The notes under the pieces: generated by a model
The model's input: the letters and a program-made list of their open reading frames with translations, nothing else
Told to the model about the DNA's origin: nothing
Databases searched by the model: none
Shown here: one piece after another, positions 1 through 64,000 of the stretch
How the letters are laid out: each line of letters begins with the position of its first letter
Position numbering within the stretch: position 1 is the stretch's first letter
Assembly: GCF_016865365.1 (NCBI RefSeq)
Contig: NZ_AP024469.1
Coordinates: forward strand, 3,936,501 to 4,000,500
Source of the DNA: Geobacter sp. SVR
GTDB lineage: Bacteria; Desulfobacterota; Desulfuromonadia; Geobacterales; Pseudopelobacteraceae
Reading direction: 5' to 3'
Length of the DNA stretch: 64,000 bases
Translations under genes and position numbers: made by a program

Positions 1-545
1 GCACTGGCCCCTGCCAGAACGCCACGCACCGTACCGCTGCTGTCGCGGATCGGCATGCCCATGGGGAGCAGTGGCACCTTCGAAAACCGCCCGACAACGG
101 GGCGGCCGATGGCAAACTCGCCGGTTACGGCTTTGCGGAAATAATCACGATCGGCAAGGGAGCCGGCAGTGGCCACTGTAACCGGGTAGCCGGCAAGGGG
201 AGTGCCGGCCGGATCCATGACGACCAGTCCCTGGGAAAAAAGGGGATGGAGCCGATACCGCTCGGCCAGCCACGACTGCATGCGGGCCGGATCGTTGAGA
301 TATTCCAGGGGAAGGGTTGCCGCCATGCGCTTCAGCAATTCGCGGCGTTCGGTGATGTTCCGGTCAACGTCCTGCGCCACATAGGTGGCCAGCGTCAGCA
401 ACTGCGACGAATTCATCCGGATGATGTCGTCGCGCAGGTACGTGCTCAGCAGCAGTGTCCAGCCGAGGGAGCCGGTGAACAGAATGAACAGGCCGAAAAC
501 GATTATTCGGGTGGTGACGCTGTGAAATTCAGGCCGAAGCCGCAT
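1..545 (-). CDS. dCACHE-type membrane sensor protein, N-terminal part (runs off left edge)
   Basis: Reading the minus strand from ATG at 545 gives an open frame to the window edge, 181 residues visible. A hydrophobic segment at about residues 13-33 is followed by an extracytoplasmic region with a helix rich in Gln/Asp (QDVDRNITERRELLKRMAA) and a PAS-like ligand-binding fold with DRDYFRKAVTGE and GRPVVGR, the pattern of double CACHE sensors. It closely resembles in layout the diguanylate cyclase at 30332-31921, which has [19 protein letters not shown] in the same place. The output domain (GGDEF, kinase or chemotaxis) lies outside the window and cannot be named. The ribosome binding site is weak. 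Confidence 0.8.
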   Translation of the reverse strand, partial: MRLRPEFHSVTTRIIVFGLFILFTGSLGWTLLLSTYLRDDIIRMNSSQLLTLATYVAQDVDRNITERRELLKRMAATLPLEYLNDPARMQSWLAERYRLHPLFSQGLVVMDPAGTPLAGYPVTVATAGSLADRDYFRKAVTGEFAIGRPVVGRFSKVPLLPMGMPIRDSSGTVRGVLAGAS

Positions 546-675
546 CTGATCGGAGTCTCATTTCTCGAGGTAGTGCAGACAAGTATGTCGGAGAGGCTCA
601 CGCTGTTTCCATCAGTGCCTTGATGAAGAGCGTGAAGACGGGAAGCGGAGTGGCCGATCTATCCTTCTGACGGAA

Positions 676-1578
676 TTACTGTTGCGGAAGGCGGAGATGC
701 ACGACCTGCCCTTTCCGGCCCAATTTTCCCAGCGGCGTACCCTGGAACGTGACGTTTATCCCGGCGGCATTCCCCACGTCGACCACAAAAAACTCCCGTG
801 CGGTACGGTTCAGTTTCTGTCCAGCCTTCAGGGTGATCTGGTAAGGGGGCTTGCGGTCTTCGGTGATGCTCAGCCAGGTATCTTCCGTTGCCTCGACGAG
901 CAGGGTAAGCGGGGCATTGCTGCCAGGGGCCGGCGGTGCCTCTTTTCGGATGTCTGTCGGCGGAGGGGCCTGGGTCGGCGGTGTCGGAGGGGTCGGTGAT
1001 GCCTGGGTTGACTGCGCCGGGGGAACAGGTGTCGGGGGGACACTGTTCACCGTCTGCGGGGGCTGTTCTTTCACGGCAGGCGCCGGTACGGGAGTGGCCT
1101 CCTTCTGAGCATCGACAGCGGCCTTGCGTTGGGCTGTCCCGGTGGGGTTCTGCTCATGCAGGAAGGCGTAGGCGATAATAGCGGCGGCAATAACCGCCGC
1201 AACAGGTATGGCGTAGACCAGAGACCGTCTGGAGGGTTTGTGGTCGGGAACGACCGGCACGGTGACCGGCTTGACCTCTTCCGGAACGGCCTGTTGCCGG
1301 TCCAGATAGCGCTGATAGCCGGCCTGGATGGGACCTGCATCGATGCCGATGGTTTCCGCATAGAGTGCTATGAACCGTTTTGCATAAAAAGGCGCCGGCA
1401 GAAGATCGAATTCGCCGTTCTCGATCGCCTGGAGAATGGCGGTGTTGATCCTCGTCTTGAGGAAGATGTCCTCGATCGTCAACCCCCGTGCTTCGCGGAG
1501 GGCTTTCAGATCGGATTGCCGTTCCCGGGTGGACCTGCTCTCTTCTTCGGTGACAGGTGTTTTGTTTTCTTCGCTCAT
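676..1578 (-). CDS. RodZ-like helix-turn-helix membrane protein
   Basis: 300 residues. An N-terminal Cro/C1-type HTH of the RodZ kind (about 21-80, with LREARGLTIEDIFLKTRIN) is followed by one membrane span (about 121-141), a Pro/Ala/Thr-rich linker (about 150-225) and a C-terminal beta domain of the DUF4115 type (about 228-300). This is the usual RodZ order: cytoplasmic HTH that binds MreB, one span, periplasmic tail, acting in rod shape. The start was placed at the ATG at 1578, which has AGGTCAAC upstream; a longer frame to 1644 would start inside a 20-bp tandem repeat and adds sequence not typical of the family. Family assignment is firm; the role in cell shape is inferred. Confidence 0.82.
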   Translation of the reverse strand: MSEENKTPVTEEESRSTRERQSDLKALREARGLTIEDIFLKTRINTAILQAIENGEFDLLPAPFYAKRFIALYAETIGIDAGPIQAGYQRYLDRQQAVPEEVKPVTVPVVPDHKPSRRSLVYAIPVAAVIAAAIIAYAFLHEQNPTGTAQRKAAVDAQKEATPVPAPAVKEQPPQTVNSVPPTPVPPAQSTQASPTPPTPPTQAPPPTDIRKEAPPAPGSNAPLTLLVEATEDTWLSITEDRKPPYQITLKAGQKLNRTAREFFVVDVGNAAGINVTFQGTPLGKLGRKGQVVHLRLPQQ

Positions 1579-1614
1579 GGTAGTTGACCTGAACTGCAGG
1601 TTGAGGATGGCTGC

Positions 1615-1654
1615 TCGAATACACAGCGATTCATTCGAATACACAGCGATTCAT
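1615..1654. repeat. perfect 20-bp tandem duplication upstream of the RodZ-like gene
   Basis: The unit TCGAATACACAGCGATTCAT occurs twice head to tail (1615-1634 and 1635-1654) in the 5' region of the RodZ-like gene. It may be a recent slip duplication or a paired regulatory site. Confidence 0.9.
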
Positions 1655-1737
1655 TATATATGCCGAAGCTCAATTATTCAATAACATAGCCAGGGTGGCT
1701 GTGCCGGACACGGGGGCCCCGGGTTTTCACCCTTGGT

Positions 1738-2334
1738 TCATCCTTCGAATGCCGTGACAAACAGCTCGTCGGCCACTTCGTCGATAACCTTTTGGGACTG
1801 CCCGACGGGGCCACTCTTGTTGACCCGTCCCATGACCACAATGTTCGAATCAGCCACCTGGATCAGGTAGAAGACGGCCGACACAACAGTTTTACCCTCC
1901 CGTGTTCCCATGTAGAGCAGATCTCCGGCAATCACATACTCCAGCCCCAGCTTGCTCGCGTGCTGCAGTACCTGTTTCGGCTTGAATGTTTTGTCCGACC
2001 TGACCACCACGAGTTTTCGGCCGAAACGCTCTTCCAGCCGCTGATGCAGCCTTTTGGAAAAGGCCTGCGGGTAACCCAGTTCGGTGCACGTGCGGTAGAA
2101 GATCGCCTTGGCGTCCTGTTCGTGATATTCGGGATTGAGCTTGTCCAGATAACTGCCGCCACAGGAGGTGAACGGGGTCAGGCCGATCCGGGCATCCTTG
2201 GACAGAGGTCCGATGTCGTTCAGACGATGCAGATCGTTCTTGTTGCGTACCGTGGTGGCGCAGCCGCATGCCAGCATTACCCCCACCAGCAGCCCGATCC
2301 AGCCGGTATATTTTCTGAGAAGTGCCGGGACCAT
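1738..2334 (-). CDS. putative outer-membrane lipoprotein of unknown function
   Basis: 198 residues with a lipoprotein signal peptide: basic start (LLRKY), hydrophobic stretch, then a VMLACGC lipobox (Cys23 or Cys25 lipidated). The mature part has SCGG and CTELGYPQAF segments and an alpha/beta pattern (LGLEYVIAGDLLYMGT, FYLIQVADSNIVVMGRV) similar to small lipoproteins that resemble penicillin-binding-protein activators, but no named family is clear. Its ATG follows directly after the stop codon of the DUF1992 gene, so the two are translationally linked. Confidence 0.7.
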   Translation of the reverse strand: MVPALLRKYTGWIGLLVGVMLACGCATTVRNKNDLHRLNDIGPLSKDARIGLTPFTSCGGSYLDKLNPEYHEQDAKAIFYRTCTELGYPQAFSKRLHQRLEERFGRKLVVVRSDKTFKPKQVLQHASKLGLEYVIAGDLLYMGTREGKTVVSAVFYLIQVADSNIVVMGRVNKSGPVGQSQKVIDEVADELFVTAFEG

Positions 2335-2715
2335 CTAGCCTTCCAATTTCTCGACGATCCTGTCGCGGTACTCGGGGAACTCATCCAGATCCAGCGGACG
2401 CTTGCGCATCATGTTGAGTTTCAACAGCTTGAAATCAAGCTGCCGCCGCAGGGTCCGGCGCTGTTCGTCGTCCTCCAGTTGCCCCAGCATCTCCCGCAGC
2501 GAGACGATCTCCTTGCGCAGCTCCACCTCAGGCGGCACGAATCCGGCGTTTTTGAGAATCTTGTAGGCCATGCGCAATTCGGCCGGCACCCCGGACAGGT
2601 CCTCGTCCATGGCCAGCGGCTTGCCCGCGCCGGCCAGGTTGTCCAGTTCGCCCCGCTCCATTGCCTCTCGAATTTTGCGTTCCGCAATGGTTGCTAAAAT
2701 ATCCATGAGCATCAT
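2335..2715 (-). CDS. DUF1992 (DnaJC28-type conserved domain) protein
   Basis: 126 residues. The block LATIAERKIREAMERGELDNL and GAGKPLAMDEDLSGVPAELR is the hallmark of the DUF1992 family, the domain also found in eukaryotic DNAJC28; the second half is a charged coiled helix ending in DEFPEYRDRIVEKLEG. No catalytic function is established for bacterial members. Several starts are possible (ATG at 2715, 2712 or 2706) and no strong Shine-Dalgarno sequence decides between them. The stop codon abuts the start of the downstream lipoprotein gene. Confidence 0.75.
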   Translation of the reverse strand: MMLMDILATIAERKIREAMERGELDNLAGAGKPLAMDEDLSGVPAELRMAYKILKNAGFVPPEVELRKEIVSLREMLGQLEDDEQRRTLRRQLDFKLLKLNMMRKRPLDLDEFPEYRDRIVEKLEG

Positions 2716-2758
2716 TGTGACCCAGTTCGTCGGAAAATTTCAAGCGCGGAAACGGAAA

Positions 2759-2782
2759 GGGCGGCCGGCGACCGCCCGGTGA
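2759..2782 (-). terminator. hairpin downstream of the diiron MBL-fold gene
   Basis: GGGCGG/CCGCCC inverted repeat at 2759-2777 followed on the minus strand by CTTTCC; placed to end the transcript of the gene at 2819-3553. Confidence 0.5.
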
Positions 2783-2818
2783 AGCAGGTCTTTCGCGACT
2801 CCCGCCCTGCCCCCCCTT

Positions 2819-3553
2819 TCAATCTCTTCCGCTACCCAGCGTTGCGGCATACATCGCCGCCAATTCCTCCAACGCCCGGGCGCCGTTGCCGCGAAACGAG
2901 GAACCGTGCATGACGGCCAGGGTCTGCGGCCCGAGCCCGGCCAGCATCTTCAGGGTGGCATTGGTCCACGAGGCATAGGGATAGGCATGGTTAAGGGGAC
3001 CGGCCTCGTAGTTCAGAAGCGCCTGCTGGGCCGGCCCGACGATATCGTCGTCTGTCATGGAAGGCAGGTCGCCGTTCTGGAGGAACAGGTCCGAGCAGAA
3101 CAGGACGGCACCGGTCTCCTCGAACAGGAGCGAGGCATCCCAGGCATGGGGGACCTGGGGAGTCTCCAGGAACCGGAAACGGCGCCGGCCCGTGGCGAGC
3201 ATCTCGCCATCAGCCATGACATGGGCCCGGCCGCCGATGTAGTCGTTGATGTTCACTAAAGCCCCTATGGTACCGCAGAGCGGCTGCGCTCCGGGAGCCG
3301 CATCCAGCCATTCGTTCAGGCTGCCGCACTCGTCGGCCTCGAAATGACTGAACCCGATCCAGCGCAAGCGGGATGGGTCCATTACCTGTGCTACGGCAGC
3401 GTGAACCTGCGGGAACATGCCGCGCATGCCGGTGTGAAAAAGGAGCGGTTCGTCGTCCAAGGCCAGGAACTGGTTGAACTGGAGTTCGATCTTGGCAATG
3501 TAGGTGGACAGACGGTAGAGATCTGGGGCGATTTCGTCGATGCGGGTTTCCAT
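2819..3553 (-). CDS. flavodiiron-type metallo-beta-lactamase fold protein without flavodoxin domain
   Basis: 244 residues. The fold and ligand pattern match the oxygen/NO reductase domain of flavodiiron proteins: HFEADE (His70, Glu72, Asp74), VPHAWD (His136), FCSDLF (Asp155) and VMHGSS (His216). The residue that is His in the usual HxExDH is Glu75 here, and there is no C-terminal flavodoxin, so electron delivery must differ from canonical enzymes. Members are cytoplasmic and relate to oxygen or NO detoxification or to signalling, but this one could also be a non-redox relative. The gene is alone, convergent with nothing and divergent from azlC. Confidence 0.72.
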   Translation of the reverse strand: METRIDEIAPDLYRLSTYIAKIELQFNQFLALDDEPLLFHTGMRGMFPQVHAAVAQVMDPSRLRWIGFSHFEADECGSLNEWLDAAPGAQPLCGTIGALVNINDYIGGRAHVMADGEMLATGRRRFRFLETPQVPHAWDASLLFEETGAVLFCSDLFLQNGDLPSMTDDDIVGPAQQALLNYEAGPLNHAYPYASWTNATLKMLAGLGPQTLAVMHGSSFRGNGARALEELAAMYAATLGSGRD

Positions 3554-3733
3554 GGCAGACCTCCGCGCGATTGGCAGTCTTGACTACAAGTCTAACCGGC
3601 ATGTGCGGGAGGGCAAATGCGAGAGCCGTTCTTTCTCGGGGCCAGCGATGCGACTGATCTTTTGACCGGACGGATAATCTGGGGTATTTTCTTTTTCCCG
3701 TTGTGCATATTCCCGGGAACAGGGAGAAACCAC

Positions 3734-4420
3734 GTGAAGTCCGATTTCATCAGAGGTGCCAGGGCCAATGTGCCGATAGCCGCCAGTGTGCTGGCCTACG
3801 GCAGCGTACTGGGGGTGCTGGCGGCCCAGAAAGGGCTGAACTGGCTGGAAATGCTCTTCATGAACACTGCCATTTTTGCCGGCTCGGCCCAGTTCGTCAT
3901 GGTCGACATGTGGTCAGGCCGGCTGCCGGTCGTTGAGATGGCGTGTGCCGTACTGATCATCAACCTGCGCTATCTGCTGATAGGTGCCTCCCTGGCACCG
4001 CTGTTCGCCGGCCGCAGCCTGTTCTGCAAGGCCCTTTTGATGCACCTGGTGGCAGACGAGAACTGGGCCATGACCATGGCCGAGCGCCGTCGTGGCACCG
4101 CCTCGATCTGGTTTCTGTTGGGCGGAGGCATCGTGATTTTTCTGTTCTGGAGCAGCGGCACCCTGGCCGGCCTGCTGGGGGGCGGCTTGATCGCCCATCC
4201 GGAAAAATATGCGCTCGACTTCGCCTTCACTGCCGTGTTCACCTCCCTTGCGGTCGGTCTGTGGCACGGCAAAAAAGATGCGGTCCCCTGGCTGGTGGCG
4301 GGGGTGCTGGCTCTGTTGGCACATCGTTATCTGCCGGGCAAATGGTACATCGTCATCGGCGGGCTGGGGGGTGCACTGGCAGCGATGCTCGGGCCGCTGG
4401 AAACCGATGGGGGGGGCTGA
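3734..4420 (+). CDS. azlC: AzlC family branched-chain amino acid exporter, large subunit
   Basis: 228 residues, strongly hydrophobic, with the AzlC signature (FNTAIFAGSAQF-like segment, here MNTAIFAGSAQFVMVDMW) near the N-terminus and IINLRYLLIGASLAP in the middle. Together with AzlD it forms an inner-membrane exporter for branched-chain or other amino acids. A GTG at 3734 was chosen because AGGGAG lies 8 bases upstream and because the protein then starts like other AzlC proteins; the open frame extends to 3617 but that part is not family-like. The stop is 2 bases before the azlD start. Confidence 0.85.
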   Translation: MKSDFIRGARANVPIAASVLAYGSVLGVLAAQKGLNWLEMLFMNTAIFAGSAQFVMVDMWSGRLPVVEMACAVLIINLRYLLIGASLAPLFAGRSLFCKALLMHLVADENWAMTMAERRRGTASIWFLLGGGIVIFLFWSSGTLAGLLGGGLIAHPEKYALDFAFTAVFTSLAVGLWHGKKDAVPWLVAGVLALLAHRYLPGKWYIVIGGLGGALAAMLGPLETDGGG

Positions 4421-4422
4421 AC

Positions 4423-4731
4423 ATGCTTCCGGCAATTGATTCGCAGGTTCTGGCTGCGGTGGGACTGGCTGCGCTGGCAACCTATGCGTTGCGGCTGGGG
4501 GGGCTGCTGCTGGCCTCGCGCTTCCCCCGCACCGGGCGGTTCCGTCAGGGGATGGATGCGCTTCCGGGGGCCATGCTGTTCGCGTTGGTGCTGCCCTCAA
4601 TGGTGTCGGAAGGTATGTGGGGAATTGTGGCCGGGGTAGTAACGGCGGTGGTCATGCTGCGCACCCGCAATTCGCTGCTGGCCATGCTGGCGGGAATGCT
4701 GGTGATCTTCGTGTCGCGGAACATGGGCTGA
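4423..4731 (+). CDS. azlD: AzlD family small membrane subunit
   Basis: 102 residues with three to four hydrophobic segments and the AzlD pattern TYALRLGGLLLASRFP near the N-terminus followed by LPGAMLFALVLPSM. It is the small partner of AzlC; the ATG lies 2 bases after the azlC stop, which implies co-translation. A terminator follows at 4793. Confidence 0.85.
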   Translation: MLPAIDSQVLAAVGLAALATYALRLGGLLLASRFPRTGRFRQGMDALPGAMLFALVLPSMVSEGMWGIVAGVVTAVVMLRTRNSLLAMLAGMLVIFVSRNMG

Positions 4732-4792
4732 CCTGTTTTTCAAGCCGCTGCTCTCTGCTTCCCGGAAAATCGGAAAGAGCAGACGTGAAAAT

Positions 4793-4824
4793 GGCCGGAA
4801 CGCTCATGCTAACCGGCCTTTTTT
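4793..4824 (+). terminator. intrinsic terminator after azlCD
   Basis: GGCCGG stem, 14-base loop, CCGGCC, then six T. A wider pairing CTGCTCT/AGAGCAG lies just upstream (about 4748-4782). Confidence 0.75.
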
Positions 4825-4862
4825 CTTCGGTGGTGGCTCGACCGAAGCTATTTCACAATCCA

Positions 4863-5048
4863 CTAAAAATCGCCGAGGTGCAGATACTTGTCACCGTACT
4901 GTTCCCAGTCCTCGGGATCTTCAGTGCTTGTCATGACAACTTCTATCCGGTCGCGTTCCACCGGTTTCATATCGCCGTAAAAAACGTTCAGATCCCCATA
5001 CTCGTCAATTGCCGCCAGAATTCTCGCCGCCAATTCAGATGCTTTCAT
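4863..5048 (-). CDS. small acidic hypothetical protein
   Basis: 61 residues from the ATG at 5048 (AAAGGCAGCGG upstream). The sequence is acidic, with an N-terminal helix (SELAARILAAIDEYGD), then VFYGDMKPVERDRIEVV and a C-terminal DPEDWEQYGDKYLHLGDF. It has the look of a compact folded small protein rather than noise, but no family is recognised. The reading frame is open to 5339; that upstream part has unlike composition (many Cys and Arg) and is not taken as coding. Confidence 0.5.
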   Translation of the reverse strand: MKASELAARILAAIDEYGDLNVFYGDMKPVERDRIEVVMTSTEDPEDWEQYGDKYLHLGDF

Positions 5049-5445
5049 GTCCGCTGCCTTTTTCATATTTTTATGAGAAGATGACAATCCGGTTTTCAGG
5101 GACATCTCCTGGATGAATGATACTGGATAAAATGGCAGAATCCAGGAGAAATATCGGTGTTCGTAATCACTCAAAATATGATTCGAAATTAACTCCTCAA
5201 AGGCGGAATTCGTCCGGCCGCCTTTGGCTCGGGTGCCGCAGCATGTGACGCGACACATGAAGTGCCGGCCGCAGGCACGACGGCTGATCGGCACCCGTTT
5301 CAAAGCCACGCGGACCGCTCCATAACCCCTTACTTTCAAACAGATGTTGCGCTGCGCTGACCGAAAATGCTACAAGGGATATTCATCTTTTCACGCCGCC
5401 CGAAGGGATTGGGGCAAGCGATATCACATTCATGGGGTTGAAAGC
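5049..5445. other. non-coding interval of about 400 bases
   Basis: No gene is supported here. It holds a GGCGG/CCGCC hairpin followed by TTT at about 5197-5225 and presumably the promoters of the two divergent flanking genes; no tRNA-like T-loop or known RNA motif was seen. Confidence 0.5.
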
Positions 5446-6765
5446 ATGACAATGAAACACTTTGGTCCGACCAAACTGGAGGCAACGCTCATCCCGCAGA
5501 TAGCGCGGCAGTGGGGAACACCGGTCTATCTGCATGATCAGGAATACATCGAAAACAGCTGTGAGCAGCTGCTGGGCATGCCGAATGCGTACGGTCTGCA
5601 TGTGCGCTACGCCATGAAGGCAAACTCGGACCGCACCGTGCTGCGTGTCGTTACCAACAAGGGGCTGGACCTGGATTGCTCCTCCATGGATGAAGCGGCC
5701 CGTGCCCATGCGGCCGGGGTTCCCTACAGCCGGATGATGCTGACCACCCAGGAGGTGCCTTCCGGTGAGGAGCGCGCAGAGCTGGAAGAGATGATCCGGG
5801 CCGGGCTGAAGTATAATGTCTGCTCCATGACGCAGTTTCAGCTGATCGCCGACTTCGCCACAAGCAACAAGATCGACCTGTCCATCAGGGTCCATCCGGG
5901 AGCAGCCGGCGGCGGCGAAAGCACCACCCGCGATACCGGCAGCGAATATTCCTGCTTCGGCGTGCACCTGAACGATGTCCCCACGGTGAAGGCCCGGGCT
6001 GACGAACTGGGGCTACGCTTTACCCAGGTACATGTCCATATCGGTTCCGGAGGGGACCCGGAAAAATGGCGCGAGAACATCGACCGCGAACTGGGCTTTG
6101 TGCGCGACTATTTCCCGGATGCCACTACCGTGAGCTTCGGCGGCGGTCTCAAGGTAGCAAGGATGCCGGGCGAGAAACAGGCCGACATCGCGTCGCTGGG
6201 CGCCTATGCCATGCAGCGCATCCAGGAATTCAAGGCGGCCACCGGACGCGAACTGCAGATGGAGATCGAGCCGGGCACCTTTGTGGTGGCCAACTCGGGC
6301 CATATTGTCACCAGGATCATCGACAAGAAACTGACCAACGAGATGAACTTCCTGATCGTCGATGGCGGCATGGAGCTCTTGACCCGCCCGCTGCTGTACG
6401 GTTCCGAGCATCCCATCGCCATCGTACGCCAGGACGGCACGCTGCTCTCCAGCGAGTATGACCAGACGCCGGCTGAAGGACTGAAGCCGTTCGGGATCGT
6501 GGGGCGCTGCTGCGAAAGCGGCGACTCGGTGCGTCTCGACAAAGAGGGCAACATCGTGCCGCTGCTGATCGCCGAGCCGGAAATCGGCGACTATGTCGTC
6601 ATCGGCGGCACAGGTGCCTATTCCGAGAGCATGTCGCCGGAAAACTACAACTCGCACCGCAAGCCGGGAGCGGTCATGAAGACCCGCAGTGGCGAGCTGG
6701 TGCAGATCAGGAAGAAGCAGGTGCGCGAGCAGCTGACACAGAACGAGCTGGATGTGAAACTGTAA
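5446..6765 (+). CDS. diaminopimelate-decarboxylase-family PLP enzyme
   Basis: 439 residues, fold-type III PLP decarboxylase. Lys58 in VRYAMKANSD is the Schiff-base lysine; HIGSGG (198-203) and MEIEPGTF (273-279) form the phosphate cup; RCCESGD (354-360) and AYSESM with YNSHRKP (391-407) are the active-site Cys/Glu and Tyr parts typical of diaminopimelate decarboxylase. The CES(G)D motif favours meso-diaminopimelate, giving lysine, over ornithine or arginine decarboxylases. No lysA is next to dapA in this window, so this may be the lysine decarboxylation step, placed 23 kb away from the other genes. Start at ATG 5446 (GGGG upstream); ATG 5452 is possible. A mobile repeat begins 2 bases after the stop. 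Confidence 0.78.
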   Translation: MTMKHFGPTKLEATLIPQIARQWGTPVYLHDQEYIENSCEQLLGMPNAYGLHVRYAMKANSDRTVLRVVTNKGLDLDCSSMDEAARAHAAGVPYSRMMLTTQEVPSGEERAELEEMIRAGLKYNVCSMTQFQLIADFATSNKIDLSIRVHPGAAGGGESTTRDTGSEYSCFGVHLNDVPTVKARADELGLRFTQVHVHIGSGGDPEKWRENIDRELGFVRDYFPDATTVSFGGGLKVARMPGEKQADIASLGAYAMQRIQEFKAATGRELQMEIEPGTFVVANSGHIVTRIIDKKLTNEMNFLIVDGGMELLTRPLLYGSEHPIAIVRQDGTLLSSEYDQTPAEGLKPFGIVGRCCESGDSVRLDKEGNIVPLLIAEPEIGDYVVIGGTGAYSESMSPENYNSHRKPGAVMKTRSGELVQIRKKQVREQLTQNELDVKL

Positions 6766-6766
6766 T

Positions 6767-6910
6767 CAGCAGGTTGTTGAAAAACAGCCATCTCGTCGTC
6801 GTCCTCAAAAGCCCCATTGTGCGGCGTAGCGCTGTTTATGCCCCTGGGTACTACGCCTCCGCAGGGCTTTCTGCGGGTACGACGATCTGACTATTTTTGA
6901 ACAACCTGAG
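6767..6910 (-). mobile_element. MITE-like inverted-repeat element, copy 1 (truncated)
   Basis: Same element as at 13979-14144 but in reverse orientation: AGCAGGTTGTTGAAAAACAG at the left, the shared core with CCCCATTGTGCGGCGTAGCG, and ATTTTTGAACAACCTGAG at the right. The outer part of the right terminal repeat is missing and the left CTAG is changed to TCAG. Confidence 0.88.
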
Positions 6911-6942
6911 TGCTATAAGATACTCAGAAGAATCGTCAGCCA

Positions 6943-6987
6943 TAAAAAGAGGCCGAGGGGATGATGTGCCCCTTGGCCTCTTTTTAT
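6943..6987. terminator. strong bidirectional terminator
   Basis: AAAAAGAGGCCGAGGGG pairs with CCCCTTGGCCTCTTTTT across an 8-base loop, with a T tract on either strand. It separates the decarboxylase from the Hsp70-like gene. Confidence 0.85.
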
Positions 6988-7101
6988 GGAAGCCATGATG
7001 CTTTATGTAAGCAATCCCTTTCTAATCTCTGAATCTGTTTCAGCCCCCGACCGGCTCAAAAACCACGATATAACTAGTAAAAAGGAATGAGGAATTTGCA
7101 C

Positions 7102-8373
7102 GTGCAGATAGTATTCGGTATTGATTTTGGCACCACCAATTCGGCTCTTTCAGTATTCAGAAACGGTACGGTTGAGATGCTTACCGTTGACGGCAGTGAC
7201 CGTGCCGGGGAACTGATGCGTTCCGTACTCTTTTTCAACGAGGATAACGAGATCTTTGCCGGGCAGGAGGCCATTCGCCAGTATGTAAGCGACGGGGCGG
7301 ACGGACGGTTCATGCAGTCCATCAAAACATTCCTGCCGAACACCAGTTTCGACAGCACCGAGATTTTCGGCAAGCGCTATGGCATTGACGATCTGGTGGC
7401 AATCATCCTCAGGAAGATCAAGGCACGGGGAGAGGAACATGTGGGATGCCCAGTGGACAGTGTTGTCCTGGGGCGGCCGGTGGTCTTTTCGACAGATCCC
7501 GACAAGGACGCAGTTGCTGAACAGCGCTTGGAAAAGGCTGCCCGCAAGGCCGGTTTCAAGAATATCTGGTTCCAGTATGAACCGGTGGCGGCGGCGATGG
7601 CGTATGAAGATTCATTGGAGGCCGGACAGGAGCGGATCGTCTTCATCGGTGATTTCGGCGGCGGTACCTCCGACTTCTCGGTGATCCGCGTCAAAGGCGG
7701 TGATTTTTCCCGCTCCAACCGGCGCAGTGACGTGCTCTCACTGGGCGGCGTCTATGTGGCGGGGGACAAGTTCGATTCGCAGGTCATGTGGGACAAGGTA
7801 GCCTGCCATTTCGGGCGTCATGCCCGCTATAAAGCCATGGGCAAGGATGAGTGGGTCAATGTCCCCAGGAGCATCATTTACACCCTCTGCCAGTGGCATC
7901 GCATCCCGATGTTGCGGGCACGCAAGACCCGTGAACATATCCGGCTGATCAAGGAAACGACCGATAGCCGCCAGGCCATCGAGAATCTGGAGAACATCAT
8001 CTCCGACAATTATGGTTTTTTCCTGTTTCAGGCTATTGAAAAAGCCAAGTGTGAACTGTCCGAACGGGATCATTCCCTGATCAGTTTTGTGGAGCGGGAT
8101 CTGCGCGTCAGCGAGCGGATCGGCAAGGTAGAGTTTGAGACGCTCAACGCGGATAATTTCCAGCAGATAGCCGACTGCATCGATGACGTCATCACGCGGT
8201 CCGGCTTGCTTCCGACACAGATCGATACGGTTTTCCTGACCGGAGGAACCTCACGGATCCCGCATATCCGGATGCTGTTTGCCGAACGGTTCGGCCAGGA
8301 CAAGCTGGAAAACCGGGACGCCTTTACCAGCGTCGCCCATGGCCTGGGATCGAGCGTGCCGCTGTTTGTCTGA
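7102..8373 (+). CDS. Hsp70-like ATPase (YegD type) without substrate-binding domain
   Basis: 423 residues of actin/Hsp70 nucleotide-binding fold only: phosphate-1 loop FGIDFGTTNSA at the start, GDFGGGTSDFSV (phosphate-2) near the middle and FLTGGTSRIP (adenosine motif) near residue 380. The roughly 200-residue peptide-binding domain and lid of DnaK are absent, as in E. coli YegD, whose role is unclear. GTG at 7102 was chosen because TGAGGA sits 8 bases upstream and the protein then begins like YegD; ATG at 7087 has no spacing to its Shine-Dalgarno. The gene stands alone between terminators, with no DnaJ or GrpE nearby. Confidence 0.82.
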   Translation: MQIVFGIDFGTTNSALSVFRNGTVEMLTVDGSDRAGELMRSVLFFNEDNEIFAGQEAIRQYVSDGADGRFMQSIKTFLPNTSFDSTEIFGKRYGIDDLVAIILRKIKARGEEHVGCPVDSVVLGRPVVFSTDPDKDAVAEQRLEKAARKAGFKNIWFQYEPVAAAMAYEDSLEAGQERIVFIGDFGGGTSDFSVIRVKGGDFSRSNRRSDVLSLGGVYVAGDKFDSQVMWDKVACHFGRHARYKAMGKDEWVNVPRSIIYTLCQWHRIPMLRARKTREHIRLIKETTDSRQAIENLENIISDNYGFFLFQAIEKAKCELSERDHSLISFVERDLRVSERIGKVEFETLNADNFQQIADCIDDVITRSGLLPTQIDTVFLTGGTSRIPHIRMLFAERFGQDKLENRDAFTSVAHGLGSSVPLFV

Positions 8374-8469
8374 CGGGTGCTGGGTTTGAGATAGATTTGC
8401 TGGTACAAGATGAGGTGCTGCCGGTGGGCTTGTCATGACTGTCCTAATTTTTAGCTTTAAAACTGCAAA

Positions 8470-8490
8470 GGCGGCCGATTGGCCGCCTGA
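8470..8490 (+). terminator. GGCGGCC-type hairpin after the Hsp70-like gene
   Basis: GGCGGCC-GATT-GGCCGCC perfect hairpin, lying between two convergent genes. Near-identical hairpins recur at 15184 and 26096, so this is a preferred terminator form in this genome. Confidence 0.6.
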
Positions 8491-8553
8491 TATATCAATA
8501 TCCCTTTAAGGTCTCAAAATATCCTTTAAAGGCGAATCTTGCGCAGGAGTGGC

Positions 8554-8904
8554 TCATCCGGCGGCGTACTGGCGTCCCCATTCGCACATCATCTCCAGGA
8601 TCGGGTAGATGCTCCGCCCTTTGTCCGTCAGCGAATATTCCACCTTCGGGGGTACCTGGGGATAGACCTCCCGGTGCACCAGGCCGTCGGCCTCAAGTTC
8701 CCGCAGCTGTTGGGTCAGCATCTTGCGGGTCGTGTCGGGAAAGATCCTCTGCAGATCGGAAAAGCGTAGCGTCTCCGGTGCCAGGTGCCAGAGGATGGCG
8801 GTCTTCCACTTGCCCCCCACCACCGCCAGCGTGACGTCGATGGCGCATTTGTACGCCTTCTCCCGGTAGATCAAACGATTGTCAGTTGTCTGCTTGCTGC
8901 CCAT
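8554..8904 (-). CDS. HxlR family winged-helix transcriptional regulator
   Basis: 116 residues. The HxlR pattern is complete: [49 protein letters not shown] split over the recognition helix, and the wing [21 protein letters not shown]. Cys20 lies in the first helix, where redox- or aldehyde-sensing members often carry the sensing Cys. It is divergent from an FMN-dependent reductase 146 bases away, the common arrangement in which HxlR proteins control an adjacent reductase or hydrolase gene; control of the downstream secreted proteins is inferred only. Confidence 0.88.
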
Positions 8905-8935
8905 TCCTATTCTCTCCTACCCTAAGTATCTTTTT

Positions 8936-8977
8936 AGTAACTACGTATTTAAAAAGTACGTTATTGACGTATTACTA
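8936..8977. promoter_or_regulatory. inverted repeat, candidate HxlR operator
   Basis: AGTAACTACGT (8936-8946) and ACGTATTACTA (8967-8977) form an imperfect dyad around AGTACGTTA in the AT-rich divergent promoter region. Position and symmetry suit an HxlR dimer site; this is inference. Confidence 0.5.
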
Positions 8978-9050
8978 CCTATGGGAAATGATAACGCAAA
9001 TGCTCGCCGAAGAAAAGTATGCATTTTATCCCACAGTAAAGGAGATTTCT

Positions 9051-9686
9051 ATGAAGGTCGTGGCATTTAACGGCAGCCCCAACAAGGAGGGCAACACGTG
9101 GCATGCGCTGAAGATAGTGACTGCGGCACTGGAGCAGGAGGGGATTGAAACCGAGATCGTCCACGTCGGCAACAAGGCCGTCAGAGGCTGCGTTGCCTGC
9201 TACCAGTGCGTCAAGAACAAAAACGAGCAGTGCGTACTCCCCGGCGATCCGGTCAACGAGTGGATTCAGAAGATGAAACAGGCGGACGGCATCATCCTCG
9301 GCACCCCGGTACACTACTCCGCCATCGGCGGGACCATGAAATCGTTCCTGGATCGCGCCTTCTTCGTCACCGGCGTCAATGACAGTATGCTCCGCCACAA
9401 GGTCGGCGCCGCGGTGGTTGCGGTGCGGCGCTCCGGTGGAGTGCCGACCTTCGACCAGTTGAACAACTTCCTGAATTATGCCGAGATGCTGCTGCCGACC
9501 TCCAACTATTGGAACGTGATCCATGGCAGAACGCCGGGAGAAGTGGTCCAGGACCTGGAGGGGGTACAAATCATGCGGGTGCTGGGCAAAAACATGGCCT
9601 GGCTGATGAAACTGGTGGAGCATGGCAAGGGGGCCGTCGCCCCGCCGGAACGCGAGGCCAAAACCTTCTTCAGCTTTATCCACTAG
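9051..9686 (+). CDS. NADPH-dependent FMN reductase (flavodoxin-fold, iron-sulfur flavoprotein type)
   Basis: 211 residues. FNGSPNKEGNTWHALK at the N-terminus is the FMN phosphate loop; CVACYQCVKNKNEQCVLPGD follows, the cysteine arrangement of the NAD(P)H-dependent reductase/iron-sulfur flavoprotein family; GTPVHYSAIGGTMKSFLDR is the second FMN loop. Start at ATG 9051 with AAAGGAG upstream; the open frame extends to 8886 but crosses the divergent promoter. Divergent from the HxlR regulator. The stop codon TAG is part of the CTAG end of a mobile repeat. Confidence 0.87.
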   Translation: MKVVAFNGSPNKEGNTWHALKIVTAALEQEGIETEIVHVGNKAVRGCVACYQCVKNKNEQCVLPGDPVNEWIQKMKQADGIILGTPVHYSAIGGTMKSFLDRAFFVTGVNDSMLRHKVGAAVVAVRRSGGVPTFDQLNNFLNYAEMLLPTSNYWNVIHGRTPGEVVQDLEGVQIMRVLGKNMAWLMKLVEHGKGAVAPPEREAKTFFSFIH

Positions 9687-9794
9687 CAGACTGTTGAAAA
9701 ACTCAGGTTGTTCAAAAATAGTCAGATCGTCGCCCCCGCACAAGGGGGCTTTCGAGGACGGCGGCGAGCTGGCTGTTTTTCAACAACCTGCTAG
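9683..9794 (+). mobile_element. MITE-like inverted-repeat element, copy 2 (internally deleted)
   Basis: 112 bases from CTAG to CTAG. The terminal repeats CTAGCAGACTGTTGAAAAA and TTTTTCAACAACCTGCTAG match copy 3, but about 54 bases of the core are missing. The left CTAG supplies the stop codon of the FMN reductase gene. Confidence 0.88.
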
Positions 9795-9813
9795 ACGATA
9801 CAGGGAGGAAGCG

Positions 9814-10551
9814 ATGGTAAGATTCATAGTATTGATGGGATTTATCCTCCTGGGAGCGACGATGTTCCCAGGCCCCGTCCGGGCCGAATCAGAACGGATT
9901 CTGATGGTTGTCACAAGCGCTGACACGATCCGGCCGGGAAAGCCGACCGGCCTCTGGCTGGAGGAGTTTGCCGTCCCTTATCTGAAATTCAAGGGCGCAG
10001 GCTATGACGTGACGGTTGCCAGCATCAAAGGGGGAGCGGCTCCGGTCGATCCCCGCAGCCAGGACGATGCAGCCAAGGTGAAACAGTGGGAGGATGCTGT
10101 TCAGGTGCTGCAGGGAACGATCCCGCTTGACCGGGTGAAATCCGATCCATTCGCCGCCATCTTTCTGCCCGGCGGACACGGCACCATGTTCGACCTCCCC
10201 GGCAACCGGCACCTCAAGGAGCTCCTACAGCAGTTCAGTGCGGGGGACAAGGTGATTGCCGCCGTCTGCCACGGCCCGGCCGGGCTGGTAGGGGCAACAG
10301 GCAAGGACGGCAAACCTTTGGTGGCCGGCAAAAGCATGACCGCCTTTACCGACGATGAGGAAAGAGCCGTCGCTCTTGACAAAGAGATGCCGTTCCTGCT
10401 GGAAACGAAACTGCGGGAAGCGGGCGCGAAGTTTGTGGTGGGGGGAAAATGGGCGTCCCATGTGGAAGTCGATGGGAAGCTGGTCACCGGCCAGAACCCG
10501 GCCTCCAGCGCCTCGACGGCGGAAGCGGTGATACACCTGCTGTCACGATAG
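9814..10551 (+). CDS. exported DJ-1/PfpI family protein
   Basis: 245 residues with a signal peptide (cleavage expected after PVRA, about residue 24). The DJ-1/PfpI domain has the elbow AAVCHGPAGL with Cys152-His153, FLPGGHGTMFDLP, and an acidic residue at Glu50-Glu51. This matches the Hsp31/YajL-like group acting as chaperone, glyoxalase-like or amidase enzymes; the signal peptide puts it in the periplasm. ATG at 9814 follows GGGAGG. The frame is open far upstream through the mobile repeat, which is not taken as coding. Confidence 0.85.
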   Translation: MVRFIVLMGFILLGATMFPGPVRAESERILMVVTSADTIRPGKPTGLWLEEFAVPYLKFKGAGYDVTVASIKGGAAPVDPRSQDDAAKVKQWEDAVQVLQGTIPLDRVKSDPFAAIFLPGGHGTMFDLPGNRHLKELLQQFSAGDKVIAAVCHGPAGLVGATGKDGKPLVAGKSMTAFTDDEERAVALDKEMPFLLETKLREAGAKFVVGGKWASHVEVDGKLVTGQNPASSASTAEAVIHLLSR

Positions 10552-10617
10552 CGGAAACCGTTCCAGAAGTCGGAAATTTCGGATTTCCCGGCCATTTACC
10601 ATATGAAGGAGTTATCG

Positions 10618-11637
10618 ATGCGGTATTTGATCTATCTATTCCTGGCGGTTCTGTCACTCGCCGCTTCCGGCACTGCCCGCGCAGAAAACGCTGCCTCCGG
10701 CTATGGGGTTGAACTCGAGGGGTTTCCCTATCCTTACGCAGTACAGCGTTTCCGGTTTCCATCGCAGGGGCAGGATCTTCAGATGGGATACATGGATGTA
10801 CAACCTGCGGGAAAGCCCAATGGGCACACCGTGGTGTTGATGCATGGAAAGAATTTTTGCGGCGCCACCTGGGAAGCTACGATTTCGGCGCTGTCCGGCG
10901 CAGGATATCGGGTAGTCGTTCCCGACCAGATCGGCTTCTGTACCTCGACCAAGCCCGAGCATTACCAATACAGCTTCCAGCAGCTTGCTGCCAACACCAT
11001 GGCATTGTTGAAGCGGGTGGGCGTATCTCGCGCCATACTCATCGGGCACTCGACCGGCGGCATGATTGGGACCCGTTTTGCCCTGATGTATCCGGAAGCC
11101 GTGGAAAAGCTGGTCATGGTCAACCCCATCGGGCTGGAAGACTGGAAAGCACTGGGCGTGCCAGGCAGGACCGTGGACCAATGGTATGAGCGGGAGTTGA
11201 AGCTTTCGGCTGACGGGGTGCGCCAATACGAGAAGTCCGTTTATTATCAGGGACGCTGGAAAGCGGAATACGAGCGCTGGGTCGACATGCTGGCAGGTCT
11301 CAACCGGGGGCCGGGGCACAAACTGGTTGCCTGGAATTCGGCGCTCATCTACGACATGATTTATACCCAGCCGGTCGTGTATGAATTCCCGCTGTTGAAA
11401 GTGCCCACCGTCCTGATGCTCGGCGATGCCGATACCACCGCAATCGGCAGTGACATCGCTCCCCCGGAGGTGAAGGCAAGGATCGGCCGCTATAAGCTGC
11501 TGGGCAAGGAAGTCATCAAAACCATTCCGCACGGCCGCTTGGTTGAATTTCCCGGTTTTGGACATGCGCCGCAGATTGAAGATCCGTCAATGTTCCACAA
11601 GGCCTTGCTCGCCGAGCTGGGAAGAACGGATAAGTAG
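10618..11637 (+). CDS. exported alpha/beta hydrolase
   Basis: 339 residues. Signal peptide 1-22 (ends GTARA). Alpha/beta-hydrolase landmarks: oxyanion LMHGKNF (76-77), nucleophile elbow GHSTGG with Ser145, acid in MLGDADTT (about 276) and GFGHAPQIED with the catalytic His (about 318). Substrate unknown; relatives include epoxide hydrolases, C-C hydrolases and esterases. ATG at 10618 follows AAGGAG; it is 66 bases after the DJ-1 gene on the same strand and probably co-transcribed with it. Confidence 0.85.
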   Translation: MRYLIYLFLAVLSLAASGTARAENAASGYGVELEGFPYPYAVQRFRFPSQGQDLQMGYMDVQPAGKPNGHTVVLMHGKNFCGATWEATISALSGAGYRVVVPDQIGFCTSTKPEHYQYSFQQLAANTMALLKRVGVSRAILIGHSTGGMIGTRFALMYPEAVEKLVMVNPIGLEDWKALGVPGRTVDQWYERELKLSADGVRQYEKSVYYQGRWKAEYERWVDMLAGLNRGPGHKLVAWNSALIYDMIYTQPVVYEFPLLKVPTVLMLGDADTTAIGSDIAPPEVKARIGRYKLLGKEVIKTIPHGRLVEFPGFGHAPQIEDPSMFHKALLAELGRTDK

Positions 11638-11720
11638 GGGCCGGAAACTGGGACAGAGAGGAGATATCAGTCTGACGGGTGCCTGGTTTGAGATCATCCA
11701 ATCCTGACAGGGGTAAAGCA

Positions 11721-11749
11721 TTGACAACGATCCGTGGAAATGCTAAGGA
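11721..11749 (+). promoter_or_regulatory. sigma70-type promoter candidate for the riboswitch-LDT-Lpp transcript
   Basis: TTGACA (11721-11726), 17-base spacer, TAAGGA (11744-11749). The -35 is perfect and the start would fall just before the first aptamer. Confidence 0.5.
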
Positions 11750-11773
11750 TGCCGGGACATACTGATCGATAGA

Positions 11774-11878
11774 CGATAATACTCAACCATCCGCGAGGAT
11801 GGGGCGGAAAGCCTACAGGGTCTCACTGAGACAGCCGGGATGCCGAAATATCAGACGATATTCGGGCCCGGCTTTTTT
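11774..11878 (+). ncRNA. GEMM-I (cyclic dinucleotide) riboswitch 1 with terminator
   Basis: Aptamer at about 11774-11850: a CCATCC-GCGA-GGATGG stem with a GNRA loop, then GGGGCGGAAAGCC, a second stem GTCTC-ACT-GAGAC and the closing AGCCGGGATGCCGAA, all landmarks of GEMM-I. The 3' strand GCCGGGATGCCGAAATATC also pairs with GATATTCGGGCCCGGC followed by TTTTTT, so ligand binding should prevent the terminator (an ON switch). GEMM-I RNAs bind c-di-GMP or, in several Geobacter members, 3',3'-cGAMP; the ligand here is not decided by eye. Confidence 0.85.
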
Positions 11879-11977
11879 GTGCCCGAAGACTCGCTCAGCA
11901 GCAAGGATGCCCATACGGGCGCTGCAGCATGCCGTTCACGTCGGTGACGGGAAACGGCACCACAACCTGATGATACA

Positions 11978-12081
11978 CGATAATACTCAACCATCCGCGA
12001 GGATGGGGCGGAAAGCCTACAGGGTCTCACCGAGACAGCCGGGTTGCCGAAATATCACGCGATATTCGGGCCCGGCTTTTT
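11978..12081 (+). ncRNA. GEMM-I (cyclic dinucleotide) riboswitch 2 with terminator
   Basis: Second copy of the same aptamer, almost identical in the binding core, with AGCCGGGTTGCCGAA at the 3' end and its own terminator (GCCGGGTTGCCGAAATATC with GATATTCGGGCCCGGC then TTTTT). It lies about 100 bases after the first and 35 bases before the L,D-transpeptidase start. Confidence 0.85.
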
Positions 12082-12115
12082 CATTTTCTACGTCAGGAAA
12101 GGTACTACACCAGAC

Positions 12116-13441
12116 ATGCACCGCACACACACCCCGTCACCTGTCGTCGCAGGGGTTCGACTCATGGCCCTGTCCCTGTCCATTCTGATCCTCAATGGAT
12201 GCGCCGCGATGAAAAATGTCTGGCAGGACCCGCTCCATCCTGAGGCGGAGATAGAGCGGAATCATTTTCCGGCTGACAAGGGAAATGATGTCATCGGCCG
12301 ACCGGCATCTCTTCGGCTTGAAGCGGGGGACACCCTCCCGGATATCGCACGGCACTTCGGCCTGGGGATCAATGCGCTCAGTGCCGCCAATCCCGGCGTG
12401 GACATGTGGGTTCCCGAAGCCGGAGAGCAGATCATACTGCCGCTCAGCTTCATCCTTCCGAATGCTCCCAGAAAGGGGATCGTGGTCAACCTGGCCACCA
12501 TGAGGCTCTTTCACTTCAAAGGGGATGGCGCGTCACCGACGGTGTCGACCTATCCGATCGGTATCGGGACGCGTGAGCGCCCCACCCCCATGGGCTCCAT
12601 GCGTGTGGCGCGCAAGACGGCCCGTCCCACCTGGAACGTACCCGCATCGATTGCCGAGGATCATCGCAAGAAGGGAGATCCCCTCCCCGCGAAGGTTCCG
12701 CCAGGCCCCCTGAATCCACTGGGGGAATACGCGCTCTATCTGAGTAAGGCGGGGTATCTGATCCATGGCACCAACAAACCGGCCAGCATAGGCCTCAAGG
12801 CGTCCAACGGCTGCCTGAGGCTCTATCCGGAAAACGTGAAGGTGCTTTTCAACGACACCCCGGTAGACACCTCGGTGCTGATCGTCAACCAGCCCTATCT
12901 GATCGGCCAGCGAGACGGCGTACTCTATCTGGAAGCCCACACCCCCCTGGAGAACCCGGGTGCCGGCGCCATCGAGCAGGAAAAAGTCAATGAGAAGCTG
13001 CGAAAACTCGAGAAGAAATCCGGGCGCCCGCTCGACTGGAAAAAGGTGCAGCAGGTCCAGGCCGAGGCCCGCGGGATTCCCGTTCCCATCTTCGCCATGG
13101 AACCGGGAAGGACGGTAGAGCCGACACGCCCCGTGGAGGTCGGGCATCCGGATAAACTGTACGGTAGCCCTGAATCGCCGGAATTGAAGCCGGGGGCGTG
13201 GCATGTCCTGGCCGCCGAAATGCGCGAGGAGATCGATGCCCGCAGGCTGGCCGCAATCATCAACCACCAGGGTCCGCAGATCCCGGCCAGGGTGCTGCCG
13301 AAGAGCGGCGGCTACCGGGTCGTCGCCGGCCCCTTCAATGATGCCGGTGAAGCCCGGGAAGCGGCCAGGAGGCTGAAAATAGACCTGGAGCTGGACGGCA
13401 TGGTGATCGAACCCGCCAGGGAGATTGCGATGCAGCACTGA
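12116..13441 (+). CDS. lipoprotein L,D-transpeptidase with LysM and SPOR-like domains
   Basis: 441 residues. Lipoprotein signal with ILILNGC (Cys29); LysM (about 66-110, LRLEAGDTLPDIARHFGLG); YkuD catalytic domain (about 121-259) with His217 in IHGTN and Cys233 in KASNGCLRLYPE, the ErfK/YbiS signature; C-terminal SPOR-like repeat (about 359-435). It should act in the periplasm, cross-linking peptidoglycan or joining a lipoprotein to it. ATG 12116 was preferred over ATG 12164 because the latter lacks a charged signal-peptide start. Two riboswitches precede it and an Lpp-type lipoprotein gene follows 85 bases later. Confidence 0.88.
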   Translation: MHRTHTPSPVVAGVRLMALSLSILILNGCAAMKNVWQDPLHPEAEIERNHFPADKGNDVIGRPASLRLEAGDTLPDIARHFGLGINALSAANPGVDMWVPEAGEQIILPLSFILPNAPRKGIVVNLATMRLFHFKGDGASPTVSTYPIGIGTRERPTPMGSMRVARKTARPTWNVPASIAEDHRKKGDPLPAKVPPGPLNPLGEYALYLSKAGYLIHGTNKPASIGLKASNGCLRLYPENVKVLFNDTPVDTSVLIVNQPYLIGQRDGVLYLEAHTPLENPGAGAIEQEKVNEKLRKLEKKSGRPLDWKKVQQVQAEARGIPVPIFAMEPGRTVEPTRPVEVGHPDKLYGSPESPELKPGAWHVLAAEMREEIDARRLAAIINHQGPQIPARVLPKSGGYRVVAGPFNDAGEAREAARRLKIDLELDGMVIEPAREIAMQH

Positions 13442-13526
13442 CTGCCGATGGAAAGGAGGTAACGGAAGACGCGAGAAGCTTTTCGTGCCCTTCGGGGTGA
13501 ACCATACCAAAAAGGAGAAATGACAG

Positions 13527-13829
13527 ATGAAGACACGTACCAACGTTATAGCGATAGTGGCTGTTCTCTCAGCGATGCTGACCGGTTGTGCCACATCCAG
13601 GCAGATGGAAAAGGTGGAAGCCGATCAAAAGCTGCTTGATACAAAAGTCGAGCAGGCACTGCAGAACGCGCAGGCTGCCAAGGCAGCAGCCGATGAGGCC
13701 AAGTTGAAGGCGGATGACGCCACCAACCGCGCCGAACAGGCCGAAAAGGCCGCTCAGGAACGGGAACGGATCGCCAATGAAAAGATGCAGCGGGCTGACT
13801 CCGCTTTCCTGAAATCGATGCGCAAGTAG
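13527..13829 (+). CDS. Lpp/OprI-type alanine-zipper lipoprotein
   Basis: 100 residues. Lipobox MLTGC with Cys21, then an unbroken heptad helix rich in Ala (QNAQAAKAAADEAKLKADDA) and a C-terminal SMRK. The layout is that of Braun lipoprotein: lipid anchor, trimeric alanine zipper, and a terminal Arg-Lys whose Lys is joined to diaminopimelate by an L,D-transpeptidase in E. coli. The gene follows an ErfK/YbiS-type L,D-transpeptidase, which supports that role. Strong AAAGGAG site before ATG 13527. The length is somewhat greater than E. coli Lpp (78 residues). Confidence 0.82.
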   Translation: MKTRTNVIAIVAVLSAMLTGCATSRQMEKVEADQKLLDTKVEQALQNAQAAKAAADEAKLKADDATNRAEQAEKAAQERERIANEKMQRADSAFLKSMRK

Positions 13830-13848
13830 CCGACGTCCGGGTAGTCGG

Positions 13849-13889
13849 GCCGGGAAGCGGAAAGGCCCATAACCGTTCCGCTTCCCGGC
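13849..13889 (+). terminator. 12-bp-stem hairpin after the Lpp gene
   Basis: GCCGGGAAGCGG pairs perfectly with CCGCTTCCCGGC. No T tract follows, so it may stabilise the mRNA end rather than terminate. Confidence 0.55.
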
Positions 13890-13978
13890 TCGCCGCCTGA
13901 GTCCGTTCGGGCATTCGCACAAGCAATCTTTCATGCCGGCAGACCATCACAGGGTGGAAGAGCCGAGGGCACCTATGA

Positions 13979-14144
13979 CTAGCAGACTGTTGAAAAACTC
14001 AGGTTGTTCAAAAATAGTCAGATCGTCGCACCCGCAGAGAGCCCTGCGGAGGCGTAGTACCCCGCAGGGCATAAACAGCGCTACGCCGCACAATGGGGCT
14101 TTCGAGGACGGCGGCGAGATGGCTGTTTTTCAACAACCTGCTAG
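13979..14144 (+). mobile_element. MITE-like inverted-repeat element, copy 3 (full length)
   Basis: 166 bases bounded by CTAG. Ends are CTAGCAGACTGTTGAAAAA and its near-complement TTTTTCAACAACCTGCTAG. No coding capacity of its own. The CTAG/TA boundaries are those favoured by IS630/Tc1-mariner transposases, so it is probably a non-autonomous element of that group. Confidence 0.88.
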
Positions 14145-15060
14145 AACGGGCAGGCATCTTTCCCGCCTCTTCTGTGGCGCACTGACGCTGCTGCTCCTCA
14201 ACGGCTGCAGCTATTTCCGCGACACCTCCCCCTTCACCGAAGCGAACGATCTCTTCAGCAAGGGGAATTACAGCGCCTCCCTGGAAAAGTATGAGCAGAT
14301 AGGTGAAAAGCTCCCCGCGGCGCGCGACCGGGTATTGTTCGAAAAGGGGGTCATCCTTGCCTATCCCAAGAATGGTCAGAAGGATTATCAGCAGGCCCTG
14401 GACTGTTTCCAGCAGCTCGTCAGGGACTATCCTGAGAGCCCCTACCGGCAGAACAGCGAGGCGCTGATCTTCACCATAAGCAATGTCGTGCTCAAGGACG
14501 CGACGATTGCCACGCAGCAGGCACAGATCGACACGCTCCACCGTGAGCTTGCCGGCAGGGAGGGAGAGATTGCGGCACTGCAGGAAAATATCAAGGCCCT
14601 CAAGCAGAAGGTTTTCGCCGTCGCCACCCGGAGCGGAGCGGTGGACAGGATTTTGATAGAAAAGAACGAGCGGCGGCTGACGTTACTTGCCAAGGGCGAG
14701 GCGGTCAAAACCTACCGGATCGCCCTGGGGGGCAACCCGGTTGGCCCGAAGGAACGGCAGGGGGACAATAAGACTCCGGAGGGGATCTACACCATCGATG
14801 CCAGAAATAAGGACAGCGGCTATCACCTGTCGCTGCACATTTCCTATCCGAACGAGAAAGACAGAAAGCGGGCACGGGAACTGGGAGTCTCTCCCGGGGG
14901 GGATGTCATGATCCACGGCATCAAGAACGGTTTCTCATGGGTCGGTAATGCCCACGCCGAAGTGGACTGGACCAAAGGGTGCATTGCCGTGAGCAACGAG
15001 GAGATAGAGGAAATAGCACGAGTTGCGTCCAGCGGCACGATCGTTGAGATACGGCCGTAG
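14119..15060 (+). CDS. lipoprotein L,D-transpeptidase with TPR-like and coiled-coil region
   Basis: 313 residues from ATG 14119. Signal peptide with LLLLNGC lipobox (Cys30); helical repeats like TPR (about 40-115, NDLFSKGNYSASLEKYEQ, LVRDYPESPYRQNSEA); coiled coil (about 125-165); YkuD domain (about 175-313) with IHGIKNG and DWTKGCIAVSNEE, the catalytic His and Cys. The only in-frame ATG near the signal peptide lies inside the mobile element 13979-14144, so the first 9 residues are element-derived; the frame is also open to 13933. A truncated copy lies at 17816-18514. Confidence 0.8.
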   Translation: MAVFQQPARTGRHLSRLFCGALTLLLLNGCSYFRDTSPFTEANDLFSKGNYSASLEKYEQIGEKLPAARDRVLFEKGVILAYPKNGQKDYQQALDCFQQLVRDYPESPYRQNSEALIFTISNVVLKDATIATQQAQIDTLHRELAGREGEIAALQENIKALKQKVFAVATRSGAVDRILIEKNERRLTLLAKGEAVKTYRIALGGNPVGPKERQGDNKTPEGIYTIDARNKDSGYHLSLHISYPNEKDRKRARELGVSPGGDVMIHGIKNGFSWVGNAHAEVDWTKGCIAVSNEEIEEIARVASSGTIVEIRP

Positions 15061-15183
15061 CAGAGCCGTCATCTCCACGTCGGCACCATTTCTGACGGGA
15101 CAATCGGATGAGAAGCTGGAACAACTGAGGGACTCGGAACTAACCAATATACAGCTGTTTGTGTGATGGGTGCCGGGGGCAAA

Positions 15184-15204
15184 GCGGCCGATTGGCCGCC
15201 TTTT
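15184..15204 (+). terminator. terminator between convergent LDT and rhlE-like genes
   Basis: GCGGCCGATTGGCCGC followed by CTTTT. Confidence 0.65.
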
Positions 15205-15257
15205 GCGTCCCGCGAAATCGGCCTCTCACCCGCCGAGGCGGTCGATAATCTTGTCCT

Positions 15258-16577
15258 CTACCTACGACCTGCGGCCCCGGCCGCCGGTCTTTGCCGGTGG
15301 GCGCCCCGTGGCCGTCTTTTCCCGCCGCGCGGTCTACCGGCCGGTGGCTGCCCGGCCTGCTTGGGCTGCTTCCCCTTGGTTTTCTTCTTCCCCGGGGCGG
15401 CGGCCGCCTTCTGCTCCCGGATTTTCAGGCTCCGTCGCGGCGCCACCTCGGGGAATTCCGCCAGGGTCCGCCGGGGGATGGGATAGGTGAGGAGCTTTTC
15501 AATAGCGGCCAGCAGAACCTTTTCCTCGGGCGCCACCAGGGAAATGGCCTCGCCGCTTTCCCCGGCGCGGCCGGTGCGGCCGATCCGGTGCACGTAATCC
15601 TCCGGGACCTGGGGCAGATCGTAGTTCACCACGTGGGGGAGCCGCTCGATGTCCAAACCCCGGGCTGCCACATCAGTTGCCACCAGCACCCGCAGCTCAC
15701 CCTCCCTGAACTGGGACAGGGTACGGTTCCGGATCGACTGGCTCTTATTGCTGTGGATGGCAGCGGTCTTGATCCCGTCGTAGAGGAGCTCCTCGGTCAG
15801 CTTGTCGGCGCCGTAACGGGTCCGGACAAAGACCAGCACGCGGTTCCAGCCCCCTTGGCGGATCAGGAAGGAGATCATTTCCCGTTTGCGGCTCTTTTCC
15901 ACCATGTACGCTGCCTGCGTTACCGGATCGGCGGCGATGTTTTTGCGCTCTACCTCTATCCGCCGGGGCCGGTCGAGCAGGTCGTCGGCCAGCCGCTTGA
16001 TGCTGGCGGAATAGGTGGCCGAAAAGAGGAGCGTCTGCCGCTTTTTCGGGAGGTATTCCGAAACCCGCATGATGTCGTCGATGAACCCCAGGTCCAGCAT
16101 CCGGTCAGCCTCGTCGAGGACGAGGAACTGGACGGTGGAGAGGTTGACAGTGCCCCTTTCAGCGTGGTCCAGGAGCCGACCCGGCGTCGCCACCACGATG
16201 TCGACACCCCGGTGTAGCCGCTCGATCTGGGCCTGGATGGTGACGCCGCCGTAGATCATGGTGGAGCGCAGCGACAGGCGCCGGGCATAGGCATTCATCT
16301 CGTTGCTCACCTGTGCGGCCAACTCCCGGGTCGGGACCAGCACCAGCGCCCGGGGAATGCGGCGCTTCCGGGTGATCTCCTGTTCGCCCAGCATCTGGAC
16401 GATGGGGAGCGCGAAGGCAGCGGTCTTGCCGGTACCGGTCTGGGCGCCGCCGAGAATGTCGGCGCCCTCCAGGATGGCGGGGATGGCTGACGCCTGGATC
16501 GGAGTCGGCTCGGTATAGCCCCGGGAGGCTACGGCGCTGAGAAGCTCGGAGTTTAGGCCGAGGGAATCGAAAAGCAT
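15258..16577 (-). CDS. rhlE: DEAD-box ATP-dependent RNA helicase, RhlE type
   Basis: 439 residues. All helicase motifs are present: Q motif (YTEPTPIQ), I AQTGTGKT (45-52), Ia PTRELA, Ib TPGR, II DEAD, III SAT, IV LVFVRTR, V ATDVAARGLD, VI HRIGRTGR. After residue 375 comes a basic tail rich in Lys, Arg, Pro and Gly (GKKKTKGK, RGGKRRPRG), as in RhlE/cold-shock helicases, expected to hold RNA. Works in the cytoplasm in ribosome assembly or mRNA turnover. Confidence 0.92.
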   Translation of the reverse strand: MLFDSLGLNSELLSAVASRGYTEPTPIQASAIPAILEGADILGGAQTGTGKTAAFALPIVQMLGEQEITRKRRIPRALVLVPTRELAAQVSNEMNAYARRLSLRSTMIYGGVTIQAQIERLHRGVDIVVATPGRLLDHAERGTVNLSTVQFLVLDEADRMLDLGFIDDIMRVSEYLPKKRQTLLFSATYSASIKRLADDLLDRPRRIEVERKNIAADPVTQAAYMVEKSRKREMISFLIRQGGWNRVLVFVRTRYGADKLTEELLYDGIKTAAIHSNKSQSIRNRTLSQFREGELRVLVATDVAARGLDIERLPHVVNYDLPQVPEDYVHRIGRTGRAGESGEAISLVAPEEKVLLAAIEKLLTYPIPRRTLAEFPEVAPRRSLKIREQKAAAAPGKKKTKGKQPKQAGQPPAGRPRGGKRRPRGAHRQRPAAGAAGRR

Positions 16578-16612
16578 GGATGGCTCCTTAATGCTGGAAT
16601 AGATTGGTTCGG

Positions 16613-16652
16613 ACGTCCCAGTGAGGGGTCAGACGTCCCAGTGAGGGGTCAG
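16613..16652. repeat. 20-bp tandem repeat next to the RAYT left end
   Basis: ACGTCCCAGTGAGGGGTCAG occurs twice in direct succession (16613-16632, 16633-16652); the second copy overlaps the RAYT terminal repeat. Confidence 0.85.
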
Positions 16653-17566
16653 GTCTTGAAATATCATTTTTTGCCACAATTGATGACCTTGCTGATCGTC
16701 GTGTAGTGAACCCCGAGTGCCTGCGCTATCTCCGTCAGCGTATAGCCGTATGTGCCATAGGCGTGGCGGATCAACCGGTTACGCTCCTGCTTATCAGCTA
16801 CAGCCTCCAGTAAGAAAATCTCGGCGGCAGCGGGACGACCCACATGGCGCTGCTGTCGTGGGATCTCCCTGATGGTTTCTCTTCCGCCTATCATTTCCTT
16901 CGCGTTTTGAATGAACTCTTCGGTCCCCAAGATTATCTGCCCTGCAAGCTTGGCCCATGGCGATACGCTCGCCGCCATTCCCTCTTTCACGAATCGACGA
17001 TACAGGCGGCGAGACTCCGACAGCGAAGAGGAAAAATTGGCAAGGAGCCAATCTGTACAGAGAAACGCCGGTACATCAGCTTTGCCGATGGTAGGGAGAT
17101 AACTGCTCCATCGGTATTGCTCAGGTTGCTCGACTATCCCTGCGCGCACAGTGTTTAGCACAACATAACGGCAGAGCTCAATAAGGTGACTCTCCTTCTC
17201 AACCAGAACCGACTTGAACCGTCCCTTGAAAACGTGCCCATCCTTGCCGTGCTTTCGATTGTATGCCTGGGTGTAGACGCCGTTCAAATGGCGCATCCCG
17301 GCAGAGAGATTACTATCCTGGGTTTCAATGAGAAGGTGGTAGTGATTATCCATGAGGCAGTAGGCGTGGCAAAGCCAATTGAAGCGCTTCACCACTTGGC
17401 CGAGGACATTCAGGAATATGTGACGGTCATCGTCATCTTCGAAGATGGCTGAACGCGCATTGCCGCGAGAAGTTACGTGATAGACGGCACCGGGGAATTC
17501 TATGCGTAAAGGGCGAGCCATGGGGGGATTATAGCGTGAAATGCTTATATTTCAAGACCTGACCCC
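16645..17566 (-). mobile_element. RAYT (REP-associated transposase) unit with 20-bp inverted ends
   Basis: GGGGTCAGGTCTTGAAATAT at 16645-16664 and its exact complement ATATTTCAAGACCTGACCCC at 17547-17566 bracket the transposase gene. The same end appears again at 17790-17809, and a 26-bp tandem repeat of the right end lies at 17551-17602. Confidence 0.8.
16664..17521 (-). CDS. REP-associated tyrosine (Y1, HUH) transposase with C-terminal HTH
   Basis: 285 residues. N-terminal MARPLRIEFPGAVYHVTSRG is the start typical of this TnpA_REP family; HUH metal site His60-Tyr-His62 in MDNHYHLLIE; candidate catalytic Tyr119 in ELCRYVVLNTVRAG; GHVFKGRFKSVLVEK between. The C-terminus has a DnaA/HTH-like helix pair (LTEIAQALGVHYTTISKVI). 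It would nick single-stranded REP sequences. The gene is intact, suggesting recent activity. Confidence 0.88.
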   Translation of the reverse strand: MARPLRIEFPGAVYHVTSRGNARSAIFEDDDDRHIFLNVLGQVVKRFNWLCHAYCLMDNHYHLLIETQDSNLSAGMRHLNGVYTQAYNRKHGKDGHVFKGRFKSVLVEKESHLIELCRYVVLNTVRAGIVEQPEQYRWSSYLPTIGKADVPAFLCTDWLLANFSSSLSESRRLYRRFVKEGMAASVSPWAKLAGQIILGTEEFIQNAKEMIGGRETIREIPRQQRHVGRPAAAEIFLLEAVADKQERNRLIRHAYGTYGYTLTEIAQALGVHYTTISKVINCGKK

Positions 17567-17602
17567 GCGGACTCATTCAAGACCTGACCCCGCGGACTCA
17601 TT
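17551..17602. repeat. 26-bp direct repeat of REP end
   Basis: TTCAAGACCTGACCCCGCGG plus ACTCAT, twice in tandem (17551-17576 and 17577-17602). Confidence 0.85.
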
Positions 17603-17764
17603 GTAGGCGTGACAAAGCCAGTTAAAGCGTTTCACTGCCTGGCCGAGGACACTCAGGAATAGTTGACGGTCATCGTCATCGTCGAAGATGGCTGAACGTG
17701 CGTTACCACGAGAGGTTATGTGATAGACGGCACCGGGGAATTCTATGCGTAAAGGACGAGCCAT
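17603..17764 (-). pseudogene. remnant of a second RAYT transposase (N-terminal part only)
   Basis: From ATG 17764 the sequence MARPLRIEFPGAVYHITSRG and the following 33 residues match the intact neighbour, then the frame runs into the repeat at 17577-17602 (SAGSGLE) and stops. The HUH motif and catalytic Tyr are missing, so it is inactive. Confidence 0.8.
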
Positions 17765-17789
17765 GCAGGGACTATAGCATGAAATACTT

Positions 17790-17809
17790 ATATTTCAAGA
17801 CCTGACCCC
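17790..17809. repeat. third copy of the 20-bp RAYT terminal repeat
   Basis: ATATTTCAAGACCTGACCCC, identical to 17547-17566; it marks the point where the truncated L,D-transpeptidase copy begins. Confidence 0.85.
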
Positions 17810-17815
17810 GGAGAT

Positions 17816-18514
17816 TTTTCCAAGAATGGGCAGAAGGATTATCAGCAGGCCCTGGGCTGTTTCCAGCAGCTCGTCAGGGACTACCCTGAGAGCCCCTACC
17901 GGCAGAACAGCGAGACGATGATCTTCACCTTAAGCAATGTCGTGCTCAAGGACGCGACGATTGCCACGCAGCAGGCACAGATCGACACGCTCCGCCGTGA
18001 GCTTGCCGGCAGGGAGGGAGAGATTGCGGCACTGCAGGAAAATATCAAGGCCCTCAAGCAGAAGGTTTTCGTCGTTGCCACCCGGAGCGGAGCGGTGGAC
18101 AGGATTTTGATAGAAAAGAACGAGCGGCGGCTGACGTTGCTTGCCAAGGGCGAGGCACTCAAAACCTACAGGATCGCCCTGGGGGGCAACCCGGTTGGCC
18201 CGAAGGAGCGGCAGGGGGATAATAAGACTCCGGAGGGGATCTACGTCATCGATGCCAGAAATAAGGACAGCGGCTATCACCTGTCGCTGCACATTTCCTA
18301 TCCGAACGAGAAAGACAGAAAGCGGGCACGGGCACTGGGGGTCTCTCCAGGCGGGGATGTCATGATCCACGGCATCAAGAACGGTTTCTCGTGGGTCGGT
18401 AATGCCCACGCCGAAGTAGACTGGACCAAAGGATGCATTGCCGTGAGCGACGAGGAGATAGAGGAAATAGCACGAGTTGCGCCCAGCGGCACGATCGTTG
18501 AGATACGGCCGTAG
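17816..18514 (+). pseudogene. 5'-truncated copy of the L,D-transpeptidase at 14119-15060
   Basis: Homology to the gene at 14119 starts at about 14365 (SKNGQKDYQQAL) and runs through its stop and about 100 bases beyond. The catalytic His (IHGIKNG) and Cys (DWTKGCIAVSDEE) are kept, but the signal peptide, lipobox and first helical repeats are gone, replaced by RAYT sequence. The first ATG is at 17918, which would give a 198-residue cytoplasmic protein without an obvious Shine-Dalgarno. Most likely a dead duplicate; differences from the parent are few and largely conservative. Confidence 0.82.
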
Positions 18515-18916
18515 CAGAGCCATCATCTCCACGTCGGCAATATTTTTGACAGGATAATCGGATGAGACGTTGGAACAACTAAGGGACTCGGAGCTAACCA
18601 ATATGCCGTTTTCCATCTCATCTTCAGGCCATCTTTACCACCCCTTCGATCACAAAATCCTCAGCGTGATTGCTGCCGCACGGGGTGATATGATACCGGG
18701 TAACCGGTTACTATTATTCGGGCGATTCTGGGCAGTGTGGGATGTATAGTGGGATAGACAAAATATGGGAAGTGTCCCTAATTATTCTTCCATTTAAAGT
18801 GTGTTCCACCTCCACGGGATGTCAGGGTATAGACTCTTCATCTCCGTGTCATCAAGGATCGAGGCCTAATTTGTGGGTGGTATGATGCGGGTAACCTGCG
18901 GCTATTACGCGAAGGC
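18515..18916. other. non-coding interval left of the STAND gene
   Basis: The first 100 bases are the duplicated 3' flank of the L,D-transpeptidase. The rest holds no gene but two related palindromic stretches, 18683-18725 and 18875-18914, sharing GGTRRTATGATRCNGGGTAA; the second ends at the stop codon of the STAND gene. Confidence 0.6.
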
Positions 18917-21900
18917 CTATTGGGACATCACCTTCGGCCACGAAAAATTGAGGCGACGGGATACATTATTGAGCCATGCCGGAACATGCCCTTTCCGTTG
19001 GAGGACATAATCCCCCCAAACAGACTGCCAATCCAAGCTTTCAATCATGTCAGGAAAGAATCTATCGCACCATGCGACGGTACAAAGCCAGTAGGATTCT
19101 GCTTCTTTTTTCGCTACCGTCGTTAAGTTGCTCCAGTTGGAAATGACTTTTGCAAAGGCTTCTGAGCGCGATTCCTGATCTTCTGACCAGCACCCATATA
19201 CAAATGCAGCATAAAGCTCCAACAGTAGACGGCGATGAGAAGGGACCGATAATAATAACTGTGTCAGTTCGATGATTTTTCCAGGGTAATTTGATAGCCA
19301 GCTGAGGAAGCTTTCATAACAGACGGTGCAATACAAGTCGTCTGCAAAACGCTTCAGGCTCTTCTCAGCCAGACGCTGGCGAATTGCCAAGGCCTGCCGT
19401 ACATACAAAAGGGCCTCCTCGTCCTTGCCGGCATCGCTCAAGTGAGTCGCATATCTGTTAAGCGACATCGCCAAATCAGGATCATAGCGATCAGGATTCT
19501 TCTGCGCCAGGCGCTGGTTAATTGCCAAGGCCTGTTGCGCATACACAATAGCCTCTTCGCTCTTACCGGCATCGCCCAAGTGAGCTGTATAGTTATTAAG
19601 CGACGTCGCCAAATCAGGATCGTAACGATCTGGATTCTTCTGCGCTAGACGCTGGTTAATTGCCAAAGCCTGTTGCACACACACAAGACCCTCCTCGCTC
19701 TTGCCGGCATTGCCCAAGTCAGCCGCATAGTTGTTAAGCGACATCGCCAAATCAGGATCATAGCGATCAGGATTCTTCTGCGCTAGACGCTGGCGGATTG
19801 TCAAAGACTGTTGCGCATATTCAAGGGCCTCTGCGTTCTTGCCGGCATCGCTCAAGTGTGTCGCATAGTTGTTAAGCGACGAGGCGAGATCGGGCTCATA
19901 ACGATCAGGATTTTTCTGCGCCAGATGCTGGCGGATTGTCAAAGACTGTTGCGCATACTCAAGGGCCTCTTCGTTCTTGCCGGCATCGCTCAAGTGTGTC
20001 GCATAGTTGTTAAGCGACGAGGCGAGATCGGGCTCGTAACGATCAGGATTTTTCTGCGCCAGCCGTTGGTAGATTGTCAAGGCCTGTTGCGCATACTCGA
20101 GGGCCTCTTCGTTCTTGCCGGCATTGCTCAAGTGAGCCGCATAGTTGTTAAACGACGTGGCAAGATCGGGCTCATAACGATCAGGATTTTTCTGTGCCAG
20201 ACGCTGGCGAATTGCCAAGGCCTGTTGCGCATACTCAAGAGCCTCTTCGTTCTTGCCAGCATCGCTCAAGTCAGATGCATGATTGCTGAGCGACTTCGCA
20301 TAGCCAGCTTCGTATTTTTTTTTGTCGCTGGTGAACAACTGTTCAAACAACTTAAGTGCCCGCAAGGAGTGAGCTAACGCGCTTTCATTTCGTCCCGCAA
20401 TTGACAAGGATAAAGAATAATTTCCTAAGGCACTGGAGTACTCAGCCAAGAAAGCAAGATGATTTGGTTTCTTCTCCAATTTTTGTCTGGCTTTTTCCGC
20501 CATAAATTCAGCCATGACGCAACTCAATCCGGCAAGTTGCACCGATTCCCGTGCAACAACTGACGTAAGCATTCCAGTAACCTGACTTCTTGCTGCGGGT
20601 GCCAACCGAAGATATGCCACCTCAGCAAGTATCGGCAAGTCACTTGGCGTTTCGACAGCTACTGCAACAAGGTCTTGACAACAATCGGCATAATGACTCG
20701 TCAAAACAGTAATGAGCGTTTCATATAGTTCGATACGACTGCCTGATAAACGAGCCAAAACGGTCAATGCATGACGACGAATGGTTTGGCTTGCAGTTCT
20801 GGCAAGCACCGCATTCAATAAGTTCCCGCATTCGGGCTGCAGCAGGGTTTGGGCAACCAGCGCTTCACCGAGTATATCTGGCCGAAAGGCCTGTAATCCC
20901 TGTTTACCGGGATAAAGCGGAGCCAATGTGCTAAATAAAGTATTGAAGTCAGAGCCGCTGAGTACGCTCAGCCCTGCCGCAGACCAATAGCTGCCGGCTT
21001 CTTTAGGGGTCGCGAAGCCGCCGGCCAGAGTTGCAAGAGCCAGCAACTGCTGGGCAAGACTCTCTGGCTCAGCCCAACCAAAAGTGTTGAACAACCCCCG
21101 CCAGTAACGTCGTTCATGATGCAACAGTGCCCTAGTCAGACCCTCAGCAGTGATCGGTCGCTCTCCATGGAGCGCCAGTAAAGCAGCCATTTGAACGTAG
21201 AGTGGCCGCTCAAAATAATCGAACGATAGATCTGGTGATATATCCGGAGCAGTGACATTGAGTGCTTCAGCAAAGCTCTGCAACGCCCGCTGATAGGCGT
21301 GTTTACGACCTTGCATATCAGAGTGTAGCGCAGGGAGGTTAAAAAGACTTGTTGCATAGCTGCTCAGCAGGTTTTCACAAACTGAATCCTTGCTCGGAAG
21401 ATTATCCCACCATTCACCACCAGCCCTTGCAAGTAAAAGTAGTCGAACAGAATGATCATTAGGTGCCTTGAGCATGGCTCTAATGAGAGCGAGCAAGGCT
21501 GTTTGGCGAGTTTCAGCATAATCAATGACTATTAGGAGTGACTTGTGACAGTTTTTAAGAGTCTGCCATATCGAGGGGATGTCTAAAGTGGTATCAAGAA
21601 ATCCCGCCACCCAGCCTACAGAGAGACGTTGCCGGCAAAGTTCTAGTGCCAGCCTCGTTTTACCTGCACCTCCAGGGGCTGCGATAAGCCTTATCGCTTG
21701 CGCCCATTCGGGGGTGTCGAGCCATGCATTCAGTAGGTCGACCTCCGGTTGACGGGCCGGATCAAAACACACGACCTCCTCTTCGGCGCGTAATAACATG
21801 CTATCCGTCAAACCAATGCCGAGCTTCCACTGTTTTGATGGGATGTGCAAGGGCGTAACAGAAGGAGAATATGCTTTCTCATGTGAATCAAGCTCCGGAG

Positions 21901-23200
21901 TAAGAGGGATGCAAGGGGGTACAGCTTTGTGGATGCTGCCTTGATGCAAAGGCCAATCAAAAGCCTTCGTTGCTTGCCCGACACAGGATGTCCAGGAATA
22001 GACTCCAAGCATATTACGCAACGCACCTGCCTTACGACGAGCATCACTTGGATTTTTTGCAATATCTTTCAGAGCTTCAACGACATCGCACACGTCATTC
22101 TGATGAAAAAATGGTTCTTCAACAGAACCACGTACGTCAATTGGATAAACGCAACCAGGTCCTGCAGGATGTTCTTCTTTCAATAATTGATATACGCCAC
22201 TTTTCTTGCTGATTATCAATGGAACCCCTGCAGCAATCGCCTCCCATGCCACTAATCCAAACCCTTCATGCCAGGAAGGCATTAGAGCAACGCTTGCGGC
22301 ACTCAAATCTTCATACAGTGTTTCCCTGTCTTGGGTGAACGGAAGCGCGTGCAAATTGATCACACATTTTGCATACTCTTCAGCAAACTTTCGCAACTCA
22401 GTTTCAACGTTTGATTCAGGTGCTGCTTTTCGCTCAGATTCGAAATCGACACCACGTAATACTAGTTTCGGCTCATTGCACAAGGCCTCCGGCATACTGT
22501 TGTTTCGAGCTTCATTATGGGCTTGTGCAAATGCTGCAATACTAAGATGTCCTTGTTTAATGCGTGCGGAATCATGACTTAGGCGACCACTCATAAATGC
22601 AGTAAAAAACTTTGGAGCCTGACGGACTTTAATTTCCGCCAAACCAGGGATTAGCATGTGAACAGATTTTCCCGTATCTAAGCGGTCACTGGCGGCATCT
22701 CGCAGTAAAGGACCCACTGCCAGCACCACATCAGCCTGGCGTAACAACGCCCTTTGTACTTGAACTTTTTCGTAGGCACTCTGGGAATTTTCGGCAAAAG
22801 CTTCATAGTGGTTATAGCTCATGTGATGGATAATGGCAGAACGGCTTCCTGTAGATTTAGCAGCTGTTATTGCAGCCGCACCGGTTATTCGATCATGCCC
22901 GAGCCATATGGTGTTTTCTTCCTTAAAGGTAATTCCATTTTTTTCCAAACTATTAATAGCGATAGTGGCCTCTTCAGCACCTAACTCGTTACTTGCAGCC
23001 TTGTAAGGTAAGGGAACTAGTTTCACTTTACATTTCCATGCTTCAGCCATCTCTTCATCTGTAGCACTCATAACTATGCAAACAACTTGAACCCTTCGAG
23101 AATAAGCAACTCCGAAGGCATTAAGAAAATCAGTATTGAAGCTATTTATCCCTCCATACTTGCTGCCCCACTGAGTGGCGAACGAAATCAGGCTGTACAT
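18917..23200 (-). CDS. GT4 glycosyltransferase-STAND NTPase-TPR fusion protein
   Basis: 1427 residues in three parts. Residues 1-415: GT-B glycosyltransferase of family 4, with the glycine loop KYGGINSFN (14-22) and the E-x7-E motif HEGFGLVAWEAIAAGVPLI (Glu312, Glu320). About 470-800: P-loop NTPase with Walker A APGGAGKT (508-515) and Walker B LLIVIDYAE (555-563), followed by winged-helix-like segments, as in STAND proteins. About 880-1290: TPR array with six near-identical 46-residue units (NPDRYEPDLA, NNYATHLSDAGKN). STAND proteins are switches in which the repeat domain senses and the N-terminal domain acts; here the effector would be a glycosyltransferase. The gene is alone, AT-richer than its neighbours, and set among mobile debris. 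A defence role is inferred. Confidence 0.78.
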   Translation of the reverse strand: MYSLISFATQWGSKYGGINSFNTDFLNAFGVAYSRRVQVVCIVMSATDEEMAEAWKCKVKLVPLPYKAASNELGAEEATIAINSLEKNGITFKEENTIWLGHDRITGAAAITAAKSTGSRSAIIHHMSYNHYEAFAENSQSAYEKVQVQRALLRQADVVLAVGPLLRDAASDRLDTGKSVHMLIPGLAEIKVRQAPKFFTAFMSGRLSHDSARIKQGHLSIAAFAQAHNEARNNSMPEALCNEPKLVLRGVDFESERKAAPESNVETELRKFAEEYAKCVINLHALPFTQDRETLYEDLSAASVALMPSWHEGFGLVAWEAIAAGVPLIISKKSGVYQLLKEEHPAGPGCVYPIDVRGSVEEPFFHQNDVCDVVEALKDIAKNPSDARRKAGALRNMLGVYSWTSCVGQATKAFDWPLHQGSIHKAVPPCIPLTPELDSHEKAYSPSVTPLHIPSKQWKLGIGLTDSMLLRAEEEVVCFDPARQPEVDLLNAWLDTPEWAQAIRLIAAPGGAGKTRLALELCRQRLSVGWVAGFLDTTLDIPSIWQTLKNCHKSLLIVIDYAETRQTALLALIRAMLKAPNDHSVRLLLLARAGGEWWDNLPSKDSVCENLLSSYATSLFNLPALHSDMQGRKHAYQRALQSFAEALNVTAPDISPDLSFDYFERPLYVQMAALLALHGERPITAEGLTRALLHHERRYWRGLFNTFGWAEPESLAQQLLALATLAGGFATPKEAGSYWSAAGLSVLSGSDFNTLFSTLAPLYPGKQGLQAFRPDILGEALVAQTLLQPECGNLLNAVLARTASQTIRRHALTVLARLSGSRIELYETLITVLTSHYADCCQDLVAVAVETPSDLPILAEVAYLRLAPAARSQVTGMLTSVVARESVQLAGLSCVMAEFMAEKARQKLEKKPNHLAFLAEYSSALGNYSLSLSIAGRNESALAHSLRALKLFEQLFTSDKKKYEAGYAKSLSNHASDLSDAGKNEEALEYAQQALAIRQRLAQKNPDRYEPDLATSFNNYAAHLSNAGKNEEALEYAQQALTIYQRLAQKNPDRYEPDLASSLNNYATHLSDAGKNEEALEYAQQSLTIRQHLAQKNPDRYEPDLASSLNNYATHLSDAGKNAEALEYAQQSLTIRQRLAQKNPDRYDPDLAMSLNNYAADLGNAGKSEEGLVCVQQALAINQRLAQKNPDRYDPDLATSLNNYTAHLGDAGKSEEAIVYAQQALAINQRLAQKNPDRYDPDLAMSLNRYATHLSDAGKDEEALLYVRQALAIRQRLAEKSLKRFADDLYCTVCYESFLSWLSNYPGKIIELTQLLLSVPSHRRLLLELYAAFVYGCWSEDQESRSEAFAKVISNWSNLTTVAKKEAESYWLCTVAWCDRFFPDMIESLDWQSVWGDYVLQRKGHVPAWLNNVSRRLNFSWPKVMSQ
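19380..20290 (-). repeat. tandem 138-bp TPR-coding repeats
   Basis: Six consecutive highly similar units inside the STAND gene, each coding a 46-residue TPR; flanked by one diverged unit at each end. Units 3 and 4 (roughly 19860-20130) are nearly identical in DNA. Confidence 0.8.
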
Positions 23201-23228
23201 GAGCCCCCCCTAAACATCAAATAACGAA

Positions 23229-23254
23229 TAAGGGCGCCGTAGCGGGCGCCCTTA
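23229..23254. terminator. copy of the dapL terminator
   Basis: AAGGGCGCC-GTAGC-GGGCGCCCTT, the counterpart of 29020-29048, now just upstream of the STAND gene. Confidence 0.7.
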
Positions 23255-23257
23255 TCC

Positions 23258-23401
23258 ATTCCATCTACCTGCAAATTTATTCTTTATCCTCTCCACTGCC
23301 TCAATTACATTCTCGCGATTGCCGAAGACCGACAGCTGAAAGAAGCTTCCCCTGCTGGGATCAAAGCCGCTGCCGGGGGTGTCAACAACACCGCATGTAA
23401 A
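23258..23401 (-). pseudogene. 3'-terminal fragment of a dapL-like gene
   Basis: Translating the minus strand gives [32 protein letters not shown] and IKNKF, matching the C-terminus of the DapL at 29053-30285 ([31 protein letters not shown]). Only about 45 codons remain and similarity ends near 23400. It is more diverged than a fresh duplicate, so it may come from another strain or be old. Confidence 0.8.
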
Positions 23402-23464
23402 AATGTTGCGAAGGGAAAAGAAGACAGACTGGCGACCGTCGCCACCGTATGAGAAACCGGCTCA

Positions 23465-23940
23465 AAAGTCAATTGCCTTTAATCAGCTCATTCTCTTGGT
23501 CTCAATCTCCAACGCCACTTCACTAATGACTTTCGCTGCACAGCCAAGCACATTCAGCGCGGCTTCAAACTCCCACAGACTTTTGGCCCGTTTCAGAGCC
23601 TTAAGCGGTTTCGCCCGCTCCGGGTCATCCAGGTAGGCAATTTCCTTGAGCACCTGCGTGTCGCCACAGAACACCCGACCATAGCGCGTCGCCATCTCCC
23701 GCAGATAGCAACCAAGCTCCGCCCACCGCTCCGTCGGGCCCGGCTCAGGGTTCGCCTCACCACGCGAACGCCGGAACAGCAGCGGATCGGTAATCGCCCC
23801 CCGTCCCAGCATCAGACCGGCGGCACTGGTCTCCGCCAGCACCAGCCTGCCGGATATCGCCGTTGGCAATCACCGGTAGCCGCGTCTCCCGCACCACCCG
23901 TGCGGTCACCCGATGATCGGCATATGCGTCATGAACGTCT
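23465..23940 (-). pseudogene. decayed fragment of a tRNA-dihydrouridine synthase gene
   Basis: Two frames together match the C-terminal half of the dus gene at 26155-27111: YADHRVTARVVRETRLPVIA in one, then LVLAETSAAGLMLGRGAITD and LFRRSRGEANPEPG in another. A deletion/frameshift lies near 23860, where the original TTADGKR is lost. No active site remains. Confidence 0.82.
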
Positions 23941-24129
23941 CCTGACTTCAAACTTCGTTGCTTTTCCACCCTTCACTCAGATGAAGGGCGAAAATCAACC
24001 ACAGCCGATTGAAGCCGCAATAAAAATGTGAAAGTATCCCAGGAAGTCTGACCAGAAGATGGGGCCATTGCTTCTTCCCTGAGGGGAGGTAAACTTTCGA
24101 TTATTACAAGTCTATCAGCCGGATTTTCC

Positions 24130-26034
24130 ATGGGACTTCTGGGAAAAAATGCCTGCTCCACTCTTCAATCGATTCTGGCATGCATTGTCATTGTACTGCT
24201 TGCAGGTGCCCTGGCTGCCTGTGCTGCCTTCAGCGATCTGAAAAACAAGCTTTCCCTGCTCGCCGAGTCCCTCACCAGCATGAGATGCCTCGTGGCATCT
24301 GTTGCTCCCTGCCTCCCGTGCGGCATCAAGGCATCCGACGTCACCATCTGCTCGACCTCCGGAGTACCGCTGTTCCAGGCAAAGGAGTTGCGTACCCAGG
24401 TCAACCTGTTCCGATACCTGCGGAAGAATGGAAAACCAAGTGAACTTTTCGATACACTGGTCGGCGATCAGATCAAGCTGACCCTCATCCGGAATGAACG
24501 CGGAGAGTGGGAATTGCCCCGGCTGGCAAGTCCACGGAGAACCGGCAGTTCCGCACAGGGGGGTGAAGCTTCACCTCGTCATTTGATTTTCACGAACGTC
24601 ACCATCCTGGTCAAAACCGGGAAAGGAGAAGCAAGCCGCTTCTACAGGAGCGTGGAAGCCGATCTCGATCCCATCGAAAATATCGTAAACCTGAAGCTGG
24701 CCGGTATCAACGAGTCGGCCAGAATAGCGCTCGCAAAAGGAGCCGCCAAACGGTACGCACTACAGGCGGAGAACTTCTCGATGGCTCTCCTTGCGCCGGT
24801 GTCGTCGTTCCCTCTCCCCTTTGCAAACCTGACGCTAAACGGCATCTTGGGAGCGACCACAAGTGACGATCAGAACTTCGCCGTCCAAGGGAACGGCAGG
24901 CTAACGACACAAGGTCTCTGCAGCCGGGTGATATCTTCCAGAACGTTAGAGAGCTTCAGTCTGCCCTTTGCCCTGCAGGCCGTTCTTAACCGTTCCGGAA
25001 TTGAAAACATGATCGCAAAGATCAGCCTGGCAGGTGAAACTGCCACCATTCAGGGGGATGTGAAGGGCTGGGAAAAGCCAGTCATAGATCTGAAAATGAA
25101 CTTTTCCGGTTTCGCCTATGACGGCGCGATCTCCGCATTACCCCCGTCACTTCATCCCAGCCTGCCCGATATCAGGCTCTCCGGCAGCATGACCGGGACG
25201 TTCAGTTTGCATTTGGAAATGGAGAACCCCGACAGCCTGGATTACAGCTACACTGGCCACACGGATTCGGTGGAGATCCTGGACCTGGGACGGAAGATGG
25301 ATATCAATCGTCTCAAGGGCCCTTTTCTCCACAAGGTAAAGATGGATCCGGAGAAGGACATCTCGGTACTGCTCAGCCCGGACAACCCCGATTTCACACC
25401 CTACCGAAAAATACCCTTTTCGCTCATAAGTGCAGTGATGGTGGCAGAGGATCTCGGTTTCTTCTCGCACAGGGGGTTCAGCAAAACAGGCATCAGGGAC
25501 TCGTTGATCGAAAACCTGAAAGCTGGCAAGGTGGTGCGGGGGGCCAGCACCATCTCGATGCAACTGGCAAAGAATCTTTTCCTGTCGCCTGAAAGGACGT
25601 TAAGTCGGAAACTGGAGGAGGCGCTGATCACCGTCGCCATCGAGCAGAGCCTCGACAAGCGGCGGATACTGGAGATCTACCTGAATATTATCGAGTGGGG
25701 GAACGGCATTTACGGCATAGGCCCGGCTGCACGGTACTATTTCGGCAAAAGCCCCCAACAGCTATCACCGCGAGAGTCGGCCTTCCTGGCATCCATAATC
25801 GCCCGCCCGAAAGACTGGCGCCCCGATCCGTTTTCGAGGCTGGGCCAGGGGTGGCAGGAATACCTGCGGGTCATTCTCTGCAGGATGTATCGGATGGGTG
25901 CGGCCGACGTTGAAGATCTGCTTATCGCGGGTGTCTCTGGGGAGAGGATTGACAGTCTGACGGAAAAAGGAAGCGGGGAAGAGGATCGTGCGGATCCTCC
26001 CCCTCCAGTTCCCGATCCAGGGCGGGCTTTCTGA
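24130..26034 (+). CDS. GT51 peptidoglycan glycosyltransferase with AsmA-like N-terminal region
   Basis: 634 residues. Hydrophobic N-terminal anchor (about 13-35) ending ALAACAAF, which could be a lipobox. Residues about 50-400 are beta-rich and resemble AsmA-type or DUF3971-like regions (LTLIRNERGEWELPRL, GNGRLTTQG). The C-terminal part is a monofunctional glycosyltransferase: EDLGFFSHRGF with catalytic Glu440, RGASTISMQLAKNLFLS, RKLEEALITVAIEQ, KRRILEIYLNIIEWG and GIGPAARYYFGKSP. No transpeptidase domain. It would polymerise lipid II in the periplasm. The start has only a weak ribosome site; GAGGGGAGG lies 40 bases further upstream. Confidence 0.82.
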   Translation: MGLLGKNACSTLQSILACIVIVLLAGALAACAAFSDLKNKLSLLAESLTSMRCLVASVAPCLPCGIKASDVTICSTSGVPLFQAKELRTQVNLFRYLRKNGKPSELFDTLVGDQIKLTLIRNERGEWELPRLASPRRTGSSAQGGEASPRHLIFTNVTILVKTGKGEASRFYRSVEADLDPIENIVNLKLAGINESARIALAKGAAKRYALQAENFSMALLAPVSSFPLPFANLTLNGILGATTSDDQNFAVQGNGRLTTQGLCSRVISSRTLESFSLPFALQAVLNRSGIENMIAKISLAGETATIQGDVKGWEKPVIDLKMNFSGFAYDGAISALPPSLHPSLPDIRLSGSMTGTFSLHLEMENPDSLDYSYTGHTDSVEILDLGRKMDINRLKGPFLHKVKMDPEKDISVLLSPDNPDFTPYRKIPFSLISAVMVAEDLGFFSHRGFSKTGIRDSLIENLKAGKVVRGASTISMQLAKNLFLSPERTLSRKLEEALITVAIEQSLDKRRILEIYLNIIEWGNGIYGIGPAARYYFGKSPQQLSPRESAFLASIIARPKDWRPDPFSRLGQGWQEYLRVILCRMYRMGAADVEDLLIAGVSGERIDSLTEKGSGEEDRADPPPPVPDPGRAF

Positions 26035-26046
26035 CAGAACCTGAAA

Positions 26047-26119
26047 GGCCAACGGATTCAGCCCGTTGGCTGTTGCGGGAACAACAAAGGCGGCCGATTG
26101 GTCGCCTTTGATCTGACGA
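26047..26119. terminator. two hairpins between convergent genes
   Basis: GCCAACGG/CCGTTGGC at 26048-26070, then AAAGGCGGCC/GGTCGCCTTT at 26096-26119. Serves the GT51 gene (plus) and dus (minus). Confidence 0.65.
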
Positions 26120-26154
26120 ATGGGGTTTCCCCGGCTATTTCTCCGGTCCGCTTT

Positions 26155-27111
26155 TCAGCACAACCCGTCCAGGGCCGCTTCGAATGCCCGCAAGGTTTTA
26201 GCCCGCCTCAACTCCTTGAGCGGCTTTGCCAGTTCCGGATTATCCAAGTAGGCGATGATTTCCTTGATTTTATTCAGCACCTGTATATCGCCACAAAACA
26301 GCTGGCCATAACGGCTCAGCATCTCCCGCAAATAGCGGTCAAGCTCCGTGCTCCGTTCGTCCAGGCCGGGCTCGGGGCTCGCCTCACCTCGCAGGCGTCG
26401 AAACAGCAGCGGATCGGTAATCGCTCCCCGCCCCAGCATCAAACCGGCGACGCCGGTCTCCGCCAGCACCCGTTTGCCATCGGCAGTGGTGAGAATATCG
26501 CCGTTGGCAATCACCGGCAGCCGCGTCTCCCTCACCACCCGTGCGGTCACCCGATGATCGGCCTGTGCGTCATACTTCTGCACCACGGTGCGGGGATGCA
26601 GCACCAGGAAGTCCACGCCACTCGCCTCGAACAGCGGCAGCAGCGACAGGATCTGATCAGGATCGTCGTAGCCCGAACGGATCTTAACGGAGAATGAACC
26701 GCGGATCGCCTCCCGCAGGGCGGGGATGATCTCCGCTAGGTCGTCGGGGGAGCGCAGCATGCCCCCGCCGGTCAGGCCGCCACCCATGCGGCCATAGGGG
26801 CACCCCATGTTGAGGTTGATATGGCGGGCGCCGGCCTCCTGCGCGGTGCGGGCCGCCGCGACCAGCAGATCCCGGCCATGCCCCACCAGTTGCACCACCA
26901 GCGGCACGCCATCCTGCTCCGGGGAGATGTCCCGCACATCTGCCGGCAGGAGCGGACTTACCGCCCCAGCCTTGACCCGCATGAACTCGGTAAAGATGAC
27001 GTCGGGCCGGACCTGTTCGATGAAATAGCCGCGCAGGGCGCGGTTGGTAAGGCCCTGCATCGGTGCCAGCATCAGCGGGGTCGTGCCGGGCTGCCAGGGG
27101 AGCATGGTCAT
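26155..27111 (-). CDS. tRNA-dihydrouridine synthase
   Basis: 318 residues from ATG 27111. FMN-binding TIM barrel of the Dus family: MLAPMQGLTNRALRG near the N-terminus, NLNMGCPYGRMGGGLTGGG with the catalytic Cys104, VKIRSGYDD, VLHPRTVVQKYDAQADH, IANGDI and GLMLGRGAITDP. The YGRMGGG form after NMGCP is closer to DusC-like than DusB-like members; a separate dusB is at 49816. The frame is open to 27264 but that extension is not family-like. A frameshifted fragment of a homologous gene lies at 23465-23940. Confidence 0.87.
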   Translation of the reverse strand: MTMLPWQPGTTPLMLAPMQGLTNRALRGYFIEQVRPDVIFTEFMRVKAGAVSPLLPADVRDISPEQDGVPLVVQLVGHGRDLLVAAARTAQEAGARHINLNMGCPYGRMGGGLTGGGMLRSPDDLAEIIPALREAIRGSFSVKIRSGYDDPDQILSLLPLFEASGVDFLVLHPRTVVQKYDAQADHRVTARVVRETRLPVIANGDILTTADGKRVLAETGVAGLMLGRGAITDPLLFRRLRGEASPEPGLDERSTELDRYLREMLSRYGQLFCGDIQVLNKIKEIIAYLDNPELAKPLKELRRAKTLRAFEAALDGLC

Positions 27112-27226
27112 GCCAGCACCCTGATCGCCGTCTCCAGCGTTTTCTCCTGGCAGGTTTCGGAGCAGCTGATGTCGGTCAATGGGGTCTTCGCTTGGTAGAT
27201 AGTTGAGAGGAGGGGCATATGGAGGG

Positions 27227-27562
27227 TCAGAGCCGGTTGGCCTCGTTCTTGTGATACACGTCAAAGAAGATGACGCTGTTGTCCGCCACTTGGTCGCAGA
27301 AGCCGCAGGCGTTGACCAGCTTCCGCCCTTCCTTGCGGCACAGCGAGCACCAGTGATAAATCAGTCGGTAATCACGGCGGCCGACGTACTTCTTCAGCCG
27401 GCCATGGTATTCACCGTGCATCCAGCCGTCGGCATCGGACGGGTTGTCCAGAAGCCGGCCGATGACCTCGAGAATCCGGTCATGCCCGGGCGGATCGTGC
27501 TTTTCGATCTTGTGCAGCTTGCCGCTGAAATGCGGTGTGGGGAAATAGCAGAATTGGGACAT
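27227..27562 (-). CDS. RelE-like small protein with two CxxC pairs
   Basis: 111 residues. GWMHGEYHGRLKKYVGRRDYRLIYHW is the core strand pattern of RelE/ParE-type ribonuclease folds (gyrase or ribosome toxins), and VIFFDVYHKNE the last strand. Between them is an insertion with CSLC (72, 75) and CGFC (86, 89), likely a zinc knuckle, which is not part of canonical RelE. No antitoxin gene is adjacent; dus lies 116 bases downstream and vapC upstream. It may be a toxin, or a domesticated RelE-fold protein. Confidence 0.6.
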   Translation of the reverse strand: MSQFCYFPTPHFSGKLHKIEKHDPPGHDRILEVIGRLLDNPSDADGWMHGEYHGRLKKYVGRRDYRLIYHWCSLCRKEGRKLVNACGFCDQVADNSVIFFDVYHKNEANRL

Positions 27563-27603
27563 GAATTACCTGCGCATAGGTAGTTTAAATCAAGGCTGTA
27601 TCA

Positions 27604-28023
27604 TTACTCCCACGGATTCCACACGCGTGCACCGCAACGTTCCATATCACTGACATTGCGCGTCACCACCACCAGGCCATGGGCTGCAGCCGTGGCAGCA
27701 ATCAGTGCGTCCATGACCGGCAGCTTTTCGCCGTTTCGTTCCGCTTCCCCCTGCTGTCGTCCCCAGCATAGCGCTGTCGCCAGGTCGAGGTCCAGGATCC
27801 GCCCGGTAAAACGCTCCACCAAGTCGAGCGTGACCCATGCCTGCAGCTCATCCTTCTTGGCACCGTTCGGAAGTTTGCTGATACCCTTCTGCAACTCCCC
27901 CACGTTCAGCACACTCAGAAAGAGCTTTTGTTCGTCCTGCTCGTCCAGCCACCTGACTACCGACGGGTTTGGCTCTTTTTTTACCAGTTCTGAAATCAGA
28001 CAGGTATCGAGCAGATATTTCAC
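27604..28023 (-). CDS. vapC: PIN-domain toxin, VapC/FitB type
   Basis: 139 residues. PIN-domain acidic residues are in place: LLDTCLISEL (Asp6), LNVGELQKGI (Glu in second motif), MDALIAATAAAH and VTRNVSDMERCG. Such proteins are Mg-dependent endoribonucleases. The ATG overlaps the upstream antitoxin stop by 4 bases, the standard toxin-antitoxin arrangement. Confidence 0.88.
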   Translation of the reverse strand: MKYLLDTCLISELVKKEPNPSVVRWLDEQDEQKLFLSVLNVGELQKGISKLPNGAKKDELQAWVTLDLVERFTGRILDLDLATALCWGRQQGEAERNGEKLPVMDALIAATAAAHGLVVVTRNVSDMERCGARVWNPWE

Positions 28024-28301
28024 AGCTCAACCTCCCTGGAGAGGTCGGCGCTGCGGCTGACATCCAGCTCTACATCGTGCAAAGGGGATTGGCGGAAGAA
28101 TTGCGACAGGCCCGTGTGCGGCCTGGTCAGGTTGCGGTACTCATCAAAAGAAAGCAGAACGGCTGCCGGTTTGCCCCGCAAGGTAATTGTCTGCGGACCA
28201 TCATGTAGCGCCTGATCGACCACCTGGCTCAGACGATTTTTAGCTTCCTGGAGCTGCCATTCCCGGTCATGCGACGAACGGTCCTTTTTATTTGTTTTCA
28301 T
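28020..28301 (-). CDS. Phd/YefM family antitoxin
   Basis: 93 residues. WQLQEAKNRLSQVVDQALHDGPQTI and LRGKPAAVLLSFDEYRNL form the Phd/YefM DNA-binding domain; the C-terminal tail (FRQSPLHDVELDVSRSADLS) should wrap the VapC toxin. Upstream of vapC with a 4-base overlap. A short inverted sequence CTAGCTAGACTGTCTAGCTA at about 28315-28334 in the promoter is a likely autoregulatory operator. Confidence 0.87.
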   Translation of the reverse strand: MKTNKKDRSSHDREWQLQEAKNRLSQVVDQALHDGPQTITLRGKPAAVLLSFDEYRNLTRPHTGLSQFFRQSPLHDVELDVSRSADLSREVEL

Positions 28302-28314
28302 GGGCGACCCCCAT

Positions 28315-28334
28315 CTAGCTAGACTGTCTAGCTA
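28315..28334. promoter_or_regulatory. palindromic operator candidate for the phd-vapC operon
   Basis: TAGCTAGACTGTCTAGCTA is a near-perfect palindrome immediately upstream of the antitoxin gene, the usual location for an antitoxin-bound operator. Confidence 0.55.
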
Positions 28335-28398
28335 TAAAAATAACATGACCGGGTAGCGCTGCAAACATAAATAATTCCGGTGGAGTTTAATTATTTGC

Positions 28399-28707
28399 TC
28401 ACGCCGCCTTGCGATTTTTTTCCATCTCCCGCCGAAGGATGGCGTTGAGCCGCGTTTGATACCCCTTGCCACCACGCTTGAGCCAGCTGACAACATCCGC
28501 ATCCAGCCTGACAGTAACCGACTCCTTGACAGGGCGGTAGAACTTGCCCACCTCAAAACCGCTGAAGTCGGTGATTTCCGGAATGTCTGAATAATCAATT
28601 TCATCGTCCGGGCGCTCGGCGAGCCTCTTCAGGTTTTCACACTGTGCCTCCGTCAATTTTGGGATACCTTTGACCCTGACAATATTTTCAGAAACTCCCT
28701 TTTTCAT
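28399..28707 (-). CDS. brnA: BrnA family antitoxin
   Basis: 102 residues from ATG 28707 (GGGAGC upstream). The BrnA pattern is present: DYSDIPEITDFSGFEVGKFYRP, then the ribbon-helix-helix part VTVRLDADVVSWLKRGGKG and YQTRLNAILRREM. It would bind the BrnT toxin and the operon promoter. The start overlaps the end of brnT by about 20 bases. Confidence 0.85.
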   Translation of the reverse strand: MKKGVSENIVRVKGIPKLTEAQCENLKRLAERPDDEIDYSDIPEITDFSGFEVGKFYRPVKESVTVRLDADVVSWLKRGGKGYQTRLNAILRREMEKNRKAA

Positions 28708-28968
28708 AGTGCTCCCTTTCCTGCCTGCTGGCCCTTCTCGCGGATATGATCCTGACAACGACTTCGTCTGCTTCATGGTAGGTGTGCGCCACAAACAGCA
28801 ACAGTATGCGGCCCTCGGAATATCCTATGGACTGCCATCGACCATCTGCGTCAACCCGACTCTGCATCAACGGATCGTCAAAAACCGTGATTGCCGATTC
28901 AAAGTCGATTCCGTGCTTTGCCCTGTTGCTTCGGTTCTTGTTCTCATCCCACTCGAAGATCGTGGCAT
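28688..28968 (-). pseudogene. brnT: BrnT family toxin, start codon out of frame
   Basis: The BrnT frame reads IFEWDENKNRSNRAKHGIDF, SAITVFDD, RWQSIGYSEGRILLLFVAHT and VVRIISARRASRQEREHYEKG, which is a full toxin. The upstream ATG at 28968 is one base out of frame (ATGCC-ACG), and an in-frame TAA lies at 28976-28978 with no ATG, GTG or TTG between it and the conserved start. The first in-frame ATG gives only 60 residues. So the toxin looks inactivated by a one-base loss, unless a rare start is used or there is a sequencing error. Confidence 0.72.
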
Positions 28969-29019
28969 ACCCACATTATGTACATACAATTGTGTAAATA
29001 CAATACAAATTTCCGGCAC

Positions 29020-29048
29020 GAAAAAGGGCGCCCTCACGGGCGCCCTTA
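29020..29048 (-). terminator. dapL terminator
   Basis: AAGGGCGCCC-TCAC-GGGCGCCCTT with a T tract on the minus strand, 5 bases after the dapL stop. Confidence 0.85.
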
Positions 29049-29052
29049 GTGT

Positions 29053-30285
29053 TTACTTGAGGTTTTTCTTGATCCTCTCGACAGCCTCTATCACATTCTC
29101 GCGATGCCCGAAGGCCGACAAGCGGAAGAACCCTTCCCCGCTGGGGCCGAAGCCGCTACCGGGGGTGCCGACCACGTTGCATTCGGTCAGGAGCTTGTCG
29201 AAGAAGTCCCAGGAGCTCATGCCCCCCGGCGTCTTGAGCCAGATGTAGGGGGCGTCAACGCCGCCGTAGACCGTCAGACCGGCTTCCTTCAAGCCTTCGC
29301 GAATAATGCGGGCGTTCTCCATGTAGTAGTCGATGATCTCCCTGGTTTCCTTCCACCCCTCCTCCGAGTACACGGCAGCGGCAGCGCGCTGGACCGGGTA
29401 AGAGGCGCCGTTGAACTTGGTGGTGGTGCGGCGCAACCAGAGCTTATTGAAGCTGTAGCGCTCGCCCGTACTGGTGGTGCCCATCACCTCTTCCGGTACG
29501 ACCACCAAGCCGCAGCGCACGCCGGTGAAGCCGGCGGTCTTGGAGAAGGAGCGGAACTCGATGGCGCACTTCTTGGCCCCTTCGATCTCGTAGATCGAAT
29601 GCGGGATTTCCGGGTTGGTGATGAAGGCCTCGTAGGCGGCATCGAAGAAGATCACGGCGTCGTTGGCCAGGGCGTAGTCGACCCACTTCTTCAGCTCGGC
29701 TTTGGAAGCCACGGTGCCAGTGGGGTTGTTGGGGAAGCAGAGGTAGATGATGTCCACCTTCTGCGTGGGCAGCGACGGGATAAAGCCGTTGGCCTCATTG
29801 CAGGGCAGGTAGACGATGTTCTGGTAGTAGCCCTTCTCGTCCGCCTCGCCGGTGCGGCCGATCATCACGTTGGTGTCGTTGTAGACCGGGTAGACCGGGT
29901 CGCCGATGGCCACCACGTTGTCCATGGCAAAAATGTCCAGGATGTTGGCGCAGTCGCACTTGGAGCCGTCGGAGATGAACATCTCCTCGGTCTTGAGATC
30001 CACACCCAGCGGCTTGTAGGACTTCTCGATAATGGCGTTGATCAGCCAGTCATAGCCCTGCTCCGGGCCGTAGCCGGCAAATTTGTCGGTGGTGGCCAGG
30101 TCGTCCACGGCGGCGTGGAAGGCCTTCAGCACGGCCGGAGCCAGGGGGCGGGTCACGTCGCCGATGCCCAGGCGGATCACCTTGGCGCTGGGGTTGGCCT
30201 CGGCAAAGGCGCGCACGCGGCGGCCGATTTCGGGAAAGAGGTAGCCTGCTTTCAGTTTCAGGTAGTTGTCGTTGATCTTTGCCAT
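29053..30285 (-). CDS. dapL: LL-diaminopimelate aminotransferase
   Basis: 410 residues. Converts tetrahydrodipicolinate to LL-diaminopimelate in one step. Fold-type I PLP enzyme with [21 protein letters not shown], the Schiff-base Lys249 in [12 protein letters not shown], and the DapL-type N-terminus ([17 protein letters not shown]). Last gene of a minus-strand run that also holds dapA and dapB; 46 bases after the diguanylate cyclase. Its presence implies the diaminopimelate aminotransferase variant of lysine synthesis used by Geobacter and relatives. Confidence 0.93.
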
Positions 30286-30331
30286 GGTGCGGTGAATCCT
30301 CCTTGAATGGTCGTAGTGGTATTCGAAACAG

Positions 30332-31921
30332 CTAAAGCTGTGCTTCCTTTTCGGTCATCTTGCGGCTGACCTTGTCCAGGTACATCTGCTGGTCCGCATG
30401 CCGGATGGTCGCTTCCAGGTCGTCCGGGTTTTCGGCGGTGGAGCAGCCGAGCGAGATGGAGATGGGAAAGTCCTGCTCCTGGGAGTCGCAGCGGTCGGCA
30501 ATGCTCCTGACTCGCTTCATGGCGATCTCCGCCTGGGCGGCATCCAGTCCCGGCAGGAGCACCGCGAATTCGTCGCCGCCGATGCGGGCCACCACATCCT
30601 CGGCCCGAAAGGCTTCCAGCAGTATCCAGGCGGTGGCCTTGATCAGTTTGTCCCCCACGGAATGACCGTGGGTGTCGTTGAACATCTTGAGATCGTCGAT
30701 ATCAGCCAGCACCACCGACACCGGCGCCATGCGCCCCGCGGAGAGCCGCTTCACTTCTGCATCGAAAAAACCGCGGTTGTAAAGCCCCGAAAGGGCGTCA
30801 TGGGTGCTGAAATGCAGGAGCTGTTCACTCTTCCTGTCGTACTCCTGGATCATGCTGTTGAAGGTCTTGGCCAGCAACCCGATCTCGTCGCGGCTGTCCA
30901 GCCGGAAAAGCCGGTCCGCGCCATTCTTGAGAGAGATCTCCTTCACGTGCCGGGCAAACTGCACCAAGGCCTCGGTAAAGCTGCCCATCATCAGGCGGAT
31001 CACCAGAATGCTCAGCAGGGCGCTGGTCAGGACCGCCCCGATGCAGTATTTCTCGGCACGGTAGATCGGCTGGTAGACCTCGGAGAGCGGGATGTTGGCC
31101 CCCAGCACCCAGTCGGTCGTCTTCAGTTTCTTGAAAAACGACAGAGCATGCATGCCGCGGGAGTTGACATTCTCTTCCCCTCCCTCAAACCCCTTCAACG
31201 CCCGGTCCAGCAGCTTGTTGGCGCCGGGGGGCACCTTGTCCGCCATGATCCGTGTCTGGTCCGGGTGCATGATCACGAAGCGCTCGGGGGAAAAGAGGAA
31301 AAGGTAGCCGCTGGTTCCGATGCGGGTGGTTGCCAGTTCACCGAGGAAATTGGGGCGCAGAAGGCTCACCCCGCCGCTCAGCACTGCCACCAGCCTGCCG
31401 CTTTTGTCACGCACCGGAGCGGTAAAGGCCACTACCGGCACATTGGGGGCCACCACCGGCAGAAAGGGAGACGAGATCACCGGCTTGCCGGTCTCGAGGG
31501 TCCGCCTGAAGTACTCCCGGAAGGAGAGATCCCTGCCGAGCAGGTCGAACCTGCCCACGGACTGGGCCAGAACACGCCCCTGGGGGGAAAGGAGGTACAG
31601 CCCGTTGTCGAACAGGGTCTCGATGCCCTGCAGGCGTTTGAAATCCGCATCCGGTGTCAGGGGGGTGTTGATCCGTGCGGCAGCGGCCACAATGGCCTGT
31701 TGGGTGTTGATCAGCTTGTCGTCCACATCCTGGGCAACCAGCCGCATCAGAGTCATCTGCTGGGTGGAAATGGTCTGCTTGAGTTCCCGCTTGAAGTAGA
31801 GCATGAAGAGCATCGCCAGAAGCGACAAAAGCAGGATGACAAAGGCGCAGACAGCCATTGTCATCCTGAAGGTGATGCTGTGTCGCCTGAGTGGAACGAT
31901 GCTATTCATGCCCTGGTACAT
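30332..31921 (-). CDS. dCACHE-HAMP-GGDEF diguanylate cyclase
   Basis: 529 residues. Membrane span at about 20-45, periplasmic dCACHE (about 50-290), second span (about 295-315), HAMP-like linker, coiled coil, then GGDEF domain (about 375-529) with the intact motif [12 protein letters not shown] and an inhibitory RxxD site (RAED) five residues before it. It should make c-di-GMP on sensing a small extracytoplasmic ligand. Start at ATG 31921; a TTG at 31957 and ATG at 31909 are alternatives. It lies between metQ and dapL on the same strand. Confidence 0.87.
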
Positions 31922-31937
31922 TTCTCGATCGAGGTAG

Positions 31938-31963
31938 GGGACGTTGCCCGAGGACAACGTCCC
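31938..31963. repeat. 9-bp-stem hairpin between metQ and the diguanylate cyclase
   Basis: GGGACGTTG/CAACGTCCC around an 8-base loop, without T tract. May act as an attenuator, an mRNA end or an operator. Confidence 0.5.
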
Positions 31964-31998
31964 TGCCGATGGAAGTAGACCGTGTTGCGCGCCGAATG

Positions 31999-32805
31999 TC
32001 AGAAAACCGGTATTACGGAGCCTTTGTATTTGTCTTCGATAAACTTCTTAACCGCATCGCTCTTCAAGGCTTCAATCAGCGCTTTGATCTCAGGGCGGTT
32101 TTCATCGCCGGTCCGCACAGCGATGATGTTGGCAAAGGTGGATGCGGCCAGGGATTCTTTTTCTTCCTTTGCCAGGGCATTGGCGGCAACGCTCAGGTTG
32201 GCCAGCAGGGCGTAGTTGCCGTTGATTACCGCAAAATCGACATCAGGCAACGAACGGGTAAGCTGCGCTGCTTCCAGTTCCTTTATCTGGATATGCTTCG
32301 GATTCTCGACGATATCTGCTGCCGTGGCCTTGAGGCCCGCATCGGGCTTCAGCTTGATCAGTTTCAGGGTTTCCAGCAGCAGCAGGGCGCGGGCCTCGTT
32401 CGTCGTGTCGTTCGGCACGGCAATGACCGCCCCATCCTTCATGTCAGCCAGTGCTTTTGTTTTACCGGGGTAGATGCCCAGCGGCTCATAGTGGATCGCT
32501 GCAGCCGATGCGAGGCTGGTCTTGTTGTTTTTGTTGAAGTCGTCCAGATAGGGCTTATGCTGGAAATAGTTGGCATCCAGCTCCTTGTTCTGCAGCGCCA
32601 GATTGGGCTGGACATAATCGGTAAACTCTTTTATTTCCAGCTGGTATCCTTTTTCCTTAAGCGCCTTGCCGGCCACGCCGAGAATTTCGGCATGCGGTGC
32701 CGGAGAGGCTCCGACCACTATCTTCCCGGCGCTCTTCTGCTTGCATCCGGTCAAAACTACGAACGACATCAAAGAAATCAACACTACCGTCGCTACTTTT
32801 GTCAC
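31999..32805 (-). CDS. metQ: MetQ/NlpA family substrate-binding lipoprotein
   Basis: 268 residues. Lipobox VLTGC (Cys21); NlpA-family signature KIVVGASPAPHAEIL, ELDANYFQHKPYLDDFN and GIYPGKTKALADMKDGAVIAVP. Binds methionine (or a related amino acid) for the MetNI importer. 15 bases after metI on the same strand. Confidence 0.9.
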   Translation of the reverse strand: MTKVATVVLISLMSFVVLTGCKQKSAGKIVVGASPAPHAEILGVAGKALKEKGYQLEIKEFTDYVQPNLALQNKELDANYFQHKPYLDDFNKNNKTSLASAAAIHYEPLGIYPGKTKALADMKDGAVIAVPNDTTNEARALLLLETLKLIKLKPDAGLKATAADIVENPKHIQIKELEAAQLTRSLPDVDFAVINGNYALLANLSVAANALAKEEKESLAASTFANIIAVRTGDENRPEIKALIEALKSDAVKKFIEDKYKGSVIPVF

Positions 32806-32820
32806 CTGTTTGTCTCCTTT

Positions 32821-33477
32821 TTATCTTCTTCTATCCTGCTTCCGGGAAATTTTCATCCCCATGTCCTGAAAAATCTGCACGACCACGATCAGCAAGACGA
32901 CCGTGGCGATCATGATGTCGTTCTGATAGCGGTAATATCCGTACCGTATGGCAATGTCCCCAAGTCCTCCTCCACCGACAATACCTGCCATGGCGGAATA
33001 GCCGAGAATCGTTGTCGTGGCGATGGCGCCCCCCAGTATCAGCGACGGTTTCGCTTCGGGTATCATCACCTTGGTAATGATCTCGAAAGGGGTTGCGCCC
33101 ATGGATAAGGCCGCCTCGATAATGCCCTTATCCACCTCTTTTATGGACGATTCCACCAGCCTGGCCACGAACGGAGCAGCCGCAATTATCAGCGGAACCA
33201 CGGTGGCTGTCGAACCGATGGTCGTCCCGGTTATGAATCTGGTTATCGGCAGCACCGCGATCAGCAAAATCAGAAAGGGAACGGATCTGGTCAAATTTAC
33301 CAGTATATTCAGGATCTTGTTCAGGACGGGACGGGGCAGAATGCTTCCTTCTGCCGAAACGACCAGGATTATGCCCAGCGGCAGGCCGAGGAGATATGCC
33401 GCACTTGTCGAAAACACCGTCATATAGAGTGTTTCCAGCAGGCCCTTGGCTATCATTGCGACAGTAGCACTATCCAT
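32821..33477 (-). CDS. metI: MetI family ABC transporter permease
   Basis: 218 residues from ATG 33477, five membrane spans. FLILLIAVLPITRFITGTTIG and VESSIKEVDKGIIEAALSMGAT contain the permease coupling motif that docks on MetN. The start overlaps the metN stop by 8 bases. Confidence 0.9.
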   Translation of the reverse strand: MDSATVAMIAKGLLETLYMTVFSTSAAYLLGLPLGIILVVSAEGSILPRPVLNKILNILVNLTRSVPFLILLIAVLPITRFITGTTIGSTATVVPLIIAAAPFVARLVESSIKEVDKGIIEAALSMGATPFEIITKVMIPEAKPSLILGGAIATTTILGYSAMAGIVGGGGLGDIAIRYGYYRYQNDIMIATVVLLIVVVQIFQDMGMKISRKQDRRR

Positions 33478-34480
33478 CCAATTCCTCGACAAAGAGATTG
33501 TGGGTACGGAAATAACCGACAACCTTGCTGGCCAGGGTTCTGTCCTCCGGCAGTTGCAGGACAAGTTCCCCGAAGGCCACGCCATCGATGTCCTTCATGT
33601 CGGCGTACATGATATTGACCGGCGCCTTGCATTCCAGGATCATGCTGGCAACCGTGGGGGAATAGGAAGAACTGCCGTCGAAAACGATGCGGCAGCAACG
33701 TTTTCCTATGAAGCGCTCCATCATCTTGGCATCGGGGTAGACAAGCCGCTGTGCAGCCTGGGTCTTGGGGTGGGCGAAAATCTCCTGTACCTTGCCGACC
33801 TCTGCGATTTTGCTCTTATCGATGATGGCGACGTGCTGGCAGATCTCTTCGATGACGCTCATTTCATGGGTCACGACGACGATGGTTATGCCCAGGCGCT
33901 TGTTGATGTCTTTCAGCAGAGCCAATATGGAGCGGGTAGTGGCGGGGTCAAGGGCAGACGTGGCCTCGTCGCACAAGATCACCTTGGGATTGACGGCCAA
34001 CGCCCTGGCAATGGCCACGCGCTGCTTCTGGCCGCCTGAGAGCTGCGACGGGTAATTGTCCGCCTTGTCCGACAGTCCCACAAGCTCCAACAGCTCTCTG
34101 GCCCGCGCCTTGGCCTCCTGTTTGGCAACCCCGGCGATTTCGAGAGGAAAGAGGATATTTTTTTCGGCCGTCCGCTGCATCAACAGATTGAACTGCTGAA
34201 ATATCATGCAGATACCGCGCCTGGCGTCCCGCAACTGCTTTTCCGAAAGCTTCGACAGGTCCTGGCCGTCTACGATAATCCTGCCGCTGGTCGGCTTTTC
34301 GAGATAGTTCATGCAGCGCACCAATGTGCTTTTGCCTGCGCCGCTTTCGCCGATGATGCCGAAAATATCGCCTTTGCCGATCTCGAGATTGATATCGTCA
34401 AGGACCGTGATCGTTTCGCCGTTGAGAGAAAAGGTCTTGTGGAAGTGTTCTATTGTAATGATCGGGCTTGTTTCGTCCAT
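33470..34480 (-). CDS. metN: MetN family ABC transporter ATP-binding protein
   Basis: 336 residues from ATG 34480. Walker A GESGAGKST, Q-loop FQQFNLL, signature LSGGQKQR, Walker B ILCDEATSALD, switch THEM, plus a C-terminal NIL regulatory domain (about 260-336, CRIVFDGSSSYSPTVASM) that senses methionine. The gap to dapB is only 47 bases and holds no S-box or other methionine riboswitch, so it is likely transcribed with the dap genes. Confidence 0.9.
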   Translation of the reverse strand: MDETSPIITIEHFHKTFSLNGETITVLDDINLEIGKGDIFGIIGESGAGKSTLVRCMNYLEKPTSGRIIVDGQDLSKLSEKQLRDARRGICMIFQQFNLLMQRTAEKNILFPLEIAGVAKQEAKARARELLELVGLSDKADNYPSQLSGGQKQRVAIARALAVNPKVILCDEATSALDPATTRSILALLKDINKRLGITIVVVTHEMSVIEEICQHVAIIDKSKIAEVGKVQEIFAHPKTQAAQRLVYPDAKMMERFIGKRCCRIVFDGSSSYSPTVASMILECKAPVNIMYADMKDIDGVAFGELVLQLPEDRTLASKVVGYFRTHNLFVEELDG

Positions 34481-34527
34481 GGCCTGGCTTGGGTGGTATT
34501 CCTGAATCTGAATGCTGGCATTTTTCC

Positions 34528-35331
34528 CTATTTCAGTCCCAGCACGTCTTGCATATCGTACAGCCCGGGCTGCTGCGACACCACCCATTTGGCGGCGCGG
34601 ACAGAACCGCGGGAAAACATGTCGCGAGTCATGGCGCGGTGGGAGAGTTCGATGCGCTCACCCATGCCGATGAAGTAAACCGTGTGCTCGCCGATGATGT
34701 CGCCGCCGCGAATGGTCTGCATGCCGATCTCTTCCCTGGTGCGCTCGCCGGTGATCCCTTCGCGGTGGCAGTTGGCAACCGTGTTGTAGTCGCGCCCCAG
34801 GGCCTCGGCCACTACTTCCCCCATCCGCACGGCAGTGCCGGAGGGGGCATCCTTTTTCAGCCGATGATGGGCCTCGACGATCTCCACGTCGAAATCGTCT
34901 CCCAAAGTTTTGGCGATGTCTTTGAGGATCTTGAAGCAGACGTTGACCCCCACCGACATGTTGGGAGCCAGCACCACCGGGATATCCTTGGCCAGTTCCG
35001 CCGCCAGGGCCCGCTCCTCGGGGGTGAAACCGGTGGAGCCGATCACGATCGACTTCTTCTGCAGGCCGCAGGCCTCCAGGTTTTTGAGCGACACCTTGGG
35101 AGCGGTGAAGTCGATCATCACGTCGCAGCCGGCAATGACGGCATTCAGGTCGTCGGAGATGTTGACCCCCAGCGGACCGCAGCCGGCCACCAGCCCCACA
35201 TCCTGTCCGGCCAGGGGATGGCCGGGGCGCTCCAGAGCGCCGGAGAGCTCGGCCCCTTCGGCCTCTATCACGGAATTGATGATGCGTTGTCCCATGCGGC
35301 CGGCAGCACCGCAAACGGCTATTTTTACCAT
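34528..35331 (-). CDS. dapB: 4-hydroxy-tetrahydrodipicolinate reductase
   Basis: 267 residues from ATG 35331. N-terminal NAD(P) loop MVKIAVCGAAGRMGQ; catalytic EAHHRLKKDAPSGTA with the His-His and the conserved Lys; GSTGFT in the substrate site. Acts after dapA in lysine synthesis. The upstream frame to 35406 is not family-like. Confidence 0.94.
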   Translation of the reverse strand: MVKIAVCGAAGRMGQRIINSVIEAEGAELSGALERPGHPLAGQDVGLVAGCGPLGVNISDDLNAVIAGCDVMIDFTAPKVSLKNLEACGLQKKSIVIGSTGFTPEERALAAELAKDIPVVLAPNMSVGVNVCFKILKDIAKTLGDDFDVEIVEAHHRLKKDAPSGTAVRMGEVVAEALGRDYNTVANCHREGITGERTREEIGMQTIRGGDIIGEHTVYFIGMGERIELSHRAMTRDMFSRGSVRAAKWVVSQQPGLYDMQDVLGLK

Positions 35332-35354
35332 TGCGAACCTCTTTAAATTCGATT

Positions 35355-35443
35355 TACCGCAGAGGACACGGAGGAAAAACCAGGAGAACTGTCTATTGGA
35401 GCCCAAAACGATTTCCTCTGTGTACCTCCGGGTCCTCCGTGGT
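35355..35443. repeat. long inverted repeat between dapA and dapB
   Basis: CCGCAGAGGACACGGAGG and CCTCCGGGTCCTCCGTGG form opposite arms, with a second CCTCTGTGTACCTCC inside. Composition is that of a dispersed intergenic repeat. Confidence 0.6.
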
Positions 35444-35455
35444 GAGCTTTCAGTT

Positions 35456-36328
35456 TTAGATCAGCTTGTACTCTTTCATGATTGAAATGAGCTTGGCCTT
35501 GTTGGCTTCGCCCATTGGACACAGCGGCAGGCGCAGCTCGTCAGAGCACTTGCCCATCAGCCCCAGGGCGGTCTTGACCGGGATCGGGTTGGACTCGATG
35601 AACATGGCGTTGCCGATCTTGAGGGTCTGCAGGTGCAGTTCGCGGGCCTTTTCCATGTCTCCGGCAAAGAAGGCGTCGGTCAGGTCACCCACGGTTTTGG
35701 GCATGATGTTGGCCAGCACCGAGATGACCCCCTTGGCGCCGCAGGCCATCATGGGGAAGGTAATGAAGTCGTCGCCGGAAAGCACGTCGATCTTGTCGCC
35801 GGCCATGGCCAGGATCTCGGAAGCCTGCTGCAGCGAGCCGGTGGCCTCCTTGATGGCGACGATGTTGGCATGCTCTGCCAGACGGGCCACCGTTTCAGGC
35901 AGCATGTTGACGCCGGTGCGGCCGGGAACGTTGTACAGGATCTGCGGGATGGCCACCGCATCGGCCACCGCCTTGTAATGGCGATAAAGCCCCTCCTGGG
36001 TGGGCTTGTTGTAATAGGGGGTCACCAGCAGACAACCGTCCGCGCCCAACTCCTTGGCGTGCCGGGTGATCTCGATCGCCTCGCGGGTGGAATTGGAGCC
36101 GGTACCGGCAATGACCGGCACGCGCTTGTTGACCTGCTGGATCACGATCTCGATCACCCGATCGTGCTCTTCGTAATCTAGGGTGGAGGACTCGCCGGTG
36201 GTGCCGCAGGGGACGATCGCATCGGTGCCGTTCTCGATCTGGAATTCGACCAGCTGGCGCAGCTTCTCCTCGTCCACCCCCCCGTTTGCGAACGGCGTCA
36301 CGATGGCGACAATGCTTCCCTTGAACAT
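35456..36328 (-). CDS. dapA: 4-hydroxy-tetrahydrodipicolinate synthase
   Basis: 290 residues from ATG 36328 (AAGGAGG upstream). Schiff-base Lys160 in VAIKEATGS; Tyr132 in LYNVPGRTG; Thr43-Thr44 in CGTTGES. Condenses pyruvate with aspartate semialdehyde. First enzyme of the cluster; the CAP-domain gene ends 37 bases upstream on the same strand. Confidence 0.94.
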   Translation of the reverse strand: MFKGSIVAIVTPFANGGVDEEKLRQLVEFQIENGTDAIVPCGTTGESSTLDYEEHDRVIEIVIQQVNKRVPVIAGTGSNSTREAIEITRHAKELGADGCLLVTPYYNKPTQEGLYRHYKAVADAVAIPQILYNVPGRTGVNMLPETVARLAEHANIVAIKEATGSLQQASEILAMAGDKIDVLSGDDFITFPMMACGAKGVISVLANIMPKTVGDLTDAFFAGDMEKARELHLQTLKIGNAMFIESNPIPVKTALGLMGKCSDELRLPLCPMGEANKAKLISIMKEYKLI

Positions 36329-36365
36329 GGTACTACCTCCTTCAAAGCGTTTGGTATGTGAAGGT

Positions 36366-36782
36366 CTAGTTGCAGGCGAAAAAGGTGACGTAGGGACCTG
36401 TCTTGCCGATCCCGGCCCGGAGCAGGCCGGCTGCCAGCAGGTTCCTGTTGTGGCCGGGAGACTCCTTCCAGCCGTTGAACTGGGACAGCGGGGTCTGGTG
36501 GTTCCAGCCGACGTTTTCGACGCAGGAGGTGGCGCGGGCCCGCGCAAAACGCTGCTTGAAGCCGTCATGGCTCAACTGGTTCGCCTGCCGCATGGCCTGG
36601 CTGTGCTCGGCAGCCAGCCGGTCATAGTTCCGGGATGCGCCCAGGGGCGCAAGGCCGTTTTCCACCCGGTACTGGTTGATCTGGATCAGCAGATCCTCCT
36701 CGAAGGGGGCTGCCGTCACTATCACCGGCGTCAGCATCAGCAGCAACCCCGCGCCGAGCGCGGCGATGGTCCGTACTCCCAT
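36366..36782 (-). CDS. secreted CAP/SCP domain protein
   Basis: 138 residues. Signal peptide 1-25 (ends VTAAP). CAP fold: LLIQINQYRVENGLAPLG, HSQAMRQANQLSHDGFKQR, SCVENVGWN and FNGWKESPGHNRNLL, the last holding the conserved His of the CAP cavity. Such bacterial proteins are extracellular or periplasmic with unclear function. Located directly upstream of dapA. Confidence 0.85.
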   Translation of the reverse strand: MGVRTIAALGAGLLLMLTPVIVTAAPFEEDLLIQINQYRVENGLAPLGASRNYDRLAAEHSQAMRQANQLSHDGFKQRFARARATSCVENVGWNHQTPLSQFNGWKESPGHNRNLLAAGLLRAGIGKTGPYVTFFACN

Positions 36783-37027
36783 GGCTGTTCCTCCTGCCGC
36801 CGGAGACCGGTGCGAGCGGGAAACGCTGCAGAAACGAGGCGATGCAGGTAGCGGCGTCTCTTCAAAGTTATATTGTATGCCGAGGCCGCCGCCGATGTCG
36901 AAGCATTTCGGGCCGTGATCATCTCGCGAGCGCCGCGAGCACCATCCGGCAAACTGGGAAAAAAGTGCGCATTTATAGCATAGCAGGGGGGCAAAGTCAA
37001 AATGTATGAGGGGCCGGAAAACGGCAG
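36783..37027. other. non-coding interval upstream of the CAP gene
   Basis: About 245 bases with no supported gene; it must hold the promoter for the CAP-dapA run. No riboswitch fold (for example a lysine L-box) was recognised. Confidence 0.45.
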
Positions 37028-37057
37028 GAGTCCCGGGGTTTGCCGGCCCCGGGACTC
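37028..37057 (-). terminator. terminator of the LOG-family gene
   Basis: GAGTCCCGGGG/CCCCGGGACTC, 11-bp stem; on the minus strand it is followed by GCCGTTTTCC. Confidence 0.75.
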
Positions 37058-37061
37058 GCGC

Positions 37062-38090
37062 TCAGAAGGTGTTGATGCGGTGGATGAAGGCCAGCAGCAG
37101 GCCATAGTGGTGATGGTCGAAATGCAGGGAGAGACGCGGCAGGTGCGCCAGATCCGGTTCGTCGATCTCTTCGGGAAAGGCGTTGCAGGGGAAAATGCGC
37201 TCCCCTTCCCTTATCAGTTCGGGAAACTCCTCCTCCAGCGTAACGATCTGTTCCGGCAAAAGCTCCTTGTTCAAGCGGATGACCAGGCGGTGGTCGATGA
37301 AGCGCAGCGAGTGGTACACCCGGTAGAAGGTCTCGATCACTTCGGCCGCCTCCTGCTCGTCCTTGGTGATGGTGAAGATCGAGAAATCCTCGCCGGAGAT
37401 GAAGCCCTTCACCAGCAGGCTCTGCTTGACGAACTCGAAGAAGCGCTCCCAGTAGCCTTCCTGGTCGTCCACCAGGATCAGCGGCTTTGGAGAGGTCTTA
37501 CCGGTCTGCACCAGGGTGAAGACCTCCATGGCCTCATCCAGGGTGCCGAAGCCACCGGGGAAGACGGCCACGGCATCGGCCTCCTTGACGAAGGCCACCT
37601 TGCGGTTGAAAAAGTACTTGTAGGTGATCAGGCGCGGATTGCGCAGCATGACCGGATTAGGCGCCTGCTCGAAGGGAAGACGGATATTGACGGCAAAGGA
37701 CTCCTCGCAGCCGGCCCCCTCGTTGCCGGCCTGCATGATGCCCGGGCCGCCGCCGGTGATGATCATGTACCCTTTCTCCACCAGCATCCGGCTGAAGCGG
37801 ACGCACTTCTGGTACATCTCCTCATCCGGCGCAGTGCGGGCCGAACCGAAAATGGTGACCTTCTTCTTGTGGCGGTATGGCCCGAAAACCTTGGCGGTAT
37901 AGCGCATCTCGCGCAAGGTGCGGTTGACCAGCTTGAGATCGGCCAGGTAGTCAATCTCCTGCCCCAGCTTGAGCGAGGAAAGCACCATCTCGCGAATGAT
38001 CTTGGGATGATGGATACCACCTGTCAGCTCGAACAATCTGTCGATCAACCGGTCGATCTCTTCGTTCGGCCGGGAAAAACTCACTTCCAT
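37062..38090 (-). CDS. LOG family (TIGR00730) Rossmann-fold protein
   Basis: 342 residues. Contains GGGPGIMQAGNEGA and PGGFGTLDEAMEVFT, the paired motifs of LOG/lysine-decarboxylase-like proteins, many of which are cytokinin-type nucleoside 5'-monophosphate phosphoribohydrolases. N- and C-terminal extensions of about 80 and 100 residues make it longer than plant LOG (about 215). A nucleotide-related hydrolase is likely; lysine decarboxylation is not. Confidence 0.8.
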   Translation of the reverse strand: MEVSFSRPNEEIDRLIDRLFELTGGIHHPKIIREMVLSSLKLGQEIDYLADLKLVNRTLREMRYTAKVFGPYRHKKKVTIFGSARTAPDEEMYQKCVRFSRMLVEKGYMIITGGGPGIMQAGNEGAGCEESFAVNIRLPFEQAPNPVMLRNPRLITYKYFFNRKVAFVKEADAVAVFPGGFGTLDEAMEVFTLVQTGKTSPKPLILVDDQEGYWERFFEFVKQSLLVKGFISGEDFSIFTITKDEQEAAEVIETFYRVYHSLRFIDHRLVIRLNKELLPEQIVTLEEEFPELIREGERIFPCNAFPEEIDEPDLAHLPRLSLHFDHHHYGLLLAFIHRINTF

Positions 38091-38231
38091 CGGGTTAACC
38101 TCTTTCCGTGCAGCAGTTTAGTGGAGCCCGTAGCCTAGCATAGGTCGCCACGGAAAGTAAATCGGGTTGGGATCCCCCCGGGAGCCGCTCCGGAACCGCC
38201 CGGACCCTGCGGATTCAGAGAAAACAACAGC

Positions 38232-38260
38232 TTGCAATCAATTGGGACGTGTTGTAATAT
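38232..38260 (+). promoter_or_regulatory. sigma70-type promoter for the PpiD-like gene
   Basis: TTGCAA, exact 17-base spacer, TAATAT (38255-38260), about 70 bases upstream of the ATG. Confidence 0.65.
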
Positions 38261-38332
38261 TGCCCTTTTCGCGGGCTGCCCCCGGGGGCGGCTCATCAAG
38301 ACAAAAACCACTCACCAAGGAGCACCTCGCCC

Positions 38333-39919
38333 ATGCTGGACATCATGCGCAGGAAAAAGGAATCTATCGTCATCAAGAGCGTTTTTGTCGTGATCGTCCT
38401 TTCATTCATCGGCACGATGTTCCTGGTATGGGGCAAAGGCAGCGACGGGGCCGGCAGGTCGCTCGGCTACGCCGCCAAGGTGGACGGCAGCAGGATCAGC
38501 CTTGAGGAATACCAGGGGGCCTATCAGCGCATCAGGGACATCTACCAGCAGATCTACGGCCAGGCCTTCAACAGCGAGATGGAAAAAGTGCTGGGGCTCA
38601 AAAAGGCGGCCCTGGACAATCTGATCGACAACCGCCTGATCCTCAAGGAGGCCGGCAGCCTGGGAGTAAAGGTCACCAAGGACGAGGTCGCCAGCTCTAT
38701 CGCGGCCATGCCGACCTTCCAGAAAGATGGCGCCTTCAGTTTCGATCTGTACCAGCAGATCCTTAAAAGCAGCCGCATGACCCCCAAAGATTTCGAGGCG
38801 GCCCAGAAAAATGACCTGACCCTCCAGAAGGCACGCCAGGCAATCATGAACAAGGCCGTTGTCAGCGATGAAGAGGCCCTGGCACAGTACCGGAAGGAAC
38901 ACGACAAGGTCGATCTGGAGTATGTCGCCTATGCTCCCGCCGATGTGGCCGGCGAGGTGAAGCTGACCGAGGCCGACCTGAACGACTATCTGCAGAAGCA
39001 TGCCGATGAATTCAAGACCCCTGAAAAGGTGGCACTCTCCTACGCCGTGCTCGATCCGACCAGCCAGGCAGCCAAGCTGACCGTCAGCGACGATGAGATT
39101 CAGACCTACTACCAGAAGAACATCGACCGCTGGCAGGGCAAGGACGGCATTCTGCCGCTGCAGGAGGTCAAGGACAAGGTCAGGGCCGAGGCGCTCAGGC
39201 AGAAGGCCTCCAAGCAGGCCTTTGAACTGGCCGCCGACACCCTTTACAAGAACATCAAGTCCGGGGATCTCAACCAGATTGCCAGCCAGTTGCATCTCAA
39301 GGTTCAGGACACCCCCCTGTTCTCCGCCACTGCGCCTGCCGCAGCACTGGCCAACGAAGCTGCCGTGGTCAAAAAGGGCCTTGAGCTCAAACAGGGCGAG
39401 CTGGGAGGGCCGGTAGAAACCCCGAAGGGCATCTACATCATCAAGGCCAAGGAGCGCAAGCCAGCGGCAGTACCGCCGCTGGCCGAAATACGGGCAGCGG
39501 TGGAACAGAAGGCCAAGGCGGCCAAGGCGGCCGAACTGGCCAAAACCAAGGCCGAAGAAGCTGCTAAACAGCTTGCCGCAAAGACTCCCCTCAAAACCGC
39601 GACCACCGGCGTGTTCGGCTACTCGGCCAAAGGCGATGTTCCGGTCATCGGCGCTTCGCCCGACCTGATGGATGCGGCCTTCAAGCTGACAACTGCCGCC
39701 CCGGCCGCCGCCACCCCCTTCAAAGTGGGTAACCGCTGGTATGCCGTCCGCCTGAAGAGCCGGGCCGAGGCCCCGCGTGCCGATTTCGACAAGACCAAGG
39801 AGCAGATCAAGAAGGCGATGCTGCCCAAAAAGCAGGAAGAGGCCCTGGCAACCTGGATCAAGGAGCAGAGAGCCAAGACGAAGATCGAGCTGAACCAGAC
39901 GCTGGTTGCCGAAAAATAG
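38333..39919 (+). CDS. PpiD-like SurA-N domain periplasmic chaperone/peptidyl-prolyl isomerase
   Basis: 528 residues. One membrane anchor (about 13-34) with a short cytoplasmic start (MLDIMRRKKESIVIK), as in PpiD. SurA-N chaperone domain (about 40-190, SRISLEEYQGAYQRIRDIYQ, NLIDNRLILKEA); a degenerate parvulin domain (about 255-390) and a C-terminal extension. Expected to help fold outer-membrane proteins at the inner membrane. ATG preceded by AAGGAG. Confidence 0.82.
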   Translation: MLDIMRRKKESIVIKSVFVVIVLSFIGTMFLVWGKGSDGAGRSLGYAAKVDGSRISLEEYQGAYQRIRDIYQQIYGQAFNSEMEKVLGLKKAALDNLIDNRLILKEAGSLGVKVTKDEVASSIAAMPTFQKDGAFSFDLYQQILKSSRMTPKDFEAAQKNDLTLQKARQAIMNKAVVSDEEALAQYRKEHDKVDLEYVAYAPADVAGEVKLTEADLNDYLQKHADEFKTPEKVALSYAVLDPTSQAAKLTVSDDEIQTYYQKNIDRWQGKDGILPLQEVKDKVRAEALRQKASKQAFELAADTLYKNIKSGDLNQIASQLHLKVQDTPLFSATAPAAALANEAAVVKKGLELKQGELGGPVETPKGIYIIKAKERKPAAVPPLAEIRAAVEQKAKAAKAAELAKTKAEEAAKQLAAKTPLKTATTGVFGYSAKGDVPVIGASPDLMDAAFKLTTAAPAAATPFKVGNRWYAVRLKSRAEAPRADFDKTKEQIKKAMLPKKQEEALATWIKEQRAKTKIELNQTLVAEK

Positions 39920-39995
39920 ACCCCAAAAGCAATCCGGAAAGCCACAAACCTCGCTTCCGGCTCGTGAAACAGCTATATAACAAAGGAGTCCTGCT

Positions 39996-40886
39996 ATGTC
40001 ACAACCCGTAATGCAGACCGATTTTCCCGGCCTCAAGCTCTTGACCCGCGGCAAGGTGAGGGACATCTACGACCTGGGAGAAACCCTGCTGTTGGTCACT
40101 TCCGACAGGATTTCGGCCTTCGACGTGATCATGAACGAGCCGATCCCGGACAAGGGTTTCGTGCTGACGCAGATATCCGCCTTCTGGTTCCGCCAGATGG
40201 AGGATATCGTCAAGAATCACATCATCTCCACCGATGTGGCCGACTTCCCGGCCGAATGCCAGCCCTATGCAGAGGTGCTCAAGGGTCGTTCGATGCTGGT
40301 GAAGAAAGCCAAGCCGCTGCCGGCCGAATGCATTGTGCGTGGGTATGTGTCGGGGTCGGGCTGGAAGGACTACAAGGCGACCGGCGCCATCTGCGGCATC
40401 ACCCTGCCGGCCGGACTGAAGGAATCGGACCGCCTGGCGGAACCGATCTTCACCCCTTCCACCAAAGCCGAGCTGGGAACCCACGACGAGAACATTTCGT
40501 TCGAAACGATGGCCGAGCTGTGCGGCCGGGAACTGGCCGAACAGGCACGCGACTACACCATCCGCATCTACAGCCGGGCCCGGGAACTGGCTGCCCAGAA
40601 AGGGATCATCATCGCCGACACCAAGTTCGAGTTCGGGGTGTTCGACGGAGAGCTGATCATCATCGACGAGTGCATGACTCCCGATTCAAGCCGGTTCTGG
40701 CCGAAGGACCAGTATGCACCGGGAGGGCCTCAGCCCAGCTTCGACAAGCAATTCCTACGCGACTACCTTGAGACGCTCGACTGGGGCAAGACCGCACCGG
40801 CTCCCTCGCTGCCGGCCGAGATCGTGGAAAAGACCGCGGAAAAATACCGCGAGGCGCTGTTCAGGATTGCCGGCATCCGCCTTTAG
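39996..40886 (+). CDS. purC: phosphoribosylaminoimidazolesuccinocarboxamide synthase
   Basis: 296 residues. SAICAR synthase of purine synthesis: [20 protein letters not shown] at the N-terminus, [26 protein letters not shown] and KFEFGV. The length (about 296) is of the longer eukaryote-like class used in many deltaproteobacteria. Strong AAAGGAG before ATG. Confidence 0.93.
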
Positions 40887-40908
40887 CGATCAAGCGCGAC
40901 ATGTCAGT

Positions 40909-40947
40909 AAAAAGGCAGGCCCCTCTTTTGGGGTCTGCCTTTTTTTG
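40909..40947 (+). terminator. terminator after purC
   Basis: AAAAAGGCAGGCCCC/GGGGTCTGCCTTTTTTT with a four-T loop. Confidence 0.85.
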
Positions 40948-41026
40948 TCGCCTCCGGTTGAAGCCCGCCCTATTGACGGTATACTTTTCACACTGTCCCA
41001 TCAACCACCGCTCGACGAGGCAACGC

Positions 41027-41206
41027 ATGAGAATAGAGGAAATCAAGGAAATAGCGAAGCAGTACGGCATCAAGGCAGGCAGGATGAAAAAGGCCGACCT
41101 GGTGCGGTCCATTCAGGCGGCTGAAGGCAACAACACCTGTTTCGGAACGGGCCAGTCCGGCTGCTGCGGACAGGCGGACTGCCTGTGGCGCGAGGACTGC
41201 GACTGA
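41027..41206 (+). CDS. SAP/Rho_N-like small Cys-rich protein
   Basis: 59 residues from ATG 41027. The first 35 residues (EEIKEIAKQYGIKAGRMKKA, DLVRSIQAAEG) form a SAP or Rho N-terminal helical DNA/RNA-binding motif; the tail CFGTGQSGCCGQADCLWREDC has five Cys and may hold a metal. The open frame reaches 40901 but crosses the purC terminator. Function unknown; nucleic-acid binding is inferred from the SAP pattern. Confidence 0.72.
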   Translation: MRIEEIKEIAKQYGIKAGRMKKADLVRSIQAAEGNNTCFGTGQSGCCGQADCLWREDCD

Positions 41207-41231
41207 TACTCCGGGCCGGGCTGAAGCCCTT

Positions 41232-41639
41232 TCAGAGTTCGCTTTCCTGCAGAAATCTGCCCATTTTCTTGTCAACAACGGTGATATGGTTCAGGAGCCA
41301 CTTCAGCAGCAGGCTGTTGGTTTCGATGATATTATGGACCGAAACCCCCTGAGTGCTGATTTCGCTCTCCAACTCGCCGATCTTTTTAATGAACGACTGG
41401 TGTTCGCTGCGGTGCGCTTCGTAGTCGGGATATCCCCGCACCTGCTGGAGCGACTCCTCGAAGTTGAAATGGGTGACGACATAGTCGTTCAGAAACTTCA
41501 GCAGCTTCTGCAGTTCGCTGGCCCCCTGGCCATCCTTGCATGCCGTCAGCATGCGGTCGAAATGCCGCAAAAGCTCCTTGTGCTGCTCGTCGATCTCCTC
41601 ATTGCCGGTGGCCAGAGACTCTCTCCATTCGATTGCCAT
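41232..41639 (-). CDS. bacteriohemerythrin
   Basis: 135 residues. The diiron ligand set is present: EIDEQH (His20), VTHFNFEESL (His and Glu), HRSEHQSF (two His) and LLNHITVVDKKMG (His and Asp). Binds oxygen reversibly in the cytoplasm; such proteins are abundant in microaerobic or anaerobic members of this group. ATG at 41639; convergent with the SAP gene. Confidence 0.9.
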   Translation of the reverse strand: MAIEWRESLATGNEEIDEQHKELLRHFDRMLTACKDGQGASELQKLLKFLNDYVVTHFNFEESLQQVRGYPDYEAHRSEHQSFIKKIGELESEISTQGVSVHNIIETNSLLLKWLLNHITVVDKKMGRFLQESEL

Positions 41640-41643
41640 ACCG

Positions 41644-44100
41644 CTAACTCTCCTCGTGTAGTGTAATTGCAGCAGGCACTGGCGGCGTGCTCCGCTGCTT
41701 ACGCCGGGACCTGTCGGACTGCTTCAGCTTCAGCTCCATGGAACTCAGACGCTCCTCCACCAGACGGTACAGCGTGCCTTTGGGGAAACGCCGGTTCCTG
41801 CCCCTTGTGCCGGCGGCCATGCCGGTCAGTATCTCGATGCCCTGCTCGATGCTCTCGACGCTCCAGATGTGAAACATGCCGGCCGCAATGGCCGCTACGA
41901 TCTCATCGCCCAGCATCAGGTGCTGCTCATTGGTCTTCGGAATCATGACACCCTGCCGGCCGGTCAGCCCCTGGGACTTGCAGACTGCATAGAATCCTTC
42001 GATTTTATAGTTGACCCCTCCGATCGGCTGGATCACTCCCCGCTGGTTGACGCTGCCGGTCACCGCGATGGACTGGCTGATCGGGACCCCGGCCAGGGCC
42101 GACAGCAGGGCATACAGTTCCGTGGACGAGGCGCTGTCTCCTTCGATGCCGTCGTAGGACTGCTCGAAACAGATCGAAGCAGACAGGGACAAGGGCTGAT
42201 CAATGGCAAAGGTGCCCCCCAGATAGCCGGTCAGGATCAGCATCCCCTTATCGTGGATCGGGCCGGAAAGCTTGGCTTCGCGCTCGATATTGACCATGCC
42301 GGCCCGGCCGGTGTAGACCCGGGCGGTGATGCGCGAAGGCCGGCCGAAGGTATGGTCCCCCAGCCCGATCACCGACAGCCCGTTGATCTGACCGATCACC
42401 GCGCCGTCCGTATCCACCATGATCGTGCCTTCCTCGTACAGCTCGTGCAGGCGCTCCTCGATGCGGTCCACACGGTACAGCTTCTCGCGGGCCGCCCGCT
42501 GCACATCGTCGCCGCTGACCAGTGACTTGCCGTCCTTGCGGGCCCAGTAGCTTGCTTCTCGGATGAAGTCGGCGATCTCCATGAACTGGGCCGAGAGACG
42601 GTGCTGATCCTCCACCATCCGGGCGGTAAACTCCAAAAGTCGCGCGATGCCGCTGCGATCGAAGTGCAACAGATTTTCGTTGCGGCAATGGGTGGCGACG
42701 AACAGGGCGTAATCGCGCATGACTTCGGGGGTGCGTGGCACGCGGCTGTCGAATTCCGCCTTGACCTTGAAAAACTTGCGGTAATCGGGGTCCAGGTAGA
42801 ACAACAGGTAATAGATCCAGGGGGTCCCGATCATGATGATCTTGGTCTGAAGCTGAACCGGTTCGGGCTTGAGCGTGACCATGGTCATGAAACGGTACTG
42901 CTCCAGCACATCCTCAATCCTGATCTCGCCGGTACGGATGCAGCGTTTGAGCGAATCCCACACGAACGGGTTGATCAGCACCTCGCGGGCATCGATCACC
43001 AAGTAGCCGCCATTGGCCCGATGCAATGCGCCCGGCCGGATCATGGTGAAATTGGTCACCGCCACGCCGCCGTACTGCATGACATGCTCGATGCGCCCGA
43101 ACAGGTTATTGTACGTGGGATTTGCTTCGAACACAACCGGCGCGCCACAGGTATCTGCATTGTCAACCAGCACGTTGACGTCGTAGCGCTCGAAGGTCGG
43201 TTCCTGGCGGGGGATCCTGATGCCCGGGATCTGCGGCTGGGGTGCCTGGGGCTTGAAGTCGTCCAGGTTGATCAGGATATCCTCCTGAACCGCTTCCAGA
43301 TAGGCCAGCACCTTTTCCAGGCCGGCATATTTCTCCCGCAGGGGATCGAGGCTGTGCCCGAGACAGGACATGCCCAGGTCCCGGTCAGCCTGCTGCAGGG
43401 CATCCTTGGTAGCCTTCTCGCTTTCCCGCACCTGGCGCAGCACATCGTTGAGCCTTTCGGTCAGCTCCTTACCGATCCGCTCCAGCCGCTCGCGTTCCTC
43501 ATCGGCCAGCGCATCGTATTCTTCCTGGGTATAGTTGCGCCCCTCCTTCTGGGGCACGATCACCAGACCGGATACGGTGCGCTGCAGTGCGAAGCCATGC
43601 TCTTCGGTGCCCTTTTCCAGCTCCTGGAAGAGCTCGCTGTTGGCATGCTGATACTTCTCCAGGATCTCGGACCGGCGGAATTCGTACTCCTTGCTCTCCA
43701 GCGCCTTGGGAATGGCGTCCCGGACCGATTCCACCAACTCCTTCATGTCGGCGGCCAGTTCCCGGCCCCGGCCGGCAGGGAGCGACAGCGAAACGGCCGA
43801 GTCGCTGTCCTTGAAATTATTGACGTAGACCCAGTCCTGCGGTTTCGGCTCGTTTTTGGCGCGCCTGCGCAGGATGCTGCGAATGGTGGAATTCCGGCTG
43901 GTGCCGGTTTCGCCCGCAACATAGAGATTAAAACCGGCAGCCTCCATGCCCAGGCCGAATTCGATCGAGCGCAAGGCACGTTTCTGACCGATGGCGTCAT
44001 CCAGATCAGGCAGTTCGGCGGTGGTTTCGAAATCGAAAAGAGCCGGATCGCAGCTCCAACGGAGACGATCGGCAGGTATCCGGCAGTCGTTTTGAGTCAT
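41644..44100 (-). CDS. Lon-like (LonB/YcbZ type) ATP-dependent protease
   Basis: 818 residues from ATG 44100. N-terminal AAA_32-type region with a degenerate P-loop VAGETGTSRNSTIRS, a long coiled-coil insertion (about 140-290), an AAA core with HVMQYGGVAVTNFTMIRPGALHRA split over strands, and a C-terminal Lon protease domain with the catalytic Ser in EGDSASSTE and Lys in GGVNYKIEGFY. The Walker A Lys is absent, as often in this group where Arg takes its place. Probably an ATP-dependent or ATP-modulated Ser-Lys protease in the cytoplasm. Confidence 0.85.
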   Translation of the reverse strand: MTQNDCRIPADRLRWSCDPALFDFETTAELPDLDDAIGQKRALRSIEFGLGMEAAGFNLYVAGETGTSRNSTIRSILRRRAKNEPKPQDWVYVNNFKDSDSAVSLSLPAGRGRELAADMKELVESVRDAIPKALESKEYEFRRSEILEKYQHANSELFQELEKGTEEHGFALQRTVSGLVIVPQKEGRNYTQEEYDALADEERERLERIGKELTERLNDVLRQVRESEKATKDALQQADRDLGMSCLGHSLDPLREKYAGLEKVLAYLEAVQEDILINLDDFKPQAPQPQIPGIRIPRQEPTFERYDVNVLVDNADTCGAPVVFEANPTYNNLFGRIEHVMQYGGVAVTNFTMIRPGALHRANGGYLVIDAREVLINPFVWDSLKRCIRTGEIRIEDVLEQYRFMTMVTLKPEPVQLQTKIIMIGTPWIYYLLFYLDPDYRKFFKVKAEFDSRVPRTPEVMRDYALFVATHCRNENLLHFDRSGIARLLEFTARMVEDQHRLSAQFMEIADFIREASYWARKDGKSLVSGDDVQRAAREKLYRVDRIEERLHELYEEGTIMVDTDGAVIGQINGLSVIGLGDHTFGRPSRITARVYTGRAGMVNIEREAKLSGPIHDKGMLILTGYLGGTFAIDQPLSLSASICFEQSYDGIEGDSASSTELYALLSALAGVPISQSIAVTGSVNQRGVIQPIGGVNYKIEGFYAVCKSQGLTGRQGVMIPKTNEQHLMLGDEIVAAIAAGMFHIWSVESIEQGIEILTGMAAGTRGRNRRFPKGTLYRLVEERLSSMELKLKQSDRSRRKQRSTPPVPAAITLHEES

Positions 44101-44255
44101 GTCTGCTCCGGAATTGAATAGGATGGGAAGGACGGACCGGATCGGGGATCCCCGACCACAGGGCGAATGGGCGACCTTCGGCTGTGCCCCGCTCCGAAGT
44201 GCGGCTACCGCCACACTGCACCTGCCGGCCTCGTGATGCCGCGCATTCGGATTAT

Positions 44256-45101
44256 TTAATAATGGGGCCGTTGGTGAAGGCTGTCAAGACATTCAGGATT
44301 CCCGTCTTTGCGGACAAGCTCCGGCTCAACTCTCAGGTGCACTTCGGCCACCGCCCGTGCCACCGCCTCGTGGACCCCTTCGACCGGGGGGAGCGTTTCC
44401 GCCAGCTGTTCGAGATATCCGCGCTCCTGCAGCAGCCGGAACGAGGTCGTAAAATTGAGGTCGAATGCCCACGATATCTGCAGCAGTTTGAAGTCGTTCA
44501 ATGTTCGGGCCGTGTCCAGACGGACGATCTGACCGGCTGCCAGGGCAGCGACACAGGCCGGCGAAACCTCGGGCAGATCCGCAAAGCCGAGGCCGGCGGC
44601 CGAGGCCCGCTGGTTGGGGGGCTGTTGAAAGAACTCCAGGAACACCCGCCAGATATCAAGCTTGTCTGCGTCCCGAATGAGCCGGGCAAAAAGAGTGTCG
44701 GATTCCGAGCCGCGGGGCAGCTCCAGCAGGTTGTGAAAGCGCACCGCCTCTTCGATCAGCAGCGCCTCGGCCTGCGGTAACCCTTCCAGCAGGCGCTCCT
44801 CGCGCATCACCTCCACCGAGAGGCGGGCGTGATTATCGGAATCGCTGTCCCGGAACGTGCGCCAGCGGCGGTACTGCGGGAAACGCCCGACATCGTGCAG
44901 CAGTGCCACGGCAGCGGCGATACGGGCCTCTTCAGGCGCCAGCCCCTCGCCCGCGGCAAGAAGCTCCATAATTCCGCATACCCTGCGGGTATGTTCCACC
45001 TTGAGTCTGATATTCCTGAGGCCGTCGGGATCGGTGTCGCAGAAGGCCTGGACATAGCTGTCGAACCAGTGCTGCAGGGCATCCAGCCGGGATTGATCCA
45101 T
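44256..45101 (-). CDS. HD domain phosphohydrolase
   Basis: 281 residues. HD signature: VEHTRRV (His), LLHDVGRFPQYRR (His-Asp), AVRFHNLLELP and IRDADKLDIWRVF (Asp). Such proteins hydrolyse nucleotide phosphates or cyclic nucleotides. Not an HD-GYP protein, since the extended motif is missing. Substrate unknown. Confidence 0.83.
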   Translation of the reverse strand: MDQSRLDALQHWFDSYVQAFCDTDPDGLRNIRLKVEHTRRVCGIMELLAAGEGLAPEEARIAAAVALLHDVGRFPQYRRWRTFRDSDSDNHARLSVEVMREERLLEGLPQAEALLIEEAVRFHNLLELPRGSESDTLFARLIRDADKLDIWRVFLEFFQQPPNQRASAAGLGFADLPEVSPACVAALAAGQIVRLDTARTLNDFKLLQISWAFDLNFTTSFRLLQERGYLEQLAETLPPVEGVHEAVARAVAEVHLRVEPELVRKDGNPECLDSLHQRPHY

Positions 45102-45161
45102 ATCTAACTTTCCAAAAGCGGTTCGTTGAAATTACGACGATAATACTGTAGTCTGTTTTGA

Positions 45162-47779
<2,618 letters not shown>

Positions 47780-47857
47780 AGGTTTCTCTATCATCACTCT
47801 CCTTCGGAAAATTACTCGTAACATTGGTAGTTTGCAATCATTATCAAGGAGGCGAAC

Positions 47858-48592
47858 ATGTCCGACGAAACCCCGGTTTCCTGTTCCAAGTGCAGCGCAG
47901 TCTGGCACCAGCGCGGCACGACCAACTGCTGGAGCAACGATCCCCAGGCCGCCCCTCCCCGTCCCGGCAATTGCCCTTCGGGCAGTTATCGGGATATCGT
48001 GGACGAAACCGTCAGTGAATACCGCGGCGACAGCGAGGATGCCCGCATCGCCTTTGTGGCGGCCAGGGTGGAAGGACTCTGCTACCAGCCGGTCCCGGGC
48101 AGCGATGCGGTCAATGCCCGCTGGACAAGGGTGGAGGATACCATCGCCTTTGCCGGGCTGATGGGGTACAAAAAGATCGGCATAGCCACCTGCATCGGGC
48201 TGCTGGAGGAAACGGAACGGCTGTCGGCGATCCTGCGGGCCCAAGGGCTGGAACCGCTGAGCGTCTGCTGCAAGGCCGGCAGCATCGACAAGCTTGAACT
48301 GGGGCTGGCGGAGAGCAACAAGGTCAGGCCCGGCACCTTCGAACCGGCCTGCAACCCGATTGCTCAGGCCGAAATATGCAACCGCCTGGAAACCGATATG
48401 AACATCATCGTAGGCCTGTGCGTCGGCCATGACATGCTGTTCAACAAGCATTCCCGGGCACCGGTCACCACGCTGGTGGTCAAGGACCGCGTAACCGGCC
48501 ACAATCCGGCGGCGGTGCTGTACGGACAGAATTTCTATTACAAGCGTCTGCAGAAGCAGCGTGTGTTGAAAGGGGACGAACAATCCCCTTGA
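47858..48592 (+). CDS. DUF1847 family metal-binding protein
   Basis: 244 residues. CSKCSAVW at the start, GYKKIGIATCIGLLEETERL and CCKAGSIDK in the middle, ACNPIAQAE and GLCVGHDMLFNKHS later, the many-Cys layout of DUF1847, common in anaerobes and thought to bind metal. AAGGAGG precedes ATG 47858. Confidence 0.8.
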   Translation: MSDETPVSCSKCSAVWHQRGTTNCWSNDPQAAPPRPGNCPSGSYRDIVDETVSEYRGDSEDARIAFVAARVEGLCYQPVPGSDAVNARWTRVEDTIAFAGLMGYKKIGIATCIGLLEETERLSAILRAQGLEPLSVCCKAGSIDKLELGLAESNKVRPGTFEPACNPIAQAEICNRLETDMNIIVGLCVGHDMLFNKHSRAPVTTLVVKDRVTGHNPAAVLYGQNFYYKRLQKQRVLKGDEQSP

Positions 48593-48616
48593 CAGGCGGG
48601 CATTCGGCATTATCTT
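48589..48616 (+). promoter_or_regulatory. sigma70-type promoter of the Hsp20 gene
   Basis: TTGACA (overlapping the DUF1847 stop), 16-base spacer, TATCTT. No CIRCE or HrcA inverted repeat was seen. Confidence 0.55.
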
Positions 48617-48660
48617 TTGGAGGGGTGACAGGCCCCGGCATTCAAGACGCAAGGAGGAAC

Positions 48661-49113
48661 ATGATCATGGCACTCGTCAAATACAATCCTCTCAGGGAAC
48701 TGCGCGGCATGCAGGAGCAGATGAACCGGCTTCTGAATCTCTCCTGGAATCACGAATTGACTAGTGAGGATCTGAAGGAAGGCATCTGGCAGCCGGCAGT
48801 CGATATTTACGAGACTGCCGATTCGATCGTGATCAAGGCCGAGCTTCCGGAGGTGGACCAGAAGGATATCGAGGTGCGCATCGAGGACAATACCCTGTTG
48901 CTCAAGGGTGAGCGCAGACATTCGGGCGAAGTGAAAAAGGAAAACTATCACCGCATCGAGCGGTACTTCGGGGCTTTTCAGCGCAGCTTCAGCCTGCCGG
49001 CCATGATCCAGCAGGAGAAGGTCAGCGCGACCTGCGACCGCGGCGTGCTTACCATAACGCTTCCCAAAAGGGAGGACGCCACGCCGAAGCAGATCAAGGT
49101 GGAAGTCAAGTAA
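48661..49113 (+). CDS. small heat-shock protein, Hsp20 family
   Basis: 150 residues from ATG 48661 (AGGAGG upstream). Alpha-crystallin domain (about 45-145) with DSIVIKAELPEVDQKDIEV, ERRHSGE, and GVLTITLPKRED, then a short tail PKQIKVEVK with an IxV anchor. ATP-independent holdase in the cytoplasm. Confidence 0.92.
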   Translation: MIMALVKYNPLRELRGMQEQMNRLLNLSWNHELTSEDLKEGIWQPAVDIYETADSIVIKAELPEVDQKDIEVRIEDNTLLLKGERRHSGEVKKENYHRIERYFGAFQRSFSLPAMIQQEKVSATCDRGVLTITLPKREDATPKQIKVEVK

Positions 49114-49207
49114 ACGACCGATAACGGCCCTGCTGTGCCGACGGCCCGGTTCCGGAGCGGTTCAGGCACGCGCAGGCATGGCATGCCAGCGGATCGACGC
49201 TCCGCAC

Positions 49208-49267
49208 GGGCAGCAGGAAACGAAAAAGAGCCGGGGAATACCCGGCTCTTCTCGTTTCCTGCTGCCC
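49208..49267. terminator. 27-bp-stem bidirectional terminator
   Basis: GGGCAGCAGGAAACG, AAAAAGAGCCGGG and the mirror CCCGGCTCTT, CTCGTTTCCTGCTGCCC around GAATA. Serves hsp20 (plus) and tatA/B (minus). Confidence 0.85.
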
Positions 49268-49281
49268 CTTGCCCGAAAATC

Positions 49282-49584
49282 TCAAGCAGATTGCTGGCCA
49301 CCCTCTTTTTTTTCGGCCGGCTCGGCCGGCTCGGCAGGCTTGGGTTGTCCCGGGACCTCCACGGCAGGCTGTTCGACACGGGCAGCCACCTGCTGCGGCG
49401 CAGGCGGTTCCGCCTCCTTGCGGCTCTCCTCATGCATGCTGCGCTGGAAATCATCGGATGCCTTCTTGAATTCCGCCAGCCCTTTCCCCAGAGACCTGGC
49501 CAGATCGGGCAGTTTATGCGGCCCGATCACGAGCAAAGCGATCACGAGAATGATAATGAGCTCCGGCATACCGATTCCAAACAT
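49282..49584 (-). CDS. Sec-independent translocase TatA/TatB family protein
   Basis: 100 residues from ATG 49584. N-terminal span MFGIGMPELIIILVIALLV, then GPHKLPDLARSLGKGLAEF amphipathic helix, and a Pro/Glu/Ala-rich tail. The Gly-Pro hinge and the Glu at position 8 suit TatB as well as TatA. No tatC is adjacent in this window. Confidence 0.87.
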   Translation of the reverse strand: MFGIGMPELIIILVIALLVIGPHKLPDLARSLGKGLAEFKKASDDFQRSMHEESRKEAEPPAPQQVAARVEQPAVEVPGQPKPAEPAEPAEKKEGGQQSA

Positions 49585-49815
49585 TGTAACCTCACCTGAA
49601 TAGTAATGTGTGTTGTTGGGTGTGTTCGCCGACACCGCGATACTATATTAAAACCTCAAACCGTCCGGTTGGCAACAACATTTTTCTGCATTTTCCGCTT
49701 GCCATTTTCAGTCTCCATTGATACCATGCACAAAAATTAGGCAACAGATCATCCCTTTTAGAGCCCCGGATGAGAAACCTTTTAACTACCCTCCCATCAT
49801 TCATCCGTGTACATC

Positions 49816-50790
49816 ATGCTGAAACCGCTTGAAATAGGAAGCCTGACCCTGCCGCACAACGTGCTGCTTGCGCCTCTGGCCGGGATCACCAATCTTCCCT
49901 TCCGGGTCGTCTGCCGGCGCCAGGGCGCCGCACTGGCATTCACCGAAATGGTCAGCGTCAACGGCTTGGTACGTGATGGCGCCAACACCCTGGCCCTGCT
50001 GAAAAGCAGCCCCGAGGACCAGCCCCTCGGCATCCAGCTCTTCGGCGACTCCCCTGGGGACCTGGCCGAAGCGGCCCGCCGGGTGGCTGGACACGGTCAC
50101 CTGATCGACATCAACATGGGCTGCCCCGTACGCAAGGTTGTCGGCACCGGCGCCGGCAGCGCCCTGCTGCGGGAACCGCTCAAGGTAGCTGCCATCATCC
50201 GGGCGGTACGAAAGGCCACCGACCTGCCGCTGACGGTCAAGATACGTTCCGGCTGGCACTGCGGCGACGACAACTTCCCGGAGATCGCCGCCATAGCCCA
50301 GGAAGAGGGCTGCGACGCCATTACCCTGCACCCGCGCAGCCGCAGCCAGATGTTTGCCGGGCAGTCCGACTGGAACCATCTGCGGGAGTTGAAGTCCCGG
50401 TTGACCATTCCGGTCATAGGCAGCGGCGACCTGTTCACTGCCGAAGACTGCCTGCGGATGCTCGATGAAACCGGCTGCGACGGCATCATGGTGGCGCGCG
50501 GCTCGCTCGGCGCCCCCTGGATCTTCCGCCAGATCCTGGAACTGGTTCAAGGGGGATGCGCGGTTCCTGTCACCAACCGGGAGCGGGCGGAAACCATCCG
50601 GCAGCACCTGGCACTGTTCATCCGGGAACAGGGGGAGAGCGTGGCGGTGCGCGAGATGAAAAAACATATCGGCTGGTATGCCAAGGGTTTTCCCGGTGCG
50701 GCCGATATCCGCCGGGATGCCAACCAGGCCCGTTCACGGGCCGACCTCGATGCCATTACGGAAAGGATCGGCGTATTGCCCGATGCATGA
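49816..50790 (+). CDS. dusB: tRNA-dihydrouridine synthase DusB
   Basis: 324 residues. LAPLAGITNLPFRVVCRRQGA, INMGCPVRKVVGTGAGSALL with the catalytic Cys, VKIRSGW, ITLHPRSRSQMFAGQSDW, GSGDLF and MVARGSLGAPW. This is the DusB type, often linked with ntrBC/fis. GTG at 49807 is an alternative start. Its stop overlaps the kinase start (ATGA), so dusB and ntrB are co-translated. Confidence 0.92.
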   Translation: MLKPLEIGSLTLPHNVLLAPLAGITNLPFRVVCRRQGAALAFTEMVSVNGLVRDGANTLALLKSSPEDQPLGIQLFGDSPGDLAEAARRVAGHGHLIDINMGCPVRKVVGTGAGSALLREPLKVAAIIRAVRKATDLPLTVKIRSGWHCGDDNFPEIAAIAQEEGCDAITLHPRSRSQMFAGQSDWNHLRELKSRLTIPVIGSGDLFTAEDCLRMLDETGCDGIMVARGSLGAPWIFRQILELVQGGCAVPVTNRERAETIRQHLALFIREQGESVAVREMKKHIGWYAKGFPGAADIRRDANQARSRADLDAITERIGVLPDA

Positions 50791-51899
50791 CCATGCCCTC
50801 TGATTCGTCCGAACAGATCCAGAACAGCCTGGGAGACTATTATGCCACGGTCATCGACAGTGTCGGCGACGGGGTAATAGTTGTCGGCCATGATGGCGTC
50901 ATCACCCTGTTCAACCCGGCTGCCGAGGAGATCACCGGCTTTTCGCGGCGCCAGACAGTGGGAGCCTCGTTCGACAAGCTGTTTGCGAATGAAACGGCGC
51001 TGCTGGAGATCGTCACCAAGACCCTCCGCACCGGCATCACCATCTCCGACCACGAAAACGTGATGGTACGCTCCGCCGGCAGGATCGTCCCGGTGGCGGT
51101 CACCTGCTATCCGCTGGTACTGCCGAATGGCGAGCATATCGGCGCGATCCTAACCCTCAAGGACATCACCTATATCCGTGAATTGGAAGCGGCCGTACGC
51201 CAGGCGGATCGGCTTTCCACCCTGGGCACCCTGGCGGCCGGACTGGCCCACGAGGTCAAAAACCCGCTGGGGGGCATCAAGGGGGCCGCACAACTGCTTG
51301 AACGCGAGCTCGGTCAGGATGACGAGCAGCTCGAATACACCCGGGTCGTGATCCGCGAGTCGGAACGCATCGACCACATCATACGTGAGCTCCTGGAATT
51401 GGCGTCCCCGCGCGGCCTCAAGCTCTCTCCGGTCAACCTGCACGAGGTCCTGGGGCATATTCTACAGCTCCAGAAGCATGCTGTGGCAGATAAGGAAATA
51501 ACCTTCACCGCCCAGTTCGATCCGAGCATTCCGGCTATCATGGCCGATGCCGAGATGCTGACGCGACTGTTCCTCAACCTGATACTGAATGCCATCGATG
51601 CCATGGGAGATGCCGGACGTCTGACAGTCACCAGCCGGGTGCTGTCGGATTATCGCATGTCCCAGAACGAACGCAGCTCACGGATGGTCGTGGTGGAGGT
51701 CAGCGACGACGGTCCGGGCATCCCGCGCGAAGATCTCGAAAATATCTGGTCCCCCTTTTTCAGTACCAAATCCGGGGGCACCGGTCTGGGGCTCACGATC
51801 TGCCACAAGATTGTGGCCGAGCACCGCGGTATGATCAAGGCGGACTCCCATCCCGGTCACGGCACCAAGTTCACGGTCCTGTTGCCGCTGATACAGTAA
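50787..51899 (+). CDS. PAS-domain sensor histidine kinase, NtrB family
   Basis: 370 residues. PAS domain (about 20-130, VIDSVGDGVIVVG), H-box LAAGLAHEVKNPLGGIKGAA with the phosphorylated His, N-box NLILNAIDAM, G1 DDGPGIP, F-box and G2 GGTGLGLTI. No membrane segment, as in NtrB. With the NtrC-type regulator downstream it is a cytoplasmic two-component pair; the signal (often nitrogen via PII) is not shown by the sequence. Confidence 0.88.
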   Translation: MTMPSDSSEQIQNSLGDYYATVIDSVGDGVIVVGHDGVITLFNPAAEEITGFSRRQTVGASFDKLFANETALLEIVTKTLRTGITISDHENVMVRSAGRIVPVAVTCYPLVLPNGEHIGAILTLKDITYIRELEAAVRQADRLSTLGTLAAGLAHEVKNPLGGIKGAAQLLERELGQDDEQLEYTRVVIRESERIDHIIRELLELASPRGLKLSPVNLHEVLGHILQLQKHAVADKEITFTAQFDPSIPAIMADAEMLTRLFLNLILNAIDAMGDAGRLTVTSRVLSDYRMSQNERSSRMVVVEVSDDGPGIPREDLENIWSPFFSTKSGGTGLGLTICHKIVAEHRGMIKADSHPGHGTKFTVLLPLIQ

Positions 51900-51906
51900 G
51901 GCAGTT

Positions 51907-51956
51907 CGATGAGTTGGTGAGTTCAGGAGTTCGAGTTAAAGACCCACCAACTCGAT
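51907..51956. repeat. inverted repeat between the kinase and regulator genes
   Basis: GAGTTGGTG (51911-51919) and CACCAACTC (51945-51953); looks like a small dispersed hairpin repeat. Confidence 0.5.
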
Positions 51957-52018
51957 ACCCGCACCCCCGCCAGCTCCAAAATTTCCATATATTCAATTAA
52001 CTCGCAACCGAGGTTTTT

Positions 52019-53461
52019 ATGCCGCTTACGCGAATACTGGTAGCCGATGACGAAGAGAGCATGCGCTGGGTCCTTTCCAAGGCGCTCAAACGCAAGGGAT
52101 TCATGGTCGACCTGGCGGTTGACGGCCGTCAGGCCCTGACCATGATCCAGGAAGGCAATTACGACCTTGCCATCCTCGACATCAAGATGCCGGGCATCAA
52201 TGGGCTTGATCTGCTTGACCGCATCCGCGAGATGAAGACCGATCTGCTGGTGGTGATCATGACCGCCGAAGCCAGCATGAAAAACGCCGTGGAGGCCATG
52301 AAACGGGGGGCCTACGACTATATTACCAAGCCTTTTGACCTGGATGTGATCGATGCGATCATCGAAAAGGTCGAGCGGGCGCGGGAAGTGGCAGGCCAGG
52401 TCACGATGCTCAAGCAGGAACTGAAGGACCGCTACCAGGTCGAAAAGAACATCATCGGCAATTCCGCCGCCATGCAGTACGTCTACAAGACGATCGGCAA
52501 GGTGGCCGGCAGCGATGTCACCATCCTGATCCAGGGGGAATCGGGCACCGGCAAGGAGCTGGTGGCGCGCGCCGTCCACTTCAACTCCAAACGGCTCGGA
52601 AAGCCCTTTGTGGCCATCAACTGCGCCGCCATTCCCCGCGATCTGCTGGAAAGCGAGCTGTTCGGCTCCGAAAAAGGGGCGTTCACCGGGGCCACCGAAC
52701 GGAAACAGGGCAAATTCGAGCAGGCCCACCACGGCACCATCTTCCTGGACGAGATCGGCGACATGCCGCTCGACCTGCAGGCCAAGATCCTGCGCGTGCT
52801 GCAGGAGCAGGAGGTGACCAGGATCGGCAGCACCCAGAACATTGCGGTGGATGTCCGCATCGTGGCAGCCACCAACCAGGATCTGATGGAGCGGGTCCGC
52901 CGGAAGGAGTTTCGCGAGGACCTGTACTACCGGCTGAACGTGGTGCCGATCACCCTGGTGCCGCTCAGGGAACGGCGCGAGGACATCCCGGCCCTGGCAC
53001 ACTATTTCCTGGAGCGGATCGCCAATGAACTGTCGCTGCCACCCAAGCAGATTCCGGCCGAGGCCATGGCGGTACTGGCTGCCCATTCCTGGCCGGGCAA
53101 CGTTCGCGAGCTGGAAAACACGATCAAGCGCGCCGTGATACTCTCCAATGACCCGCTGCTGACCCCGGCCGACTTCGACGGCCTGCTGCCCCAGACCGCG
53201 GGAACCGTTACCGCCAGCCAGGAGGCATCCCTCGAATCCCTGGTTGATGCGAAGCTGCGCACCTGTTTCCACGGCATCGAAAAGCTCGACAAGGGGGACA
53301 TCCATGCCATGGTGCTGGAACAGGTCGAACGGCCGCTGATCCGCCACATCCTGGAAAAGACACGCTGGAACCAGGTCAAGGCGGCCGATATCCTGGGAAT
53401 CAACCGCAACACCCTGCGCAAGAAGATCAGCGAATTGGGGATCGAATTGAAGCGGGGATAA
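52019..53461 (+). CDS. NtrC-family sigma54-dependent response regulator
   Basis: 480 residues. Receiver with Asp54 (LAILDIKMPG); AAA+ sigma54-activator domain (about 140-370) with GESGTGKE and GAFTGATERKQGKFEQA, the GAFTGA loop touching sigma54; Fis-type HTH at the C-terminus (ADILGINRNTLRKKISELGI). The partner is the kinase 119 bases upstream. Closer to NtrC than to ZraR-like proteins by order and the dusB-ntrB linkage. Confidence 0.9.
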   Translation: MPLTRILVADDEESMRWVLSKALKRKGFMVDLAVDGRQALTMIQEGNYDLAILDIKMPGINGLDLLDRIREMKTDLLVVIMTAEASMKNAVEAMKRGAYDYITKPFDLDVIDAIIEKVERAREVAGQVTMLKQELKDRYQVEKNIIGNSAAMQYVYKTIGKVAGSDVTILIQGESGTGKELVARAVHFNSKRLGKPFVAINCAAIPRDLLESELFGSEKGAFTGATERKQGKFEQAHHGTIFLDEIGDMPLDLQAKILRVLQEQEVTRIGSTQNIAVDVRIVAATNQDLMERVRRKEFREDLYYRLNVVPITLVPLRERREDIPALAHYFLERIANELSLPPKQIPAEAMAVLAAHSWPGNVRELENTIKRAVILSNDPLLTPADFDGLLPQTAGTVTASQEASLESLVDAKLRTCFHGIEKLDKGDIHAMVLEQVERPLIRHILEKTRWNQVKAADILGINRNTLRKKISELGIELKRG

Positions 53462-53490
53462 AGACAGTTCATCTTAATGGAGGTTTCATC

Positions 53491-54057
53491 ATGTCGGTAC
53501 GAGACAGGTTTTTTCTGGAGCGTGACAAGGCTGTACTGGTGGTGATCGACGTGCAGGAGAAGCTGTGCGTGGCCATGGACCACAAGGTGCTGAGCAAACT
53601 GACGAAAAATATCGGGATCCTGCTGGAAAGTGCCGTGGAGCTGGGGGTGCCGGTGGCGTTCACCGAGCAGTACGTCAAAGGGCTCGGCCCCACCCTGCCG
53701 GAGTTGAAGAGCAAAGCGGCCGGGGCCGCCTGCTACGAGAAGATGGCCTTCAGTTGTTGCGGCAGCGCCGAATTCCTCACCTGGCTCAAGGCCACCGGCC
53801 GCACCCAGGTCATCATCACCGGCATGGAGACCCATGTATGCGTGCTCCAGACCGTGATCGAACTGCGCGATGCCGGCTTTGAGGCGCATCTGGCAAAGGA
53901 TGCGGTCATGAGCCGTGACAAGCGCAACTGGGAGACCGCCATTGAGGCTATGACACTGACCGGCGCGGTCCCCACCTGCACCGAATCGGTCCTGTTTCAG
54001 CTTCTGAAGGTGGCCGGTACGGAGGAATTCAAGAAGCTCTCCAAGCTGGTGAGATAG
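53491..54057 (+). CDS. isochorismatase-family cysteine hydrolase
   Basis: 188 residues. Catalytic triad: Asp20 in VVIDVQEK, Lys84 in CYEKMAFSC and Cys117 in THVCVLQT. Relatives hydrolyse isochorismate, nicotinamide or N-carbamoyl amides; the substrate is not evident. 30 bases after the response regulator, with AATGGAGG before ATG. Confidence 0.87.
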   Translation: MSVRDRFFLERDKAVLVVIDVQEKLCVAMDHKVLSKLTKNIGILLESAVELGVPVAFTEQYVKGLGPTLPELKSKAAGAACYEKMAFSCCGSAEFLTWLKATGRTQVIITGMETHVCVLQTVIELRDAGFEAHLAKDAVMSRDKRNWETAIEAMTLTGAVPTCTESVLFQLLKVAGTEEFKKLSKLVR

Positions 54058-54077
54058 CCTTTATTCGTGTTTGCACG

Positions 54078-54120
54078 AAGAGAGGGGCGAAATCCGACGA
54101 TTTCGCCCCTCTCTTTTTTT
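54078..54120 (+). terminator. terminator after the isochorismatase gene
   Basis: AGAGAGGGGCGAAAT/ATTTCGCCCCTCTCT and seven T. Confidence 0.88.
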
Positions 54121-54167
54121 GAGGATCATCCCCCCGCTGCTGACCTTCCCGCCTGCGGCGATCCCGG

Positions 54168-54665
54168 TTACCGCACCACCGCTGTCACGGTCGCCCCCGA
54201 TGACTGGCTTGTTATATCGTTGCCACTGGTGTCCCACACCTTCAGGTCGGTATAGGTGAACTGGCCCGGGGAAGGAACCGGCTTCCCGGCCTCGACCACA
54301 CAGGGAATGCTCAGGAAATCCCCCTCAATGAAGGGGGCGTCACCCCTGATGACGACGATTTTTATCCTGCCGCCGGCTGCACCCGATGCAGGGGTATAGG
54401 CAACATAGAGCAGACCGTTGCTACTGGTGACGTTGTTTGGAGAGAGCGCCGTCACCTTCGGGTTTCCCGTGGAGGGATCCATTTCCGGGGTGACCGTGGC
54501 GGGAAGAATCAACGTGATCTCAATCGATTTGACACCAGGGGCAGGTCCTGTCAGGGTGGTCTTCGCCACAACGGCACCACCGGCCTGCTCCCCACCGCCA
54601 CATCCTCCCAGCAGTACCAGCACCACCAGCGCCAGTGAACACGTGAAACAGTTGAATATTCTCAT
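54168..54665 (-). CDS. lipoprotein with possible cohesin domain
   Basis: 165 residues. Lipobox VLLGGC (Cys22) and a low-complexity GGGEQAGG linker, then a beta-rich domain: SIEITLILPATVTPEMDP, LLYVAYTPASG, GRIKIVVIRGDAPF, FLSIPCVVEAGKPV and FTYTDLKVWDTSGNDI. The order of strands and the final DTSGNDIT segment resemble cohesin domains. It is the last gene of the operon whose preceding gene ends in a dockerin (25 bases away), which makes a cohesin role plausible. The fold assignment is inference. Confidence 0.62.
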   Translation of the reverse strand: MRIFNCFTCSLALVVLVLLGGCGGGEQAGGAVVAKTTLTGPAPGVKSIEITLILPATVTPEMDPSTGNPKVTALSPNNVTSSNGLLYVAYTPASGAAGGRIKIVVIRGDAPFIEGDFLSIPCVVEAGKPVPSPGQFTYTDLKVWDTSGNDITSQSSGATVTAVVR

Positions 54666-54690
54666 CCTCGATCTCCTTATTCTTTTTCCG

Positions 54691-57600
54691 TTACCAGCTG
54701 TACGAACCCACCACTTTCTGCAGTATCACGAGTGCATCTCCGACATTGATGGTCCCGTTGGGAGCAGGTATGCCGTTTTCAAGAGGCGCGACGTCGCCGG
54801 CAAGCAGCTGCGCAGCGGTGGCCGGCTTCATTCCCACCGCAATCTGCAGTGCCAGGAGCGCATCAACAATATCCACGGTACCGTTGCCGTCGATATCGCC
54901 GGTCGGGCTGGTGACCGCCAGTGTCACGGCAACGGTCCGGCTGCTGTAGTTGACGTTGTCGGTGGGGGTGAACGTGACGGACAGGCTCTGGTTGCCCGGC
55001 TTGGGGACAGTTCCGGCAGCCGGCGTGTATGCAAAGGTGCCGGGAATATCAGCCGTGGCATTCAGCTGGGTCCCGGAGAGCGCCGTGCCGTAGGCAATGG
55101 TTATCGGCGCCGGCCAGGTGACTACCGGCACACCTCGGGCTATATCGACCGTAAATGCCCGGGTGGCGGACTGTGAAGCTGCCGCCGAGTCGGCCACCTG
55201 CACGGTGAAGGAGTATGATCCGGCCCGGGTGGGAATACCGCTTATTGCCCCATCGCTGGTGAGGTTCACTCCTGGCGGCAGGCTGCCGGAAGACACGCTC
55301 CAGACATAGGCTCCGGTGCCGCCGGTCGCCTGGAGCTGCCGGTTCCAGGGACTGCCGTAGATCCCCGGGCTGAGCTCCGTAGTCGCAATGGAGATTGTCC
55401 CGCTGGTTGGAGTCAGCACTATCCTTCCATCGCTCACTGCATCGCCATGGGTGAGGAACGTTCGGGACGCATTGTTCCAGCCCAGCTTGGCCGCAATCAC
55501 CGTCACCGTGTCCCCCTCCTCCACGTTGCGGACCATGAATATGCCGTTGTCGTACGTGGCACTGCCGCCATAGCTGGTTCCATCGTAATAGACCACCTCG
55601 TAGGGGGTGCCGGGATGGTTCTGGCTCGTGGCGGTTATCACGACCCCTCCCAGGTAGCCGGTCGTTTGATTGGAGCTGTCCACCACCCTGCTCCTGATCG
55701 CCCCCTTGCCGGCCATGATCCCCCAGCCCGCCGCATCTGCCGGGGTATATAAGACGTAAGGGAATAGGGCGATGACATCGGAGGTCGATCTGAAGCTGTG
55801 GGTATACGTAGGCAGATACCCGCTCAGGCTGATCTCCAGGGTAAAGGGGCTCTCCGTCGGCAGCCCTGCCAGGGAAAACGTGCCGTTGGCATCCGAGAGG
55901 GTCGTCAGGGAGTGATTGCCGACCATTGCTATCGTGGCACCAGGTAGGGCAAAGCCGGACTGATCGACGATTGCCCCGCTGTAGGCGATGCCGGTCTGGT
56001 TACTCCGCGTAAAGGTGGCGTTGACCGTGCAGGCGGCGGTAATGGTGCCGGTGGTGTAGGTGGAACCGGTCAAGGTGCCGCCGCAGCCCGACACGCTGCC
56101 GATGGCGTGACCGCTGTCCGCTGCAATGGTAAAGGTGGTGGTCCCGTTCAGGGCAACATCGGCCGATGCCGGCGCAATACTGCCCCCGGTCCCGGCAATG
56201 GCGTTGACCGCAAAGGTGGTTGTTGTGACGGTCACCGCTGCCGTATCGCTGGACGTGCGGTTCGCCGTGAGAGTTACGTGTCCCGCAGAGGCGCCGGAAG
56301 CCGGAACAATGAAGATGACATTCACCTGCTGGGACAGGCCCGCTGCAAAGGTGATGGAGTTCGACCCCGGTGAAGGAGTCCATCCGGCCTGATCGCTTGA
56401 GGCGGCAAGCGAGATGGTCTGGATTGTGTTTCCGGTGTTGGTGACCCTGAAATTGAGATTGCAGGGGACGCCGGCGGCGCAGCTGGCGGTAACCGGGGCA
56501 TTGACCGAAACGCCGCCGGTAATGGCGATATCGGAAAATTTCTCGGAGGCCAGGATGGTCCAGGTGGCGCCGGGGGCAAGATTGGCACCGGTCCAGCCGG
56601 TGAGATTCTTATACGGGGGATCCCCCGATCCCAGGCGCCATTCGAGGGCATACCCGTTGTCCGTGCCTTCAGCGGGATCAATGGCATCGGTCAGTGCGAA
56701 CGCCTCCCCGTGGCTGCTCACCGAGGAGTAATACTGGCTTTCATAGGCAAAGGGCTGGGTCACCCCCTGGAGGTACATGCGCCTCAGAGACGAGCTGTAA
56801 GTCCTCTGGACGCCGACGGTGTTATTAAAGTTGTCCCAGAAACCGCCACCACGGTCGTTGCCGTCGAAGTAACTGTCCTGACCGTGAAAAAACCGCAGAT
56901 CCACAAGCTCGGCCGGCCCGCTGTTGAGGATGTCCCACTGCAGCCTGTAGTACTGGTCCGCAGGCTGATAGGTGACGGTCTGGGTAACGGTCAGGGCCGG
57001 AGTGGTCCAGACACTGACATGACTCGTTCTGTCGCTGTTCATACCTGACCTGCTCTGGTCAAAGATCGGGATGGTCGAGCCGCCGAAATAGCCCAGGTTG
57101 ATGCTGTCACTGCTCGAATGAAGCATGGAACCTTTGTTGTTCCAGCTATACACCTGGTTTATCCAGGCCCCTGAACTGAAACGCCGGATCCCGATTCTGC
57201 CGTCGTTTTCCAGGGTGATGCTGAGATTCCCCTCATTGGGTACCCCACCCAGTGTGTTGTTGTTGACGAACCCCGCATACGCCGGGGTACCGTCAGCCAC
57301 ATAGCTGCAGGTATCCCCGGTGGTGCCGGAGCAAGCTCCGCCCCACCCCGCCAGGAGGCTTCCGTTTCCGGGGATGGCCTTGACCGCCACGGTTGCCCCG
57401 TAGGTCAGCCCGGTTGTGCAGGAACCGCCATTGCAGGTCATGGTTCCGCTGTTTCCGGTGCTGCTGGTCGCGCTCACGTTCACATACGTATCGAACCTGC
57501 CGCTGATGCTGGTTGACGGCACGACCGTCATCGTGCAGGGATTGGTGGTGCCGGTGCAGGCGCCGGACCACCCGCTGAAAACGCTTCCGGCAGAGGGGGT

Positions 57601-60045
57601 GGCCAGAATGCTGACCTGCGTTCCCGCGGGATAGCTGGACAAGCACGAAACGCTGTTGCAGGTGAAGCTTCCGCTGCCGGAGCTGCCGGAGGTGGTCGAT
57701 ACCTGGAAACTTTCGTTGACCGAGAAGGTCCAGGTGTAGTCGCTGCCCATGGCATTACCCGCCAGGTCCTTGAGGGTACCGGGTATGGTCACCGTGTAGG
57801 TGCCGGAGACCAGGCCGCAGGTGCCGGTGTCGGAAAGGGTCACGCCGGTCGTGTTCTGATAGGTACTGTCTGAAAACGAGACGTACAGGTTACTCAGGGG
57901 TACACCGTCCTTAGTGACGGAAAAGCCCGCGGTGCCGATGGCGGTATGCTCGATCAGTTCGCTGAATTCGACGGATATCGTCGGGCAGCTACCCGCCACG
58001 AGAGTGGAATTGCTGGCCGGCAGGACGGTGGAGGGCTGGACCGCAGGGGGAGCGGTATCGGCGATGACGTAAGATGCCGTAACAACCGCAGAGGCATTGC
58101 CGACGGAATCAACGGCGTAGAACTTCACGTCGGTTGTCGTCTTCACCAGCAGGGGGGTGTAATAGTTGAATGCCTGGCGGGTGCCGCTGGGAACGGTCGG
58201 GTCGCTTCCGTCGGTGGTATACCATATCTTGTCCACGGAACTCCCCGAATCGGAGGCTGAAAGCGTCACGTACCGCGCCGAGGAGTAGCTGCCGCCGGCA
58301 GGGCTGGCTGAGACTGTCGGCGGTGTGTTGTCGAGATAATACGAAAGCCGTGTGCGGGTCTCGGCACTGTTGCCGTTGGAATCGACACTGACAACGCTCC
58401 AGGCGTAGGTATCGTTTGCCAGAATAGTTCCCGCCCTTGTCGCCAGGTTGTACGACAGCGTGTTCGGGGCAAGGCCGGTCACATCGATCGAGAATTGTGA
58501 GTACATGCTGCTGATATGGAAATCGACCGTATTCGTGCCGGTACCCGGCAGTGCCCAGGTAAAGGTGGGCAAGGCCGCCAGGTATAGCGTATTGGCAGGA
58601 GCAAGGTTGGCGGGCAGGCCGGCAACGAAGCCCGATATCGCGACCGGAATGGTCTCGGAAGTACCATCGGTGTAGGTAACGAGCACGCTATAGGCATCGG
58701 AAACGGCCGGAGCCAGCGGAACGGCAAAGGAGCCGCTCACGCCATTCCCCCCTTCCTGCACGATCGCAATGTTTCCTCCCGAGGTGAGCTGGGGCCCGGA
58801 AATTGCGGCGCTGGCAGGGATTTTTTGCATGCCGTGCAGCGCGAAATTGAGTTGGTAGCCCTGGCTTCCGTTATACAGATCCGACCAGTTGAGCGTGGTC
58901 AGATTGGCCTGGGACCCGTTCTGATAGCCGGTAAGGTCGATGGTGCAGCCGGCGCTGCAGGTCGCCGTCCCGCCGGCAACCGTGACCGGCAGGGTCCGCC
59001 ATGGCGGCAGGTGGATATCCCCCTGGTCCAGCCTGTTGCTGTTGTTCTGGTCGATAAGAGCGAGGAGGCGGTACTGGCCGTCAGGCACACCGGCAAGGGC
59101 AAAGGGGATCGGATTCGGGGCGGTGGAGGATGCGAAAAATGAGACGGGATGACCGGTGACCGGATCCAACAGCACCACGTAGGCTGGCCGGCTGAGGGCG
59201 CCGGGTGGGGGGGTGACGAGGGTGCCCCCCACTGTTCCGTTGCCGCCGGCAACTGCCGGAGTGGCGCTTCTGATGCCCCCCGTGGGAGATATCCATGTTG
59301 TCGAGGTATCGGCGTACACGATCGCTTCCACGGCGAAATAATAGCTGGTACCGTTCGTGAGTCCCTGCACTATGTAATTGTTGTTGCCGTTGGCAGGCAG
59401 TTCCGGCGAATAGGTAACGCCGGTGCTGAAGCTGGGATCCGTTGTCCATCCCACCCGGAAGGCATCCGGGATCTCGACGCCGGCGGTGTTGCGTTGGCTG
59501 TCCCATGAGAGCAGCACGGCCCGGTCCCCGGCAACGACCGTCGGTGCGGCCGGAGCGGCCGGATGGGGAGGCGAATAAGCAATGATGTTCAGGTTGGCGG
59601 TATTTGCGCCGGAATATGCGTAGTAGGCCAGTTGCGGGGTGGAGGGATCGCTGAGATGGCGGTAGGCGGTACCGAGCCGGTCAACGAATGCCTCCAGCAT
59701 GTAGGGGGAATAATAGCCCCCCGGGTTGATGCCGTTGATGGTGTACGGCACGCTCCGTCCGGGACCGGGACAGACAATGCTCGTTCCGGCTACCGTCTCG
59801 TCCCATTGGTTCCGGGCCGAAAGGTAGATCCGCATCCCGGAATAGTTGCCGAACGAGGGTGCGGTCACCGTGCCGGTGAAGGATGAGGTGCTAACAGAGG
59901 CTGCCTGGACCGGAGCGGGTAAGCATATTCCGATGGAGAGCGCAATGGTCACGGCCAGGAATACCACGGCAGCGGTCCCGCGATGATGTGCCGGGAGGCA
60001 CCTGTCTATTGCAGCAGCAACAGCTGATTCAAACAGTGACCTCAT
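54691..60045 (-). CDS. giant exported multi-domain protein with C-terminal dockerin
   Basis: 1784 residues from ATG 60045 (GGGAGGG upstream). Signal peptide to about residue 48. Then a fibronectin-III-like domain (APTVVAGDRAVLLSWDS), a chitobiase C-like domain (KIWYTTDGSDPT), an Ig-like SbsA domain (LAGNAMGSDYTWTFSV), repeated InlB-B-like units (FSGWSGACTGTTNPCTMTV), a peptidase-regulatory-like domain (GAIVDQSGFALPGATIAM), a putative Ig (YVWSVSSGSLPPGVNLTSDG), an MBG-like repeat and a type I dockerin (DIDGNGTVDIVDALLALQIA; second loop at GTINVGDALVILQKVVG). Surface adhesion or scaffolding is likely; no catalytic domain was seen. Confidence 0.85.
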   Translation of the reverse strand: MRSLFESAVAAAIDRCLPAHHRGTAAVVFLAVTIALSIGICLPAPVQAASVSTSSFTGTVTAPSFGNYSGMRIYLSARNQWDETVAGTSIVCPGPGRSVPYTINGINPGGYYSPYMLEAFVDRLGTAYRHLSDPSTPQLAYYAYSGANTANLNIIAYSPPHPAAPAAPTVVAGDRAVLLSWDSQRNTAGVEIPDAFRVGWTTDPSFSTGVTYSPELPANGNNNYIVQGLTNGTSYYFAVEAIVYADTSTTWISPTGGIRSATPAVAGGNGTVGGTLVTPPPGALSRPAYVVLLDPVTGHPVSFFASSTAPNPIPFALAGVPDGQYRLLALIDQNNSNRLDQGDIHLPPWRTLPVTVAGGTATCSAGCTIDLTGYQNGSQANLTTLNWSDLYNGSQGYQLNFALHGMQKIPASAAISGPQLTSGGNIAIVQEGGNGVSGSFAVPLAPAVSDAYSVLVTYTDGTSETIPVAISGFVAGLPANLAPANTLYLAALPTFTWALPGTGTNTVDFHISSMYSQFSIDVTGLAPNTLSYNLATRAGTILANDTYAWSVVSVDSNGNSAETRTRLSYYLDNTPPTVSASPAGGSYSSARYVTLSASDSGSSVDKIWYTTDGSDPTVPSGTRQAFNYYTPLLVKTTTDVKFYAVDSVGNASAVVTASYVIADTAPPAVQPSTVLPASNSTLVAGSCPTISVEFSELIEHTAIGTAGFSVTKDGVPLSNLYVSFSDSTYQNTTGVTLSDTGTCGLVSGTYTVTIPGTLKDLAGNAMGSDYTWTFSVNESFQVSTTSGSSGSGSFTCNSVSCLSSYPAGTQVSILATPSAGSVFSGWSGACTGTTNPCTMTVVPSTSISGRFDTYVNVSATSSTGNSGTMTCNGGSCTTGLTYGATVAVKAIPGNGSLLAGWGGACSGTTGDTCSYVADGTPAYAGFVNNNTLGGVPNEGNLSITLENDGRIGIRRFSSGAWINQVYSWNNKGSMLHSSSDSINLGYFGGSTIPIFDQSRSGMNSDRTSHVSVWTTPALTVTQTVTYQPADQYYRLQWDILNSGPAELVDLRFFHGQDSYFDGNDRGGGFWDNFNNTVGVQRTYSSSLRRMYLQGVTQPFAYESQYYSSVSSHGEAFALTDAIDPAEGTDNGYALEWRLGSGDPPYKNLTGWTGANLAPGATWTILASEKFSDIAITGGVSVNAPVTASCAAGVPCNLNFRVTNTGNTIQTISLAASSDQAGWTPSPGSNSITFAAGLSQQVNVIFIVPASGASAGHVTLTANRTSSDTAAVTVTTTTFAVNAIAGTGGSIAPASADVALNGTTTFTIAADSGHAIGSVSGCGGTLTGSTYTTGTITAACTVNATFTRSNQTGIAYSGAIVDQSGFALPGATIAMVGNHSLTTLSDANGTFSLAGLPTESPFTLEISLSGYLPTYTHSFRSTSDVIALFPYVLYTPADAAGWGIMAGKGAIRSRVVDSSNQTTGYLGGVVITATSQNHPGTPYEVVYYDGTSYGGSATYDNGIFMVRNVEEGDTVTVIAAKLGWNNASRTFLTHGDAVSDGRIVLTPTSGTISIATTELSPGIYGSPWNRQLQATGGTGAYVWSVSSGSLPPGVNLTSDGAISGIPTRAGSYSFTVQVADSAAASQSATRAFTVDIARGVPVVTWPAPITIAYGTALSGTQLNATADIPGTFAYTPAAGTVPKPGNQSLSVTFTPTDNVNYSSRTVAVTLAVTSPTGDIDGNGTVDIVDALLALQIAVGMKPATAAQLLAGDVAPLENGIPAPNGTINVGDALVILQKVVGSYSW

Positions 60046-60102
60046 CGATTTTTCCCTCCCGCGTTGCAAACCACGATGCGGCTACTCTGGCTGAAAGCCG
60101 TA

Positions 60103-60981
60103 TCAGAATTTCACGTTAACATTCACATTAATGTTCGTCGACTGTGGTGGTGGCGGTGGTGGTGGTAGATAAGCAGGTTTTAACTCAGGTGGTTTTAAAG
60201 GCAGTGGATCAAAATGAGGTAATACACTTATCGGAGAGTATTTTCCTTCAGTTACTGGGTTGCCACCGGCTGCGGAGGTGCCGGAACTATTACTTTCACC
60301 TGTATCGCTCTGTTGCCCTCCTCCCGCTGGTCTCGTCATCCCCTGCTCCATCCGCTGGACCTCGTTTCCATGTGCCGGGCGCGGCCTGGATGGTGCGGCA
60401 TTGCCCAGGATGGTGGTGACCATTCCGGAAGCGAGAGTAACGACCTGATTCGGCAATCTTGGGTTGAAGCTGTAGACCGAACCGGCTCGCACCAGTATGC
60501 CGGTGACTCCCTGCTGGTGGCTGACGATGAAATCCGTGCCCCGGACACCGGCAATGGCATTGGGAGTGCGTATTTCGAACTTCTTCGCTCCAGCGGCTCC
60601 CGGGGCCTTGGAAAGATCGACGATCGCCTGTACCTTGCCCCTGGCCAGCTTCACCTCGCTGCCGCTCTGATTGCTGCCCGAAAAATGCTCGCCGATATCG
60701 ATTCTGGTGCGCGGCGCCACTTTCAGGACCGTACCGTCGTGATAGACAACTTCTGCAAAGGCGTTGCTTTTGGTTCTGACCAGGTCGCCGGAGGAGACCT
60801 GATCTCCCTCTTTGGCCGGAACGGCCGGAAGCGCCCCACCCCGCATGATGTCAACGGCACCGGTAACCCCGCGCAGCGTCGCAATGGAAGCGGCATGGCA
60901 GGCGAACCCCGGAAGCGGGACCGACATCAACGGCAGCACCAGCAGGCATGTTACCAACAACGTGCGCAGAAAGAATCTCAT
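60103..60981 (-). CDS. exported FecR-domain protein with Pro-rich tail
   Basis: 292 residues. Signal peptide to about 28-31 (ends GFACHA). FecR domain (about 60-165): GDLVRTKSNAFAEVVYHDGT, RTRIDIGEHFSG, RTPNAIAGVRGTDFIV. The tail is Ser/Gly-rich then a run of Pro (LPPPPPPPQ) and Asn-Val repeats (INVNVNVKF). Unlike true FecR anti-sigma proteins it lacks a transmembrane helix after the signal peptide, so it is more likely a periplasmic or surface partner of the giant protein. Confidence 0.82.
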   Translation of the reverse strand: MRFFLRTLLVTCLLVLPLMSVPLPGFACHAASIATLRGVTGAVDIMRGGALPAVPAKEGDQVSSGDLVRTKSNAFAEVVYHDGTVLKVAPRTRIDIGEHFSGSNQSGSEVKLARGKVQAIVDLSKAPGAAGAKKFEIRTPNAIAGVRGTDFIVSHQQGVTGILVRAGSVYSFNPRLPNQVVTLASGMVTTILGNAAPSRPRPAHGNEVQRMEQGMTRPAGGGQQSDTGESNSSGTSAAGGNPVTEGKYSPISVLPHFDPLPLKPPELKPAYLPPPPPPPQSTNINVNVNVKF

Positions 60982-60991
60982 ACCCGCCTCC

Positions 60992-62509
60992 TTAGAACCG
61001 TGCTTCGAAACCGGCCGAGACCAGGTTCCTCTGATTGTCGTAGACGCTGATGTTCGAGAACTGGCGCATGCAGGAGTACTGCAGATTCAGGTAGACCCGG
61101 GTCGTCAGCATCTGGTTCAGCGTGACGGTGGTGTTGAGGGTGGTGTCACGGCGTTTTGTCCCGTAAAGACTATTTTCGTATTCATAATTCTGGAAGAAAG
61201 CCTCGGAGGAGACAATCAGCCGGGTACGCTCCGCGAGCGGAAGAAGCAGGTCGGCCCCCAGCCGTTCCCCCAGGTTGACCCAGTTTTTGCCATGGGTGTC
61301 CTCGTAGACGACCTCCCCGCGCAGGTTGAACATGCCGGTCCCTCCCGAGAAAAGGCGGATGTACCCCATATGCACGCCAAACAGATTGCCGTCCCTGTTT
61401 TCCTCACTGATGGGTTCATCCTGGAACATCTGGCGGTTTGCATAGGAAACGCCCCCCTGGAGCAGGTTTTCCTGATTAAGGATGACGGTATCCGTGGGAC
61501 GGAGGGCGGTCTGAACGGAGTAGTTTCTGTAGTTGAGGCTGGTGGTGCTCAAGGGTGTGGTGGTATCGAGATTGGTGGAGGCGATACTGAGCGGCAGGGT
61601 GATGACGTGATTGCCCCTGCGGTAGCCGGGTGTAATGGACAAACTCTGGGAAATCACCGATTTGCTGACCAACCTGAGATAATTGGTGTTGCTTATGGAA
61701 TACTGGGCATTCAGTGACCACGGTTCCGATAGCAGCGCATCGTACTCGACCCGCAGACCTTCCGAAATGCCGCTGTCGGCCTGCTTGCCGGTATTGACAC
61801 CGGCTACGTTGTCATCATACAGATAGTTGGCTCCGAGAAAAAAACTCCATCGTTTGGATGGCTTGGCCGTGCTCAATTTCTGGTCGTATTCCCTGGCAAA
61901 ATTGGCTGCATCGCTGCTGGGGTTTCGGCTGATTACCGTCTGCAACGCCTCCCGCGCCTCCTCGTACCGATTACCCTGCACATAAGCCGAAGCGATCTGC
62001 AGTCCCACCTGCTGATCCATCTCTTGGTCATCACTTTTGACGGCTGTGAAGGCGACGATGGCTTCATCGTATCTCTTCTCCCGCACCAGCAGACGCCCTT
62101 TCAGGTACGCGATTTCTCCGGGACTTACTCCCTGCTGTTCTGACCACAGCACCCACTGCATGGCCTCTTGAAAACGCTCCAGGTTATAGAGCGAATTGAC
62201 CAGGACCGCTGCCGCCTGGCTGAAGGGGGGCGTGCCGGTCAGAGCGGCCGTTAAATCGGCTACTGCTCCCGAATCATCGCCGGTTTCTTTCCTGCTCAAT
62301 CCGGCGTAATAGCTGTTTATGGTGGAAGGCCCCTCCATGGTGCGAGCAGCCAGGAGCAGTTGCAGTGCCTCCTCGTAGTTTTCGCGGTTGTATTCCTCGA
62401 TAGCCCGGCTTGTCGTGGCCGGAGCTTCCAGGGCAAAAGCGGCAGGTGTGAAGGGAATGGATAACAGGAGAACCGCGGAAGGCATCAGGAGAAGATTGAA
62501 CCATTTCAT
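60992..62509 (-). CDS. TPR plus outer-membrane beta-barrel protein
   Basis: 505 residues from ATG 62509 (GGAGG upstream). Signal peptide (ends AFALEAP), TPR-like helices (about 30-245, AIEEYNRENYEEALQLLLAA; EARDYDEAIVAF-like RYDEAIVAF), then amphipathic strands typical of a 14- to 18-strand barrel with aromatic ends and a C-terminal Phe (VSAGFEARF). First gene of the operon; probably the outer-membrane export or anchoring component for the FecR and giant proteins. Confidence 0.8.
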   Translation of the reverse strand: MKWFNLLLMPSAVLLLSIPFTPAAFALEAPATTSRAIEEYNRENYEEALQLLLAARTMEGPSTINSYYAGLSRKETGDDSGAVADLTAALTGTPPFSQAAAVLVNSLYNLERFQEAMQWVLWSEQQGVSPGEIAYLKGRLLVREKRYDEAIVAFTAVKSDDQEMDQQVGLQIASAYVQGNRYEEAREALQTVISRNPSSDAANFAREYDQKLSTAKPSKRWSFFLGANYLYDDNVAGVNTGKQADSGISEGLRVEYDALLSEPWSLNAQYSISNTNYLRLVSKSVISQSLSITPGYRRGNHVITLPLSIASTNLDTTTPLSTTSLNYRNYSVQTALRPTDTVILNQENLLQGGVSYANRQMFQDEPISEENRDGNLFGVHMGYIRLFSGGTGMFNLRGEVVYEDTHGKNWVNLGERLGADLLLPLAERTRLIVSSEAFFQNYEYENSLYGTKRRDTTLNTTVTLNQMLTTRVYLNLQYSCMRQFSNISVYDNQRNLVSAGFEARF

Positions 62510-62563
62510 TTTCGCCTCCAACTCATGACCATACCGGCCAAAAGCGGGAGACAACAATAACAT

Positions 62564-62859
62564 CGTTATACAAAAATGTCTCGTGATAATATCTTACAAG
62601 CTATTGATTTACAGAGAAAAGAATTGATCTACCCGCCTACACTGAATCCGCACACATCCTCAACAATTCCAGTCTATGAATATCCATTTTTACAAAACAG
62701 GCCGCGTTGCGCCTGCTGCCTGTCTGCGTGCTCCGGCACGGGACGCCCTGGAGATGGAAACTTCTCCCCCAGGCGTGACTAATCGCATTTTAATAGTATT
62801 TTTTAAGTATCGAATACACGACAGGGCGTAAAACTACGGACAACGGAAAGGAGGAGACG
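62564..62859. other. divergent promoter interval
   Basis: About 300 bases between the surface operon and the cytochrome gene. AT-rich near 62570-62640 and 62780-62815; a CGCCCTGGAGA/TCTCCCCCAGGCG hairpin lies at about 62740-62775. No protein gene is supported. Confidence 0.45.
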
Positions 62860-64000
62860 ATGATTCTCAGGAAACTGGCGTATGGTGCAACTATCGGTGG
62901 AGCGATAGCGGCTTTATCCCTGCCGCTGTTCACCGATGCTGCCAAGGCAAAACCGACAAAACCGGCCAAAGCTGCCAAGACGGAGAACAAGGAATCCTGC
63001 TACGGCTGTCACGCAGAAATCAAGGACCTCCACCAGGGCTCCAAGCACGCCGGACTGGCCTGCAGCACCTGCCATCAAAAACTTGATGAACATCTGGCCA
63101 ATCCCGATACCAAACCGGTCACGATCATCGACCAGGCCTTGTGCGGTTCCTGCCACAAGGATGAATATGCCGGCTCAATGAAGGTGAATTACGAGTCTCA
63201 GGCCCACCGCGAGAAGGGCATTCCCGGCGGCCGCTCGCCGATGATGGACAAGCTGCTGGAACCTTACGGCTTCACCATCGAACACAATGAGCCGCGCGGC
63301 CATCCCTTCATGGTGATCGACCAGTTCGTGGTGGACCGCTTCGCCGGGGGGCGCTTTCAGCACAAACAGCGCTGGCTGGGAACCGATACGACCGGCAAGA
63401 CCTGGGATGTGCTCGAGGACAGGGGACCGGACTTCAAGATGCCGGATACCGCCAAGGCAGGCAACCCGACCTGCATCCAATGCAAGACGTCGGACCATAT
63501 CCTGAAATGGAAGTTCCTGGGGGACAAGGATCCCCGGGCCACCTGGGACCGCACCTCGGATGTGATAGCCGTGGCAAAGGACACCAATAACACGGTCGGG
63601 TGCATCCATTGCCATGATCCGCATGGAACGCAGCCGCGCGTCGTGCGCGACGAATTGATTCACCGTATCGAATCGGGAGCCACGATGTTCGCCGGCAAGG
63701 ATGGCAAAACCGACCTGCAGGTGATCTCGTTCCGCGATGGTTTCCGCAAGATCGGCATCATGAAGAAGGCCGATTCCCGAATAATGTGCGCCCAATGCCA
63801 TGTCGAGTACGCCTGCGGCAAGGGGTACGAGTTCGACAGCGGCAAGCCGATCGGCTTCGACGACCAGCGCACCAACCATATGCCGCTGACGCAGGTCAAG
63901 GAACTGCTCGCCCACTACCGGCAGCTCAATTTCTATGATTTCAAACACGCAGTGACCGGCGCGCGGCTGGTCAAGCTGCAGCACCCCGAGGCAGAGACCT
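62860..64000 (+). CDS. octaheme nitrite-reductase-type cytochrome c, N-terminal part (runs off right edge)
   Basis: 380 residues visible from ATG 62860 (AAAGGAGGAG upstream). Signal peptide 1-30. Haem motifs in order: CYGCH (47), CSTCH (68), CGSCH (96), CIQCK (about 205), CIHCH (about 249), CAQCH (about 310). CxxCK is the catalytic haem of pentahaem NrfA and the fourth haem of octaheme nitrite reductases; MCAQCHVEYACGKGYEF and KLQHPEAET are NrfA-like. Three haems before the CxxCK fit the octaheme type, so two more should follow outside. Reduces nitrite (or sulfite/hydroxylamine) to ammonia in the periplasm. Confidence 0.85.
   Translation, partial: MILRKLAYGATIGGAIAALSLPLFTDAAKAKPTKPAKAAKTENKESCYGCHAEIKDLHQGSKHAGLACSTCHQKLDEHLANPDTKPVTIIDQALCGSCHKDEYAGSMKVNYESQAHREKGIPGGRSPMMDKLLEPYGFTIEHNEPRGHPFMVIDQFVVDRFAGGRFQHKQRWLGTDTTGKTWDVLEDRGPDFKMPDTAKAGNPTCIQCKTSDHILKWKFLGDKDPRATWDRTSDVIAVAKDTNNTVGCIHCHDPHGTQPRVVRDELIHRIESGATMFAGKDGKTDLQVISFRDGFRKIGIMKKADSRIMCAQCHVEYACGKGYEFDSGKPIGFDDQRTNHMPLTQVKELLAHYRQLNFYDFKHAVTGARLVKLQHPEAET

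Follow-up and report, generated by a model that had tools for sequence, protein, structure and literature searches.

Why should an operon for cell-wall proteins in Geobacter sp. SVR be preceded by two nearly identical cyclic dinucleotide riboswitches, which ligand would they recognize, and what would the second copy add to the first? These questions were addressed in a stretch of 64,000 nucleotides of the genome (referred to below as the window) and in the corresponding loci of related bacteria. The explanation that we consider very probable as a whole is that the doublet consists of GEMM-Ib RNAs acting as serial transcriptional ON switches, driven by cGAMP, on an operon for tethering of the outer membrane to the wall.

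Two aptamer–terminator units behind a predicted promoter

Two matches to RF01051 (c-di-GMP-I, GEMM-I) were found by Rfam on the plus strand of the window, copy 1 at 11771-11847 (39.0 bits) and copy 2 at 11975-12051 (42.6 bits), both exceeding the curated gathering score of 35 bits; besides RF01051, no RNA family reached its own cut-off in the window. Together, the units make up a direct repeat of 110 nt (11768-11877 and 11972-12081, spacing 204) with 95 % identity. A model built from the GEMM-I RNAs of Geobacter sp. SVR itself assigned them 90.0 and 88.0 bits, scores that are not independent because both copies were part of its training set. Beside the ligand site, copy 1 has A and copy 2 has U, which in copy 1 makes a non-standard pair in the RF01051 model, and the A of copy 1 is also present in other GEMM-Ib RNAs of this genome. 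Among relatives, 96.8 % of cells in the GEMM-I fold were paired over 62 distinct sequences, versus 28–56 % in slid controls. Compensatory change was detected in 25 cells in which both sides differed, all of them in the P1b helix, and none of 500 shuffles scored as high, in an alignment that was fitted to the structure and in which most pairs are invariant.

Each copy is followed on the plus strand by an intrinsic terminator of its own, the hairpin of which is built from the 3' strand of the preceding aptamer. Terminator 1 (11833-11879) comprises a hairpin at 11833-11873 with an MFE of -22.0 kcal/mol (z -4.1) and shares AGCCGGG..GCCGAAATATC with the aptamer, and terminator 2 (12037-12083) comprises a hairpin at 12037-12077 with an MFE of -23.5 kcal/mol (z -3.3); a T tract follows both, and in neither case was any of 200 shuffles as good. 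In RNAfold predictions for transcripts that stop short of the terminator's second half, the 5' GATA pairs with the 3' TATC (outer P1), enclosing P1b and P2, whereas the terminator fold prevails for the whole unit, and the two structures are therefore predicted to be mutually exclusive. A generic terminator scan of the window detected neither terminator, since their stems are interrupted. In related loci, a T run lies at the expected distance in 77 of the 78 GEMM matches upstream of the operon. The description given in the earlier note, of two complete tandem GEMM-I riboswitches each with a terminator resting on the aptamer 3' strand, is thus upheld by both the Rfam scores and the folding. A chance or poor match to GEMM-I is ruled out by the Rfam scores, the terminator z-scores and the conservation. 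In Geobacter, the GEMM-Ib switches located before pilM and pgcA (GSU1761) belong to this aptamer class and share the ON layout in which aptamer and terminator compete, but they differ from the present locus in being single and in controlling other genes; the pilM riboswitch, identical in layout, has been shown to be an ON switch (PMC9262584).

A sigma-70-type promoter, TTGACA-17 nt-TAAGGA with TG just before the -10 element, is predicted on the plus strand at 11721-11749, about 21 nt upstream of copy 1, and is conserved at this place, although a stricter generic promoter scan did not detect the element. Of 46 GEMM-Ib loci, 31 had a match to the pattern TTGAC[AG]-15..19-TA...[TA] just upstream of their first copy (0.7 % in shuffles), while only 1 of 29 doublets had one between the copies, which leaves a separate promoter for each copy unsupported. 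The presence of a promoter before copy 1 and the near absence of one between the copies therefore place both switches in series, and the simplest reading of the sequence is that one transcript would have to pass both.

A wall operon with two transpeptidases and a lysine-ended lipoprotein

All three genes of the operon lie on the plus strand. The first (12116-13441) is predicted to encode a lipoprotein-like L,D-transpeptidase with the lipobox LNGC, a YkuD domain over cut-off (PF03734, 4.7e-20) and a C-terminal SPOR domain (PF05036, 3.2e-11); its active site, HGTNKPASIGLKASNGCLR, contains the YkuD His and the SxGC motif, and HGTNKP..(S/T)NGC.R is found in every displayed ortholog sequence that spans the site. 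The second (13527-13829) encodes an alanine-zipper lipoprotein (PF11839, 3e-16) that has the sequence features of a murein lipoprotein, namely a lipobox (LTGC), an alpha-helical zipper and a C-terminal lysine (SMRK). The ending SM[RKMQ]K is present in all full-length orthologs read, except in L061, where the frame ends differently. The third gene (13933-15060) encodes a second L,D-transpeptidase lipoprotein, with a TPR-like N-terminal part, the lipobox LLNGC and YkuD (PF03734, 6e-19). The transpeptidase and lipoprotein that the earlier note had described as an L,D-transpeptidase/Lpp pair are thus present, but PF11839 is an OprI-type relative of Lpp rather than the Lpp family itself, and the second YkuD gene had been omitted.

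A repeat at 13930-14110, between the lipoprotein and second transpeptidase genes, recurs in the window at 6800-6911 and 9682-9760; it probably lengthens the apparent reading frame of the third gene, whose true start probably lies downstream of this insertion. At 17820-18514, the TPR/YkuD transpeptidase gene is present a second time in truncated form (97 % identity to 14366-14665 over 300 nt), adjoining copies of a REP-type (Y1) transposase at 16664-17521 and 17573-17764.

As in the Lpp system of E. coli, a lipobox, a zipper and a C-terminal lysine in a protein encoded beside L,D-transpeptidases predict an anchored lipoprotein. By this analogy, the product of 13527-13829 is likely to be a murein-lipoprotein-like substrate of the transpeptidases, which would cross-link it to peptidoglycan. 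YkuD enzymes also form 3-3 cross-links and attach other proteins, and the presence of SPOR points to glycan that is septal or denuded, both of which would suit an operon for general wall repair or 3-3 cross-linking in which the lipoprotein would not serve as a substrate for anchoring. Such a role is rather unlikely, given that the lysine-ended zipper lipoprotein is encoded directly between two transpeptidases in most relatives and that its terminal SM[RK]K shows almost no variation across several phyla.

Ligand specificity, signal source and serial control

In an alignment with the other GEMM-I RNAs of the genome, the specificity position, which we take to be the equivalent of A20 in Vc2, is A in both window copies; they read AATACTCAACC, and the c-di-GMP-type members of the genome read AAAGGCAAAC. 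Both copies are therefore assigned to GEMM-Ib, the cGAMP type, and we infer from the sequence that both have 3',3'-cGAMP as their ligand, which narrows the choice between c-di-GMP and 3',3'-cGAMP that had been left by the earlier note. Binding of cGAMP by GEMM-I RNAs with A20, as well as their ON mechanism, has been shown experimentally elsewhere, and A20G in a Geobacter GEMM-Ib is reported to change the ligand from cGAMP to c-di-GMP (PMC6456294). The Geobacter sp. SVR genome (4.72 Mb, one contig) contains 14 GEMM-I RNAs over the cut-off, ten of the A type and four of the G type; in contrast to the latter, the window copies carry the base that excludes them from the c-di-GMP-type aptamers.

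The genome encodes about 30 GGDEF domains, and exactly one of those aligned (L101) has the Hypr signature GHPVGS, in which Ser replaces the guanine-contacting Asp (GS for GD). Its closest solved structure, at 205 bits (131 bits for the next entry), is 6d9m, in which lysozyme is fused to a response-receiver diguanylate cyclase that contains a GAF domain and likewise has the Ser. A lysozyme fusion of a G. metallireducens GGDEF protein and the role of the Hypr serine are described in the same paper (PMC6456294), and we read 6d9m as the G. metallireducens GacA construct. Since one Hypr (GacA-type) GGDEF protein is encoded, a cGAMP source is present in the genome, and this protein probably makes the signal.

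It is quite improbable that the two RNAs respond to c-di-GMP, alone or alongside cGAMP, instead of being specific for cGAMP. The Rfam family is named c-di-GMP-I, and with 31 GGDEF domains in the genome c-di-GMP is likely to be abundant. Some Geobacter GEMM-Ib RNAs bind both ligands, among them the OmcST switch, which also responds to both, so A20 is no guarantee of selectivity. Nevertheless, A occupies the specificity position not only in both window copies but in all 47 readable copies before the operon in relatives (one more is cut off), and the corresponding operon of G. sulfurreducens depends on gacA.

With cGAMP as the expected ligand of both copies, the locus combines two aptamer–terminator units, the same specificity base in each and a predicted promoter before the first only. 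A two-input AND gate, which had been offered as an alternative to a steeper response, is ruled out since the two copies do not differ in type, and the arrangement would therefore be pseudo-cooperative, with a steeper and less leaky response. This term has been applied to single-ligand tandems in a catalogue of c-di-GMP-I RNAs comprising 347 doublets and 12 triplets (PMC9481103). Doublets of the same class in Bacillus have been measured to be less leaky and more digital (PMC4759541); in the triple-tandem Bc3-5 of Bacillus thuringiensis, which likewise consists of complete serial switches each with a terminator, leakage fell and the response became more digital as copies were added (PMC4759541), although Bc3-5 is of the c-di-GMP type and belongs to a Gram-positive surface-protein operon. 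A product model of two identical switches agrees with less leak and a sharper response, lowering EC90/EC10 from about 80 to 44–56 and roughly squaring the dynamic range.

In the proposed mechanism, RNA polymerase would start at the one promoter (about 11721-11749) and reach aptamer 1. Without cGAMP, the 3' strand of this aptamer (AGCCGGG...GCCGAAATATC) would pass into terminator 1 and most transcripts would end, while with cGAMP the strand would be kept in the aptamer and transcription would proceed to copy 2, where the decision would be repeated. Only transcripts that had passed twice would reach the genes for the L,D-transpeptidase, the lysine-ended alanine-zipper lipoprotein and the second L,D-transpeptidase. 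As both stages need the same ligand, the leak would be multiplied down and the response would become steeper. Switching by the two window copies is proposed by analogy with the characterized members of the class.

Other GEMM-I RNAs of the A type in this genome precede genes for a Na+/H+ exchanger-like protein (L013:1657-2925), a polysaccharide-lyase-like secreted protein (L005:1733-2677) and an fn3 lipoprotein (L008:1609-3075), and no CxxCH motif was present in any first downstream reading frame that was seen up to 1.5 kb from the genome's 16 GEMM-I matches. The only other GEMM-Ib doublet (G000:C1:2351121-2351221 and 2351294-2351372; L010, L006) is located before an NlpC/P60 gene, for which a search of other family genomes returned only partial matches of about 40–60 %, apparently to a different paralog. 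This doublet, too, precedes a peptidoglycan gene, and more speculatively it may be wall outputs that especially need leak-free control.

Age of the doublet and its counterparts in Geobacter

A search with the transpeptidase in 76 family genomes gave a match at the threshold used in 35. In all 29 other Geobacteraceae genomes in which the locus was read, GEMM-I precedes the operon in the same orientation, as two copies in 19 and as a single copy in 10. Among L019, L020 and L022, first copies are 96–97 % identical to first copies and second to second, while the two copies within a locus are only 80–84 % identical; the doublet therefore predates those species, with both of its copies being retained. 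A recent, meaningless duplication is ruled out by this positional orthology across species. That only one copy functions, the other being a recent tandem duplication in neutral drift, would fit the single copy in 10 of 29 relatives and the near identity of the window copies over 110 nt, but is highly improbable in view of the doublets in 19 of 29 species, the terminator and T tract in 77 of 78 matches and a position-specific orthology that predates species splits.

Relatives usually have the three genes in the same order (transpeptidase, zipper lipoprotein, second transpeptidase), whereas in certain lineages farther away the gene for the second transpeptidase is instead found about 2.3 kb upstream. 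No GEMM was present in 28 of the 46 named close-ortholog records, which are mostly from Nitrospirota, Desulfobacterota and similar groups and of which a few are short, and relatives outside the Geobacteraceae group have no switch before the operon, except for two with a divergent form. As the operon occurs without GEMM in records of Desulfobacterota and Nitrospirota, the riboswitch looks like an addition to an older operon. Judging from these sequences, the Geobacter lineage seems to have placed an existing wall module under riboswitch control and to have retained the switch since, in most cases as two copies.

In the divergent form, which was observed ahead of this operon in two MAGs of Deltaproteobacteria (L026:5829-5913 and L023:825-911), the RNA is GEMM-like and its 3' half is normal, but its 5' half is altered (ATAG[AG]TGGACCGATCACAGGGG), and G is aligned at the specificity position. 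It scored weakly in the own-genome GEMM-I model (39.8 and 32.1 bits, respectively) and had no Rfam match, and a pattern search for the altered 5' half found none in 277 genomes of the class. It may be a variant that recognizes a different ligand, or else a copy in decay.

The earlier note considered control of such an output by a cyclic dinucleotide to be unusual, a view that is not supported, given the recurrence of the pairing across Geobacteraceae and the case of G. sulfurreducens, where, according to Hallberg et al. 2019 (PMC6456294), GSU0181-0183 ('lipoprotein transpeptidases') are GEMM-Ib/GacA-dependent and show a 16-fold drop on gacA deletion. GSU0182 is annotated as 'murein lipoprotein' (PMC7962754, PMC11934962), and GSU0181-0183 are therefore a transpeptidase, a murein lipoprotein and a transpeptidase, as in the window. 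The annotations in these papers make it a strong inference that the two operons are equivalent, with GacA dependence reported in the other species and the doublet seen directly in Geobacter sp. SVR. Two serial cGAMP riboswitches before one operon also occur in G. sulfurreducens as the tandem GEMM-Ib of GSU2885 (OmcAHG), where RNA beyond the second switch is lost without gacA; there the output is outer-membrane cytochromes, whereas here it is wall proteins. The locus is accordingly a well-conserved further example of a known arrangement and not a new kind of system, and what is new is how deeply it is conserved and how old the doublet is, together with the upstream promoter that both copies share and the invariant lysine at the C-terminus of the lipoprotein.

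The likely output of the switches would be that more of an outer-membrane lipoprotein is anchored covalently to peptidoglycan, and this anchoring is likely to belong to the cGAMP programme that serves contact with particulate metal oxides. More tentatively, cGAMP, the contact signal of mineral respiration, may have a conserved second arm devoted to wall remodelling, in which a selected doublet provides sharp control of covalent outer-membrane tethering. For a part of the cGAMP regulon of G. sulfurreducens that had been called 'uncharacterized', this yields the testable claim that cGAMP controls a tether of L,D-transpeptidase and lysine-ended lipoprotein, and the single and doubled switches found across relatives offer a natural series for assessing the value of a second identical switch. 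Any surprise would lie in the biology of the output, in cGAMP control of covalent outer-membrane tethering, should it hold, and in the reason why this output usually has two switches.
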